From: Allomyces arbusculus | Taxonomy: Eukaryota > Blastocladiomycota > Blastocladiomycetes > Blastocladiales > Blastocladiaceae | NCBI GenBank assembly: GCA_027604705.1 | Contig: JADHYV010000003.1 | Coordinates: forward strand, 806,001 to 870,000 | Direction of reading: 5' to 3' | DNA: 64,000 bases | Part shown: one piece after another, positions 1 to 64,000 of the stretch | Layout: every line of letters begins with the position of its first letter | Position numbering within the stretch: position 1 is the first letter of the stretch | Notes under the pieces: generated by a model | Databases searched by the model: none | What the model was told of the DNA's origin: nothing | The model's input: only the letters and a program-made list of their open reading frames with translations | Translations under genes and position numbers: made by a program

Positions 1-1475
1 CTTGGGCCCTGGTGGCGAGCGGAAAATACGCCACTTTGGAGCGAAAGGCGGTCACTGAGAAGAATCGTTTCGTGGTCACGATTGAGACGGATAAACAGTC
101 CAAGCTTTGTACAACGGCGTTCCTTTTACAGGGTATTGACATCTGGGCACAGCTGGGTGAAGAAGAAAAGAGCATATAAGCTGAGCGCGGATTGGTCGTT
201 TTGTGAAGGACCCGAAAAACCTTCTCGCAACGAGGATGTTTTCTGGCCTCCCAAATGGTTGTGCCAGCCGCGCAAGGCCGCACGAAGAAGGATCTCATAC
301 AGATATCACTTGCAAATAAGAAATAGAACACCATCGCGAGAAACGGTTTGCGAGAAATGGGCAAAAGAAAAACATGTGGGCCCGCCCTGACAAGTCACGC
401 AGCTGTGGTACTGTAAGCTTCTCATTCTCACTTTATAAACCTTCACGCCCACGGTGCGTTATGGTGGAGAGCAACCGTTCTACATAGGTCGTTTATGATA
501 GTGCGGTTGACAACACGCACGTTGCCCGTTTCTGTCGCAGTAGCATGGTGCCGCCTCGGCCGCTGTTGCCGTCGCGTGCCTGGCGCTGTTGCACGTGCGT
601 CTCTGCGGTGCTCGCGCGTGACGAATATTTTTTGCGTTTTCCGCTGCAGCGTGCTGGAGCCGGTGGGGGGTGGGGGGTGGAGTACGGGAGTGGTGTCGAG
701 GAGCAGTTCGGCTCAGGTCACTTCGTCCGGTCATCGCCTCCATGCAAGTTGCCAAGAGAAAGGACTCTCGTTGCGGGACCAGGTGAGGGCGGTGAGCGAC
801 CGGGTAGGGCGAGTGCCGGCCGGTCAGTCGGCGGGGCCGGAATGAAAGGCATGCGGCATCCGTCGACACTGCAGCTCAAAGCCAAGGTGCATGACTGACC
901 GTTCAACGAAAAGCTACAGAAGGCAGAACCAGCCCTTCGCGTAACTCAATCGACGGCGCGCCGCCCAGCAATCAGCGGCTACGTTGAAGATGCCCAATTT
1001 CCATGGAGGGCGACACTTTCAAACGATGCGGCGGCGGTGAAGAAAGGCGTGGGACGCCAGAGTCCGTCGTGGAGGACGGTGAAGCAGCGAAGGGGGGCGG
1101 TGAAGGCAAGCACTCGAATTCTGGCCGCAGATGGAGTCTCCTTCCCAAAGGCGCGGTGAAGACAGAGGCAAAAGCGAGAACCAGCCGGGATGACGGGACA
1201 TCGGCGCGCCCCACCAATCGAGCCTTGCAACCTTGATCTGACGCGTTGGTCCGTCTGATCCGCCTTGCCTGCATCCCTGCGCAGCACGACCGTGGACGGG
1301 AACTTTGCGCGCCGTTGGGCTTGCTGTACACCGCGCACGTCCTTCCGTTCGCGCTGCGCCCCTTCATTCGGTTGACACTCTGTCTGCCAGCCGCCGGCCT
1401 TTGGCTGCACTCCAACGGGAAGTCACAGTTCAAACCAACAAGGACGCGTACGGGACCCCGGGCGCGTGCGAGCGC
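1..1475. other. No gene recognised; left-edge spacer
   Basis: Short overlapping frames occur on both strands, but none shows domain-like composition, a splice pattern or family motifs. A TATA-like stretch (tttataaa) lies near 432-439, but no coding region clearly follows it. The rightmost part is presumably the upstream region of the repeat-protein gene that starts at 1571. The 3' end of a gene beyond the left edge cannot be excluded. Confidence 0.5.
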
Positions 1476-1483
1476 TATATAAA
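1476..1483 (+). promoter_or_regulatory. TATA box of the repeat-protein gene
   Basis: TATATAAA lies 95 bases before the ATG at 1571, which itself sits in a strong ccaccATGg context. TATA elements at nearly the same distance precede the second aldo-keto reductase and the MYND-finger gene in this window, which supports both the element and the start. Confidence 0.6.
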
Positions 1484-1570
1484 CCACGCGCGACCCGCCG
1501 TTTCGAGCCAACATCGACCAGCTTCCCAGTTTCGTCCATCCCACACCCAATCTCCACTCCCACCGCCACC

Positions 1571-3709
1571 ATGGATCCCGCCAACGCCACGACTCCCGTA
1601 CGTACTCTCAAGCGTGCTCTCTTCATTCTCCACCGTCGAACCTGGCTCCTCGTCGCGCTCAATTCGGAAAGTGATGGATCGCGTTGCATTCAACCACCAG
1701 GACGTGACCACCGCCGCCGACGCTGTGCCCCTCCAGGCCGCCCCGGACGCGACGATCCAGACCATGACCGTTCCCGATGCCACGACGGCCACGACGGCGC
1801 CCGATGCGACGATCCAGACCACGGCCGCTGTACGTGCACACTCTCGCATTTTTGTGCTGCCTACCGGCGCGCGCAATCCCGCTGACTTCCGTACCACCCT
1901 AACTGATCCGATCACTTCTCTATCAATCAATACTAGCCCGCCACCACCACGACGGTCACCGCGACGCCCGCGACGGCGACGACGGCCACCACCACAGCCG
2001 TGCCCGCCGCGTCCAACGACGTGTCTGCGCAGCAGCTTCAGGCACAGCAAATCGACTCGGAGTCGGGCTCGGCGCAGCAGCTCCAGGCCCAAAAAATCGA
2101 CGGCACGGACGGCTCGGTGCAGCAGATGCAGGCTCAAAAGATCGATGGCACGGACGGCTCGGCGCAGCAGATGCAGGCCCAAAAGGTGGACGGCACCGAC
2201 GGCTCGGTGCAGCAGATGCAGGCTCAAAAGGTCGATGGCACGGACGGCTCGGCGCAGCAGATGCAGGCCCAGAAGGCCGACGGCACGGACGGCTCGGCGC
2301 AGCAGATGCAGGCCCAAAAGGTCGATGGCACGGACGGCTCTGCGCAGCAGATGCAGGCGCAAAAGATCGATGGCACTGACGGCTCGGTGCAGCAGATGCA
2401 AGCGCAGCAGGCCGATGCCGCCAATGGGTCGGTGACGCAGGCGCAGGCCCAGCAGGCTCCGTCGTGCGCCAACGCAAACGCGACCCAGGCGCAAGCTCAG
2501 AGTGCCGACGCGTCAACCGCGTCGACCGCCGCTGGCCACAGCACGGGCGCCCACACGACTACGACGGCGAAACAAGCCCAGATTCAGGACCAGCACGCTG
2601 ATGTTTCGACCGCCACCGCTGGCCACGCTGGTCACCCCACGGGTGTCGCCACGGGTGCCCACGCGACCACGACGGCGAACCAGGCGCAGGTGCAGGGGCA
2701 GCACGCTGACGTTTCGACCGCCGCCGGCCATGCTGGTCACGCTGCGGGTACCAACGCTTCGACTGCTGCCGGCCATGCTGGTCACTCCGCAGGTGCCAAC
2801 GCTTCGGCTCAGCAGAGCCAGCTCCAGAGCCAGAACGTCGAGGTTTCGTCGTCTGCCGGTCACGGCCACGCTGCGGGCACCAACGTGTCGGCTTCGCAGG
2901 GCCAGATCCAGTCCCAGTCTGCCGACGTTTCGGCCGGCCACGGCTCGGCCAACGTCTCGGTCTCGCAGGGCCAGGCTCAGTACCAGTCGGCTGACGTTTC
3001 TGCCGCTGGTTCGTCGTCGGTGAACGTGGCTCAGATGCAGGGCCAGTCCCAGTCGGCTGACGCCTCGGCGACTGTTGCTCATGGCTCGTCGTCGTCGGTC
3101 TCGGTCGCTCAGGGCCAGGCGCAGTCGCAGACGGTTGAAGTGTCGGCGCACGCTGGTCACTGCCACGACGACGGCTCGTACATTGTCGCGCATCAGGCGC
3201 ATCAGGGCGCCGTGCAGCACGCCAATGGCTCGTGGTTCGGCAACTTTGACATCAACGCTCTCCAGGCGCAATTCCAGGGCCAGCACATTGACTTCTCGTC
3301 GGCGTTTGCGCACGGTTTTGATGCGTTTGCGTCGCAGTTCCAGGCACAGTCGCAGTCGATTGGCGCGTCAGCTCACGGGCACGCTGATGTCTTCGCTTCG
3401 CATGCGCAGTTTCAGGGCCAAACGATCGACGCGTCGGCTCACGGCCACGCTGACGTCTTTGCCTCACAGGCGCAGTTCCAGACCCAGGATGTGTCGGTTG
3501 CGGGCAACGGCCATGCCGATGTGTTCGCGCAGCAGGCGCAATACCAGAGTCAGGACGTCCCGGCGTCGGCTCACGGCCACGCTGATGTGTTCGCGTCGCA
3601 GGCGCAGTTCCAGACGCAGTCGATCGACGCGTCGGGCGCCAGCGTTTCGGCCTCGCAGGCTCAGGCTCAGGCCCAGTCGGTCGATGTCCACACGGTCTCG
3701 TTCTGCTAA
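1571..3709 (+). CDS. Q-x-Q-x-Q repeat protein, low complexity, function unknown
   Basis: The proposed model has three exons: 1571-1597, 1701-1829 and 1937-3709. It gives 642 residues with phase-0 junctions and gtacgt donors at both introns (103 and 107 nt). Starting at the ATG at 1674 without the first intron is an alternative. The first ~75 residues are Ala/Thr/Pro/Val-rich with no obvious signal peptide. The rest is repetitive. There are about nine 15-residue units near 2050-2460 (consensus DGTDGSAQQMQAQK plus one residue), then looser His/Ala/Gly/Thr stretches, then 21-24-residue units near 2800-3150 (core QGQxQxQSADVSA) and 3350-3640 (core HADVFASQAQFQTQ). The alternating Q-x-Q-x-Q suggests beta-strand-forming solenoid or amyloid-like coils, for example in a wall, matrix or spore protein. 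That role is inference; no family was recognised. Cysteines are rare and aromatics few outside the last blocks. Confidence 0.75.
2057..2461 (+). repeat. 45-bp tandem repeat array inside the repeat-protein gene
   Basis: About nine consecutive 45-bp units encode 15-residue repeats of the DGTDGS-[AV]-QQMQAQK type. The middle units differ by only a few bases, mostly at the I/V/A position after the lysine and at A/V after the serine, so recent expansion or homogenisation is likely. The first unit (SESGS) and last unit (ADAANGS) are the most diverged, as expected at array edges. Confidence 0.85.
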
Positions 3710-4307
3710 GTGCATTGATCGCGGTGCTCGCCGCTCATTTTTACACGATTTTGGTTTCCGGTCGCTTGTTTGCCATTACCCCGCAACCATCCCCCTTCCC
3801 CCCTTCGCTCATTTTTGTTCGCTGCCTTGTACGTAATCCCTCATAAGTGTGCAAAATATGGAAAAAATTGCGTTCGTTCCGATGCCTGTTTTGCATCTCA
3901 ACCGTGCGTGGTAGTTGATCGTGTTGGTGCTGAACTCGTGTTGAACGGCATGGCAATGCTTTTTGAGCGCAAAGTTTGGCAGCACAATGATCGTATTTGT
4001 TCTTTCGTGGCTTGAATTGTGAGATCTGAATAGCGTCTGCGTTTTTTTTGGTTGTGCGATTGTGTGCAAGTGGACGGGTAAACATCATCGACGCGACAGG
4101 CGAGAAAATATCGGTCCACTGATGATGGCTGCTGTGCCTACCTGTCCGGAACAAAAAGACCCGCATCATGCAACTCATTTTGCGAAACCAGAACTCAAAC
4201 AGCAACAGCGGCAGACATCTATTTTGAGCACGAACACGGCGCATCGAGTCTTGTTCCAGTCCATCCTAGTATCACCGACCCACCCGCTGCCAGTCCTGCG
4301 TGCCGCA
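3710..4307. other. Convergent intergenic region
   Basis: About 600 bp lie between the stop of the repeat-protein gene (+) and the stop of the DUF4614 gene (-). It is AT-richer than the flanking coding DNA and presumably holds both 3' UTRs. No additional gene was seen. Confidence 0.6.
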
Positions 4308-7130
4308 TCAAAATCGACCCTTGACCTCGTTCGCCGCCGACCGACTTCCCCGCGCACGCTCCACCTCACGCTCCTCCTCCCAACGCACTTGCGCGAGTGC
4401 CTCGTCCATGGATAATGGCGGCCGCCGATGCCGGCGCAAATACTACCCCGATAATCCGTCAGCCCATGCGCACACTAAAACCATCCGCCCCCAGATCCCG
4501 TCAAAACGCACCTCACGCGTATCCTCGAGCGTTGTATACCGAAACCCGCCACCCGGGACACCCGGCGGCGCCGCAACGGTCATCAGGTGCTGCACGAGAT
4601 GCACCTGCGCAAGGAGGAGCTGGTTGAACGCGTGCGTGCGTGCCGTGTCGTGGTGGGCGCACGCACACGTGGCGGGCGCGGAAATGCCCGAGTCGGCCGT
4701 TGATGGGCGCGGCAGTGATGGGGTGGAGAGGGTCTGAATCGCTGTCGATAGGTGCTGCATCATGCCGACCAGCGGCGCGTACTGGTTGGACGCGGTCGAG
4801 TCGAAGGCCGGCGGGCGTGAGGCTGGCGGAGGCCGTGCTGGTGGAGGTGGTGGGGTCGCGAAAGGTTGAGCTGGGTGCTGTGACGTGCCGCTGGCCTGAT
4901 CGGGCGCTGATGCTCGCTCGTTGGCGTGGACGCGAGGAGCTGGGTCTTCATATCGAGGAGCAGCACCGACATTGTCGCGCTCCGGCTCAGTCGAAGGTGG
5001 AATGCGAGTCGTGCCAGGTCTCGAATCGCGCCGCGACCGTCTCGTGCCCAAGCGCGTGGATCCCAAATCGCGTCTTTCACGCGCAGATGGGGTGCCCGGA
5101 ACCACGACCGCCGAAAACGCTGGCTGAGTGGGTGGAGAGGATGAATCGGTTGCGTGCGGAAACTGCGCCGAGTCGGGCATCGGCGGGGTCGGGCGAGACG
5201 GTTTGCGTCGAGGAAACACGATCTGCGCAAACGGATCAACGACGGGTGCGGCTTGGGCAGGAGGCCGCGGTCCTTGCGAAGCCACAAGTGCGCAATGCGC
5301 TTCAACAGGCAGCGCTGAATCGGGTCGACTGGTCGCCATTTTCGCAATCGGTTCAACGACGGGAGCAACTTGCGCAAGAAGCTGCGAGGCTTGTGGAACT
5401 GTTTCCGCTTTTTGCGACTCGTTGGCAGCTGGCGGCGCTGGGTCGGGTCGGCCTACTGCGTTGCTGGTGGAAGGTGCCAGTTCAGTCGGCGCGGTCGGAG
5501 AGGCTGGCGCAGCCGATAGAGCCGGTGTACGGTGCGAGTGGCGGGATCCAATCGACGGTGCCCGACTCGAAGTGGAGCAAAGCGATGGGGTCGACGGTGG
5601 GAGCGGCGTGTGGATTCCGCTGCTTTGGGCATCGTCGTCCGTGGCCTTAGTGCTGGAGCGCGAGCGTCCGCCCACATTCGCTGGTGAAGAATCGCTTTGG
5701 CGAGCGGCTGGTGTAGGCTCCTGAGGCAAAGGGACATGAGAAACGGCAGGCGTAGCGGCAAGTGCGGTCGCGGGAGTCGCAAGTGGAAGTGGGGTCAACG
5801 TCTTGGCCGCAGGGGCAGGAAGAGAAATCACGAGCGAGCTCTTGACCGGCGAGGTGGCCGCAGAAGGGTCAAAGTCGTCTTCGTACTCGCCGACAGCGCT
5901 CTCATCGTCATCCGAGTATTCCGGGGTCGCGACAGAGCGGGTCGCTTCGGATCGGGCACTCATGGCACCGCTGGAAGCGCTGTTCCGTGACCGTACCGAC
6001 GAAACTCGCGAAGACGCGGCAGAACGAGAGCCAGAAACGTCAGAAACGACATCGGAGCCGCAACTGGACCCGTCCGAGCTCGCTGCAGATGCAATCAACG
6101 ACACAACCGATTCGGAAATTGCGCTCGCTTCGGATCCTTCCTCTTCAATGACCGAAGTCACGTCGCCAAACGACGTTTCGGCCTTGCTATGCTCTTCAGA
6201 AATGGCCGACGCAACTGCCGACGACTGCTTGCCACGCCCCGAGGCACTCGAACTGCGCCGTGACGAAGGGACCGAGGAAGCACAGGATCGACGAGTTGAG
6301 ACCGGCACAGAAGACACAATCGCCGACGACTGCTGCGGCTGCCGCATCGAGCTGAGAATTTCCACGGCCGAGCGAGACTGGCCTTCAATCGACTTGTCCA
6401 CCGCCAACCGAACCGATTCCTTCGCGACCCCAGACGTATCGCTCATGTGGTTGAGGAACGCGGAAAAGTCGCTGACGATGTCCTTGGACGGCTCGTTGGG
6501 CACTGCCACCGAGGCCGGTGCTGGACTGGCATTCCTCGATGCCGTCGACACGGACGGCGTCGGCGACTTCTCGGGCTTGCGGAACCGGTCGAGAATTGCA
6601 GCTGCCGAAGTCGGGTGCGGGCGCGTGGGAGACCGGATTTTCGGCGGGTTGTGCAGGACAATCGACGTGTCGGATGGGATCTCGGACGCAGCCAGTGAAA
6701 TGCTCGAATCGGTATCGTCGACAACGACGGCGGCAGGAGGTGCGGTTCGGCGGTCGAGCACGGGCTTGGTGCGCCGCAGAGAACTGTGCCCCGAGCTTCG
6801 GCTGCTGCTGCGGCTGGTGTGCGCTGATGGCATGGCGTTGGTCCGGTCGATGCGATGCGTTGGCGGACTCGTTGCGCCGGTGGACAATGGACGCGCTCGC
6901 GTATTGAGATACATGGACGCGCGCTCGAGCGCCGAGGTGCCGCGGATCGCCGTCGAGCTGCCGCGAAGCGGGGTGGACCGAAAACTGTTTGGCGCGTCCG
7001 AGCCATAGTTGAGCCCTGAAACTGACCCGGCGCCGTTGAAGCGAGTTGGGCTTGGTGATGAAGCTCCATTTGCAAACGAGGAACTGGGAGAAGCGGCAGT
7101 AGCGATCGGCTTCTTCAAGTACTTGGACAT
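4308..7130 (-). CDS. DUF4614 (C19orf44-like) protein
   Basis: Two exons: 7130-4512 and 4442-4308, with a 69-nt intron (gtgcgt donor, ctgac branch, tag acceptor). The product is 917 residues. I start at the ATG beginning MSKYLKKP; the frame is open further upstream but that part looks non-coding. Most of the protein is Ser/Ala/Pro-rich and probably disordered. An acidic patch with the motif GEYEDDFD lies near residue 410. The C-terminus carries a conserved-looking block, YTTLEDTRE joined across the intron to YLRRHRRPPLSMDEAL, followed by a charged helix. From memory, acidic YxDDF and TTLEDTKEYI-type motifs mark DUF4614, the family of human C19orf44, whose function is unknown. Without the last exon the conserved end would be lost, so the splice is important. 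The neighbour at 7654 is on the same strand but has its own 5' region. Confidence 0.75.
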
Positions 7131-7653
7131 GGCGAGGGCTGAAAGTGTGTTGCTGGAACGAGCAAAGTCGCAGGCGGCGTGGCAGCTGGTGCGGAAGGAG
7201 CAGGTCGTGAAAAAACACACAAGAACGTTTGCGGAGAGGTTGCAGCAAGTAAATGTGTGGAGCGGGCATGGACCAACGTGGAAGTAGTGGTCTCGGCGCG
7301 CTGCACTCGAGAGAGGGTGCAAGCTCGACAGCAGCAGACAGCACCGAAATGTCTCGCGCACTGTCGCGCGCCAAAATGATTGCACAGATGTGCGGGCGCT
7401 CAACAAAGCAGCGAGGCCGCGACGGCGTATCGACAGCGACAATCAGCTACGTTTGATGCCTTGAGGAGCTGATGTTCTGATGAGAAGACCTTGGTAGCGA
7501 GCTCGAACGAGCTGGTTGAAGGAATAGTTTATCATGTCATGACAATAGGGGTACGCGCGTGAGGAAGGACGCAAACAGAATCCGACAGTTGACCCAAATA
7601 AGCAAACCACAAGCGAGGAAAAGTGGTGGAGAAGGGAATCAACAACAAATTGA
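7131..7653. other. Intergenic region upstream of the DUF4614 gene
   Basis: About 520 bp lie between the DUF4614 start and the stop of the next minus-strand gene. It should contain the 3' UTR of one and the promoter of the other. No further gene or clear element was seen. Confidence 0.55.
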
Positions 7654-10416
7654 TTATTGCTTCCCATTGTCACGCGCCACGCCAAGGCGATCCAGCTCGC
7701 GAAGCCGCTTTTCCACCGCGGTCTTGATCGCGCTGCAGTTGGCCGAAACCATCAGCACCTTTGGCATGACCAACGCATCCGTACCGGATGCAAGCACGAC
7801 AGTTGGTGGTCGTGGGGGCGCCAGATCCACGTCGTCAAGCATGCTCCAGGCCTTATGCTCATGTCCAACAAATGACAGTGGCGAAACGCGCAACGGATCC
7901 GAACCACCGCGTTGTGCTTCAATCCACTGCAACGAGTGCGGGCACGACCATGACCTCCACCGCAAAAGCGAGCTCAACCGACGTGTAAACCGCGACGACC
8001 ATGGCCGCGACGGCGACGTGCGGTGTGGGAGCGGGACGGGCCCAAACGACGTCCATACATGCCGTTGGCTCGCATTGATGAACTGAACGTCAAAAGCAGC
8101 AGGTGGACGGGCGTCAGGAGGTGCAGCCATGGCCGTAGCAGGGTCCATGCCCGCCGGGTATTCGACAAGGGCCAGCGTCGCCATAAAGGTCAAGTCTTCG
8201 ACAAACATGGCGCGGTTCAAGAGGTCGTCGTCGGTCGGATAGTTGGACAATGCCGCGCGCTTGTCGTAGCTGGCGTGTTCGTGCGCATGGCTCACCGGGG
8301 AAAGGAAAAGCTGCATGACAATCGTGTCGAAGAGTTTGGGCAGTCGTGCAAACCCTAGCGCGATTGGTGTGACCATGAGCACGAGCGACGCGACCACTTC
8401 CCAGACGCCCACGCGCACAGCGTTCATGAAATACTGCTGCGGGCCGTCCGGGTCCGTCCATGACGGGTACGACGACGACCCGTCGGCAACGAGGCCGCCG
8501 GAATTGGCCGCGTCGAGCTGGATCTGGACCCAGCCGCCGTGCGTGTCGCTGAACCCTTTATCGGCGACCGTGTCGGTCCCAAACCACCGCGACAAGAGAC
8601 CCATGGTCAGAATTGGCCGCGGCTCGGCGCGCAGTGACGGGTCAAGCTTCAGTTGCTCTGCAGCGTCGACCATGACCGACTGGTCCATGCAACGCACGCG
8701 GTACTGCACGTCGCGCTGCACAATCTGCGCAGCTACGATATAGTCGCTTCGCTGCGCCGCCACGAGGGAACCCAGCGCCTTAAACCCGGCCGGGATCTTG
8801 AAATTGCGCACGATCGCGCGGCACACTTGCGCGCCGTTCAGGTACTGCATTGAGAACCCGTTCATCTCCTCGGCGGGCGTTTGCGTGATGTTGCCGTCGA
8901 GCATCCTCGTCGATCCGAGCCCCTTCAGATCGAGTCGGCACTGCGACAGGCCACACCCGATGGACGCGCTGCCCACGCAAATGGGCGATTCGACGACGCG
9001 ACCGTGAACCCCACCGAACTCTGTTCTTTGGTCAGATCAATCGTCTTGTTGACGACAAATGAGCCCACTGAGACGCTCGAAGGCGTGCACGTTTGCGCAG
9101 TCGACGAGAGTGCCATTTGCGTCGTCAACTTCTTGGCCGTCAGCTTGCCAGACGCGACCAGCGCATCCGACACGCTCAGGAGCGATGTGACCTTGAGCCC
9201 GTCCTTGGTCGTCGACGTGAGCCCGCCAAACGTCAAGTACTCAAATTCGCCCTTGGCCGTGCGCGCTGGATCGAGTGAGGCGATAACAGCCGTCACGGTG
9301 CCCGACTTGCTGTCTTGGCCCTTTTGGCCAATCGAGCTGACTTGCGCGTAGTCCATGTACTGCAGCGTGCTGGCCCGATTGGCTGGAGCGTTTGCTGGAG
9401 AGCTGTTTGGCCCCGCTGACGGATCGAGGTCTGGAGCGACTGAAAAAGAGGGAGTTGCGGCGGTGTGGTCCTTGATCCACAGGTCCACGTCGGCGGGCGT
9501 GAGACCGCACTCGACGTGGTAGCCGTTGATAAAGGCACCCTCAGTCGTCACGCCGTATTGCTGCAACGCGGCCGTGGCAGGCGTCGCCGAGTCGAGGCGA
9601 CCCGCGCTCTCGAGAATGCGCATCACAGGAATCGGCAGAACCATGCTTGAGCGACCGGCGCTGTCGGCCCAATCCACCGCGAGTAGGCGCGTTTCCTGTG
9701 ATTTCAAACAAGAAGTGAGCGGCAGTGAAATCCAGATCACTTTCCACCGGTGACTTATCACGTACGAGTCCAAGAAGACTCGCCCGCGGTGGTTCTGACC
9801 CAATCCGCACCCCGACCAGCCCGGTCCCGCGAATCACGGCTGGTTCGAGTCCAGCAGCTCGCGTCGATGCTTCTCCACCGGGTCCACCCATGCACTGGCC
9901 GTCAAATCGCATCGACATGACTTCGGCCTCGGTCAAGGTGCCGACTGTGCGAACCCATGTCGTCTCGTTGAGCAACTTGTCCTTGATCAGGGCCTGGAGA
10001 ATGGTATTGACCGCTTGCCGTGGTACGGGCTCGCCATATTGCGCCATGGGCACGGCCGTGCGCGCCGTCGCGTTCGTCGGTCGCAGCCAAACGAGCCGCA
10101 CTTGCCGATCTTGCTGGTATGCGGAAAACGCCGTTGACACGCCAGCGTTGACGATCACGCCGACCAGGGCGAGGACAAAGAGGCCCATTGCGAGGAGCAC
10201 TTGGAGAAGACCACGCGTCGATGATCGCGTCGTGGCGAATCGCAGCAGGGACGCCAACGCCGCCCAAGGATCCAGGGCCACGGCCAGCAAAAACCCGGGA
10301 CGACGCACAAACACGGTCAGGTAGACGAGGCGCACGATAAAGGTAACGGCGCCCGCGCGGGTCAGCGTTTGCCAAATAGCAAACTCGATTGGACCGAGTA
10401 AGATTTCGGCAGTCAT
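7654..10416 (-). CDS. Unrecognised three-TM membrane protein, paralogue A (frame break)
   Basis: Exon 1 runs 10416-9766, then a 70-nt intron (gtacgt...acag), then 9695 down to 7654; about 895 residues. Start MTAEILLGPIEF matches the start of the divergent paralogue. Two TM segments lie near residues 12-35 and 70-95. A large loop of about 500 residues follows, then a third TM near residue 650 (GVWEVVASLVLMVTPIALG) and a ~230-residue tail with an ALVEYPAGMDP block. Topology suggests a large lumenal or extracellular domain between TM2 and TM3. No known domain was recognised. Odd feature: the reading frame changes between about 8976 and 8925, just after the RPFAW motif shared with the paralogue. 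No plausible intron spans it, so it is a small indel, either real or an assembly error. Paralogue B is intact at the same place. Confidence 0.75.
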
Positions 10417-11282
10417 TTTGAGACGGGGACCGTTGTGGTCGTGATTGCGCGTGTGAATTGGAACGTCCTTGTGGGCAGTTGGCCAGGAGAACATGAGCGC
10501 GCGGCCGCCGCTGCTGGAGTCGTCTAAGACCGGCGGCGTGCCCGAGCCCAAGCCATACTCACATTGTCGAAGGTGTTGGCGTTGTTGATGGAGCGGCTAG
10601 TAGCGGGTGCGCACGATGGGCCAAGTGTTGCACTGCCCACAACATTCGTTGTGGGGGAAGGCCGGGCTGATCGAAATGAAGGAGCGCGCTCGGCGGGGGC
10701 TGAAGGGACCGAACGGCAAAAACACGAACGGTGGGACAGTTGTTGGGTGTCCCTGCCGAAGGCCGATCTATGTGCGATACCATCACTCCCATCCACGTGG
10801 GGCATCCATTCGCGTCTCGACTTTCTCCTTGTCTGGGCCATCGGCGAAGCACCAGCGGCACGGACGGTGCAAGCGCGCACCGCCCCGGGCAGTGGGTGCC
10901 ACTGCCCATGTGGTGCCACTGCCCATGAGCGATCGGCAGCGCGACTTTGAAGCGAATGGCATGCTACCCTCATGCCTGAGGACGTGCGCGGACGCGCCTG
11001 GCGAGAAGCTCAAAAGAAAATCTGGTGCACACGGACGCGACCCTCCGCGCCATCGACCATCATCCGCCGATACGTTCCCGAGTCCACGAGCTGCCCTCGA
11101 CGATCCCGTGGCAAATCTCCCTCAAGTACGCACGACGGCGAGCAACAGGACTTCTCCGCGCGCTCCCACTTCGCCATCAACCGCGTTTCTCAGTAGCACC
11201 ACTTCGCCGTGAGAGCTCAATCGAGCAGCGCACTGTCAGGTTCAACGTCAATCCAACCAGCCGACCAACCCGCGCCACGCCA
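10417..11282. promoter_or_regulatory. Divergent intergenic region between the two membrane paralogues
   Basis: About 870 bp separate the two head-to-head starts and should hold both promoters. No TATA box is obvious. A 16-bp direct repeat (ggtgccactgcccatg, positions 10895-10910 and 10912-10927) is present. Frames crossing the region look non-coding. Confidence 0.5.
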
Positions 11283-14200
11283 ATGGACAACGAAGTCCTG
11301 CTCGGTCCCGTCGAGTTTGCCGTTTGGCAAATGGGCACACGTATCCTCGTCGTGGGAGCTTTTGTGCAGATTTCCTACTTTGCCGTCTTTGTGCGTCGTC
11401 CCGGGTACCAAGTTGCTGTAACCCTCGACCTGGTTGAATCCGTGCGCTCGCTTGTGCGGTTTATCCGCCGATCACGTCGACCATGTCGCGATCGGTCGGC
11501 GAGCCGCAGGAACGGCTGTGCACCATATCAATTATGCCGTGTTGCACTCGCCGTGAGTCTTTTCTTGCTGGCGCTGCTAGCCACGTTTCTCGATTATGGC
11601 CTTGACGTTGCTTTCTCGGCGTACCAGCGCGATCGGCAAGTAACAGTTGCATGGGTGCGCCCGTCCAACGCGACACGGCGCATCAGCGTGCCGTCGGTGC
11701 AGTATGCAATGCCCGTGCATCGTCGCACTACCACTGCTTTGCTGCAGTCGGTCATTCAAAACAAGCTCTCCAATGCCGGCGATAAGGCGTGGGTTCGCGT
11801 GCTTGGGACCTTGACCGAAGCCGAAATCATGGCAATGCGGTATGCAGATCAGTGCGGCGACATGGCATCGGACATCACCACCGGGAGTTTGTCAAATTCC
11901 GTGGATCGGTCCGTCGAAACCGGCTCTGGCTGGCCGAGCAGCATCACGGGCAAAGGGACCGTTGGACTGAACATCGAGTCGATGTCGAGTCAGCGCTTCA
12001 ACGTGCATGGACTTGTACGTTGGTGGTGCATACCAATTTTTCGCGCTCATTTGCGATCCATATTGTAATTATAACATGCGGACTGCTCATTCTCCATGCA
12101 AACGACCTTCTCCACCTGATAGCATCAACGCATCTACCCCATTGAGGTGTCTGACGACGTCGACCATGCGATCATGGCCGTGCCGTTTCCGCAGCCCAAC
12201 GACGAGAGCACGCGCGTGCGTATCGGCGGCGCTTCCACAATGCGAAATGGTCGGCAAGACGACGCCGACACGACGGCCACGCAGTTTGGGACCACGGCGT
12301 TTGGCGATTTCATTAGCGCGTATGAAATGTTGTGCGGCCAGTCCCCTGACCAGGTCGGCCAGTGGCTTCGCGACCACTCTGCGACGGCATCTGGGCGTCG
12401 ATTCTCTGTGGCTGTCGACCTTGGCCGGACCAGGATTGCAGGTTCGTCAATGCTGACCAACGCGTCGAGTGCACGTGGTGGGATCTACGAAACGCGCCCG
12501 ACGGCGTTACATTACCTGGACTACAATTTCGCGAACCCGGGCGCGGCGCCCAACACGGCAACGGGTTCCGCGGCCGCCGTTCTCTTGCACATGGAACCGG
12601 ACCGCGCGGCCAAGGGCGAGTACGAAATGCTCCTGTTTGGCTCGCTGACGACGACGACCAATGGCACGATGGTCTCGCCACTCGTCATGGTCTCCGAGGC
12701 GGTCGCTGCGGCCCGGCAACTCGACGCGAAACGGCGGATCGTTTTTCAAATGGCCGTCGAGTCAGCCACGCAGAAGTGCACCAAGATGACCGGATCTGAC
12801 AACCAGTTTACGATCAGGAACAGAGCCATTGAGCTCGATGACGGCACGGGTGTCTCGGACGACGCCAAGTCGCCGTTTGCGTGGGTCAAAACGGCGATTC
12901 CAAACCAGTCGGACCCTGTCCACTGCCGCATCGCGCTGTCCGGGCCCATGTCGATGCGGTCGGCCGACAAGGACGTGGCGCCGTCGCCGGCTGTGCAACT
13001 CAACGAGTCGCTGCAGTACCTGAGCGGCGCGCAAGTGTGCAAGGTTACGATGCGCACGCGCCGCAGTCCCGACCCGTTGCAGTCGACCAAGTTCACGCAG
13101 CCGGGCGATTACATTGCTGTTGCGCGTATTGTCGAGCAGGATTCAGAGCACCGGCTTCGATGCCTTGACAATGCCGTCTTGGACTCTGTCGCACCATCTC
13201 TGTCGCAAGCGCAACAACAAGCTGGCGGCGACGAGCTCCGCCCCGCGCTCACACTCGGTTTCCTGTCACGCATAACCGGCCAGCTTCTGCGCAATCAGGA
13301 GCAGTTTTTGGGCCAGTGGGTCATGAACCGGTTCGAGATCACCGAGTTGGGCGAGCTCGTGGCGAGTGACTCCTTCCCGTCGTGGACGGACCCAGACGGG
13401 CCGCAGCTGTACACGGCGCCCGCCGTGCGCGTGCAGGTGTGGGAACTTGTCGGGTCGATTGCGCTTCTTTTATTGACGCTCATGCTTGCCGCCGCTGATA
13501 TCCCGTCACTCTACGATACGGTTGTAACGCAACTGTTCCTGTTCCCGTTGCGTCGCACGGTCGGCGAAAAGGAGTGCGACGAGTCGACGACGACGCGCCC
13601 AAATCGATCTTCTGCTATTCCGCTCGTCGAAAATCTCATGCTTGCCACAACGCTAGTGCTCATCGAGTACCCCGCAGGCATGGACCCGACGCTCGCAATC
13701 GAGTCCAAGTCGGGGTTCCGCTCGCGGACCATTTTCGACGTTCAGTTTGTGCACGCTGACCAGAAGGAGGTGTGGACGCCGTTTGGCCCGATTCCGCTCG
13801 ACCCGACCGACCCACCAATCGCCGTCGCCGACAGGAATGATGCGGAGCAAACCGAGGTCGCTCTCCCGTGGCCTCCGCGGTCGGACGCGTCGACCGGAAC
13901 TTTTGTCGTGTCGGCGGTGGGGCAGTTGGAATTGGTGGGAGGCTGCAGCACGACACTGATTTCGCCGCCCACGAAGCTGGACCGGTCGAGCATTGGCACG
14001 TTGCCGTTAATTTCGGCATGCAACGACCGAGATTCTCCACCCAGCAATATTTGCGTGGCTGCCGCCTTGAGTGAGGACGACGACTTGGAAGTACCGTTGG
14101 GTGCTGCTGTGTCGTCAACGTTTCACCGCAGGATACTCGAGTATGACCCGGCAATAATGCCGTTTGTGATCATGGTGTCGTCCAACTACCGCGCCATTTT

Positions 14201-14297
14201 GGCAAGGAAGAAGAGCCGGATCAAGGAGCTGCGCGAGCAGGACGGGTTGGTGCTTGCAAGCTGTTGTGATGTTGAGACAGGTGCAGTGGTGGAGTGA
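11283..14297 (+). CDS. Unrecognised three-TM membrane protein, paralogue B
   Basis: Two exons, 11283-12014 and 12147-14297, split by a 132-nt intron at exactly the place where paralogue A has its intron, in phase 0; 960 residues. Start MDNEVLLGPVEFAVW aligns with paralogue A. Shared blocks include SAYQ-DRQV, LGTLTEAE, SGAQVC, SWTDPDGPQ, EYPAGMDP and FDVQF...VWT-FGP. TM segments lie near residues 12-40, 95-115 and 670-700. Paralogue B has about 15 extra basic residues between TM1 and TM2. The large loop between TM2 and TM3 contains several Cys that may form disulfides if it is extracellular. The pair arose by an inverted duplication or by rearrangement of a tandem one. No function can be assigned. 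Confidence 0.82.
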
Positions 14298-14983
14298 GTG
14301 TGCAGCCATCAATTTTCGCATTATCATTGCCGCTTTCGCAGGTAACGTTGATTTGTTCCTCAGGTTTGGTCGTCGAGAGTGAAGCATTGAGTCGGCTGGA
14401 CAGCGCACAGGGCCATGATTTCCGCGCGTACACAGGATCATATCCAGCTTCCAGCTCATGCCGCAAGTGTTCTGCTGCGCGGTGAAGTGGCGCTTGACCT
14501 GCTCGTCCACAGCGTAGGGGTCCCGAGCCACGAGCTGCTGGCCGTTGTCAACCGCGTCAACTGCGACGACGTGGCAAACAGGGCAAACAGGTCCTGACAC
14601 GTCTCGCACAGTTCTCAAAATAGCACACGTGGAGCACGCGTTTTGCATGGCAGCAGGCTTCGAGAACCCGGCGGCAGCAGTTTCGGCTTCGATGGCTCTT
14701 CGTTGATGCTTCAACGACCATCATCACCTCCTCCACCCACCGCCGACCGCCCACCAACCGATCGCACGCACCGTGCCGACCGTGCCGACGGCTCGACGAG
14801 CAGTACCAATGGCTCTGCAAGTGCAATCCTTGCCGTGCTTCACCTCCCATCTGCAAGCAACCGCAAACTCAGCTCATTGAACGGCAGCACTGTCAAGGAG
14901 CTCAAGCGCGTGCCCGTGCTCAACGACAGCAATTCTGACCCATCATCAGCGCGCTCCCTCGGCTGTCGAAATCACCAACAACC
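14298..14983. other. Intergenic region upstream of CDS1
   Basis: About 690 bp between the membrane-protein stop and the proposed CDS1 start. Short frames on both strands show no family signal. A start for CDS1 further upstream is not supported by composition. Confidence 0.5.
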
Positions 14984-16798
14984 ATGCGTACCGCCGCATA
15001 CCAGCGCCGCCGGTCCAAACTCGCGGGCGCCGTTGATACGGCCACGTCAGGGTCATCATCAAGCGACGACCATGGGCCCAGCCGCTCGCCCGCTCGCTCT
15101 GTTGGCGCGGCGACCAGCAGCAGCCCGCGCCGTACCGACGGCGGTGGACGCGATACATCCCGAGCACGCCGCTCTCCACCTCCGTCCGAATCTGACGCGC
15201 CACCCGGACCGTCGCGATCCAGGCGACTTCCACCACCCATGCCGCTGTCGGGGACCGAGGCCGAATTGGAGACCGACTACCCGCCCGTCGAATTGCTCGC
15301 GGCCGCGACACCCGAAAAGAAGTGGCGTAACTGGTGGGTGCGCACGACGTGGACGCTCATCATGGTCGCGCTCTTCTTTGTAATTTTACTCGCGGGCCAC
15401 GTCTGGGTCGTGTTGCTCGTGGTCGCGATCCAACTGGCCGTCTTCAAGGAGGTCATTCAGATTGCTCATGTGCCGTCCAAGGAAAAGAAGCTGCCCTGGT
15501 TCCGGCTCGTCAATTGGTATTTCTTGGCCGCGACGAACTATTATCTTTACGGCGTGTCGATTCTCGAGCACTTTTTCCGGCACATTCCGCCCGTGCTCGT
15601 GCCGCTCGCGACACACCATCGCTTCATCTCGTTCTCGCTTTACGTGATTGGGCTCGTCTTCTTTGTTTTGAACCTGAAGCGCGGCCACTACAAGTTCCAG
15701 TTTGCGCAATTTGCCTGGACGCACATGGCGCTGCTTCTCGTCGTGCTCCAGTCGCACGCGATCATCAACAACGTGCTCGAGGGCCTGTGCGTACTCTCTT
15801 TCGTTTTCGTCCTCTTGTGGCCAAGCGGTCGTGCTCACCAGTCCATCCTGCTCTCAACAGAATCTGGTTCTTCTTGCCGTCGGCGCTCGTGATCGTCAAC
15901 GACGTGTTCGCCTACATCTTTGGCTTCTTTTTCGGCAAGACGCCGCTCATCAAGCTGTCGCCGAAGAAGACGTGGGAAGGGTTTGTCGGCGGCGCGCTCG
16001 CCACGCTCGCGTTCGGGTTTGTGGTCCGTATTGCAACACTTCCCCGGTACCGTTGTTGTCGCACTATTTTACTTACGCTCGTTTTGCCGTTCTACGGTAG
16101 GCCTCATCGATCCTGATCCAAGTGCCCTACTTTATTTGCCCCGTGACCGACCTGAGCTCGAGTTTTTGGGTGGACGTGTCGTGTCCCGTCAATCCCGTCT
16201 TTGTCCCGAAACCGTACCGGATTCCGCCCGTCTTGGTGCGTTCTTGCTGTGCCACTCCACCCATCACAATCCGTGTATACTCACCCACCGTATCTCGACG
16301 TTGTAGCCGTTCCTTGCCAACAAAACCATCCACATTGCGCCCCTCCAGTTCCACGCGCTCGTGCTCTCGCTCTTTGCCTCATCGATCGCGCCGTTTGGCG
16401 GCTTCTTTGCGTCGGGCGTCAAGCGCGCGTTCAAGCTCAAGGACTTCGGGGAACTGATTCCGGGTCATGGCGGTGTCACCGACCGGTTCGACTGCCAGTT
16501 TATCAGTATGTTGATCGTGACCGCGTTGTGGTTTGCTCATGATCGCACGCTTACCGCCAGATCTCCGTCTGTAGTGGGCACGTTCACGTCGATTTACGTG
16601 ACCTCGTTTGTCGGCCGGCTCGGTGCAGCCGATGTGTTGCTGCGTCTCATGCATTTGAGCACCGCCGACCAGCTCGCCGTCTACCGCCAGCTCACTCAGC
16701 TTCTGCTCGAGGCCGGCGCGCTGGATCTGCAGGCGGGGGTGCCGAGAACGGCGGCAGTTGTGGCCGACATGGCTGCAGCTGCAACCGCGACTGTCTGA
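14984..16798 (+). CDS. CDS1: Phosphatidate cytidylyltransferase (CDP-diacylglycerol synthase)
   Basis: This enzyme makes CDP-diacylglycerol from phosphatidic acid and CTP at the ER or mitochondrial membrane, feeding synthesis of phosphatidylinositol, phosphatidylserine and cardiolipin. Five exons were derived: 14984-15786, 15861-16023, 16101-16235, 16307-16505 and 16575-16798, giving 507 residues. The N-terminal ~110 residues are Ser/Arg-rich and probably cytosolic. Several TM segments follow. Family blocks include [29 protein letters not shown] and, near residues 403-429, the full CTP-transferase signature S-G-V-K-R...K-D...[11 protein letters not shown]. Splicing is needed to restore ICPVTD and DCQFIMGTF in frame. 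The last intron is 69 nt with no in-frame stop, so its retention would insert 23 residues right after the signature. Length is close to that of animal and fungal Cds proteins. Confidence 0.95.
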
Positions 16799-17463
16799 TT
16801 GTTGATTTGCAGTCCTGTTCTGATATTTGAATGGAGTGAACTCTTCTGGTTCGCCCCTTCTGATTCGCCACGCGCACTCGACGAGTGGATAAAGACAGCA
16901 AAAGAACATCGTGATTCGCCCTCAGTAGGAACAATTGGTTTGTTGCAAGGACACGGATTGAATTCCCTTTCCCTAAATGATGTCCGCATCGGCGATCAAT
17001 CATAAACGAGCAACATCAAAGTCAAGTCTTGGTCCTCTGATTCCAATCACTTGTCACGCTTGCATTCCAAGCCTGGTGCCCAGTGGACTCGCAAAATCTG
17101 GCCAAAATGACCATGGTAATGAACGTGCTGACGGTGCACAGAACGTTCGGATTGGGGGTCTGGCACGAATCTGTGGAGAACCCGACGGGGGCCGACGTCG
17201 GGTCGTTTTGTGGTGGGGTGGTCTGTGCGTCGTGATAACGTGGGGTCGGGTGAGCAGTTGCTGGAAGAAAGTCACGTTGAGATCAACCGTCCTTGACTTG
17301 AGTCACGTCCTGAGGTCGGGCACGGCGAGTACGACGAGCTCAACGAACTCAAGGCGATAACGACAAGCTGCAAGCGCACGAGCACGCTCCCGACGTCTTG
17401 CGCCGCCCGTTGGATCAGCCCCCTGACCCCGTTCGCCAACTTCTGCGATTGCCCAGTCAAACC
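16799..17463. other. Intergenic region between CDS1 and the Nic96 gene
   Basis: About 665 bp. No gene was recognised. The downstream part presumably contains the nucleoporin promoter and 5' UTR; no TATA box was seen. Confidence 0.55.
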
Positions 17464-20107
17464 ATGTTGAACCTGCAACAACTACTGCAACAGTCGCAGC
17501 AGCTCGAGAGCACGCTGCAAGCGCCCGCAGCGGCGGCCGTACCGGCTGCGCTCGACCTGCACCGCAATCTCGACCAGGTCGCGGCGCGATCGCAGAGATT
17601 GGTAGAGCGCAGCGTGCTCGAGCAGTCGATGCGCGCCACGGCCATGGCGCCGGCTGCGGTGGATGCGACGGCGTACGTTTCGGCGTTTCACGTTGACTGG
17701 TTCGGAGTTAGCACGACTCACTGGTAAAAATGTGAACAGGCAGTCGTTCCTGGCACAGTCGGGGTTCAATTTCGAGGCGCTCAAGCACGATCTCGAAGAG
17801 CTCGACCTTGGGCGCACGCTCGAGCCGATTCGGCTGGTCAGCGACACGGATGTCGAGGTTCGTGATCGTCTGGCTTGGTTGCCGGTCCCAGGTTCGTGGA
17901 GCTGACGCAACTCGTGGTCCAATGAGTAGGGTTTTGTCAACAACGAGCACGACAACATGGTCATGACGACGCTTGAGGAGAGCAAGGTCAAGACGGCCTG
18001 GGACGCCGAGTGCCTCGTCCAGCAGGCGCTCAACGCCGACTGGGAGCTGATGCGCCGTGACATCATGGCCAAGGTCGGTCCCTACCAGGCCTACGACACG
18101 ACGGCCGCGACCACGGCCACCACCACGGAACGCGGCTTGCTCGCGTCGCCCGTCATGGCCACCGCCGCTGCGCCAGCGCTCGAGGCCAAGACGCAGGCGT
18201 ACCTGCACGTAGTCGAGGCCATGAACAACCCGGCAACGACCAACGTGCTCAACGTGATTGACCGCATGGCCAAGGTCGCGACGGCACCCGCCGAGCTCGC
18301 CGAGTCGTGGGTCATTCTCAACGCAATGCTGCAGCCGGCCAAGGCCGGTCCGCTTGAGTACGCGGCGCAGTACCTGTCGTCTGACCCGACGGCGCGCGCC
18401 GAGATCCAGACCCAGCTGCTGGCTGGCTCGCGCGCGTACCTCGAGGACGCCTTTTACGCGTTTGTCGACGAGACGATCCGGCGACAGCCCAAAGCCGCGA
18501 TGATGGGTGGCGACCCGACCGTGACCAAGCGCGTCGAGGCCTTTGTGCGACTGCGGTTCCAAAAATACGACCACTGGGACTTGCCGCACGCCGAGTTTGA
18601 TGCGACCACGGGCATGCCCATGTGGGCCGTCGTCTACTTTTTGATGCGGTGTGGGAAATGCACCGAGGCGCTCGCCTACCTGAACCAGGCGGCGCTGCTG
18701 CCAAGCGACGAGTCATTCCGGCTCTACTTTGCAGCCTGGTGCCACGGCGAGCTGTTCCCGGGCTTTGAAAAGGACTTGGCCGAGTACTATGACGCGCTGC
18801 TGATCCAGCCGACGCCTACCGACCCTTACAAGCTCGCGGTCCTGAAGCTCGTGGGCCGATGCGAGCTGCAGAGCAAGCGGTTCGAAGGAATCATCGTCTC
18901 GACCGAGGACTGGCTGTGGGCACGACTCGTGCTGCTCGGCAACAAGTACACGGCTGCTGACCTGTGCGCCGAAATGGGCCAGCTCGACGCGTACCTGGCC
19001 AAGAAGCAGGCGCCGCTTGTCTACTTCAACCTGCTACTCCTGTGCGGTTTGTTTGAGAAGGCCATCCTCACGCTCGCGCGCCGCCCCGAGTTCCAGGTTG
19101 ATGCGCTGCACGTTGCGCTCGCGTTGCACTACTACGGGTGCCTGCACGTGCCCGTTGACCCGACGGACGTGCGCGGTCTGCCGACGCTCGACACAGCCAG
19201 TGTCCCGCTGCACACGATGATCCTGCACCACTTGACGCGCATCGACCACGCGTCGGAACTCGCCTACATTGTCCGACTTGCGCACGTAGCGCCGCTCCCA
19301 GCTTACGCGGCGTGGAAGGACTTTACCTACGAGGAGCTCGTGCAATGGGTGCAAGCGGCGCCGCTGCAAACTGCGCCACTGGGTCTCTCGGACGTCCACC
19401 TCGCGCTGCTCGGATTCGTGAGCAACGCCGACTTTTTGCGCACAATCGTGGCCACGGCCGCTAACCGCGCCGCCGATCAGGACCGGCTCGATGACGCGCT
19501 CTACCTGTACGAGCAGTGCCACGACGCGCCCAAGGTGCTGGTCACCCTCACGCAACGGCTCGCGCGGGCCTTCTTGCTCGGCCCGGACGTCGGTGCCGGT
19601 GCCACGGCGCCACGCACGCTCGATGCCCTGCTCGCTCACGCCGAACAACTCCTCGCGCGGTACTCACAGGACGCGCCCGCACGCGTCTCCTCCGCAGCCA
19701 CGACTCTGTGGCAAATGGCCTACTTCAAGCTCCTCGCGACGCGCGACGCCATGTCCGCGCCCTCCACCCTGCGGCGCGGCGAAATGCCTGCGACGGCGGT
19801 CGAAGCGTGGCAGGCCCTGCGTGCGTGCGCGCTCGTGCCGGCCGACGCACGCGCGAGTCCCGCCGAGTTTGTGTCCCGGATCGCCGCCTTGGATCCGGTC
19901 GTCACGCCGTGCGTGCCCGATTTGATCCGGATGGCCATGGACTTGGCCGTGCGCACGTTCCGCGTGACGCGGGACCCGGAATTGGTTGCGACGGCGCGCC
20001 AGATTCGGGTGGTGGCCGGGATGGTGCCTGTCAAGATGGACCCGCAGTTGCATGCGTACCTCGCGCAGCGCGAGGTCGAGGTTGGGAAGGTGCTGGTCGA
20101 GGCGTAG
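17464..20107 (+). CDS. NIC96: Nic96/Nup93-family nucleoporin
   Basis: Inner-ring scaffold nucleoporin that links the Nsp1/Nup62 channel complex to the large ring nucleoporins. Three exons: 17464-17672, 17740-17857 and 17930-20107, with introns of 67 and 72 nt; 834 residues, close to yeast Nic96 (839) and human Nup93 (819). I start at MLNLQQLLQQ. The N-terminus is Gln-rich with coiled-coil character, as expected for the Nsp1-complex-binding helix. The conserved block FLAQSGFNFEAL, then LEPIR and DTDVE joined across intron 2 to GFVNNEHDN, is diagnostic of the family. The rest is alpha-helical and fits the ACE1/alpha-solenoid. Both splices are needed to keep the diagnostic block intact. Confidence 0.93.
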
Positions 20108-20513
20108 TGTGGTGTGGATTGTTGTGTAGGAAGGATAGCACCGATCACAATAGATTGTGGTGCGGTGGATAGCAGACAATTTTTTCGGCAGCTGATGCTC
20201 GTCGACACCCGAAGGACACCCATCCCATCATCTGCACGGCAAGCCGGCGCGAAAGGCACGATCAGGTCAATGAACGAAGGAAAGTACGACCAAGGCTGGC
20301 GCAATCACCTTGTACATCCGGTCAATTTGTAAGGCTGCCACAAGCCGACGCCATGGTGGCGCCGTTGCCCGCCGGCCCTTTCCCGATCAGCTCGTGCTTG
20401 GTGGACGGCGAGATAGCACGTCGTGACCGTGTCGCGGCGTACAAAACTTCCAACACTCCCAAATCTCTCCGCTCCAACTCGCCCTCTTCAACAGCATTAA
20501 CAGCAACAACACC
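20108..20513. other. Intergenic region upstream of the first aldo-keto reductase
   Basis: About 400 bp. The last ~60 bases before the ATG are pyrimidine- and CA-rich, as in a 5' leader. No gene was seen. Confidence 0.55.
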
Positions 20514-21512
20514 ATGACGGCCAAGCTTGCAACTGTCACTCTGCGCAACGGGAGCATCGTGCCCGCGATTGCCTTTGGCACGGGCACCAAGTGGTTCAAA
20601 CGGCCAGCCAAGGAGGCGGATGCGTCTGCCGTGAGCCGCGAGCTGGTCGATTCGATCAAGCGCGCGCTGCACGCCGGGATCCGGCACCTCGACACGGCCG
20701 AAATGTACAACACCGAGGAAGACGTGCGGCACGGCCACATGCTCTCGCTTCTCCAATCGCGTTGAACCCCGATTTGATCCGTTCGATCTTCGTGTACCTG
20801 TCTGTAGGTTGGCCTCGCCATCCGCGAGTTCCTTGCCGAGTCGGGTCTCAAGCGGTCCGACCTCTACATTACCTCCAAGCTGTTCAAGGGCGCGACCGAC
20901 GTGCGCGGCACACTCACGCGCGCGCTCGCACTCCTGCAACTCGACTACCTCGACCAGTACCTGCTGCACGCGCCATTCCTCGAGGACATTCCCGACAATA
21001 AGAAGACCTTGGCCGAGATTTGGGCCGAGATCGAGGCCGTGCAGCGCGACGGGCTCGTTCGTGACATTGGCGTCTCCAACTTCGGCATTTCGCATTTCGA
21101 GGTGTTGCGCCCGCACGCCACGATCTTCCCGCTCATCAACCAGGTCGAGTTCCACCCGTTGCTCCAGCAGACCGAGCTGGCCGCGTACGCCAAGGAACAC
21201 GGCGTGGTTCTGTCGTCGTACGGCCCACTGACGCCCCTGACCGCGTCGCCGGATAAGGTCGACGCGACGGCGCTCAATGTCGCGCTAGATGCGGCTGCGC
21301 AACGTGCGGGTAAGACGCGCGCGCAGGTACTGCTGCGGTGGAACTTGCAAAAGGGCCGTGTGGTCGTGTCGACGACGGCGAACCCGGACCGGCTTGCGCC
21401 GCTCGTGGAGGTGCAGGGCTTTGAACTGACGGAGGGCGAGATCAAGGCGATTGATGCGGCGGGCGCGACCATCGCGACGTACCGCAAGTTTTGGGCAAAC
21501 AAGTTTGATTGA
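20514..21512 (+). CDS. Aldo-keto reductase, copy 1
   Basis: NADPH-dependent reduction of aldehydes or ketones in the cytosol; the exact substrate cannot be told. Two exons, 20514-20723 and 20808-21512 (84-nt intron, phase 0), give 304 residues, a normal length for the superfamily. The (beta/alpha)8 family motifs are all present: catalytic Asp and Tyr in DTAEMYNTEED, Lys in YITSKLF, His in LLHAPF, and the GVSNFG and NQVEFHP blocks. The C-terminal cofactor-binding region has LLRWNLQKGRVVVSTT. It resembles the Gcy1/Ypr1 or 2,5-diketogluconate-reductase type group. A close paralogue with its intron at the same place lies at 24242, with an unrelated SPRY gene between them, so this is a local duplication. 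Confidence 0.93.
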
Positions 21513-22018
21513 GCGGTGGTGACAGCATGTGGATGTGGATATAGAACATAATTTACAGCTCTTTTCATACGTTTTCATCCCTGGCCGCTGTGATCATGTT
21601 GTTTCCATAACTTCAGATGCCCGTGGCGGGCACGCGACCATCTGCGCTCAAGGGGACTCGTTCAAGTAATGATTCGCCACGCTCGACGTTGTGCGAGGTT
21701 GCCCTAAACGTGCAGACGCGCAAGGATATATAAACGTGCGCGAGTGTGGTCGGCACATGCTGGAAAGCAACCGCGAAAGAAATGAACTTCGAATCGTTTC
21801 AAACGCGTCGCTCTCACCACTCCTTGATCGTCGTGCAATCGTTTCCACACTTTGCTCTCCCTCGATTGACGCTGGCTTCAACTTTGTGCACCTTCTCCAC
21901 CGTGTCTGAACGACGCCCGTGGTGAATAGACGTGGGTTTCTTGTTGACCTGCCGCCTGCATCATGGTCGCCGATTGACGTGCGATGTGTTCGATTGAGTA
22001 GCAGCATCAACAGCCAGC
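21513..22018. other. Intergenic region upstream of the SPRY gene
   Basis: About 500 bp. It holds the 3' UTR of the reductase and a TATA element near 21727. No gene was recognised in it. Confidence 0.55.
21727..21734 (+). promoter_or_regulatory. Candidate TATA box
   Basis: TATATAAA lies about 290 bases before the SPRY-gene ATG. That is further than the ~90-base spacing of the other TATA elements here, so the 5' UTR would be long or may contain an unseen intron. The assignment is tentative. Confidence 0.4.
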
Positions 22019-23363
22019 ATGACCGATACGTGGAACGTGGCAGTTGAAGACGATTGGGACTTTGCCACTTACGGTAAGGATAGGGGCACCGTTTCCGTGG
22101 CTCACTACGACCCAAACTCTGACCATGATCTGGTTTCACGCAGGAGCACCCTCCTACCCCATCGTAGGCCCATCTGGCGCCAAGGGATACTGGGACCACG
22201 ACTCGATCACAGCTGGTGCCAATGCGCCGCCTGGCCCGCTCCATAACTGCACTTTTGTTACGCTTTTGCCAACTGGCGCGGTCAACGGGACCACGACGTA
22301 CTTTGACGAGACATGTCCCAAGATTCCGTGGGCTCAGCGACCTGGGTCGCGCATCCTGCTTTGGGTGGTGATGAGCTTCGTGGCGATTGGCGTCTGCCAT
22401 CCTGTTCTCATGTATATCGGCTACGGGTTGGCTATGGGCGTGAAGCGCGTGTTCCGGCCACTCATGCCGCTCTTCAAGGCCGTGCGCAACGCGTGGAACT
22501 CGCTCATAAGTCGAGTGCGGCTCAACGACCCACGAAATAAGGCAGATGGTTCGGTGGAAACGTTATCGACTCCGGCTATGGTCACGGCCGTTGCTGATGC
22601 GACGGTGCTGATGCAGTTTGATGCGCTCCCTGATCAAGCTGCCAAAGTGCGTGTCGAGCACAGCACGTCGGTATCATGGATCGAGTTCTTTCCGTATGGT
22701 CTTGGCTCGGCGTCCCTCTCGGGATCCCCAGCAGCGATAGAGCAAGAGGCTCCCAAGCTCGGCGACAGTCTGACCGTCCTCACCAAGTTGCCGATTTCGA
22801 GGGTCCCTTCCGCTTTTGCATCTACTAGCGCCGCGACCCCGCTGGTTTTGTACCTCGAAGTCACCATCGCTGCCGCTTCGCCGTCTACCATGATTGCCGT
22901 TGGCCTCGCACGGCCTCCCCACCCGTCAGATCAACTCCCCGGCAACGTGCCTGGCTCGATCGGGTACCAATCTACTGGCAAAATCATCCAAGACGCGCGG
23001 CTCGTGCCCACCTCGGTTCCTTGGCCAACGTATGGCGTCGGCGACGTTGTAGGCGTTGGAATTGACACGCGGCTGGCGGGCACCGCGTACTTCACGTGCA
23101 ATGGGAAGCTTTTTACGATTCTCACACGGACGTCGAGCGCGACGATGAAAGCTCATGTGGCGATTGGCGCGACGGGGCCGTGCGTGGTGGAGGTGCGTTG
23201 GCGCGGGCCGTGGATGTGGGAGGAGGCGGGGGTCAAGGGGTACCGATACCTTCCAGTGCAAGGCGACGGGGTGGAGGAGGAAGCGTCGTTGGAGCTGCGC
23301 AAGGACGGCGATGATGCACTGTCGCGGGATGAGGAGAAGGGAGTCCCGTCAGCTCATTCATGA
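22019..23363 (+). CDS. Single-pass membrane protein with SPRY domain (Ssh4/Ear1-like)
   Basis: Two exons, 22019-22073 and 22144-23363, split by a 70-nt intron with a gtaagg donor; 424 residues. An N-terminal ectodomain of roughly 90 residues has no clear signal peptide. A TM helix (ILLWVVMSFVAIGV and onward) is followed by a cytosolic part with a SPRY domain near residues 260-375: LYLEVTIAAAS, MIAVGLARPPHP, SIGYQSTGKI, YGVGDVVGVGID, AYFTCNGKLF, GPCVVEVRW. In yeast, TM-SPRY proteins of the Ssh4/Ear1 type act as vacuolar or endosomal adaptors for the ubiquitin ligase Rsp5 through PPxY motifs. I see no PPxY here, so the adaptor role is only suggested by architecture. It lies between two aldo-keto reductase genes. 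Confidence 0.82.
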
Positions 23364-24241
23364 CGGGTTTCTTTTGATCTGTCAGTGTCAAGAAATCGAA
23401 TGTCAAGGAGCTCGCGATCGTTTCCGATCCCTTGTCGAAGCGGCTGGTGCATATGTCTTCCCATCGCGTGGTGTCCTGTGGCGGCCCTGAAATGACACGC
23501 GTGTTGGAGCGCGATCTTGGCATGGGCGACGCGGGAAAAGTTGATGCGACGCGTAAGAAGCGTCTGAACGCGTCCTGGCCACTTCTTATCGTCAAAGAAT
23601 CTCGCAACCGCCCCATGAAGTTGACGCAAGGTGGAGATCCCCGCAGAGCAGCGGTCAGCTTACCCCATGATGCAGCACGTCGCGCTCCACCTGGCGACTG
23701 GATAAGTACATGGTTCATGGTGGATAAGATGTCCCGCTGCGCACCGCTGCGGGATTTGACTCAGCAAGGCTGCGAGAACAGGCTGACGATGAATGAGCGC
23801 AAGGCACAAAGCTGCGACGAGGTTGTGTGAGGATGCGAGCTGGGGCCCATTGATGCCACAAATGGTGTCATGGCTCGAGCTGCGGATCTCTTGCGTAAGG
23901 GAGGCGCTGGCACGCACATGGCGTTTGATGGTGGTGTGGGGAGTAATGTGGGGGTTGGTCCTTGGTTGCTTTGTCAGGCTGCGCCACCATCGTCCTTTGC
24001 GGCGTGTCCCCTGTTCCACGTGGATGCAAATGTTGGTGAGCGGCAGAGGCACCTCGTCGGGGGTCCCCTGTTGTCGCATGCGCGAATTAGTTTTGCGTGC
24101 GAGTGGCGAGTACGCCGTCGTGAACGCGTCGTGATCGCGACCAAGACACCGCGACTATAAATACCATGGTCTTGCGCACACCATCTCCTCTCCATCAGCC
24201 CCAACGCACGCGCGATCCAGCGACAACAATCTCAAGACGCC
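23364..24241. other. Intergenic region upstream of the second aldo-keto reductase
   Basis: About 880 bp without a convincing gene. Short frames exist but have no conserved features. The right end carries the TATA box of the reductase. Confidence 0.55.
24156..24163 (+). promoter_or_regulatory. TATA box of aldo-keto reductase copy 2
   Basis: TATAAATA lies 86 bases before the ATG at 24242. Copy 1 has no such element in the equivalent place, which suggests the two copies may be expressed differently. Confidence 0.6.
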
Positions 24242-25262
24242 ATGACCACCAACACTGCGACCGTAACCCTCCGCAACGGCAGTGTCGTTCCGGTGATTGC
24301 TTTCGGTTCGGGGACCAAGTGGTACGCGACCAAGCAGGAGGCCAAGGAGGCGGCTGATGGTGACGGTCCTGTCGTGAGTCGCGAGGTCGTGGAATCGATC
24401 AAACGTGCTCTGCACGCTGGTATCCGGCACCTCGACACGGCTGAGATGTACGACACTGAGGACGAGGTACGTAACAACGACTCATTGCCCGTCCTTTTTT
24501 CATCTCGGCAGATGGAAACTGATCCACGCCTGTGTTTCGTAAATTCAGATTGGCGTCGCCATCCAGGAATTTCTCGCCGAGTCGGGTCTCGAGCGCTCGG
24601 ACCTCTACATCACGTCCAAGATCTTCACGGGCGCGACCGACGTGCGCGGCACGCTCACGCGCGCGCTTGCGCGTCTGCAGCTCGAGTACCTCGACCAGTA
24701 CCTGCTGCACACGCCGTTCATCGAGGACATCCCCGATAACACCAAGACACTCGGCGAAATTTGGGCCGAAATCGAGGCCGTGAACCGCGACGGGCTCGTC
24801 CGCGACATTGGCGTCTCCAACTTTGGTATTCCGCACCTCGAGGCGTTGCGCGAGGAAGCAACAATTTTCCCGCTCGTCAACCAGATCGAGTTCCATCCGC
24901 TCCTCCAGCAGCGCGAGCTCGCCGAGTACGCCAAGGAGCATGGCGTGACGTTGGCGTCGTATGCGCCGCTCACGCCGCTGACGGTGCCAGCCGATAAGGT
25001 TGATGCTGCGATCTTAGACGCGCTCAAAGAGGCGCTCGATGCGGCCGCGGACCGCACGGGCAAGACGCGCGCCCAGGTGCTGCTGCGCTGGAACCTGCAA
25101 AAGGGTCGCGTTGTCGTGTCGACGACGGGTAACGCGGACCGGCTTGCTGCGTTCGTGAATGTGCAGGAGTTTGAGTTGACTGAGGACGAGGTGCAGGCGA
25201 TTGATGCGGCAGGCGCGACCGCGTCGTTCCGCAAGTTTTGGGACGACAAGAAGTTTGATTGA
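24242..25262 (+). CDS. Aldo-keto reductase, copy 2
   Basis: Two exons, 24242-24466 and 24549-25262 (82-nt intron, phase 0, same site as copy 1); 312 residues. Catalytic residues are retained: Asp and Tyr in DTAEMYDTEDE, Lys in YITSKIF, His in LLHTPF, then GVSNFG and NQIEFHP. It differs from copy 1 by a short insertion rich in Glu, Ala, Asp and Gly near residue 35, and by a few extra residues near DALKEALDAAA. The two proteins are very similar throughout, so duplication is fairly recent or the copies have been homogenised. Substrate unknown. Confidence 0.93.
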
Positions 25263-26249
25263 GGAGCTTCATTTATATTTTCAGACCGGGAAGTTGGCGT
25301 TGGCGATGCTTTATTTTCATCAAATATGAAGTGGAGTTAAGGATCGCTCATGCGAAACACGCCTTGGCAGCTTGACCGCGGTTTCTGCAGTCTTATCTTA
25401 TGTAACTGGGTGGAGAGGGAAGATACGAGCGATGGCAAAGCCTTCGCAAATAATCCATCCCCCAGAGGGTGTTTTGTTCCATTTAGACAGAGCTGACATG
25501 TGCTCAGCTCTATCCATCCCGGCGCCTTGCGGTTGGCTGTATTTGAGGCATCAAAGAGAGAGAGAGAGTTGTGAATAAATTCATTGCCAAATTTTGATTT
25601 GGGTAAGTCGAAACTCGGCTCTTGTTAGTTATCACAGCGTTGCTCAAGCGTTGCACATTTCCTCTCCACGTCGCGGATGTCTCTTCGACCTTCAGCGTCA
25701 TAATTATTCCATCGCATCATTACAGCAAGTCTCCCAGCAGCATTCAAGGCGTATACCAACAATTCCAACCCCTCATCAACTGTCGTACGGGACGGCCCAG
25801 CTGGTCAACAAGGATCTGGCGAGTGCCCTGGTCGTGAGCAGCGTTAATTTGCTGCGAGCTTGGGAACGTCACTGCCGTGCCGGCTCCCCTGGGACCGATC
25901 TGTCCGATGGGGCCTGACCGACATGAACTTTTGTTGTTCTTTTTGGCCCGTCACCTTGTTTGAATCGGCGGGCACTACACAGATTTCATCGTGATGTATC
26001 GGCGGGCACTATACAGATTTGATCACGACCTTGCCCGTTCGTGTCGCCCATGTCAACTCTGCGTCAGTGCTGCCATGCTGTCGACTTTAGAAGCAGGGTG
26101 TAGGGGAGAAGAGTATGAAAAAAAAAAAAAAAAAAAGCGTCTTCGGTTGCAACGCTCACATTTCAGCCAACTTCGTCATTTCCATCAGTATATCATATTC
26201 TTCGCGAAAGAGTTCCAGTCGAGTTTACCTCCATTCCTGCTCTGCGCGC
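25263..26249. other. Convergent intergenic region
   Basis: About 990 bp between the reductase stop (+) and the stop of the membrane-protein gene (-). It is AT-rich and contains a short GA repeat near 25556-25569, a 23-bp direct repeat and a 19-base A run at 26118-26136. No gene was recognised. Confidence 0.6.
25964..26020. repeat. 23-bp direct repeat, 34-bp period
   Basis: Two copies of a 23-bp sequence beginning atcggcgggcact, at 25964-25986 and 25998-26020, differ at one base. This is a small local duplication in a 3' flanking region. Confidence 0.8.
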
Positions 26250-28211
26250 TTATTTCTTCCCGTTCCCTTCAGTCTCCCCCTCGCCATCGATCCCGCGCGG
26301 CATATAATACCCCTGCGCACCCGGCATCCCCATCTGCGGCTGTTGTTGTGGCGGATAACCTGCGCCACCCTGTGGCGGCGGGTACGCCGGGTACGCGTTC
26401 CCTTGCGGCGGAGGGTACGGGTAGGCGGCGCCATACCCGGGCGGCGGCGATTGTGGCGACGGCGTGAGAACAAACGGTCCCGTCGCGCCAACGGGCGACG
26501 ACGAGTAAATGGGCGAGGCCATGCCGGGAATCGGCATCGTGGGCGCGGGAGGCGCCGTCGGGTACTGCATTGGCTGCTGGTATGGCGACGGCGGCTGCTG
26601 CTGCGGATAGGGCGAGGGGTAGGACGAGCCAGCAGGAGGGTACGCGGAAGGGCCGGCCGGCGGGTAGGTGGGACCAGCAGGCGCCGGGTACGATGGGCCA
26701 GCGGGGTAGGAGGGGCCAGCTGGAGCCGGGTACGGTGCCGGTGCTTGGTAGGCGGGGTTGGGCGACGGCAATGGATGCGGCGCAAACTGCTCCCCCGTCG
26801 GGTACGGCGGAACCGGGTCGTTATCGATGTTGACGGCCGTCTGCTTGTTCGGTTGAGATGGTGCCGGTTGCGGCGTCGGTGCGGCGGGTACGACCTGCGT
26901 CACGTACTGCGTCTGCCGACGACGCGCGGCGACGCACGCCCACACGATGCACAGTAGGAGCATGATCACGGCACCGCCGGCGCTGAGGAAGGCGATGCCG
27001 AACGTGCGCTTTTGTTCCTATCGAGGCAAAGTAATCGGGTGAGTACGGTCAGGATCAAGAGATCGATCCATCGCTGCGGCTGGCGATTCCGTACCACCGA
27101 CATGCCAAAGTTGTACGATCCGGTCGTGACCGACGAGACGTAAATGATGGGGTCGCGCGAGTTGCGCACTTGGATCCGCACGCGCGACGGCACCGACGAC
27201 GAGTACTTGCCCAAATTGTTGCGCGGAATCGGGTTGCTCAGGTCGTACGTGTAGGTCTCGTAATAGCAGCCGCGCGACATGTCGCTGTGAAACGTGGGGG
27301 TGGAGAAGTGAGCGGAGGATGCCGACTCCGCGACATAAGTGACAAAAAACATACACAATCCCGGCGTCATCGGTGATAAAGCACGCCGATTGGAGGTAGA
27401 GCGTGAACGTGCAAATTTGCGAGACCGAGTTCCAGGTCCCACCGCGCGACGGGCATTCTGAAAAATATTGACCGAGGCGTCAGTGTTGCCGCCGCGGCGG
27501 AAGGTGGAGGAACGTTGCAGCACACACCTGCGCTACAAAGCGGCTTGTTTTGGCACGTCTGCTGCGCCGATGACGTCGACTGTGTGCATGCGCCTGTGCG
27601 GCAGCCGAGCGAGCTCACGGTCGCAGTGCGCGTCAACGTGTACGGAAGCGAGCTCGAAGGGAACGAGAACGAGCCGGCTGGACCCACGACCGTCACGTTG
27701 ACGTACGTGGCGGCATTGATGGTTGTTTCGTACCGCAGGATCGGTTGAATGTGAGATACGCCCGGCTCTTGAGCCATAAAGTAGTTTTCCTCCTGTCAAG
27801 CGGAGGTACCGTCAGTGATCAACGTGCGTGAACACGGCGCCTCTACCACAAATCGTACCGAGCCCCCGCTCGTGGTCCGCAGCAGCGACGAGGTGACGGG
27901 GCCCGACACGGTGCCCGTCACGACTTGCCAATTGAACGGCGCAGCAAAGGTGGTCGCGTTGACGCTCTGCCACGACGTGAGCATCGACTGATACTGGAGA
28001 ATCGCATTTTCGCGTTCCGGGTTGGTTGATGCGCTCAAAAAGACGCCGCCGATGACCATGAGCGCCGGGCCCAGGCAAAAAATGCAAACGATTGCGCCAA
28101 TAACCGCCTTGGTCAGCTCCTAGCGACGAAAATGATCAGGACACGCGTCTTCACAAGCTGGGCCGACAATCCAGGCCGACGAACTTTTAGAAAGCCGAAT
28201 ATCCCGCACAT
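26250..28211 (-). CDS. Two-TM membrane protein with Cys-rich ectodomain and Pro/Tyr-rich tail
   Basis: Six exons fit in phase: 28211-28185, 28119-27859, 27792-27528, 27457-27355, 27284-27095 and 27017-26250, with introns of 64-77 nt; 537 residues. The tiny first exon (MCGIFGFLK) is the least certain; an alternative donor at 28209 would extend the protein upstream but finds no ATG. TM1 is near residues 14-35 (VIGAIVCIFCLGPALMVIGG). An ectodomain of about 240 residues follows, with paired Cys (CSAECPS, QSACF, RGCYYETYTYD). TM2 (GGAVIMLLLCIVWACV) precedes a ~220-residue cytosolic tail of Pro/Tyr/Gly/Gln with repeated YPPPQG and PAGPSYP units and one PPGY that fits PPxY. Such tails often bind WW or SH3 domains. 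No family was recognised. Confidence 0.75.
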
Positions 28212-28801
28212 CTTGCCGCTCGTCGGGGTCGGAAATGGGGCCGCACGGCTTGATCAAGCGCCGGGGCGAAAAGGACAGAATGCTGGGAAAGTCTTGGGGC
28301 TGGCGACTGGAAAGGAGCCGAGCCGGATTGTTGCGTCGCGGGAGACCTTTCGTCGAGCGGAACCAGGAAGTCGTCACACAAAACGGGAGGAACAAGCTCG
28401 TCTATTGTCTTGTCGAGGCAGCCGGCCGAAAGTGCGGGAACGGAACGGGGGTGGCGGGAAGAGGTCGTGTTGCAGCTGGCAATTGCTGGGAGCCGCGGCG
28501 ATCTGGTTGCGCAGAGTTGGTGCGCCTGGCCAAAGACGTCGAGAGCGGTTGCGAGAAGCTCTTTGCAGCGTTCTTGTTCCTTTCTAGTCCCTGATCTGGC
28601 GGTAATTCACGACCGCATGGAGAGTGTCCAGCTTGCAGCAGTTGCAGCGTGTCAGCAGGGAGGAACGTGATAAATATTAATATATGAAGCGCGTCATGGG
28701 GCTGAGCATGTGGTAGTGACGTGGCCGTTACGGCTCTGTTCGCCAGGGACTCTCCAAGTGGTCGGCATTTGAGCACTGCCGTTTGCAACAGGGCCGCTGT
28801 C
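28212..28801. promoter_or_regulatory. Divergent intergenic region, membrane-protein gene and ZW10
   Basis: About 590 bp between two divergent starts. An AT-rich stretch (gataaatattaatatatg) near 28670-28687 lies about 115 bases before the ZW10 ATG and could be its core promoter. Long frames crossing the region in both directions look non-coding. Confidence 0.45.
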
Positions 28802-31308
28802 ATGTCGCCAACAAACGAATCCACAGCAAAGGGCAACGAGCTCCTTGTTCACGACAAGTCGCAACTGGCCGAATGGGCATCTCAGCATTATTCCGCGCGA
28901 CATCGTGCCGATAAGCTGCAATACGAGTCCGCCATCCTGACGTTGGACCATGTCGAGGCGACCCTGGCCCACCTTGCCAGCGAAAAGGCGACTCTGCTGG
29001 TGAGGTCGCAATGCTGCCGTTATCCCAACCCCTTTTGCCAGACCGCTGATGCGCACGAGGGTCGATCTGATAGAGAGAGTGCACAGCGCTACTGGACGAG
29101 CACGCTGCCGAGCTTGGACGCGAGGTTGCAGTTCTTGACCAGGTGGAGAGGGAAGCAGTCGAGCTCGTCGACAACGTTGATGCGAACAAGGAGCGCATGT
29201 TTGGCGACAATGTACTCGTCATTTGTGCTTTCGCTGCTTCTTGACTTGAGTGAATTTGACCCCTTTATGCCAGGGGCTCGCGCACCAGATCCGAGTAACG
29301 CTGAACGAGCGCGCCAGTCAAAAGCAGCGCGAGCTCGAAATCGACGGCGCACTCTACCGAATGAAGCGTGCGGAAAGGGCACGTCGTCGAACTGTTGCCC
29401 TTTTCAACCAAATCTTTTCGGTTTCTGACGAAACAATTGCTTTGATGTCTGTAGATTGCGCAACTTCTGGACCAGTGCACGACTCACACGCGCAACCACG
29501 CCTACCTCGACGCCGCGCTCGCCATGAAGGAGGCGCAGCGCAAGGCCGACCGTGGCGCCGCCAAATGGCCCGACTTGGTCCTGTACCGCAACGTGGCCAA
29601 ACACGTGGCCAATATGCGCGACAAGCTCGTTGTCGAGCTCGAGGCGCTCGCGCGGGCCCACGTCGCGCGATCCGATATTCACGTCCAGATTGCGTTCCAG
29701 CGCGACGAATCTCGCTGGTCGGACGTGCTCGAAGCGCTCGCAGTGCTGGAATCGTCCGTGCACACCATCACGGATCTGGTTCGAGTCGACGCTGTGCATC
29801 GCGCGCTCCGCGTCGAATACTTCCACGATGGCGGCGACGAGGAGGAGCCGAGAGGTGTCACGATTGAACTCCTGGACCAGCCGGCGGATATCGTTGCCAA
29901 TGTCGTCATGTACGCTGACGTGCTCGCGCGCGTCTTACCAGCGCCGAGCCGAGTCACGGCCGTGCAGCCGATTGTGCTGTCGCTGCTTGAAACGTACTCA
30001 AGCGACGTGCTTGCGGTGCAGCTCCCCACTCACCCGTCCGGTTTATCGGCATTTGACGAGCTTTTGCGCAACAGTGACGCCATAAAAACAGCCTTTATTG
30101 GCGCTGGTTTGGCCGCCGCGGTCCCGGACTCGCTGACCAACTTTGACACCAAGTCGCGGTACTTTGCCAAGAAACTCGGCGTCGTCCTGGGCGCAGTGCG
30201 CCATCTTGTTACCGCTAACGATTTGGACGAAGTTGTGGCGCCATTTACTTCCTCGGCCGAAACCCAGTCTCGGGTCCGTGCAGCACTCGACGCGATCGAG
30301 CCGGCATCTTCCCACATCTTGCTCACGACGCGGTCGGCGTTGCTCTCCACCGTTGACCCATTGCGGTTCCCGTCGTGCCTCATCTCACGCAAAGTTCAGC
30401 AGCTCGTCGCGTTCCTGGACGACCTGGTCGGTGAGCTCGCGGACGTCCCAGATCCGTCTTGGGCCCCGCTCCAGTACGCGCTCGTCGAGCGCAGTTTCGA
30501 CTTGTATCTCGTCTCCGCGGCCAATACGACGCCACGGCAGCACCCGCGTGCCGGCGTTGTTACACACAACGACGCCATGTTCTTGAGCGACTGGGTCGCC
30601 AAGCAGTGTCTTGTGGATGCGCATGCCAGGTCGCTCGCGCGGCACGTTGCAATCCTCGAAGACCACGCCAAGCAGGTGTTGTCGGCGCAGCTGTTTGCAC
30701 AGAAGAGCGACATGGTTGCGCTCATCAAGCCCGTGGAGGTGTGGTTTGCCGACTTGACAATGCACCGACAAGATATCGAGGCGCGGTTCCTGCAGGTGAG
30801 CCGCGTGCTGCGGCAGATTTCCGACGCGATCAAGGTTCATTTTCTCCCGTCATCTCGGCGCTCGCAGTCAATTTTCCTGACACTATTGCGACACACGTAG
30901 CCTGCCGTCCCCGCGCCGTTGCACCTGTACTTTGTCGGTGCACTCTACGACACGTGCCTGACGCACGTCCTCAACGAGATTTTCGTATGGGAGGACATTA
31001 CCGCCGACGAGAGCGAGGAGCTGTGCTCGCTGCTGCAAGGCCTGCTCGTGCCGGCGCACCTGTTTGCTGTGGCCGACGACCAGCAGATCGAGTGGGTGCC
31101 GCACTACCGCGTCTTCTACGACACGGTCGAGATGCTCAACCTGTCGTTCAAGGATATCATGGACCGGTTCCGCGCGCGGCGGTACGCGCAGTTCCGGCGC
31201 GGGCAGCTCATGCATTTGGTGCAGGCGCTCTTCCAGGATTCGGAGCTGCGGCGTGCCAATTTGGCTGAGATGATGGCGGGAGTCGAGCAGGGGTTGGTGC
31301 TCCCGTGA
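28802..31308 (+). CDS. ZW10: ZW10 homologue (RZZ/NRZ complex subunit)
   Basis: ZW10 serves in the ER-associated NRZ (Dsl1-type) tether for Golgi-derived vesicles and, in animals, in the kinetochore RZZ complex. Five exons: 28802-28999, 29074-29211, 29274-29393, 29455-30834 and 30901-31308, giving 747 residues (human ZW10 has 779). The N-terminus is predicted coiled coil. The C-terminal part matches the family best, with LYDTCLTHVLNEIFVWEDI, TADESEELCSLL and a final block ending LVQALFQDSELRRANLAEM. Exon joints near 29073 and 29393 are the least certain because the acceptor or donor is weak; the rest close cleanly. A gene closer to the ZW10 type than to yeast Dsl1 is in line with an early-diverging fungus. 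Confidence 0.88.
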
Positions 31309-31385
31309 GAGTTGAGCTCGAATCGCCAATCATGCGATTTTGTACCGGAATATATAGTGCTACCTACAAAAATCCACGGCGCCAA

Positions 31386-32177
31386 TCATGCCTCCCCGTC
31401 CGCCTTCTTTCCCGCTAGCGTCGCCGTCACGTTCCGCCCCGCATACTCTGGCGGCTTGATGACCTGCGCCGTGACGGGCTTCAAGTCATCAAGAATCTGC
31501 TGCATCATCGCGTCCTTGGCCGCCGGCGCCTTATTCCCAGCCCCCTTGTGCACGACCGTCAACTTGACGCGGTACCCCTTACTCAAAAACTCGCGCGCCT
31601 TAGCGACTTTGGTGTGCATATCGTGCACGGCGACGCTCGCACCGACCTGCACCTCCTTCTCGGTCTTATCGGGCGCAGCCACTTTTTTCTTGGCTGCCTT
31701 GACCTTATCGTACTGCGCTTTCCGCGAAATCAATTTCACGACGGGAATCGCCGCCTTAGTTTCCGGGTGCGGCCGCGTCGCGACTTGCACGAGGTCGTCG
31801 AGTTTACGGTCCAGCGTGGCGAGCAGGTCGTTGAAGGGCTGCAGGCCTTGGTCTTGCCCGGACGCGTCGACGTAGTAGACGTGGACGGTGGCGAGTTGGG
31901 CCGCGGTTGGTGGGGCAGCGCGGGAACGGTTGCGTGTTGCGGTTGTTGACCCGGGACGCAGGAACTCGGCGGCAATGGCGTCGTTCTTGAGCGGTCCCGA
32001 TGGCTTGGCGGGGGCCGCGTAGTGTCGCAGGGACGTGGTAGAAAGGACGGGAGCTGTGAACGGTCTTGCGACAGGTGCGATGGGCGGGCGCGGGAGATGT
32101 GCTGTATGGCCACAGCGAGCCAGTCGGGCCAGGGTGGGCTGGAGAGCCGAAAATCGTGCAGCAAGTCGTGTCGCCAT
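31386..32177 (-). CDS. Mitochondrial translation initiation factor IF-3
   Basis: One exon, 263 residues. IF-3 binds the small mitochondrial ribosomal subunit, keeps it apart from the large subunit and proofreads initiator selection. The start MATRLAARFSAL opens a basic, Ala/Arg/Ser-rich presequence of ~60 residues with no acidic residues, typical of matrix import. The core follows: NDAIAAEFLR, VHVYYVDASGQDQGL, a basic linker helix (ISRKAQYDKVKAAKKK), then KEVQVGASVAVHDMHTK and AKAREFLSKGYRVKLTVV, the C-terminal IF-3 domain. The frame is open upstream but the presequence supports this ATG. It is convergent with ZW10, with stops only 77 bp apart. Confidence 0.9.
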   Translation of the reverse strand: MATRLAARFSALQPTLARLARCGHTAHLPRPPIAPVARPFTAPVLSTTSLRHYAAPAKPSGPLKNDAIAAEFLRPGSTTATRNRSRAAPPTAAQLATVHVYYVDASGQDQGLQPFNDLLATLDRKLDDLVQVATRPHPETKAAIPVVKLISRKAQYDKVKAAKKKVAAPDKTEKEVQVGASVAVHDMHTKVAKAREFLSKGYRVKLTVVHKGAGNKAPAAKDAMMQQILDDLKPVTAQVIKPPEYAGRNVTATLAGKKADGEA

Positions 32178-33028
32178 TGATGAAGCTGAAGGAAGGGCTG
32201 GATCGTTTCGCGGACGGCGGGTCAAAGAATTGACTGCAAACAGGAGCAACAATCGGGGAGGGTTGGCGATGTTGTCGTGATCAACGGTCGATGTGGTGGC
32301 GGCCTGCATTCGCGGTGATCGGCACGTGACCGCGTGCTTTCCTGCGTTTCTTTGGTCCAGCCTGCCAACATGACTTTTTGCCATCGCACAATTTGTTGGG
32401 GCAGCAACATTGAGATAAGTTGGCGTTAGGTCCGGCCCAAGATGAACTGTGGCACTGTCATGAGTGACTTGACATGCAAGCACACTGGTCAATCCCAGTT
32501 ACTTTGCTTGGGAGCATGCCATCCACAACACGACATTGGTATATTCCTGCCACTGAGAGTGCCAGACCATCACGCCAAGCGGAAAAGTAGCCATTGCCAA
32601 GAGCGCTTTCCATAGATATACTTGACCCAGCAGGTGAGAGTAGAAGTATTAGCGACCACAAAGTGTGCGCTGCTTGTTTTGAACGACTGCTGTTGGCAAT
32701 GTTCATATGTTCCAGAACGATAATATTTCAATCTCTCCAAAGCGTCCAGTTAATGGGCGTGACGAGGGCAATACTTGATGCTCAGTTGACAGAAGGTAAA
32801 CAATTAAGTGCAGTTGCGCTTTCATTGGGTCATACGGATGCGAAGAAACGTGAGGAGAACTTGGGGAGTGGTATGGTTGATGTAAAATACCAGCAAGATG
32901 CCGCATCACGACCAACTGCTTGTCAACAGCGCAAACTCGACGATGTGATGCTCAACATCATGAGCGATTCATGACGTGGAATCGATTTATAAAGCGGTTT
33001 TGTTCACAATGGTTTTGGCACACTAACC
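32178..33028. other. Intergenic region, IF-3 promoter side
   Basis: About 850 bp, AT-rich, between the IF-3 start and the end of the MYND-finger gene. A 126-codon frame on the plus strand at 32594 has no family signal. Nothing else was recognised. Confidence 0.5.
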
Positions 33029-34234
33029 TCATGCTGATGCCCCAACTACGCCAACTGTCCGCATAGGCGACGGTGCGGCCTGCATCGCACCCGCGTTTAG
33101 CGTGGAGGCGGAAGTGGGGACGTGAGCGGGTGCGGGAGCGGCAACAGGTGCAGGACGACACCAGTGCATGTGCCCTTGCTTCCACGCAGCAATCTGGCAC
33201 TCGCGTGAGCAATACCACGTTCACTTGCACCGACTGCACCGTGAAAATGGCTTCTCCAACGACTCGATCGTATTGCAAGACAAGTGTGCACAGTACCGCG
33301 CGCCCGAGTCTGCAAGTACTTTGGTCGAATGCGACATCAGAGTGATCGCGCTCTGCCATGTCGTGTTGGGCAAACTGCGCATGGTCAGGAGCCACTCGGC
33401 CAGATTGAAAGCGGTCGTCGAATCGCCAAGCGGACGGCGCAGGAAGACGCGAACCGCTGGGTGAGCGGCCAGCGTGGCCAGGATTCGCACGACAAGACCC
33501 AGGATTGTGTCGGTAACTTGCCCTTGATTTGGAACACCAGGAACAGAGGGCGTCGGGTACGCCATCTCGCGAATGATATGATTGGTATCCCTCCTTCTTG
33601 GCATGACTTGAGACTTGGGTTTCGATATTATTCTTGTCGACGGTGTGTTACTCTAGTATCTCGGGAACAAAGAAAGTGTTGGTTATCTGTTGAGTCATAG
33701 CAAACATCGAAAGTTATGGAAGCCTACGTTGCCTGATGACTTGGTCCCATCCACGTTCTCTGTGATCGATTCCGTTACGCCGCGTCGCTGAATTGCTAGA
33801 ATGCATAGATTCAGAGCACTCACGCAAATCGTCACGAGTCCACTCTTTGCACAGGCAATCTTGGCTTCGTCCGCCACCGCACCAGCGTCAGTGGTGGGAT
33901 TGTTGGTGTCCAGACGCGTCAAATTGTCCAAGATTTGGAACGCATTCAGCGCTATCAACAGTTCCAATGGCGGCAGATCTGCGTCGTTTCCACAAAGCAG
34001 CTTGTCGGTCCTGCTGGCCAGATCGTTCAACCGCGGAAGACTGACATGGTCGCGAATCATATGCATACAGGTCACTTGGCGAGACTTGGTGAGTACGGCC
34101 AACACTTGCAGGTTGGCCAGCAGCGGGATCAGCGAGAGCACTTGAATTTTTTCGGGCGAGTACTGAGCAATGGGATGCACAGTTCGGCTTGCTGTATTCG
34201 CCTGCAGGTTGCGGTCGTGGTTTCGACGGGGCAT
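33029..34234 (-). pseudogene. Mub1/SamB-like MYND-finger gene with in-frame TGA
   Basis: Likely exons are 34234-33824 and 33652-33029, joined in phase 0 across an unusually long 171-nt gap, so a further small exon or a defect may lie there. The N-terminal part is helical and armadillo-like. The second exon has NLAEWLLTMRSLP, then a C-terminal MYND zinc finger: CAHLSC, CSRCK, WYCSRECQIAAW and GHMHWC. All Cys/His ligands are present, and the HxHWC ending resembles Mub1/SamB, the partner of the Ubr2 ubiquitin ligase. An in-frame TGA at 33221-33223 splits the finger just after CSRCK; the related sequence I recall has Arg there, so CGA to TGA is a simple transition. The frame stays open for 63 more codons to a stop at 33029. 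The TATA box and ATG are intact. Young pseudogene, sequence error or recoding are all possible. Confidence 0.65.
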
Positions 34235-34745
34235 TGAGGGGAAAACAAGGGTCAAACGGGGAACTTGACTTGCTTCGCAGTCCAGAAATGAGGAGCCTGA
34301 GGAGCTCTTGATCGGCCTCGTGGGAATGGGTATTTATAGAACCCGCGGTTCGTTAATACGTCAGTCAGCAATCACATCAATTGGCGTGGTCCTGTTCAAG
34401 TGGTGAGGTCGAGACTACGGTGCGACTGTCGTCACTTCGTCTCGACGACCGCGTCACAAGAATTACTTGGGCAGCTTTCGGGAGCCAAGCCAGCTTCCCT
34501 GGCAAAACCAGGAGCGCTCCTGGCAACGCCCAGACCCGCAGCAATGGAATTACGTATTGAGTCTGCGGACGTGGAATTGTGGTCGTTGCGTGGTAACTCA
34601 GCAGCCTGACGTGACGATGTCATAACCATTACGCGTGAACAATCCATTTACATCATAATCCACCAAGTCTAACTGATCAATTATCCCCATCCGAGTCCAT
34701 CATGTCAACCTCCCTAACCACGTCGCTCTCCACCGCATCGCGTCT
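34235..34745. other. Intergenic region upstream of the MYND-finger gene
   Basis: About 510 bp, the promoter side of the MYND gene and the 3' flank of the SH3 gene, both on the minus strand. Apart from the TATA box nothing was recognised. Confidence 0.55.
34331..34338 (-). promoter_or_regulatory. TATA box of the MYND-finger gene
   Basis: TATAAATA on the minus strand lies 97 bases before the ATG at 34234, the same spacing as at 1476 and 24156. It supports 34234 as the true start and suggests the gene was recently functional. Confidence 0.55.
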
Positions 34746-36070
34746 TCACTGCGGCCGCGGGAACGCCCCAGGCGGCGGGGACGGCGTCGCCGCTCCACCC
34801 CTCGCCAGCGACGCGTACCGCTGCGCGTACACGGGCCCCGTCGCCACCGGCGCCTGCAGCGGCACCGCCGCGTCCTCGGGCACGACCAACGTCATCGGCA
34901 CAAACCCCTGCTCGCCCGTCGCCAACAACACCACCTTGGCCCACCCGTCATTGAACTCCACGACCACTGCCACCCGATCACCCACACGCAGCGGCAACTC
35001 GTCACGCGCCTGCGGCACGTACGAGTGCACCGCGACAAACGTGCGCGCTGGTACCGCCGTTATCGGCATCGGCGGCGGGTACGGCCCCGTCAGCATGATC
35101 GGCGCGGGCGCGGGTGGAGTCATGGTGAGCGGCATCATCGGGACGGTCGGCGGGACCGGCATGTTCCATGGCGCGGGCGGCGGTGGCGGCGCGCCGGTGC
35201 TGTGCACCGACACGGGCCGCGGCGCGACGCCGGTCGGATGGACGGCCGCGGACACGGGCATGGCGAGTGGCATCCCGATCGGGGGCGGGACCGGCATGCC
35301 CGTCGTGTGCACGTGGATCCCTGTCGTTTGTACGGCCATGGGCGGTTCGGGGGACGCACCGACGAGCAGGTGCTCGTGGGACGCGACCACGTTCTCGACC
35401 TTGGCCTTGCCCATGTCACTAGTCCCCGCGTTGTTCCCAGCGGCCTGCGCAGCGAGTTCGGCAGCGGCTTGGTCTGTTCAACGATTTCGAACCAGATCAG
35501 TTGGCTGATTCGTACTGACGCTGTGACGTGGGTAGGGGGAAGCACGTACTCTGCCGCCCGCGGCGGCGAATGCGCGCGAGCACGACGCATCCGGAAATGA
35601 TGACCAGGGCCACGACTATGGCCACGGCAATTCCTCCCCACGGGACGGAAGGCTCGTCGGACCGCGGCGTGGGCGAGGGCGAGTCCTGGAACGCGGTCGC
35701 GAGACCTGGTGGGACGACGGTGCCGGCGTCGGCGGCCAGGGCCGTTGGTGGGAGCGCGACCTGCGCTTGCGGGACGGCTACGGAGTGGAGAGGGTAAACT
35801 GAGCTGAGCGAGACTGGAGGAGGAAATGAAGTGAACATGGTGCAACGTACTGCCCGCGTGCCCGACCTGCACCACTATGGCAGGTGCCGGACCCGACTTG
35901 ATCGCTTCGTGGTGCGGATTCGCGGCCGACCGCAGTTTCATCGGCCGGATCTTGTGGTGCACGATGGCCGTTGCCGACGACGATTCATGATCGTTGCGTG
36001 CCGCGGCCATGTCGGCGTCGCTCACGGCGCGCGGTCTCGCGCGTGCGGGTCGGGAAAGAACGGCGACCAT
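34746..36070 (-). CDS. Single-pass membrane protein with C-terminal SH3 domain (Fus1-like layout)
   Basis: Preferred model: 36070-35851, 35777-35550 and 35473-34746, with 73- and 76-nt introns that both have gtacgt donors; up to 391 residues. Starts at 36010 and 35940 are in the same frame. Alternatively translation begins at 35838 inside the first proposed intron, giving 338 residues. A Pro/Ala/Thr-rich outer part leads to a TM helix (IAVAIVVALVIISGCVVLA) followed by basic RIRRRGR, so the C-terminus is cytosolic. Next come a Pro/Met/Val-rich stretch with PPPPPAPWNMP and an SH3 domain: TFVAVHSYVPQARDELPL, VGDRVAVVVEF, DGWAKV, GEQGFVP. About 45 residues follow. One TM plus SH3 resembles Fus1, the mating-fusion scaffold, more than four-TM Sho1. 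Homology beyond the SH3 fold is not shown. Confidence 0.78.
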
Positions 36071-36637
36071 GGTCGAGGTGGAGGCGGTTACGGAGAGTGG
36101 GGTCGCGTGAGAATGGATTTCGTGAACGCCGTCTATTAACGAAATGCGGCGGGAAAGGCTGGCCGTGCGCAGCTGGGTGCAACGGAGCAGCGACGAGTCG
36201 CGTCGTGGTGCGGCAAGGGTGAAGAAGCGGAGCGTCGAGGGTGGTGGAGATTGTGATCGGCGGGGCTGCGGGTTATTTGCAAAGGTTGCAGGGATGAGAG
36301 TTGGAGCGAAGTGGGCTGGCTGGCGTGGTTCGCGTGCAGCAGTCGGGGACCGGCGGCGGAGATTGGGCGCTTTTCACTGGCAGGTGCGATGCTAACTGGT
36401 TCGCAGAGTGGCGGGCCGTCAGGCTCGCTGGACGAGAAATGTGCTGCAGGGAGCGAGCCCTGTTCTCGAGGCCCGCTGCTCGTCAGTGCTCGACTCTTTG
36501 GGACGCGCGAAACGTACAAAGGTGGGGGACGCGGCCAGGGTGATAAATTCTCACGTGGATTTCACAGGGCTAGTTCTTGTCCCATTTGTTGCCTCTTTTT
36601 AAGGATGATCCTATGCTGTCGCTGGAGCACCAAAAAA
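36071..36637. promoter_or_regulatory. Divergent intergenic region, SH3 gene and DPH1
   Basis: About 570 bp between divergent starts. No TATA box was found. A G-rich plus-strand stretch and several short frames are present, but no gene. Confidence 0.5.
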
Positions 36638-38361
36638 ATGACTGACCCAAATCCTGCCGCACCCCCGAAGACCGCCCGCAAACGCTTTGTCGGGTCCTCC
36701 CGCAAGGTCGATGCGATTGCCAAGTCGGTCGGCGGCGCCGGGTCGACGACGCCGATTGAAGACGGCGCCAATGCCATTGTCCAGATGCAAGGTGGGACAG
36801 GGCTGCTCATGACTCGAATTCGCTCGCTGCAATCATCAAAAGCCATCGATCCATTTCTCACTCTTGGAACTAGCATCCAAACCGTCGGCCGCGCCCAAGG
36901 TCAAGCTCAACGCCATTCCGGACGAAATTTTGAACAATCCCGTCTTGAACGAGGCGATCGAGGCGTTGCCGCCCAACTACAACTTCGAGATTCACAAGAC
37001 GGTGCACCAGATTCAGAAATTCTCGGCCAAGCGAGGTTCGTTGCTCTCGCCCCTGCGCCTTGCCGCCGCCGCGACCACGCTGACCCTCTCGGTGCTCGTC
37101 CTAGTCGCGCTGCAGTTCCCCGAGGGCCTGCAAATGTTTGCCTGCATCATTTCCGACATTCTCGAGCAATTCACGGGCGTCGACACGGTGGTCATGGGCG
37201 ACGTGACCTACGGCGCGTGCTGCGTCGATGACTTTACGGCGCGCGCGCTCGAGTGCGACTTTCTCGTGCACTATGGCCACTCGTGCCTTAGTACGCTATC
37301 CATCCTTCTCCACCCGAATTTGCCCCCGTTCTGACCGCACCCCATCCACGCTAGTCCCCGTCGACGTGACCACCATCAAAACGCTCTACGTCTTCGTCGA
37401 CATCCAATTCGACGTCGCGCACTTCGTCACAATCCTCACGCACAATTTACCCCCCGGATCCCGGCTCGCGCTCGTGGCCACCATCCAATTCGTCGGGTCC
37501 CTGCACCTCGCGAAACGGCAACTGGAACCTTTCTTCTCCGTGCACGTCCCGCAAACGAAACCGCTCTCTCCCGGCGAAATCCTCGGGTGCACCTCGCCCA
37601 AACTGCCCGCTGACATTGACTCGGTCGTCTACCTCGGTGACGGCAAATTCCACCTCGAGTCCATCCTGATCCACAACCCGGACCTGCCCGCGTACCGGTA
37701 CGACCCCTATTCGTCCACTTTGACTCGGGAGCGGTACGACCACGCCGAAATGCGCCGCGCGCGGCACGACGCGATCACGACCGCCTCGCGCGCACGCAAA
37801 TGGGGCGTGATTCTCGGCACCCTTGGGCGGCAAGGATCGCCAGACATCCTGCACTGGCTGCGCGCGCAACTCACCGCGCGTGGGATTCCGCACGTGGTCG
37901 TGTGCATGTCGGAGATTTTCCCGGCGCGGCTGAACGAGTGGAAGGATGTCGGCGCCTGGGTGCAGGTCGCGTGCCCGCGGCTCTCGATCGATTGGGGCCG
38001 GTTCTTTGATGTCCCGCTCTTGTCGCCGTACGAGGCCGCGGTCGTCGTGAAATCGGCCGAGTGGAACGAGGTGTATCCGATGGATTTTTATGCACGTGAG
38101 GAGGCGTCTGGGCCGTGGGGGGTCAATTGGCATCGGCGGCGGCCAGCACGGGCCGCGGCGGGTGGGGCTCGGGCCGGGGCGAAGCGCGGGAAGCCAACGG
38201 CGAGCAGCGCGTGCTGCGGTGGTGGCAGCGCCGCCGTGAAGGGCGGCGAGTCGGGCGCGTGCTGTCGCGGGTCAGCGCCAGGGTCCTGCAAGGAAGGCGG
38301 CGATGCATCGGCGACCGGGTGCTGTTCTTCGTCGAGCACCAAGGCGCCAGCGACGTCGTGA
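36638..38361 (+). CDS. DPH1: Diphthamide biosynthesis protein 1 (Dph1)
   Basis: With Dph2, this [4Fe-4S] radical-SAM-like enzyme transfers the 3-amino-3-carboxypropyl group of SAM to a histidine of elongation factor 2, the first diphthamide step. Four exons: 36638-36791, 36874-37035, 37105-37290 and 37355-38361; 502 residues. Splicing rebuilds [15 protein letters not shown] and GHSCLIPVD in frame. The three cluster cysteines are visible in GACCVDD, LGCTSP and [25 protein letters not shown] and [11 protein letters not shown] are further family blocks. Two oddities stand out. The C-terminus adds about 60 residues rich in Cys, Ser and Gly ([22 protein letters not shown]) that I do not know from other Dph1 proteins. 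The second intron is 69 nt, open in frame, and would encode a hydrophobic segment if retained. Confidence 0.94.
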
Positions 38362-38755
38362 TCCTCGGTTTGATCGTTTGTACCATTTTTTGGTGCCGGG
38401 TGGGCGTGTTCATGAAAACATTTAGTATAGCTCTTCCGTACTGCAGCGAGCAAGCCGACAATACACCGCGCTAGCAGTTGGGGAAGAAGGAACCGCATGT
38501 GGACAGGCAGCTGACATGCGATATCGCGACGGGAGCAAGAGACAGCGGAGAGCGTTGAGCACATGGCACACGAATACATTGTCTGCAAATCGACGACATT
38601 TGCCCCCTAGACCCCCGGACCACCGCGCACGCACGCAAAGCAAAAAGAAAGAATGAGAGAGGTATGATGCAAGATGTGGATTGCTCCAACCGAGAAACAA
38701 GAACGCAAGTAAAACGAGACAAAGAACGGGCAAGATGAACCAACATCGACTTACT
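38362..38755. other. Convergent intergenic region, DPH1 and CDK
   Basis: About 390 bp between two stops, presumably holding both 3' UTRs. No gene was seen. Confidence 0.6.
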
Positions 38756-39958
38756 TCACGTCAGTGCGCGCGCACTCCCACTGCCACCACCGTTCATGAC
38801 GGGCGGCGTATCAGGCCGTGGCGGAACCATGACGCCCTCGAAATAAGGGTGTCCGAGCGCGTGCCGCGCCGTGAAGCGCTCGTTCGGGTCGTAGGCGAGC
38901 ATGTGCTACATGATCGGCGAGTACGTGAGCACATGGACCGAAACGAGATGGTGGAGAAACGTACACGCAGTAATCGCAGCGCAAACTGCGATGTGGAGGG
39001 CGGGAACACGGACTCGAGCGGGCGTGGTGCCCATTTCGGAAACTCGGGCGCGAATTGCGGCAGGTCCTCGACTTGTGCCCAGACGTTGGCGTTGGGCGTC
39101 CCGAGGATGCGGAAAATGTGGAAGAGCTCGTCAATTTCCGAGTCGCCTACATTGGAATGGATGAGCGTCCGTGGCGGAGATCGTAAATACAGGGAATATA
39201 GAAATACGAACCGGGGAACAGTGGACGTCCGAGCAGCATTTCGGCAAAGATGCAGGCGGTGCTCCAGATATCGACGCCGTACGAGTACTTTTGCGACCCG
39301 AGCAGGATTTCGGGCGGGCGGTACCAGAGCGTGACGACTTCGTGCGTGTAGGTGCGCATGGGCAGGTTGACGGCGCGGGCGAGGCCGAAATCGCCGAGCT
39401 TGAGGTTGAGTTTGGCGTCGATGAGAATGTTCTGAGGTGGAGAAAGTGGGTGATCAGCCACGGGTTGGAGAAATGGAGCTAAGCTGATCAACGGTAAACC
39501 AGTCAAGGCGGTACCTGCGGCTTCAAGTCACGGTGCATGATCCCGCGCTGGTGACAGTACTGCAGCGCGTCGAGCAGCTGGTAGAGAAAGCTCTGCGTCA
39601 TGTCGGCGCGCAACGGGCGGTCGCGGTACCGCTCCATGAACATTTTCAAGTCGCCGTCGAGAAACTCGAAGACCAAGAACAGATTGGGCGCGTTGAGTGC
39701 AACACCTTCGAGCGGGACAATGTTGGGGTGCCTGAGCTCTAGCAGCAAGCTCGTCTCGCGTAAGGCCGTGGCCGGGATCCCGTCGGCCTCAGCATCAAGC
39801 CGAATACGCTTGAGGGCGACAACTTTGCCCGTAGCGCGGTGCTGCGCGCGAAAGACGACGCCGTAGGTGCCTTCGCCGATGCGATCGAGGCACGTGTACT
39901 GGTCGAGCAGCGACGGCGGCTGCGCGTGGTGGCTCGCGGCGGCCGACATGGCGGCCAT
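38756..39958 (-). CDS. CDK1: CDK1-type cyclin-dependent kinase with PATALRE helix
   Basis: Four exons: 39958-39515, 39431-39212, 39146-38965 and 38905-38756, introns 59-83 nt; 331 residues. A 20-residue Ala/His/Ser-rich leader precedes the kinase core. Seen in order: glycine loop [12 protein letters not shown] with the inhibitory Thr and Tyr kept, VALKRIRL with the catalytic Lys, cyclin-binding helix, HRDLKPQN, DFGLAR, activation loop [13 protein letters not shown] with the T-loop Thr, [19 protein letters not shown], and [20 protein letters not shown]. The GEGTYG loop favours CDK1/Cdc28 over Pho85, whose loop differs. Unusual point: the PSTAIRE helix reads PATALRE, with Ser to Ala and Ile to Leu changes in the most conserved element of this class. 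The rest looks fully active. Whether it is the main mitotic CDK or a second copy cannot be told from the window. Confidence 0.9.
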
Positions 39959-40702
39959 TCCGGGTGGGTTGGTCGGTTGGCAGTGCTTGGCTGGTGCGCC
40001 GCAGGGCAGATAGATGGAGCGGGGTCCAGTGCGAGACTAGGCTTGGAATTGCTGCCGGAGCGCTGGCGACGACGAGCTGCCGGCAAGTCAAGAGGAGCTT
40101 GCCGCCGCGGGTGGCGTGGATGGCCTTCTTTTGGTCGCGCAGAATGGGCCCCCCGCGATGTGATGGAGCTGCCGTGGAGCTGTGCGCGGACACGACGGCA
40201 ACGAGGAAGACGGGTGCCGCCGGCCAGAGCGAAAGAAGTGGTCGGCTCCAGCGAACGGCTCCAAGCGAACGTGACCGCGCATCGGCGGTGGGACTGGCCG
40301 CATGTGCCTTGCAAGCAGGCACCTGCCGAGACTTCAGATGCCACGCGCCAGGCGGCTGACGCTTCTTGGAGCCTGCCAGCGCTGTCGCCCGCACGCGCCA
40401 GCGCAGCACGCGCGACTTCGGCTGGCAAGTTCGCCACGGCCACTGCGTGCTGAACAGCCACGCATCGCGACGGCAGCGTCGACGACGACGACGGCCACGG
40501 CGACCGCAGCCGTGATCCGCGCCCACGAGTACCCGCACTAAGCGCCGGACGGCCGCCTTTGCCCCCCTGGAGCGTGCTCGCAGTCCCTGTGCTGCATCCT
40601 CGCGTTGGATCGACCTCGGCAACCCACAACGCGTCGTTGGCCCGCTTTTCAAGCACGAAGCTCTGAGCTGCAATATCTCTGATCACGACCACGTCCGCCA
40701 CC
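39959..40702. promoter_or_regulatory. Divergent intergenic region, CDK and gamma-COP
   Basis: About 740 bp, GC-rich, between two head-to-head starts. Long open frames cross it on several strands, but they are shadows of GC-rich DNA without motifs. No TATA box was seen. Confidence 0.5.
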
Positions 40703-43700
40703 ATGAGCTTTGGGAAAAAGGACGAGGATGCCGGTGCGCATTGCCGCTGGCCATTGCTGCCCTCCTGTCACTCGCAGGTCCTCATCCCCGGCCTGATCTG
40801 ATCGATTCTAGAGTCGCGCGGCGTCTTCTACGACAAGTCGCAGGTGCTGCTCGAGACGCGCGTCTTTAACGAGACGCCGCTCAACCCGCGCAAGTCGCGC
40901 CTCTTGCTCGGCAAGGTCCTGACGCTGCTTTACACGGGCGAGCATCTGACGCGCGCCGAGGCCACCGACCTCTTTTTCGCGACCACTAAGCTCTTTCAAA
41001 ACAAGGACCCGGGTCTGCGCCAAATCATCTACCTGCTCATCAAGGAACTCGCCGACAAGGCCGACGATGTGCTCATGGTCACGTCCTCGCTCACCAAGGA
41101 CATCAATGCCAAGCCCGAGGAACTGTTTGCCTCGCCCAACTTGCTCTCCTCGGCCGCTGCCAGTTTCGGGTTCTCGTTTGGGTCGCGCACCACGTCGCTG
41201 TCCTCGGCCTCTGCCGCACTCGGCGCCGGTGCCGGGCCCGGCGCGATTCTTGGCACGAATGTTTGCCACCGGGCCAACGCCTTGCGCGCGATTTGCCGCA
41301 TCATGGACCCGTCGACAATTCCGGCGATTGAGCGGTTCTTGAAACAGGCGATTGTGGACCGTACCGCCGCTGTTTCGACGGCCGCACTCGTCTCGTCCTA
41401 CCACGTGTTCCCTGTTGCGCGCGACCTGGTCCGTCGGTGGGTGAATGAAGTGCAAGAGGCATTGACCTCGCCCAAGGTGACCTCCACGAGCCCGTCGGCC
41501 TACTTGTCGACGGGGTACATTGTCCAGTACCACGCGCTCGGCCTGCTCTACCTGATCCGGCAAGCCGACCGGATGGCTGTCGCCAAGTTGGTCCAGTCGC
41601 TCGCGCGGACTTCGAACGTCCGGTCGCAGTGGGCGCAGTGCATGCTCGTCCGGTTTGCCGTCAAGTGCTGCGAGGACGAGTCGGCGTCGTTTGGCGGGAA
41701 GAACATGGTTTCGGTCGACGGGTCCCTTTCTGCGGCCATGTACGAGTACTTGAAGTCGCTTTGCAACAACAATGATATGGTCATGCTCGAGGCGGCGCGC
41801 GCGCTCGTGTCCATGGTGAACTCGACCCCCGCATCGCTCACGGCGACGCAGGTGCAGCCGGCGGTCACGGCGCTGCAGCAACTGCTGGTCTCGCCGAAAC
41901 CGGCGCTCAAGTTTGCGGCGCTGCGCACCTTGCACCAGCTCGCGCAAGTGAACGCGTCGCTCGTCACGGCATGCAACATCGACATGGAGCAGCTCGTCTC
42001 GGACTCGAACCGGTCCATCGCGACGTTTGCCATCACGACTTTGCTCAAGACGGGCACCGAGTCGTCGGTCGACCGGCTCATGAAACAAATTTCGTCATTC
42101 ATGTCCGAGATCTCTGACGAGTTCAAGGTGATCATCATTGACGCGATCCGCGTCCTGGCCGTCAAGTTCCCCGCCAAGCAAGCCGTCATGCTCAGTTTCC
42201 TGGCCTCGGTCCTGCGCGACGAGGGCGGGTACGAGTACAAGCGGTCCGTCGTCGAAGCCATTTTCGATCTTGTCAAGGTCCTGCCGGACTGTCTCGAAAC
42301 GGCGCTCGCGCATCTGTGCGAGTTCATCGAAGACTGCGAATTCACCAAACTCGCCGTGCGCATCCTGCACCTGCTCGGCGCCGAAGGACCCAAGACGCGC
42401 GACCCGGCAAAGTACTTGCGGTACATTTATAACCGCGTGATTCTCGAAAACTCGAACGTGCGTGCGGCCGCCGTTACGGCCTTGGCCGCGTTTGGCGCGC
42501 ACGTCGACGCCGTGCGCCCGACTGTGCGGGTTCTCCTGACCCGGTGCCTCGACGACCCGGACGACGAAGTGCGCGACCGCGCGACGTTCAACCTGGCCGC
42601 GCTCGACCAGGCCGAGTTGCGCGCGCAGTACTTGCTCAACGATACGGTCCTCGCCGTGCCGACGCTGCAGGCCAAGCTCGCGCACTACACGGCCGCCGGC
42701 GACTTTGCGCACGCCGTCGACGTCGCTGCGGTCCCGCGGATCCCCAAGGCCGAACTGGTGCCGGCACGCCGTCGGGCTGGGTCCCCGACGCGCGGCGGCG
42801 CAATGAATTCGCCGATGCTCGGGTCCCCAGCGATGCGCACGATGACGCCCACTCTGGGTCCCGCCACGCCGACGCCTTCGGCAACCGCGGCGGGTGCCGC
42901 GCCGGTTGGGGCGTCGACGCAGTGGCTCGAAAAGGAGCCGTTGCTGGCGCCGTTGTTGCCGACGCTGTTCAAGTCGACGTCGTCGGTCGCGTTGACGGAT
43001 CGCGAGCTCGAGTACCATGTGTCGGTCGTCAAGCACGTCTTCCGCGACTGGCTGGTCCTGGAAATCGAGGTGGTCAACACGATGCCCGAAGTCTTACTCG
43101 AGAACGTGGCCGTCGCGCTCGTGCCGGACACCCCGATCGACACGGTCATGAAGCAAATGGCCGTGGTTCCGATCGCGTCGCTCAAGGCACACGACCCGCA
43201 ACGCGTGTTTGTCGCGTTCCAGCGCGCGCCGGGGGCTGTGCCGACCGTCTCCTTTGCGACGAAACTGACGATGACCGTCAAGGACTGCGACCCGGTCACG
43301 CACGTGCCGGATTCCGACCAGGGGTACCCGGAGGAGTTTGCCGTGGAGGACGTCGACATCACGTTGGCCGATTACATGCTGCCCACGACCGTGCCGGATT
43401 TTTCGAGCGCGTGGGACTCGCTCGATGAGCCGTCCCAGGTCGTCGAGACGCTGCAGGTGCCGGGGATTCCGACGCTGGCCGTCGCGGTCGCTCAGATTGT
43501 GGATTTGCTCGGGATGCGCGCGCTCGAAGGGTCCAACATGGTGCCGGCGGAAAAGCACGCGCATACGTTGGTTCTCGGTGGAGTGTTTTTGGGTGGAGTG
43601 CCCGTGTTGGTCCGCGTGCGGATGGTCTTGGATGCGGGCGCGCAGGCGGTCGCCATGGAGGTGGCCGTGCGTGCAGGGGTCCCGGAGGTCGCGCAGGTGG

Positions 43701-43723
43701 TGGCGCAGGCGTTGCAGGGGTGA
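40703..43723 (+). CDS. SEC21: Coatomer subunit gamma (gamma-COP)
   Basis: Gamma-COP is part of the adaptor-like half of the COPI coat that forms retrograde Golgi-to-ER vesicles and binds dilysine cargo and Arf1. A 31-nt first exon (40703-40733, MSFGKKDEDA) is joined across a 78-nt intron to 40812-43723; 980 residues. The adaptin-type HEAT trunk covers about residues 15-560: RVFNETPLNPRKSR, VTSSLTKDIN, MVQ-like VQYHALGLLY, then DSNRSIATFAITTLLKTG and SSFMSEISDEFKVI, all highly conserved. A Pro/Ala/Thr-rich linker follows. The ear (appendage) domain starts near residue 705 (LEYHVSVVKHVF), with the second subdomain at the C-terminus (VGLxx-like LAVAVAQIVDLLGM). It is somewhat longer than yeast Sec21 (935), because of linker insertions. 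Confidence 0.96.
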
Positions 43724-46700
43724 AGATGTGGCGAGGATGGGAGGGATGGGTGCAGGGAAGGAAGGGATTGGGTTCATTCAGTTTGGTTTGGTTTAATTTG
43801 GTTGGATTTGTGAGGTTCAGTTGTGTTTTGCGGAAATACATATATCTATACAGGCTTGGTGGTCGATGAGGGCGAATGATGCCTGGGCTTCCGGAAGAGA
43901 TGGTCCAAAAATCTCCCAAAAACTGTGATTTGGCAAGATTGGAGGGAGAAGAAGTACAGCGAAGGACGGTTGTGTGGATGGCGGCTGAGGTGGACGAGCT
44001 GTTTCTGCCAATATCTTGGATATTATTGAACTTGGCGTGTTGATGACATAGGCGCGGTGCACTTGCACAAGAGCGCTCTCATGCCCACGGCCATTATGGA
44101 GCTGTTTCGGCAAAGTCGATCCGTATCAAAACGGTCATACGCCATGTCGTGAACGTTCTGACATGATTGGAGCCTACCCGCATCTGCTCGATCTACACTT
44201 TTTCGCCAGTCTGTCCACGTCACAAGAGGAGCGTCATCAGCCATCAAGAAGCCGGCCGAAACTGGCCCCAACTGTCGTCAGAAATGGTCATGTTCTGTCT
44301 TGGTAGACGTGTCAGAAATGATTCTTCTCTGGCGTGGCGAAGGCCGCCGCAAGCATGAAATGGCGTGGATCGACTGAACCGGCAGCCATGAATCGAGCAG
44401 GCTGCACGTAGTACATAGTTGCGTGCAAACCTGACACTTCTTTCCGCGTCGTGAACTCTCGGGCAAGATTGCACCAGATGATGGAGCTTTTACACTAGCC
44501 CATCCACGCCTGTCGCACCGTTGTCCGAGCCAGGGAGGATGACATCTACGCGAGCGAACGGTCGAGGCGACAAAGCAAAACCGGTGGGTAGAGAGCACTC
44601 CGTCCCGGTGACCAGTCCCTTTGAGCGTGCACGTTCGACTGCGTGGGCGGTCGCTAAACCCCAAAAAAATCAGAACCAACATGGCGCGGCCGGCACCAGG
44701 CAATCTCACTCCCCTGTCCCGAGCGCCCACACGACCGCGGCAACAAAAAACAAACCCAAAACACAAAGGACAATGGCATCCACCTGGCTGAGACTCGGCC
44801 CTGTCCTGCAACCACCTCCGGCAAGTCGCTCGCGTGGGCCCCGAGAAGTCCTCTCCACACCGCGAGCATGCCATCCACCTGTCACCAACGCTTCCTGACC
44901 GTGAGAACCCACTGACCAAACAGGGTGGAGAAGGCGCGCAATACTTCCTCGGTTCTTTCTATTCGCTCACTCGTCGTCCGTGGACTCGGCCGTAGCGATC
45001 TTGCAGCTGCGCGCGCGCGTCACCGGCCCCTGCCACTTGGCCTCTTCGTCTGACTCGGACCCGCGTGGTGGCTCCCTGGTCCGCGCCTTGATCGCGGTCT
45101 GATCGCACGTCTCTTGACCATGGTCGTTCGCGTCGGGACCGCTGTCGCCGCTGACCCCCTCCTGGCCCACGGCGCCAGTTCTTGCACGTGGGGCCATGGG
45201 CCGACGACACCGTCTCGCTAGTCCTTCCAGATCATGCCTCGGCAAGCAAGGACCCTCAGTATTCAGGAGACTAGCCGGTCGAATCTTTTGCCATCAATCG
45301 TAAATGGTTGTGTTCTGGCCTCAGCCGACTCTTGCCTTTCTGGTGGTTCTTTCCATTCTGATCTGTCGCAAGCCTGTCAATGTCGTTCAGCACAAAAGGA
45401 GCATCGAACTTTTGCACTGACCCGCACATGGAGGAACATCCGCTGAGATTTCAGGTTTGAAGGGCAAATTCTCCCAGGGCCGTGGAGAGGCAGTCCTGTG
45501 TATCAGCCGCGAGAGCAAGTGGTGTCTGAGCCTCTTATACTTTCCGCGTCTTTCTGAGTGACTTTGCTAAGTCATTTTATGCCGCCCCTTCATGGCGGTC
45601 GCCGTGAGTGGCGGAGTCTTATAGCTGCAAGCATCGCGACCTACCAGTATCGCGCCAAACGCGATTCGAATTGCCAACGGACGCGCCAGTTGGGAGTGGG
45701 ATATCGAGGTGGGTTCGATTTGATTTGTAAAAGGAGTTACCAAGTGCGTTGCTGGCTTCCTCTTTCTTCTGACGTTTGGCTGACGACTTCGCTTTGAATG
45801 TACATAACTGTGAAGTGTCAAAAGGAGCCTGCTCACGTCATCTTCAATCTGTGTCTCACAAGTTTGTTGAGTGAACATTCCCTGCCTCACCATCATTTTC
45901 TCCTGCACAGCCGACTCGCTTTGGCTATTCCAATTATGGCATACTGGCAGGCCTAGAGATCCTGAATGCTGTTCGAACTCAAGCAGATTGTTGCATCGCA
46001 AAGGAGCGTGGTGGAACATGCTACCTACTGGAGGTCTATCTGTAGATTGTTCAGATACACGCGGTCAGTCAAGATCACATAAAGACCGAAAAGGCAAAAA
46101 AAGTTGGGGCAGACCTCTCAAGGACAACAGCGAGTCCACAGTGAACTTCCTGCATTGGAGTCAAGCAGGGCTGCAGCAAATGTCACAACCCCACCACTTC
46201 GTGATCTGTTACGATCAGTTGGTCTGATTACCGTCCGACGTCCGAATAATAGGGGATGGCAAATATCAAAAAGAGGTGATCCATTGAGTGGGAGGCATCA
46301 TGTGATAAAATTATGAGAAACAAACGATATGATGGGCAACTTGAGTGTGATGTGGCCTCTGGACGCACTTTTCATCCGTTGTCAGAAAATAAAAAGCGAT
46401 CGAATGAATATCAATGCATTCGCAGCGTGCTGATGGCCCTGTGCTGTCTAATAATGCACAACCAGCAAGAGCGAGGATCTGCCACAGCCTCATAGACGAT
46501 ATGCACTGCCTGCTTTGTTAGAGGCCATGACAAGCAATAGAGCAAAGAGCACAGCCATTTATGAGTTGCATGCACACTGGTATTTTGGTGGAAAATCCCG
46601 CGAAAATGCTGTCCCGGGAGTGCTACTGTGAGATCTTGGCAACCGCGCAGCGCGGCCATTTGGGTGCCAACGGAATTTCGCTCTTCGGTTGACGTGCCCA

Positions 46701-46989
46701 AGTGGATCGCAAAAGCAAAAGGTACAGAGAAAGAACGACAAAACGAGGCCAAGAAAGAAACGCGGTCACGGGGCTCGACGCCAACCGTGCCAGCAGCCCT
46801 GATCGCTGCCGACGTCAACGTCAGAGCTCACTCCGCGACCGCAAGCTGGTCGTCGATCAAAATCGCGACTTGGTGCAACGTATCTGTGAGAACACAACTG
46901 CTCCGTTACCTCTAGCTGTCGTCGAATCGCTGTGGCAGCTGGAGCTGTCGTGATCTCCCACGCGCTGCTCCAGCAACTCGACCGCCACC
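43724..46989. other. Gene-poor spacer, AT-richer than flanks
   Basis: About 3.3 kb, the longest plus-strand gap with no recognisable gene. The first 130 bases look like a 3' UTR (repeated tttggtttgg). The longest frames, at 44278-44919 (-), 44521-44898 (+) and 45567-46019 (-), lack motifs and have non-coding composition. The last ~400 bases should contain the SEC8 promoter. A non-coding RNA or a decayed gene is possible but not supported. Confidence 0.5.
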
Positions 46990-49900
46990 ATGTCACGCCC
47001 AGCCTTCCCGCGTCGTGACCACTCCACGGGCGCCGGCGCGCCGATGCAGCAGCCCGGCGCGCTCCCGCCCAAATCGCAGTCGCGGTCACGCGAACGCATC
47101 GACAAGTACCGGCAGCGGTACATCACGCCCGACGATGCGAGCCCGATGCCATCACGCAGTCCGAGCAATGCCGAAGATATCCCGCTGCACCCGCGCGTCG
47201 AGGACGTCATGACCGAGATTCGCACCAATTGGCCGTTCATGCTGCAAGACGACTTTCAGGACGTGCCGCTGGCCATGCAGTTACTCGAGAGTCCCGGCGC
47301 GCGCTCGGTGCGCGCGTTTGATGACGTGCTTGGTCGGCTCGAGCCGTCCATTGATACGATTGTCGACGGTACAGGCCAGGCTATGATACTGGATGGTTTA
47401 CGGTCTTTGAGCTTGCACTGATCCGCCGTGATCACGACAGACTATCACCACAGCTTCAACTTCTCGATCCAGTTCTACTCGGAGACGGTCGAGGGCATGA
47501 ACGGTGTGTTCCCGTCAATCTTTACGCGTTTTGAGGCCCTTTCCTGACGCAGTTCCTCCATGTAGACGTGCAGCGCCGCTTGCAGTCCATGAAGGCCATG
47601 CTCTTGCAGTCGCGCGACCATTTGCAGCTCAAGGAGTTTGATCTTATGGGGCTCTGGAACAAGAGTCTCGTGTTCAAGGAAATGCTGCGCATCATGGACG
47701 TCATGTTCGTGCTTCCGTTTCCTGCCCGTCCCCGCGACCCTAATCACCCTCACTCACCTCTGTTGCCCAGCGAAGAGATGAGGAATGCACCAGGCCAGAT
47801 TGAGCAGCTCGTCGCAGGCAAGTACTACTACTTGGCCGTCAAGACGCTCAACAACGCGACCAAGACGATCAACGGGCCCGAGTGCCGCCGCATCGGCGCA
47901 CTTGATGACGTGCGCAAGCAGCTCGGGCTGTTCAAGGAGGTGCGACTCGTACTTTCCACTTTTCGCTGCCCACTCTTGGACTGAACGGATTGCCCCTTTC
48001 CTAGTCGATCTTCGAGAGCATCGTCAACGACCTCAGCAACCACGTCTATCTCAAGTCCCCTTACGCCGAGGACCGGTGGACCAACTACGCTGCCGCCAAC
48101 GGCATCGCCTACACGATCTCTGTCGCGCGCACGAGCGCCATTTCCACGTCGACCCTCGGCCCCGCGGGTGCCGTCGGTGCCGACGGCCGTCGGCGGTCAA
48201 TGGCCCCACCCACGAGCGCTGGCGGTCCGCGCAGCTCCATTTCCGATAGTCTCCGCGACCTGGTCGCAACGCGTTCCCCTGTCAACCCGTCATCGCTGAA
48301 CCGCACGGCGCCCTGGGCCGATAACGCGAGCACACTCGACGGCGGCGGCGGTGCGTCGAGCGACGTGGATGTGGGCGGCGACGACGAAGACGACGGTGTC
48401 CTCGCGCACGAGCACCCGGACGAACACCCAGAAGCCGACTCGGTCGGGTTCATGACGTTGTGTCTCGAGGCGCTTGTCGCGCTCGGGCAGCTGGCCGACG
48501 GGCTCGCGGCCGTGCACCAGCGCGTGCCGCGCGAACTGTTTGAGCTCGTCGACAAGTGTCTTGAGGAGGCGAGCGACCGCGCCAAGGCCGCGGCCATGAC
48601 GGCGCCCGCGATCAGTACGACGGAGCCGGCGCCGCGGCCGACGGGTGCAAAGGGGATGGTCGATGCGCATGCGTTGCGGGATACGCGTGCCAAAGAGGCG
48701 CGCTTTGCGGCATTGCGCGAGTTGACGGCGACGCTCTGCGCGAAACTCGAGGCGGTGGTCGAGGGACACAAGCTGATTTGCAACTTGGTTGATGCCATGT
48801 CGCGACGGACCGCGTTTGAGCGGGCGGGTAATCGCGTGGATGCGCTGCCCGTGTACACGGTCGAGGATATTGCCGAGGCCGTGCACGAGGAGGTACGGCC
48901 TGACGGACCCTTTTGACTGTGTGTTGAGCTCACGGACTCACCTCATACCTCATGAGATTGAGCACATTATGGTCGACAACATCCAGTCGCGCGGGTCCAC
49001 GACCGACCTTCTCATCACGGACCTGCTCCCACCCAGCGCCGAGCCGGGCACGTCGCGCCCCGGTGGATCTCCGGCACTCGCAGCGACTGTGTTCAAATTT
49101 GACCGGTCCGATGCGTACGCGTCCGTGAGCAAGTTTTACAAGGCGCAACTGTCGAACGCCGTGTCCAACGCGGCTGGGCTTGCGGCCGCACGCACAACGA
49201 ATGCACCCATGGCAGGCCAGGAGCCGGCCGCCGTACAGTCGCACGTGCCCGACAAGTACGCGCTCGCGCAGCGCCGGCGGCACAAGACGCTGTTTGCCGA
49301 GCCCGACGCCGAGTACATCACGGTCATTTACCGCCCGGTCATGGATTTCATGGCGCGGCTCGTGTCGCTGGCAAACTGGTGCGATTCTTTTTGCTTCGAA
49401 TGGGGCTCGCGAGTGGGTGGCAAGAAACTAACGCGAGCTACGAGTAGCGAGTCGGGCAGTCGGTACGGCCAGTTCCTCGACGACTTTTTGCTGGCCACGT
49501 ACATTCCGAGCATCGAGGCCAAGGTGCAGACGTACGTGCACAAGTACATCAACGGGCCCGACGGGTTTGTGATGGGCGACGACCAGTTGCTGCAGGTGCG
49601 CCTCGTGTTATGGAAAGAGACTCAGTTCTGCGTGCTCACGCTCACGCCAACCGGATTCCACACCACCGACAGAGCGCAACGAGCTTGCTCTCGCTGATCC
49701 AGTCGCTGTGCGCGACCATGTGGCACGTGCCCTTCCACAAGCAAGAGTACCTGCGCATGATCGAAGATGTGCTCTCCAAGTACCTCGAAAAGTGCTTTGC
49801 CAAGTACAAGACGTGCGTGTCGACGGTCGCCGACGGCCGCGTGCACGAGTGCGTCTCCGGCGTCTGGGCCCAGCACCCGGACCTAGTGCACATTGTCACG

Positions 49901-51209
49901 CAAAACACGCTGTTCCGCGACGACACGGAGCCCAATCACGAAATGAACGAGAGGTTCAACGTGCAAGAGATCTTGCTCGAGGCGCGGCTCTGTGACGACC
50001 GGTCATTTCAGCGGTCAGAGCTGATTTTCGATCCGAAGCGGTTGGAGCTGATGGCTGCGTTGCGCGAGAGTTTGGTACGTGATCGGCGCGGATTGGTTTT
50101 TCCTTGACGTGCTCGGGAATGCTAACCGAATGGTGGACGTCGTTTAGAAATGGTTCCGGCAAGAAATGGTCAAGCTCATGGAAACGCGCGTCGAGGACGC
50201 GCTGCTTCTCATGTCGGATCCGGTCCTGTCAGCGAGCCAAGGCGACCTGTCCATGTCGCAAGAGTTCCGCGAGTCGGGCGCAGCCGGCGGCGATCTCGAG
50301 CGCAGCAACATGGTGGGCAGCCGCAGCCGCATGCTAGCTCCAGCTCCTTCATCACCCATCAGCGCGCCGTCATTGCTCGCAGTCGCCAGCGGGACCAACC
50401 CGCGCCCGAGGAGCACGTCGCCGCTCGACAGCGAAGGCGGTCCAGTCGTCTCGGGCAGTGCGCAGTGGATGATGCTGGCTGTCCCGCATGCGCAGACGGC
50501 CCGGTTCCACGAATTGCTCGATGCGTACCAGGCGCTCGCCGACACGTGTGTCGTGACCCTACACCTCGAGCTGCGCGTGCACGCCATGTATTTTGCCGAC
50601 CTAGCGATGCGCGAGGGCACCTACTACATCGAGGACCCGAACAGTGCCGCCAACGATTTACCGCTCGGCAGTCCCGCGCCGGCCACGTCGGGCGACGATA
50701 CCATGGACCCGGAGCCCTACATGCTGCAGCTGAACGCCGACCTGTCGGTCTTCGAGGCGCTCTGCGAGCGCACTCTATCGCGGCGCGATGGCGAGTTCAT
50801 CTTTGACGGCGTCGCGCTTTTGCTCACGCACTACCTCGTCGCCAACGTGCGGTACCTGCGGCGGCTCAACGTGGCTGGCGTGTATCGCATGGTGCAGTCC
50901 ATTCGTGCCCTGCACCAGCACCTGCTGCATACGACGCTGTGCCACGAGATTCGGCTCGACCACGCACGCCGGTACTACGAGCTGTTTTTGCTCGGCGCCG
51001 ACCGCATGGTCGAGGACATTGCCGACCACGGCGCGACCTACACGCTCGACGAGTACAAGAACATGCTCGACCTCATGTTTGATGTGGCCGCGATCCCGGA
51101 CAAGCTCGCAAGCGAGGACCCGGCGGTTGCGAGTGCTGCGGCACGCGCCGAGCGCGCACATCGCGAGCTCGTGCAGCGGCTCGGCGAGTGGATGCGCGCG
51201 GCCGGATAA
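46990..51209 (+). CDS. SEC8: Exocyst complex component Sec8 (EXOC4)
   Basis: Sec8 is a core subunit of the exocyst, the octamer that tethers secretory vesicles to the plasma membrane at growth sites. Nine exons close in phase: 46990-47368, 47441-47503, 47566-47704, 47771-47939, 48005-48892, 48957-49378, 49448-49595, 49673-50074 and 50148-51209; 1223 residues, introns 62-77 nt. The N-terminal Sec8 region is clear after splicing: DDYHHSFNFSIQFYSE, a coiled coil (VQRRLQSMKAMLLQSRDHL), RIMDVIEEM and QLVAGKYYYLAVKTL. The helical CorEx bundle follows, interrupted by Ser/Pro/Asp-rich loops near residues 295-350 and 900-960, which make the protein longer than its human (974) counterpart. The C-terminus has HARRYYELFLLG and LDEYKNMLDLMF. 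Intron 6 is 69 nt and open in frame. The acceptor of intron 5 may be 6 bases further on. Confidence 0.93.
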
Positions 51210-52216
51210 AGCCGGCCGTGCGCGTGCGTGGGCCCGTGCACGGATGCAGGGTGTGGAGGATCGAATCTTGGATTTGCATTTAATCGTCAATTGTGATCGA
51301 CAGGCCAGGCCGCCAAGTCCCGCGCTTGGCAGCGGGCTCGCCGGAGGCAGCGACTAGAAGGCCCAGGTAGGATGGCCGAGATGACGACGCGCAAGGACGC
51401 CTATGCACGCCACCATGGCCCGCGCCACCATCCACAGCGATCTGCACCATGATCCCCTTGGGACGCACGGACGGGTACGAACTCTCATTCTGCCGCGTTC
51501 TGCCTTTGCATGCCGAGTGCCGGCGCGGCGCCGAAACGCGCGACACGCAACAGGTTGCCGCAAAACAAGGAGCCCTCGCAGGTCTTGGACGTGATCGCGC
51601 GGGGCCGGCCGCGCGCTGATACAGCACCATGCCTCCTCTATCCATGAGCAGTTTCCACGTCGGCGCGCCAAGAACTTCTCAAACGCGGTCCACGCACGAC
51701 CAACGCTACATAAACCTCCTCGACGATGCCGAACGCTGAGAGCATCGACTGTCGACGCAAGCGACGACGCTCTTCGCTGGCTCCTCCACCTCGAATTTCG
51801 CACAAATCCAGCAACAGCGAGCAACGCTTCGACCCAATTCTGCCCGTATGTTGTGCATGTTCGGCATCGTGGAAGACTGTGGCGGTGGGGCTCCGCCGCA
51901 ATGCGGGGGTCAAACGTGCACGGCAAGCTCGACGATACCTGGCCTTTGCAGAACGTCGTTGCTGTTGCATGGCAGAGGGGCGTGCACCCTGTGGTCGGTC
52001 GGATGCACGCGCAAAAACGAGTCCCGCCCACGTTTTGCCCAGCCCGCATGGACTGGACAATGTCCTCACGACATGGAGCGCGTGTTCTTGTTCGTTGATG
52101 CCGTAGGGATCCTTGGTCCTCAAGTACTCCCTCCGTCCCGCACCCGTCGCCGGTGATCACGGTCACCCGGCTCATTCCTCCTCGACACGCTGTTTCGAGA
52201 TCCTCGCCCCGCCAAG
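51210..52216. other. Intergenic region, SEC8 to RING gene
   Basis: About 1 kb. A 273-codon minus-strand frame (51354-52175) is rich in Arg, Cys and Trp without any pattern and looks spurious. No gene was recognised. Confidence 0.5.
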
Positions 52217-54014
52217 ATGCTTGTTCCGTCGTTTAGTCCCTCCATGTCCTCTACCGAACCGCTCGACGCGCCGGAGCCCGCTGCCGCGCCGACCGTGTCG
52301 CGAAATTCGAAGACTATTCCCAAGGTCACTGTCTCCCCGAACACAAGCACCACGCCCACGGCATCGGCCCGCCCGTCCAAGTCGCCAGCACCTTCGACCA
52401 CGTCGCCACCATTAAGTCGCCCCGCTAAGCGCGAGTCGGCTGCGCCGGCACCAGCCCGTGATTCGGCTGCTGATCCCGCAGGGAATTGGCTTGCGGTACC
52501 TCCAGCGACACCGATTCCAAGTTCTGGCCGCCGCGGCAGTATCCTGAGCACCCTCAGCGGCGCATCAAGTCGCAGCAGCACCGCCGGCCGAAACAGCAAT
52601 GCCGGCACGACCAGCCCTCCCAAGCGGCCCAGCAGCGCGTCCGTCAGTGTATGGACACTGAACCCGGCGTACAGCCGTGCGGCGATCCCCACGTTGGCTC
52701 TGTGCAATCAGATCGATGCCGACAAGCGCGGTATCACGAAGGTGATCCAGAACGCCATCGACCACGCGACCGCGGCGATCACGGACCAGCTGAGCGACCT
52801 CGACCACCACGCGCACGCGATCGTCGACTGTCTGGCCAAAACGACAAGTCCACCGCACGCGCCGGCGCGCGTTATGGCGGCAATGCGCGAGCTCGCTGAC
52901 GAGTACGCCGAGGCGGCGCCGCGGTTGCGTGAGCAGCTGGTGCGGTCGGTCACGGAACAGTCGGTGGTGCAGGGCGCGTTTGCGCGGTCGGAGACGGTCG
53001 CGTCTGCGGTCGAAGGCGACCAGACGGGCCAGCGCATGCTCCCAAATGAGCCAGATATGGTTGCCGCCGTGAAGAGTGTCGGGACACTCGTTTCGCGGCA
53101 CGCGAACCAGGATTTGTGGCCCAAGGCCGCGCAGCGGTACCTGAAGCAGCTGACGCAGCTCGTGGCCGATGTGGGCGTCTGTGCCGTCTTTCTGGACCGC
53201 GTCAAGCACGACACGGTGCTGCTCGTGTCGAAACTTGCAGCACGCATCGATCAGATACCCGAGCCGTCGGACCGTGCTGCGCGCCAGGAGCGCTTTGTGA
53301 TGCTCGTCGACCATGTGGTCGAGTCGTTGCAGGGTGCCAACACCCAAATTGCGCGCATTTTGGATGCGGTGGAGGTCCGCAGCCTGCGTTTCTTCTTTGA
53401 TACGTGTGCGATTCAGAGCCACTCACCACGCCCTCACCACCCTGCAGACTGGCCTCGTTGACCTCTTCCCATCCGAAGAGCACGTACAGTGCCTCGTGTG
53501 TCGCGAGATCCTGATCGACGCGGTCGTCTACCCTTCGTGCGCACACCGCGTCTGTGGGATCTGCGCCGCCTTGCCGCGCACGTCTGGTCCCTCTGCAACA
53601 CCAAGCCGCCGGACGCACTCGGTCGATAGTGCCGCCGACCTTACCCCACCGCCCGCCGTCCCCGCAGTGGCAGCACCACATCTGACGCGGCGGCGCACTG
53701 TGTCGACGGGCTCCGACATGCGCAAGTCCTCGAGCCAAGACCTTTCGCCAACGTGTCCGGCCTGCCCACCGGTGAGTCGTGGACGTGCGGGCGCACCACC
53801 ACGTCGTGACTCGGCCGTGGACGCGCTGGTCACGCGCTTCTTCGCAGCCCAAGTCACGGCACGGCGCAGGTCCGTGGATGCAGGCCGTGACGACGTGCCG
53901 CGGCTGCGTGCCGCGTGGCGGGCGGTTGCTGACGCTGCGGCTTCGTGGGCCGCGCGCCGGAAGGGAAAGCGGCGTGGGAGTGCCGCGTCGTCGGGGACGG
54001 GGGAGGGCAAGTGA
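52217..54014 (+). CDS. RING-finger protein, probable E3 ubiquitin ligase
   Basis: Two exons, 52217-53374 and 53448-54014, with a 73-nt intron in phase 0; 574 residues. I start at MLVPSFSPSM; a second Met (MSST) follows ten residues on. The first ~145 residues are Ser/Thr/Pro-rich and disordered. A helical region of about 210 residues (from QIDADKRGITKVIQNAIDHA) is probably coiled coil or a bundle. The RING lies near residues 401-491: C-x2-C in CLVC, then SCAH-x2-C, GIC, and the last pair CPAC. The loop between the sixth and seventh ligand is about 63 residues, longer than in a usual RING, and Ser/Pro/Arg-rich. A basic C-terminal tail ends in KGKRRGS. A substrate cannot be named, and the RING may be structurally unusual. 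Confidence 0.78.
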
Positions 54015-54950
54015 TGCACGGGCTGATGGTTCGTGATCGGTCCGCAGCGTGTTGCGCGACCTGTTGGGTTGGCAGGATAGTGTACCAATACATACCCCCA
54101 CCGGTTTTTGGATGGACCGCAAGGGACCCGTGTCCCGGGGAATCATGGCAAGCAGAATGAGATCGTGGCCGCTCAGGATTCTCCAGCGAGTGCTGTCGGA
54201 TATCGTCAGCACGAAACGTGGGCCAACGCTGGGCTCGAAGCGTCCTGTCGCGTCGCGCAGACGTTTGTTGAGGGCTCCGCCGTGTTCGCAACCAAAATCG
54301 AGAGAACCTTGCAGGCTGCAGCATGTTTGCCGCCGCCACCTCATCTCCCGTCTCACCCAGGCGGCTCTGGTCGAATCTCATTTTGCAGCTGCAGCGCCCG
54401 CCCCGTCGCTCCTCCAGCACCACAGCCCCCGCCCGACTTGCTGCAACGTGGACCGTGGACCCGCTACCGTGCTGGTGCCGCAATTGGCATTCGTGCGGCG
54501 TAATTTGACCGACTTCGTGCCGACCACGGACCGGCGCTCCAGTGAACCGCCTCTGAGCCCGACCCTGCGCGAGGACGCTTTTGGCGAACAGAACCAGGCC
54601 TCAGCACCCTCAACCAGGTTGCCGAACGAACCTCCGAGCTTCTTCTCCACCGCCCGCACCGTGCTTGTTCGACTTCGACAACGTGTTTGCTCGACGCGAA
54701 CCTCTTGGCCATCAACATGACCGCGCCGCTCGCAAACGAGGTCCGTGCTCGTAATTGAATCTTGGCCAGTGCTCGTCAGGCTGTCGGCATTCTGAAGAGC
54801 CTGTGGATTGTCGATGCAATCGAGGATGGGCAACGATGCCCTTCTCGCCCGGCCGTTGCATCAATCCCTTCCGAGAACCATGCCTCTGACCACCCGAAAT
54901 GATCCTTTCTCCAGTCTGGCGCGCCCGCCGAGCCTATTTCCGCCGCGACG
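54015..54950. other. Intergenic region, RING gene to repeat-helix gene
   Basis: About 940 bp. Several open plus-strand frames occur, but none links in phase to the ATG at 54951 through recognisable splice sites. A 5' exon cannot be excluded. Confidence 0.45.
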
Positions 54951-56201
54951 ATGCAGTCGGACCTTGAGCTGTTGCAGTCGGCGTCGCTCGACGCCTTTGA
55001 GGCGCTCGTCGTGCAGCTCGTGCAGGATGCCAAGGAACTGTCGCCACCGCACTCGCCGACCACGCAAGTGCAGACCGTCTCGGCGCAATCACTTGTCGCG
55101 TCGCTGCGAAAGCACAGTGTCCCTTCGCTCGACCCGGCGCCCTTGGCCGCGGCCATTCGCCGTCGCGCATCGATGCCCGCGGGCGCGCCGCTCGCGGCGG
55201 AACCGACCTTGGCCGACCCGGCGACCGCACAGACGCCCGAGGGCGCCATGGCGCTCGCGCTCGCGCAGCTGCTGGAAGAAGTGGATGTGCTGTTGCAGGC
55301 CAAGGACCGCGAGCCGACGCCGAGTGAGTGGATGGCGGTCGGGCGCACGATGCAGACGATTGCCGACTTGGCCGCACGGTACCCGCCGGCGCCGGCGCCG
55401 CTGACGATTGACACGACCCGCGCCCTCGACGACGATGACGACGACTTGGCATCGACGGCACCGTCGAGCGCGACCGTCGTTGTTGAACCTACGCCGAAGG
55501 CCAAACTCGCACTCGCAAGCAAGCACGGCTCGATGCGGTCGCTCGGCTCAACTGCTGACCTCGACCGCGTCCTCGCCGCCATCGACCGCGTGCAAGCGCA
55601 CGGCGCCGTCCTCGGCGCCCAAAGTGTCGCCCTTTCCCCAATGCAACAAGACCGGCTCGACCTCGCTGCCGCGCAGGGCACCGTGCGCCGACTCGCGCGC
55701 GGTCGGCTCGAAGACCAGCGCGCGGAACGCACGTCCGACGCGCGCAGCCGCGTGCTCGACGCGGTCGCGGCCTCGGCGGAACACCCGCACTTGGGCGCGC
55801 AGCGCGCGGTCCTGACCCCCGCGGCGGCGCGGCGACTTGATTTGGCGCGACTCGGTGCGGCACTCGACCGGCTTGCCCGGCTCGATAACCAGGACGCGAC
55901 CACTCGCGCGGACCGGTTGGCCGACTTGGTCGCGCGGTTCCCGCCAGACTATGCCGACCAGCGTGTCGTGCTTTCGGAAACGCAGCAGCGCGGGATGTTT
56001 CTGGATAGTGTTGCGCACCGGATGGCACGCGCGTCGTTGGTGGATCAGCGCGCCGCGGGGTCGGTGGCCGAGCGGAAAGAACGCGCGTTTGCCGAAGTGG
56101 ATGAGGCGCTCGACCGGATGTATTGCCGTGGCGCGGGCGAGTGGGACGGGCAGCGGTGCGAGAGCGCGGCATCGCGCACGTCGGCACCGCGCGAGTCGTG
56201 A
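54951..56201 (+). CDS. Unrecognised protein with three ~55-residue helical repeats
   Basis: One exon, 416 residues, start MQSDLELLQSASLDAFEALV. The first ~65 residues form an amphipathic helix with a Ser/Thr/Pro segment. A second helix (EGAMALALAQLLEEVDVLL) and an acidic run (DDDDDD) follow. From about residue 215 the protein consists of three related units, each opening with a short L/DxxRVVL-S/T-P/E-like strand (LGAQSVALSPMQQ, LGAQRAVLTPAAA, DQRVVLSETQQ) followed by two charged Arg/Ala/Leu-rich helices with a DRLARL-like core. The units are about 55 residues long and strongly diverged. Composition is high in Arg and Ala. No family or localisation signal was recognised. The uninterrupted frame and clear internal periodicity argue that it is a real protein. 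Confidence 0.65.
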   Translation: MQSDLELLQSASLDAFEALVVQLVQDAKELSPPHSPTTQVQTVSAQSLVASLRKHSVPSLDPAPLAAAIRRRASMPAGAPLAAEPTLADPATAQTPEGAMALALAQLLEEVDVLLQAKDREPTPSEWMAVGRTMQTIADLAARYPPAPAPLTIDTTRALDDDDDDLASTAPSSATVVVEPTPKAKLALASKHGSMRSLGSTADLDRVLAAIDRVQAHGAVLGAQSVALSPMQQDRLDLAAAQGTVRRLARGRLEDQRAERTSDARSRVLDAVAASAEHPHLGAQRAVLTPAAARRLDLARLGAALDRLARLDNQDATTRADRLADLVARFPPDYADQRVVLSETQQRGMFLDSVAHRMARASLVDQRAAGSVAERKERAFAEVDEALDRMYCRGAGEWDGQRCESAASRTSAPRES

Positions 56202-57801
56202 GGTGGATGGAGGCGGAGTGGCTGGTCGGTGGGCTTATTTTGTACATGCTGCTGAGCACTTCCTTTTGTTTTGTGGTCCGTGGCCCATTCTCGTCCCGGT
56301 TTTTGCGTGCATCTGATTCTGCTTCAAACATTCACCGGTCACCTTTTTATTTTTGGAACCAAGAAGAGACACACGGACAATATGGATAGATGACGGTGGA
56401 CCAGTTGCTCGTCAGGACCCGCCACAGAGGCCGCACTGACCAGTAAGCAGATCAGGCCGCGCTTGCGAGGCAGAGCCCTTCCGCGAAATTGATCGAGTAG
56501 AATAAGACTTGGGCACCGTTGCTGGGCGATAGAGGCCCCGAGGCTGGACGGGCAGGGATCTCGGCGAAAGGACTAAAAGGACCAGCGTGCAGCAAACGCT
56601 GCACAAGCATCGTTTCTGGCCGCCACCCCCACGGCGCTCGCCGTAGTATGGGCGTCGCGTACGCAATCCGGGGCTGTGCTTGAAGCTCATAGTCTCCGTG
56701 TCGATGTGCGTGTTCTCCACCATGAAGCGCGTTGAAATGTCGCGCAGTTCATGGCCTGCGGCGCGTACAGTACGGCGCAATCAGGATCGCCACGGATGCG
56801 CACCGGGCACACTGTCCCTTCCATGTGTGGCGACACCTGCGCGTCCATGAGGGCGAAGGGACCGCGCGCGTGCCGACGAGCCCATCGTCGAGCATCAGCG
56901 AGGGTCGGACGAGACCAGGTTCATGGTCCACATGGTGCAGCGCGCCAAAAGTGCGGGGGTGGGGCGCCGGCGCCCACAAGAGCAAACGTTTCGCCACAGC
57001 AAATCCCCACCAATCCCCTATTTCCTTGCGCCTTGTGCGCCCTCAAACGAGAGCGCCACAATTTTGCAAGAAAAGCGCGCAACCAAACTTGATGCATTCG
57101 TGTCAGCAGCCTGTCCCCAAATTCCCGTGCAACATGGTCGCCGGGCCGAGCGGATATGGATTGCGCCCACCAACAGGAGGCCAGCAGCGACACTATGTCC
57201 GCGCGACTTCGCGCCCCCGGCCGCGCTATCGACAAGGAACGCGCGCAGTCTCACTCTCACCTTTGTGTCGTACGACGCGGGGGAGGGTCGATGCCGCGCG
57301 CGGTATCGGCGAGTGCTGGCTCCGCCGCGAGAAGGGAATTCGCGCGCAACAAGGGCTGAGTGGACAAGTTAGAGGCGCAACGCGCGAGCGCGACGCGACG
57401 CGCGCGTGTGTGGTCGGGCGTGCTGTCTCTGTGGCGGAAATGGGCTGGACTTGGCGGACGAGCGATTGTCGCCATTTTCGCGCGGGACGGGCGGGTCTGG
57501 CGTGGGTGAGAAAATGAACCAAGAAAAACTCATGACCATCGCGCTGCTGCTGGGCCTCTCGCCTTGTTTTGCTCGCCTCTTTTCGCTTTTTTAGGCGGCC
57601 ATCGTGCACGCGCGAGCGAGCGTTGCGAGGTGGGGCGTCGGATGCGGCGAATGAGGCAACACCACGGGTGGGTCATTTTGCCCCTTGGGCCGTGCCGGTC
57701 ATTTTGATGGATGGCCCACACCCAAGCACTGCGTGTTACACCCAGGCCCACGCTGAATGGTGCAACCATGTTCTCGCCATTGAACCCCGCCCCCGAAACG
57801 G

Positions 57802-57807
57802 TATATA
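57802..57807 (+). promoter_or_regulatory. Candidate TATA box, distant promoter of the CAP-protein gene
   Basis: TATATA in ggtatatagc is followed within 50 bases by a long CT-rich stretch, a common fungal initiator context. It lies about 1.08 kb before the ATG, so the link needs a long or spliced leader. Confidence 0.35.
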
Positions 57808-57887
57808 GCTGACGCTCGCCCGCGGCAATATCCCTCTCGCCTTCCTGCTCGATAGAACCCGTTCGCTCCCTCTCTCTCCACCCGTTT

Positions 57888-57914
57888 GTCGTCGTCGTCG
57901 TCTCGTCGTCGTCG
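57888..57914. repeat. Trinucleotide microsatellite (gtc/tcg)
   Basis: A run of GTC/TCG units with one interruption lies in the presumed leader region of the CAP-protein gene. Confidence 0.8.
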
Positions 57915-58891
57915 CAGCGCTCGCCCCTTCACACGCTCGCACCTGCCCTCCCGAGTGTTGACCGCCCGGTGGACTTGGTTGCTCTGCTCGATTCCGACGA
58001 ATCCCTGCGCCCTCGCACCCCCGTTCTCGTCCTAGACGTTAGAGCGCACCGGTACGGATAATCTTGGGCCCCGACGCTGTCGTTCGTCTCTTTGCCCCTT
58101 TGTGTTCCTGCGCTCGACCCGGCCCACTACGCGGACATGCTGCACGAACCCGCTCCGACCAATGCATGTACGACCACTTGGGCACCCGATGCCCGCTATC
58201 ACATCGCCGCTGCCCACGACCACCATCATCGTGGTCAACCACGAGGTGGACGTGGCCGCCCGTCGCTGTCCGCCGTCAACGATGATGGCCACTGGCCACC
58301 CAACACGAGGTGTGGTAGTGTCGTGGTGGTCGCCTCGTCATGGTGGAAAGCCTTGGCGCGCATCGACCCCCAGTCATGGTGGGGGGCCGGCGATTGGTCG
58401 GGTGGGTGGGTGTGCAAAGGCGCGTGATGTGTGCGGGGTTGACGGCATGTGCGTGCGTGCGCCAAGGCCGGCGGGCCCATGCGCGCGGCGCAAGGCTAAT
58501 CGCGTGCGCTCGCGCCAAGTATCATGATTATTTTGCGCAACTCCCCTCTCCACTTCGCCACACCCCCACTTCCACTTGCCTGTACCCCTCATTTACCCCC
58601 CGCCTCCCCCCACCTTCATCACACGCCGGCACCGGACACCACCACTCACCATCGACTTGTCCTCTCTCCCAGACACGCACGCACGCACGCCGCCGCCGAC
58701 GAGCTCCCCGCCCGTCGTGACGACTATAGACTCTCAATAGACCGCCGACGCGCCCGACCCTGGACCGTCTGCACCAACCCCGCATCGTCGTGCTGTTGCC
58801 TGCCTCGTGCCCACAGCCGCCGCCGTCGTACCGCGCTTGCCGCCACCTCCACTCTCCACCCACCCGCATCACCACCATTCTCGCCCTCATC

Positions 58892-60517
58892 ATGAAGGTG
58901 ACTCTCGCGACCGTGCTTGCCGCGTTGACCGTGGCCGCTACTGTGAACGCCGACAAGTCGTCGGTTGTCCCTGGCAAGACGCCGACGGGCCAGCAGACCT
59001 ACGAGCAGGGCCAGATCCCGACGGTCATCAAGTATGCGCTGCAGCAGCTCAACGAGATTCGGGTCGCCAATGGCCTTACCAAGCTCTGCATCAACAAGGC
59101 CCTGCAGACGGCCGCGCAGGGGTCGTCCGACTGGCAGGCCGCCAACAAGCAAATGGCGCACATGGCCGACGGCCAGATCAAGTCGCGCTACTCGACGGCC
59201 GGCTACGACTGGGGCGGTTACGTTGAGAACGTGGCCGTCAACGTGATTGGCGTCGACTCGACGTCCAAGGGCACGTGCTTTGGGTCCTCGCCCTACGTCA
59301 AGGTCGCCGACGACACGACCTCGGCGCAGTACGTGACCAACTGCCAGTGGTGGAACTCGGAGGGCCACCGCAAGAACATGCTCACGCCTGAGGTCAACCA
59401 GGTCGGCATCGCCTTCACCAAGGGCGAGTGGGAGGGCTACGGCAACTCCTACTACTGGACCCAGGACTTCGGTATCTCGGCGCAGCCCTGTGTCTCGGAC
59501 GAGGTCATCCACACGACGCCCGTGCAGAAGGTGCCGTCGGTGCCCGAGGTCAAGGTTGTGACGGTTCAGCCGTCGCAGCCCGCTGTCGTCACCGTCACGC
59601 CCGCGGCCCCCAAGGTCGTCTACGTGACCAAGCAGCCTGTGCAGCCGCAGGTCGTCATCAAGACGGTCACGCCCGAGGCGCCCAAGGTCGTCTACGTGAC
59701 CAAGCAGCCCGAGCAGCCCAAGGTCGTCTACGTGACGCAGTCCAAGCCCGTGTGCCCCGGCTCGCCCGACTGCCCGGTCACGACCACGAAGTCGACGCCC
59801 GCGCCCGTGGTCACGGTCACGGTGCCCGTCCAGCAGACGACGCAGGTCGTTTCGATCCCGGCGACCACCCAAACGGTCACGCAGACCGTGTCGATTCCCG
59901 ACTCGCCGGCCTCGACCGCCCCCGTTGTCACGGTTACGGCCACGCAGCCCGCCTACACGCAGACCTCGCAGGTGGTCATTGTCCCGACGTCGACCATCGA
60001 CGTGCCCGAATCGCCGGCCGAATCGACGCCCGTGCCGTCGGCCACCTACCCGGTCGATGTGCCCACGTCGCCCATTAACACGGTGCCCGCGGCCAAGTGC
60101 CACAAGGTGACGCGCACCATCACCAAGTGCAAGAAGACGGTCCCGACCACCACGCCCGCTCCGGTCGTGCCCGAGGTCCCGACGGCCACTTACCCGGTCG
60201 TTGTTGTCCCGACCACCACCTCGGCGCCGCCCGCCGACGAGGAGTCCAAGGAAGATGACTACGGATCGCTCGAGGTCCCCGTTGCTCCGGTGACGTCAAC
60301 TCCCGCTGCCCCGGCCACGACCACTCCGGCCTACGGCACGACGACTGCCGTTGTCAAGTCGACGACCTCGCAGGCGCCCGCGTACGGTAACCCCGTGACG
60401 CCCGTTGCTTCGGCTTCGTCGGCGGCCTCGACGCCCGCGGCTACGGCCACGCCCACGCCCGCGTACGGCGGCAAGAGCCTCGTGGACGGCAACTCCGACA
60501 GCGACTCGCTGTACTAG
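58892..60517 (+). CDS. Secreted CAP/SCP-domain protein with Pro/Thr/Val-rich tail
   Basis: One exon, 541 residues. A signal peptide (MKVTLATVLAALTVAATVNA) is followed directly by a CAP domain of about 170 residues. Visible are LNEIRVANGL, a His in MAHMAD, the Glu in VENVAVN, and the second His in WWNSEGHRKNML, the residues that form the CAP cavity; YYWTQDFGI closes the domain. The HRKNML form resembles the YkwD-like and PR-1-like secreted group. The remaining ~320 residues are Pro/Thr/Val-rich with repeats of APKVVYVTKQP and VVTVTxP type and few charged residues, so they are likely O-glycosylated and wall-associated. A small Cys pair (KCHKVTRTITKCKK) sits in the tail. No GPI signal is seen; the C-terminus is acidic/Ser (SDSDSLY). 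CAP proteins can bind sterols or act at the cell surface; the role here is not known. Confidence 0.9.
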   Translation: MKVTLATVLAALTVAATVNADKSSVVPGKTPTGQQTYEQGQIPTVIKYALQQLNEIRVANGLTKLCINKALQTAAQGSSDWQAANKQMAHMADGQIKSRYSTAGYDWGGYVENVAVNVIGVDSTSKGTCFGSSPYVKVADDTTSAQYVTNCQWWNSEGHRKNMLTPEVNQVGIAFTKGEWEGYGNSYYWTQDFGISAQPCVSDEVIHTTPVQKVPSVPEVKVVTVQPSQPAVVTVTPAAPKVVYVTKQPVQPQVVIKTVTPEAPKVVYVTKQPEQPKVVYVTQSKPVCPGSPDCPVTTTKSTPAPVVTVTVPVQQTTQVVSIPATTQTVTQTVSIPDSPASTAPVVTVTATQPAYTQTSQVVIVPTSTIDVPESPAESTPVPSATYPVDVPTSPINTVPAAKCHKVTRTITKCKKTVPTTTPAPVVPEVPTATYPVVVVPTTTSAPPADEESKEDDYGSLEVPVAPVTSTPAAPATTTPAYGTTTAVVKSTTSQAPAYGNPVTPVASASSAASTPAATATPTPAYGGKSLVDGNSDSDSLY

Positions 60518-63361
60518 AGGAGAGGGCAAGTGTCCAGTGTTGTCGGTGCGGTTGATTTTTCGATGTAGTGATTTGTGTGTTGGGTCTCCAGTTTTGATGC
60601 TTTTCTTTTTGCACTCTCGAGGACGGTCCATAAAGCCTTTTTGCACAAGCGGGTCGTTTTCGTTTGCATTTTGTTCTCCTCCATGCGCTCGTCTCTCTCG
60701 CTCTGCTCCTTCATCTTGTTCATCATTGACCGTCCGCCCGTTTTCGTTACTCCTCCCTCTCCCGATGTCCTTGGTCGATGGGCAAATGCAAGCGGAAAAC
60801 CCCATTCCACCTTGTGCAATCTGCTGCTTGGCGTGTTCGGTTTTTGGCGTAAATGAACCCGTTTCTCTCGCGCATGCGCTGCTGACGCTTGGCTGGTCTT
60901 GGCAAAACACGAGAACGGGATCAACTGGACTTCATCAAGGCGTCTTCACACATCGGAGCGCCCATTTCTCATCTCAGCGCACACGCCCCTCGACGCTCCC
61001 CTGCACACGTCGCGGCTCGTATACCTTCGTTGTTTCGTTGTTTGGTACGTCGGTGCGCGCGCAATGGGCCCTGCAGGCAGCGACTGAAAGCGGTCTTTAT
61101 TTTCACATCAACAAGCAAGAGAGATCACGTCGTTGATTCTTGCAATCGACCTCGGCCCTCCGTTGATACTCAAATCACGGATGCCGATGGTCGGCTTCGC
61201 CTGCTCGTGTCGGCCATGTCCCTTGAACCTGCAGTACCATGGCTGCGTGTGACCTCGCTCAAAAACACCGTCGTCTCGCCATGCCTCGACCGACGACTGC
61301 CCCAAAATTATGTTCAACTAGCTGGCACTTGTCAGTGGTGCCGTCTTTTCATCTGGCCTGCGACAGCAGCGAAATCTGCCTTCTCGCACGCGATTCCGCC
61401 CACCCACACCGAAATGTTCACTGCTGCCACCACTTGCTGTCTTTTGCTTGCCGTTTCCCCGTGCATGACCAGCTGGGAGCACTCACATCGTTTGCGGATC
61501 GTCTTTAGTCCATTGCGAATTTCATGACTAGAGAGAAAACTTAATGGACGAAGAGAGCGAGGGCCGTCCGTCTCCCTGAACGAGACGAGACGCCAGCCGT
61601 TCTGGCTCGTGGCTGATTGCTCTTCAACTGTCATTGCTTTGCATGGTGCTTTTGTTGCCTTGAACTCCATCGAAACCGTTCCAGCAACAACCAGCAATCA
61701 GACGCGGAGCATGGCGTCTGTAAATATGACAGGTCGTCAACTCTCGCTTGCTAGAGTTGAAATAGCAAGTGCGGCGTGTGCCCTGCAAGAAAGTGGTGAG
61801 AGCATCTGACCGTCCAATGGTGAGGACAAAACGCGCGATAATCCCGAACAAGCTGCTGCTTGTGTCGGTACGTAACACACCTGGTCGCAGGCCTAGTCGC
61901 GCCGCGCGATGTTGACACAGGAGGTTGGACTTTAGGTGGCGCTGTTGCAACCTGGATCAGAATGGCCATCAATTCTGGATCCACCTCTTGACTCTCGCAT
62001 TGCCCCCCGCCCCCCCCCCCCCCCTCCCAGAACTTCTGACGCGCCCTCATGATTTGATATTGATCTCGACGCGTCGTTATGGCCTCTTTCACCCTCATAA
62101 CTGGTCCGCCGTCCACAACGCTCGTCTCCTGGAGCTGGCCACAGCATGGTGTTGGAGGAACAAGTGCAGGGCGGATCATGATTTGCCAAACAAACAGCAA
62201 TATGCCTGGTGCCGCGACGCGTGCTCTAACAAAGATTGTTTTTTTGTTTTTGCAGTTAATAGTGTACTCATGCACTGCGTTTGCGCATACTTTTCTTACA
62301 ATTGATCAGTCTAAGGCGATGGTGGTAAGTGGTGCTGCAAATCCTGCTGACTTCAACAACATGACAATGTCGAGCTTGGCGTTGATTTGCAATACCTGTT
62401 GAAGCACCATTTCCTCTATCGCCGAGCCGTCAGGTCGCCAGGCCATGGAGCATTGCAGGCAGACAAATGGCGGCGAAGTCGCGGGCATGATTGTGAATCA
62501 TGACCAGAACGATGTTTGTCGTTCAGTGAAGGCAAGCGGTATTCCTGGTGCTTCGCCAACAACTGGAGCGACTTGTGTAATGGCAGCGGTGTTCGGCCTA
62601 TCATCCGTGCCGCCATGGGTCGGCGCGCCGGCCATCGCTGCTTTGGCAGAGGCAATGAAGCTGATCATTTTTTTGGTTCGACACCGTGTGCTCATGCTGT
62701 AAGCAGGGGCAAGTGCATGGCCAATGAACCAGTTGTGATGTATATTGAGAGCGGTTTGCATGCCGTGGGCTACGACTCCCTGTATCCTTCACATATTCCA
62801 ACATCTGTCGCATGGCTGGACGCCGATGACAGCTCGAGCCACGAACAGCGCGCCGCAGTGCTTGGAAAGCGAGGATTTTGGCGCGCGGTGTGCGGTGTGG
62901 ACACGCCCGCGCCTTCGCCGCGGCCCATGCCCAGTGCAACCTTGCTCCAACTTTGTTCGCGCCGCCTCGGGTCCCTTGGCGATCTCTCCGCTCATCCACC
63001 GCAGCAAACCTCGTGCTCGAACACTACCGTCGTCTGGCTTTCGGCGCCGCTCCACGGCGGACGACGACGACGACGAAAACCGCCACGAGCATCGACCGGA
63101 TTGCATGCGCTGCCATCGTCGACCGCGAGCCAGCGACCTGGAGCGGCAATCGCCCGGCTCTTCCCACCAACTTTGCACCAGTCTTCCATGCTGCACGACA
63201 CGACCGCGCGCCACCAGGATTAGCAGACTACAACCGAGGCGCCGTGCAACGAACAACTACGGCAGTCGCGCCAGGCATCGTCCAATTTTCCTTTTGCCGT
63301 CAGTCCACCGAGTACCGGCCGCGATCACAAGCATCCATCGCTCGATTCTCCACCAACGGTA
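60518..63361. other. Long gene-poor intergenic region
   Basis: About 2.8 kb. The first ~300 bases look like the 3' flank of the CAP gene (T-rich). A C-rich run lies at 62003-62027. Short frames near 62306-62761 on the minus strand have protein-like stretches (for example INAKLDIVMLLKSAGFAAPL) but could not be joined into a gene. The last several hundred bases are GC-rich and may include the 5' UTR of the next gene. Confidence 0.45.
62003..62027. repeat. Poly-C tract
   Basis: A nearly pure C run of about 25 bases with one G and one T. Such tracts are prone to length errors in assembly. Confidence 0.8.
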
Positions 63362-64000
63362 ATGGATGCCAGTCTGGCCATTCCGGGCGCATCGCGCTCC
63401 CCGCGATGCCCGTCCACGACCACGATCCCCGTCTCGACCACGACCGCATCCGCGCGCGGCAGCGCAAGCAGCTCTCCTGCACGTCCATTCTTCCATGTCC
63501 CGCCGCCACCATCAGCACCAAGGGTACCGGCGAACGCAAGTACCCCAACCCCACCTTCGCCCGCTTTGCCGCCCTCCCCGACCTGTCTCTTCTCCGCACC
63601 CAGCGGTCCACCTCCATCGGCCGCGAACCGCACCGAGGATGACGACGAGTATGAAATCAAGCCTTGTCCACCGACTCCCACCTCGGCCGCGGCCATTCGT
63701 CGGTCGCTTCTCGGCGGCCCCGCCGGGTTCTCGCCGCCGCCTCCGCCGCCGGTTCCGTCGATACCAGGGTCAAGCGGCGACGCCGCGTGGCGCGGCACTT
63801 TCACGCGGCCCGTGTCGATGAGCGCGATTGGACCGGAAGTGCTGGCCGCCAAGCTCGACATGGGCACGTTGACGCGCGAGTTTGCGTTCCAGACGGAACA
63901 CGCGACCAAGCAGTCGCGCACGCGGCGTGTCGCCAAGTGGGGGGTCGCGGTGTTCCTCGTGCTCGGTGCGGCGGCTGCGGTGCTGTATTGGATTGTGTTC
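63362..64000 (+). CDS. Partial Pro/Ser-rich membrane protein, cut by the right edge
   Basis: An open frame of 213 codons starts at ATG 63362 (MDASLAIPGASRSPR) and runs off the window. The first ~100 residues are Ser/Pro/Thr/Ala-rich and disordered. An acidic cluster (EDDDEYEIKP) is followed by a Pro-rich stretch (FSPPPPPPVPSIPG) that could bind SH3, WW or profilin. A more ordered segment with GTFTRPVSMSAIGPEVLAAKL and a basic patch (KQSRTRRVAKW) lead into a hydrophobic segment (GVAVFLVLGAAAAVLYWIVF) that looks like a TM helix, so the N-terminal part is probably cytosolic. No family was recognised and the C-terminal part is missing. The start is uncertain because there may be an upstream exon. 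Confidence 0.6.
   Translation, partial: MDASLAIPGASRSPRCPSTTTIPVSTTTASARGSASSSPARPFFHVPPPPSAPRVPANASTPTPPSPALPPSPTCLFSAPSGPPPSAANRTEDDDEYEIKPCPPTPTSAAAIRRSLLGGPAGFSPPPPPPVPSIPGSSGDAAWRGTFTRPVSMSAIGPEVLAAKLDMGTLTREFAFQTEHATKQSRTRRVAKWGVAVFLVLGAAAAVLYWIVF

Follow-up and report, generated by a model that had tools for sequence, protein, structure and literature searches.

Curlin repeats carry the motif S-x5-Q-x-G-x2-N-x-A-x3-Q, and bactofilin filaments have a hydrophobic core. Cereal prolamins and Gln-rich silks are Gln-rich, Lys-poor repeat proteins encoded by multigene families; they take the secretory route, and their units are Pro-rich or made of Ala blocks. Among fungi, the HET-s prion domain is a beta-solenoid amyloid with Asn/Gln ladders, according to the passages that treat it in PMC3321046 and PMC7556116; the former passage gives its elementary motif as occurring twice and places it in a cell-death system.

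We compared these systems with a gene of the window (the whole 64,000-nucleotide stretch of DNA analysed) and with its paralogs in the same assembly. HET-s has its motif twice, whereas in this family most of the protein consists of four-Gln units, 2 to 26 per kept frame, these counts being low for frames ended by contig ends or N runs and excluding the extra Q-rich frames of three genes. No companion domain was found in the seven members scanned. Bactofilins differ in that the window protein has no Pfam match and a Gln core instead of a hydrophobic one. The family resembles prolamins and silks in being Gln-rich, Lys-poor and multigene, but the window protein has no Pfam match. The likeness to HET-s, bactofilins and beta-helix proteins is one of design only.

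The preliminary description had suggested a likeness to curli in principle, which as family membership fails on Pfam match, motif and leader. The Curlin family was absent at E<=1 from the six of 15 paralogs scanned and at E<=10 from the window protein. The curlin motif occurs 0 times in the 16 members, as does its relaxed form Q-x-G-x2-N-x-A. CsgA (Curlin_rpt) has Q-x-G-x-x-N-x-A, whereas the sequences here show four-Gln alternation in a leaderless eukaryotic protein.

The same description knew of no fungal family of this kind, and the domain searches agree with it. With the window protein, Pfam returned no family at E<=10, and in seven members scanned it returned none above the cut-off; NCBIfam returned none in three members. 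At E<=1, three of six paralogs scanned had weak Pfam matches below the cut-off. In one of the seven members, DUF2807 (GIN domain) was matched with E 0.00086; at 19.5 bits, under the cut-off of 24.2 bits, this best score led us to reject membership. Prolamin-type storage protein membership was also rejected, the window frame having 6 Pro in 590 residues and no Pfam match, though some other members have Pro-rich stretches.

Searched against PDB with phmmer at E<=1, the window frame had no match, and an 11-member profile at E<=10 matched one chain, that of the leucine-rich repeat 4r58 (E 0.095). With the C-terminal 161 aa, tblastn found no match in phages and plasmids; submitted to IMG/VR and the GTDB species genomes, these 161 aa and the 11-member alignment resulted in pattern matches and no confirmed relative. 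No such family was found in the portions consulted of the literature on functional amyloids, curli, beta-solenoids and Gln-rich Blastocladiomycota or Allomyces proteins. The proteins would belong to a kind already known, beta-repeat structural proteins with Gln ladders, with no relative in the collections searched, which covered phages, plasmids, IMG/VR and GTDB, other fungi being outside their scope.

Window gene and repeat unit

All features of the window gene are given on the + strand. The extent first proposed for the gene, 1937..3709, is an open frame of 590 aa with a TAA stop; however, it represents only the last of three predicted exons. The gene models, which are predictions from the DNA sequence alone, give a full protein of 642 aa, with the start codon (ATG) at 1571 and the coding sequence interrupted by two GT..AG introns. 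The TATA box TATATAAA (1476-1483) is located 95 bp 5' of the start codon. Predicted exon 1 (1571..1597) comprises the nine codons of MDPANATTP, with the start context CACCATGG and without a signal peptide. It is followed by predicted intron 1 (1598..1700; GTACGT...CAG, with a donor like those of seven other family genes), predicted exon 2 (1701..1829), which encodes a Thr/Ala/Pro-rich leader segment, and predicted intron 2 (1830..1936; GTACGT...TAG). Exon 3 (1937..3709, 590 aa and the stop) bears the repeats and is composed of Ala (20.7%), Gln (17.8%), Ser (12.4%) and Gly (9.3%), with no Arg, 8 Lys and about 1% Pro.

As the preliminary description had it, three blocks of differing unit length were recovered in exon 3: an array of 15-aa units, an irregular block and a C-terminal block of 22-residue units. 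The identity autocorrelation of the exon peaks at lags 15 and 22. Tandem Repeats Finder delimited the 45-bp array (2066..2400), with 7.4 copies of the 15-aa unit GSxQQMQAQKxDGTD. In the irregular block (2483..3160), Q-x-Q-x-Q units are joined by His/Gly/Ala/Thr linkers and the cores lie 22-44 residues apart. A central module, CHDDGSYIV...NGSWFGNFDI (3161..3253), was recognized by eye. The C-terminal units of about 22 aa, of the HADVFAxQAQFQTQSIDAS type, follow with a 22-residue period (3245..3685), and the protein ends in the tail VDVHTVSFC and the stop (3680..3709), a shortened version of the tail VDVHSATVAHPSFC typical of the family.

The shared Q-x-Q-x-Q core claimed for these blocks is strongly enriched. 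The core Q-x-Q-x-Q-(0-2)-[AVILM]-[DEN] occurs 21 times in exon 3, against a mean of 0.27 and a maximum of 3 in 2,000 residue shuffles. The shorter pattern Q-x-Q-x-[QN] occurs 38 times (2,000 shuffles: mean 3.8, maximum 15). The proposal of one ancestral unit that expanded several times is also supported, both inside the window gene and across about 16 genes.

We gathered 257 four-Gln units from 16 frames with a strict pattern; the pattern itself imposes the four Gln, and the units are related by duplication, so that the 257 describe a conserved rule and not independent events. This rule reads V-x-A-x-Q-x-Q-x-Q-x-Q-x-(V/I)-x-(A/V), or position by position A-D/S/N-V-S/F-A-x-Q-A/G-Q-x-Q-x-Q-S/T-V/I-D/N-A/V-S. 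The share of V/I/L/M/A is 93% at the four inward flanking positions and 17% at the nine outward positions, which supports the in/out beta alternation supposed earlier. In 238 unique units, the inward-outward difference is 0.757, whereas 1,000 within-unit shuffles reached at most 0.062. The linkers between units are rich in Gly (23%) and His (14.5%), and the commonest unit-to-unit spacings are 24, 22, 25 and 20 residues. By eye, the members differ in length chiefly in loops and unit number. With the L028 frame set aside, Gln makes up 10-20% of the residues across members, and Lys and Arg are few, 0 to 9 per kept frame.

The protein sequence is under purifying selection across the family, as judged from pS and pN obtained as simple counts with multiple hits uncorrected. 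The seven array units compared with one another gave pS 0.32 and pN 0.05. Over the last 185 aa, the window gene was compared with all 15 paralogs, which resulted in pS of 0.46-0.69 and pN of 0.13-0.43; pS exceeded pN in each of these 15 pairs and in four of four further pairs. Codon usage, considered as a proxy for expression, gave mixed signs: Ser codons of the family favour TCG, as do those of a beta-tubulin, but GC3 is not above that of other genes. The locus L047, labelled EF1a in this comparison, reads as an EF-Tu.

Chance or non-coding origin is ruled out by the shuffles and by pS/pN. Low-complexity filler without positional register is contradicted by the alternation and by its loss on within-unit shuffling.

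Gene family and upstream regions

The 590-aa frame gave 39 matches in the window's own 25.9-Mb assembly. BLAST with this frame and two other members returned the same 15 loci and otherwise pieces of them. A 16th locus, C4:361k, is divergent and His-rich; it was read beside a known member, and its own search returned itself and two family loci. The 16 loci are distributed over contigs C3 (two, the window gene included), C48 (two), C52 (three), C135, C43, C41, C17, C18 and C4 (four). These counts are lower bounds, and three members are ended by contig ends. The members at the end of C135 (L025) and at the start of C52 (C52:1, L026) are near-identical (pS 0.14, pN 0.02) and may be one gene divided by the assembly, or two alleles. 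Because of this pair, the safe count is 15-16 genes. The only relic seen is a decayed copy with in-frame stops (L035, C18:53.7k; G000:C18:53680-54536).

As judged by eye, the tail VDVHSATVAHPSFC is present in recognisable form in 15 of the 16 members, being shortened in the window gene and absent at C4:384k. The central module, also by eye, has its full form in 9 of the 16, and DDGSW-like pieces are found in the others. The divergent member (L031:6858-8405, corresponding to G000:C4:360857-362404) adjoins the typical member C4:357k. It is His/Asp-rich (His 15%, with HDHHDH runs) and has the family-like tail VDVHSAMAAAPTFV; this composition suggests that it may bind metal.

Upstream DNA was also read for seven other family genes, and their layout is similar to that of the window gene. 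The TATA box was found in 6 of the 8 promoters, with a near form in the other two (C48:43k and C43). In six of the seven other genes, CAGCAT comes soon 3' of the TATA or near-TATA, and all seven have an ATG. The first exon is also short in six of the seven and longer at C48:43k, and the first donors are GTACGT, GTACGC or GTATGC, with GTACTT at C48:43k.

A 7-mer scan of the 800 bp 5' of the eight genes resulted in TTCACCG/CGGTGAA, which 7 of the 8 contain, compared with 3 of 74 window chunks, the motif having been selected after inspection. Four copies lie in the window at 1035..1160 (+), with starts at 1035, 1077, 1098 and 1154, 417-536 bp 5' of the ATG. Extended to 1.5 kb, the upstream stretches hold 19 copies in 7 of 8 genes, C48:43k having none. 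Among the controls, a single copy turned up over 14 comparison loci and another over 7 downstream stretches; 59 kb of the window held 3. Among five hold-out members, two have two copies, one has one copy and two have none. The fetched regions hold 10 further intergenic copies outside those upstream stretches and 5 inside family genes. Genome-wide, the close CGGTGAA pairs numbered 14 against 10 for the reversed control; five of the 14 are located upstream of family genes, four genes in all. The best reading of these counts is that the family genes would be co-regulated, with an upstream element common to most members read.

The idea of a zoospore regulon was rejected, no link to flagellar genes having been found: in the ten loci of IFT57, rhodopsin and tubulin, the 1.5 kb preceding the matches had no CGGTGAA. 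The sole copy among the 14 comparison loci is at L050, an EF-Tu-domain match; these stretches lie 5' of the domain match and are not proven promoters.

Fold, cellular place and competing explanations

Our leading explanation, held tentatively, is that the genes form a co-regulated family of about 16 cytosolic cross-beta structural proteins in a zoosporic fungus. With fair confidence, we infer that each unit forms a single long amphipathic beta strand with a Gln-ladder face, joined to the next by Gly/His loops. The inner face of the strand would be hydrophobic at both ends, with the four-Gln ladder between. With less confidence, units of the same chain, and probably also those of different chains, would stack into a beta-solenoid or a cytosolic cross-beta fibre held by ladders of Gln side chains. 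More weakly, the His-rich loops might line the outside and either bind metal or respond to pH, the tail might set the end or register of the fibre, and unit number might tune its length. Such a fibre would serve inside the cell as structural or paracrystalline material, made at one life stage when many of the family genes are jointly switched on.

AF2 was run on two segments, both without homologues. For the C-terminal 161 aa, the model had pLDDT 74 and pTM 0.75 and consisted of strands throughout, seven in number and 13-18 residues long; pLDDT fell from 74 to 41 over the five models. Full exon 3 had pLDDT 50, with 262 of 590 residues below 50. The models are all-beta and solenoid-like, and the structural matches listed are mostly beta-helices and beta-solenoids. 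Among the known systems closest to the family are the right-handed beta-helix proteins Cthe_2159 (4peu), HxuA (4i84), tapirin (6n2b) and HMW1 (2odl). Foldseek with the 161-aa model gave no match at or below 0.001 in PDB or BFVD; the top BFVD match (1.1e-3) was a fragment from an animal herpesvirus record. The beta-solenoid fold is unproven because AF2 invents such folds for repeats, having given a beta-solenoid for 32 of 78 random perfect repeats in the part of PMC11795689 that reports this test.

The low pLDDT over much of exon 3 would also suit disordered low-complexity proteins, in which flexible Gln/Ser/Gly/His repeats serve as hydrating, desiccation-protecting or phase-separating cytosolic filler. 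This alternative is unlikely, but it agrees with the A/Q/S/G/H composition and few bulky residues, and the section of PMC11878562 on fungal low-complexity regions describes them as generally Ser/Gln-rich and Lys/Arg-poor. Disordered filler conserves composition and not register, whereas in these proteins the in/out alternation is strict over the 257 units and length changes centre on the loops.

A silk-like antiparallel sheet, with one strand per unit and hairpin turns at the Gly/His loops, differs from the leading explanation in stacking mode alone, and the likelihoods of the two overlap; taken separately, it is improbable. The unit is palindromic by residue class (V-A-QQQQ-I-A), and an antiparallel arrangement would pair hydrophobic with hydrophobic and Gln with Gln. 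Because of this palindrome, the parallel solenoid and the antiparallel sheet are both allowed. The aromatic or large-hydrophobic content of position 10 agrees at 0.51 between adjacent units and at 0.60 between next-but-one units, as an antiparallel arrangement would favour, whereas the AF2 models, for what they are worth, match beta-helices. Positions 4 and 12 have the highest agreement between adjacent units (0.88 and 0.68), which duplication alone would give. Such neighbour statistics do not decide between parallel and antiparallel stacking.

Where the proteins reside was approached through their N-termini. The best 9-residue hydropathy within the first 40 aa was 0.31-1.40 in seven predicted family N-termini, against 2.5 in a secreted-type control, the CAP-domain protein of the window. 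No signal peptide or hydrophobic leader was found in these seven N-termini, nor a membrane span in the 16 main frames, in which the highest 19-residue average was 1.32. By default, the proteins would be placed in the cytosol, a location suggested only by the absent leader. The wall, cyst or zoospore-matrix role floated as speculation in the preliminary description loses ground, since the seven N-termini lack signal peptides and no frame has a span.

In the corresponding alternative, which is doubtful, the fibre would be secreted or sit on the surface as an adhesive, wall or cyst-matrix material, and its export would need no signal peptide or would depend on a missed start exon. The solenoid-like matches do include adhesin and secretion domains, and one paralog has the weak, below-cut-off similarity to DUF2807 (putative autotransporter adhesin). 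However, the hydropathy of the N-termini is below that of the control, and the TATA or near-TATA lies close to the ATG in the eight promoter-bearing genes read.

A nitrogen and carbon reserve of Lys-poor, Gln-rich spore proteins, digested at germination like cereal prolamins, would suit the high Gln, the few Lys and Arg (L028 set aside) and the many gene copies with a common upstream element, but it is the least probable explanation: the inner-face pattern is far stricter than storage alone requires, the proteins lack a leader whereas prolamins enter the secretory path, and the window exon is poor in Pro, unlike the Pro-rich prolamins, although in the C4:473k member Pro accounts for 105 of 1225 residues.

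The cytosolic cross-beta family could also be extended to an intracellular eukaryotic counterpart of curli, which we consider rather unlikely. About 16 co-regulated genes would then encode Lys/Arg-poor four-Gln-ladder proteins that co-assemble into a cytosolic cross-beta organelle or a paracrystalline zoospore body; fibre length and the response to pH or metal would be set by the number of units and the His loops. A paracrystalline inclusion of zoospores is recorded in one chytrid order and absent in another in the parts of PMC6492006 consulted, whose Blastocladiales passage makes no mention of it. If the cross-beta explanation is right, a flagellated fungus devotes an entire set of co-regulated genes to an intracellular Gln-ladder fibre. 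Polyglutamine aggregation would then have a useful counterpart in nature, and the family would offer a candidate protein for fungal zoospore inclusions. The strict unit is also a clean model of how far the core of a beta strand can be glutamine.

Other loci in the window and the genome

Two sets of similar frames with hydrophobic stretches, oriented divergently at 7654-10596 (-) and 10980-14297 (+) of the window, resemble a duplicated pair; one frame of each set was scanned, and neither had a Pfam match. At 58730-60517 (+), the window encodes a CAP/SCP domain protein (PF00188, E 1.9e-9) with a hydrophobic leader, whose frame contains tandem 72-bp and 36-bp arrays (59594-59736) encoding PKVVYVTKQPEQ-like repeats.

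Elsewhere in the genome, IFT57 and two type I rhodopsin genes were found, L039 (G000:C7:515k) and L040 (G000:C15:370k). The L039 frame also has a guanylyl cyclase segment (CyclOp-type fusion), which aligns closely with PDB chains of nucleotide cyclases and of bacterio-rhodopsin/guanylyl cyclase fusions, presumably from Blastocladiomycota. IFT57 and this rhodopsin-guanylyl cyclase fusion point to a zoosporic fungus, probably one of the Blastocladiomycota; the passage of PMC9616733 on such fusions records them in Sanchytriomycota and Chytridiomycota as well.
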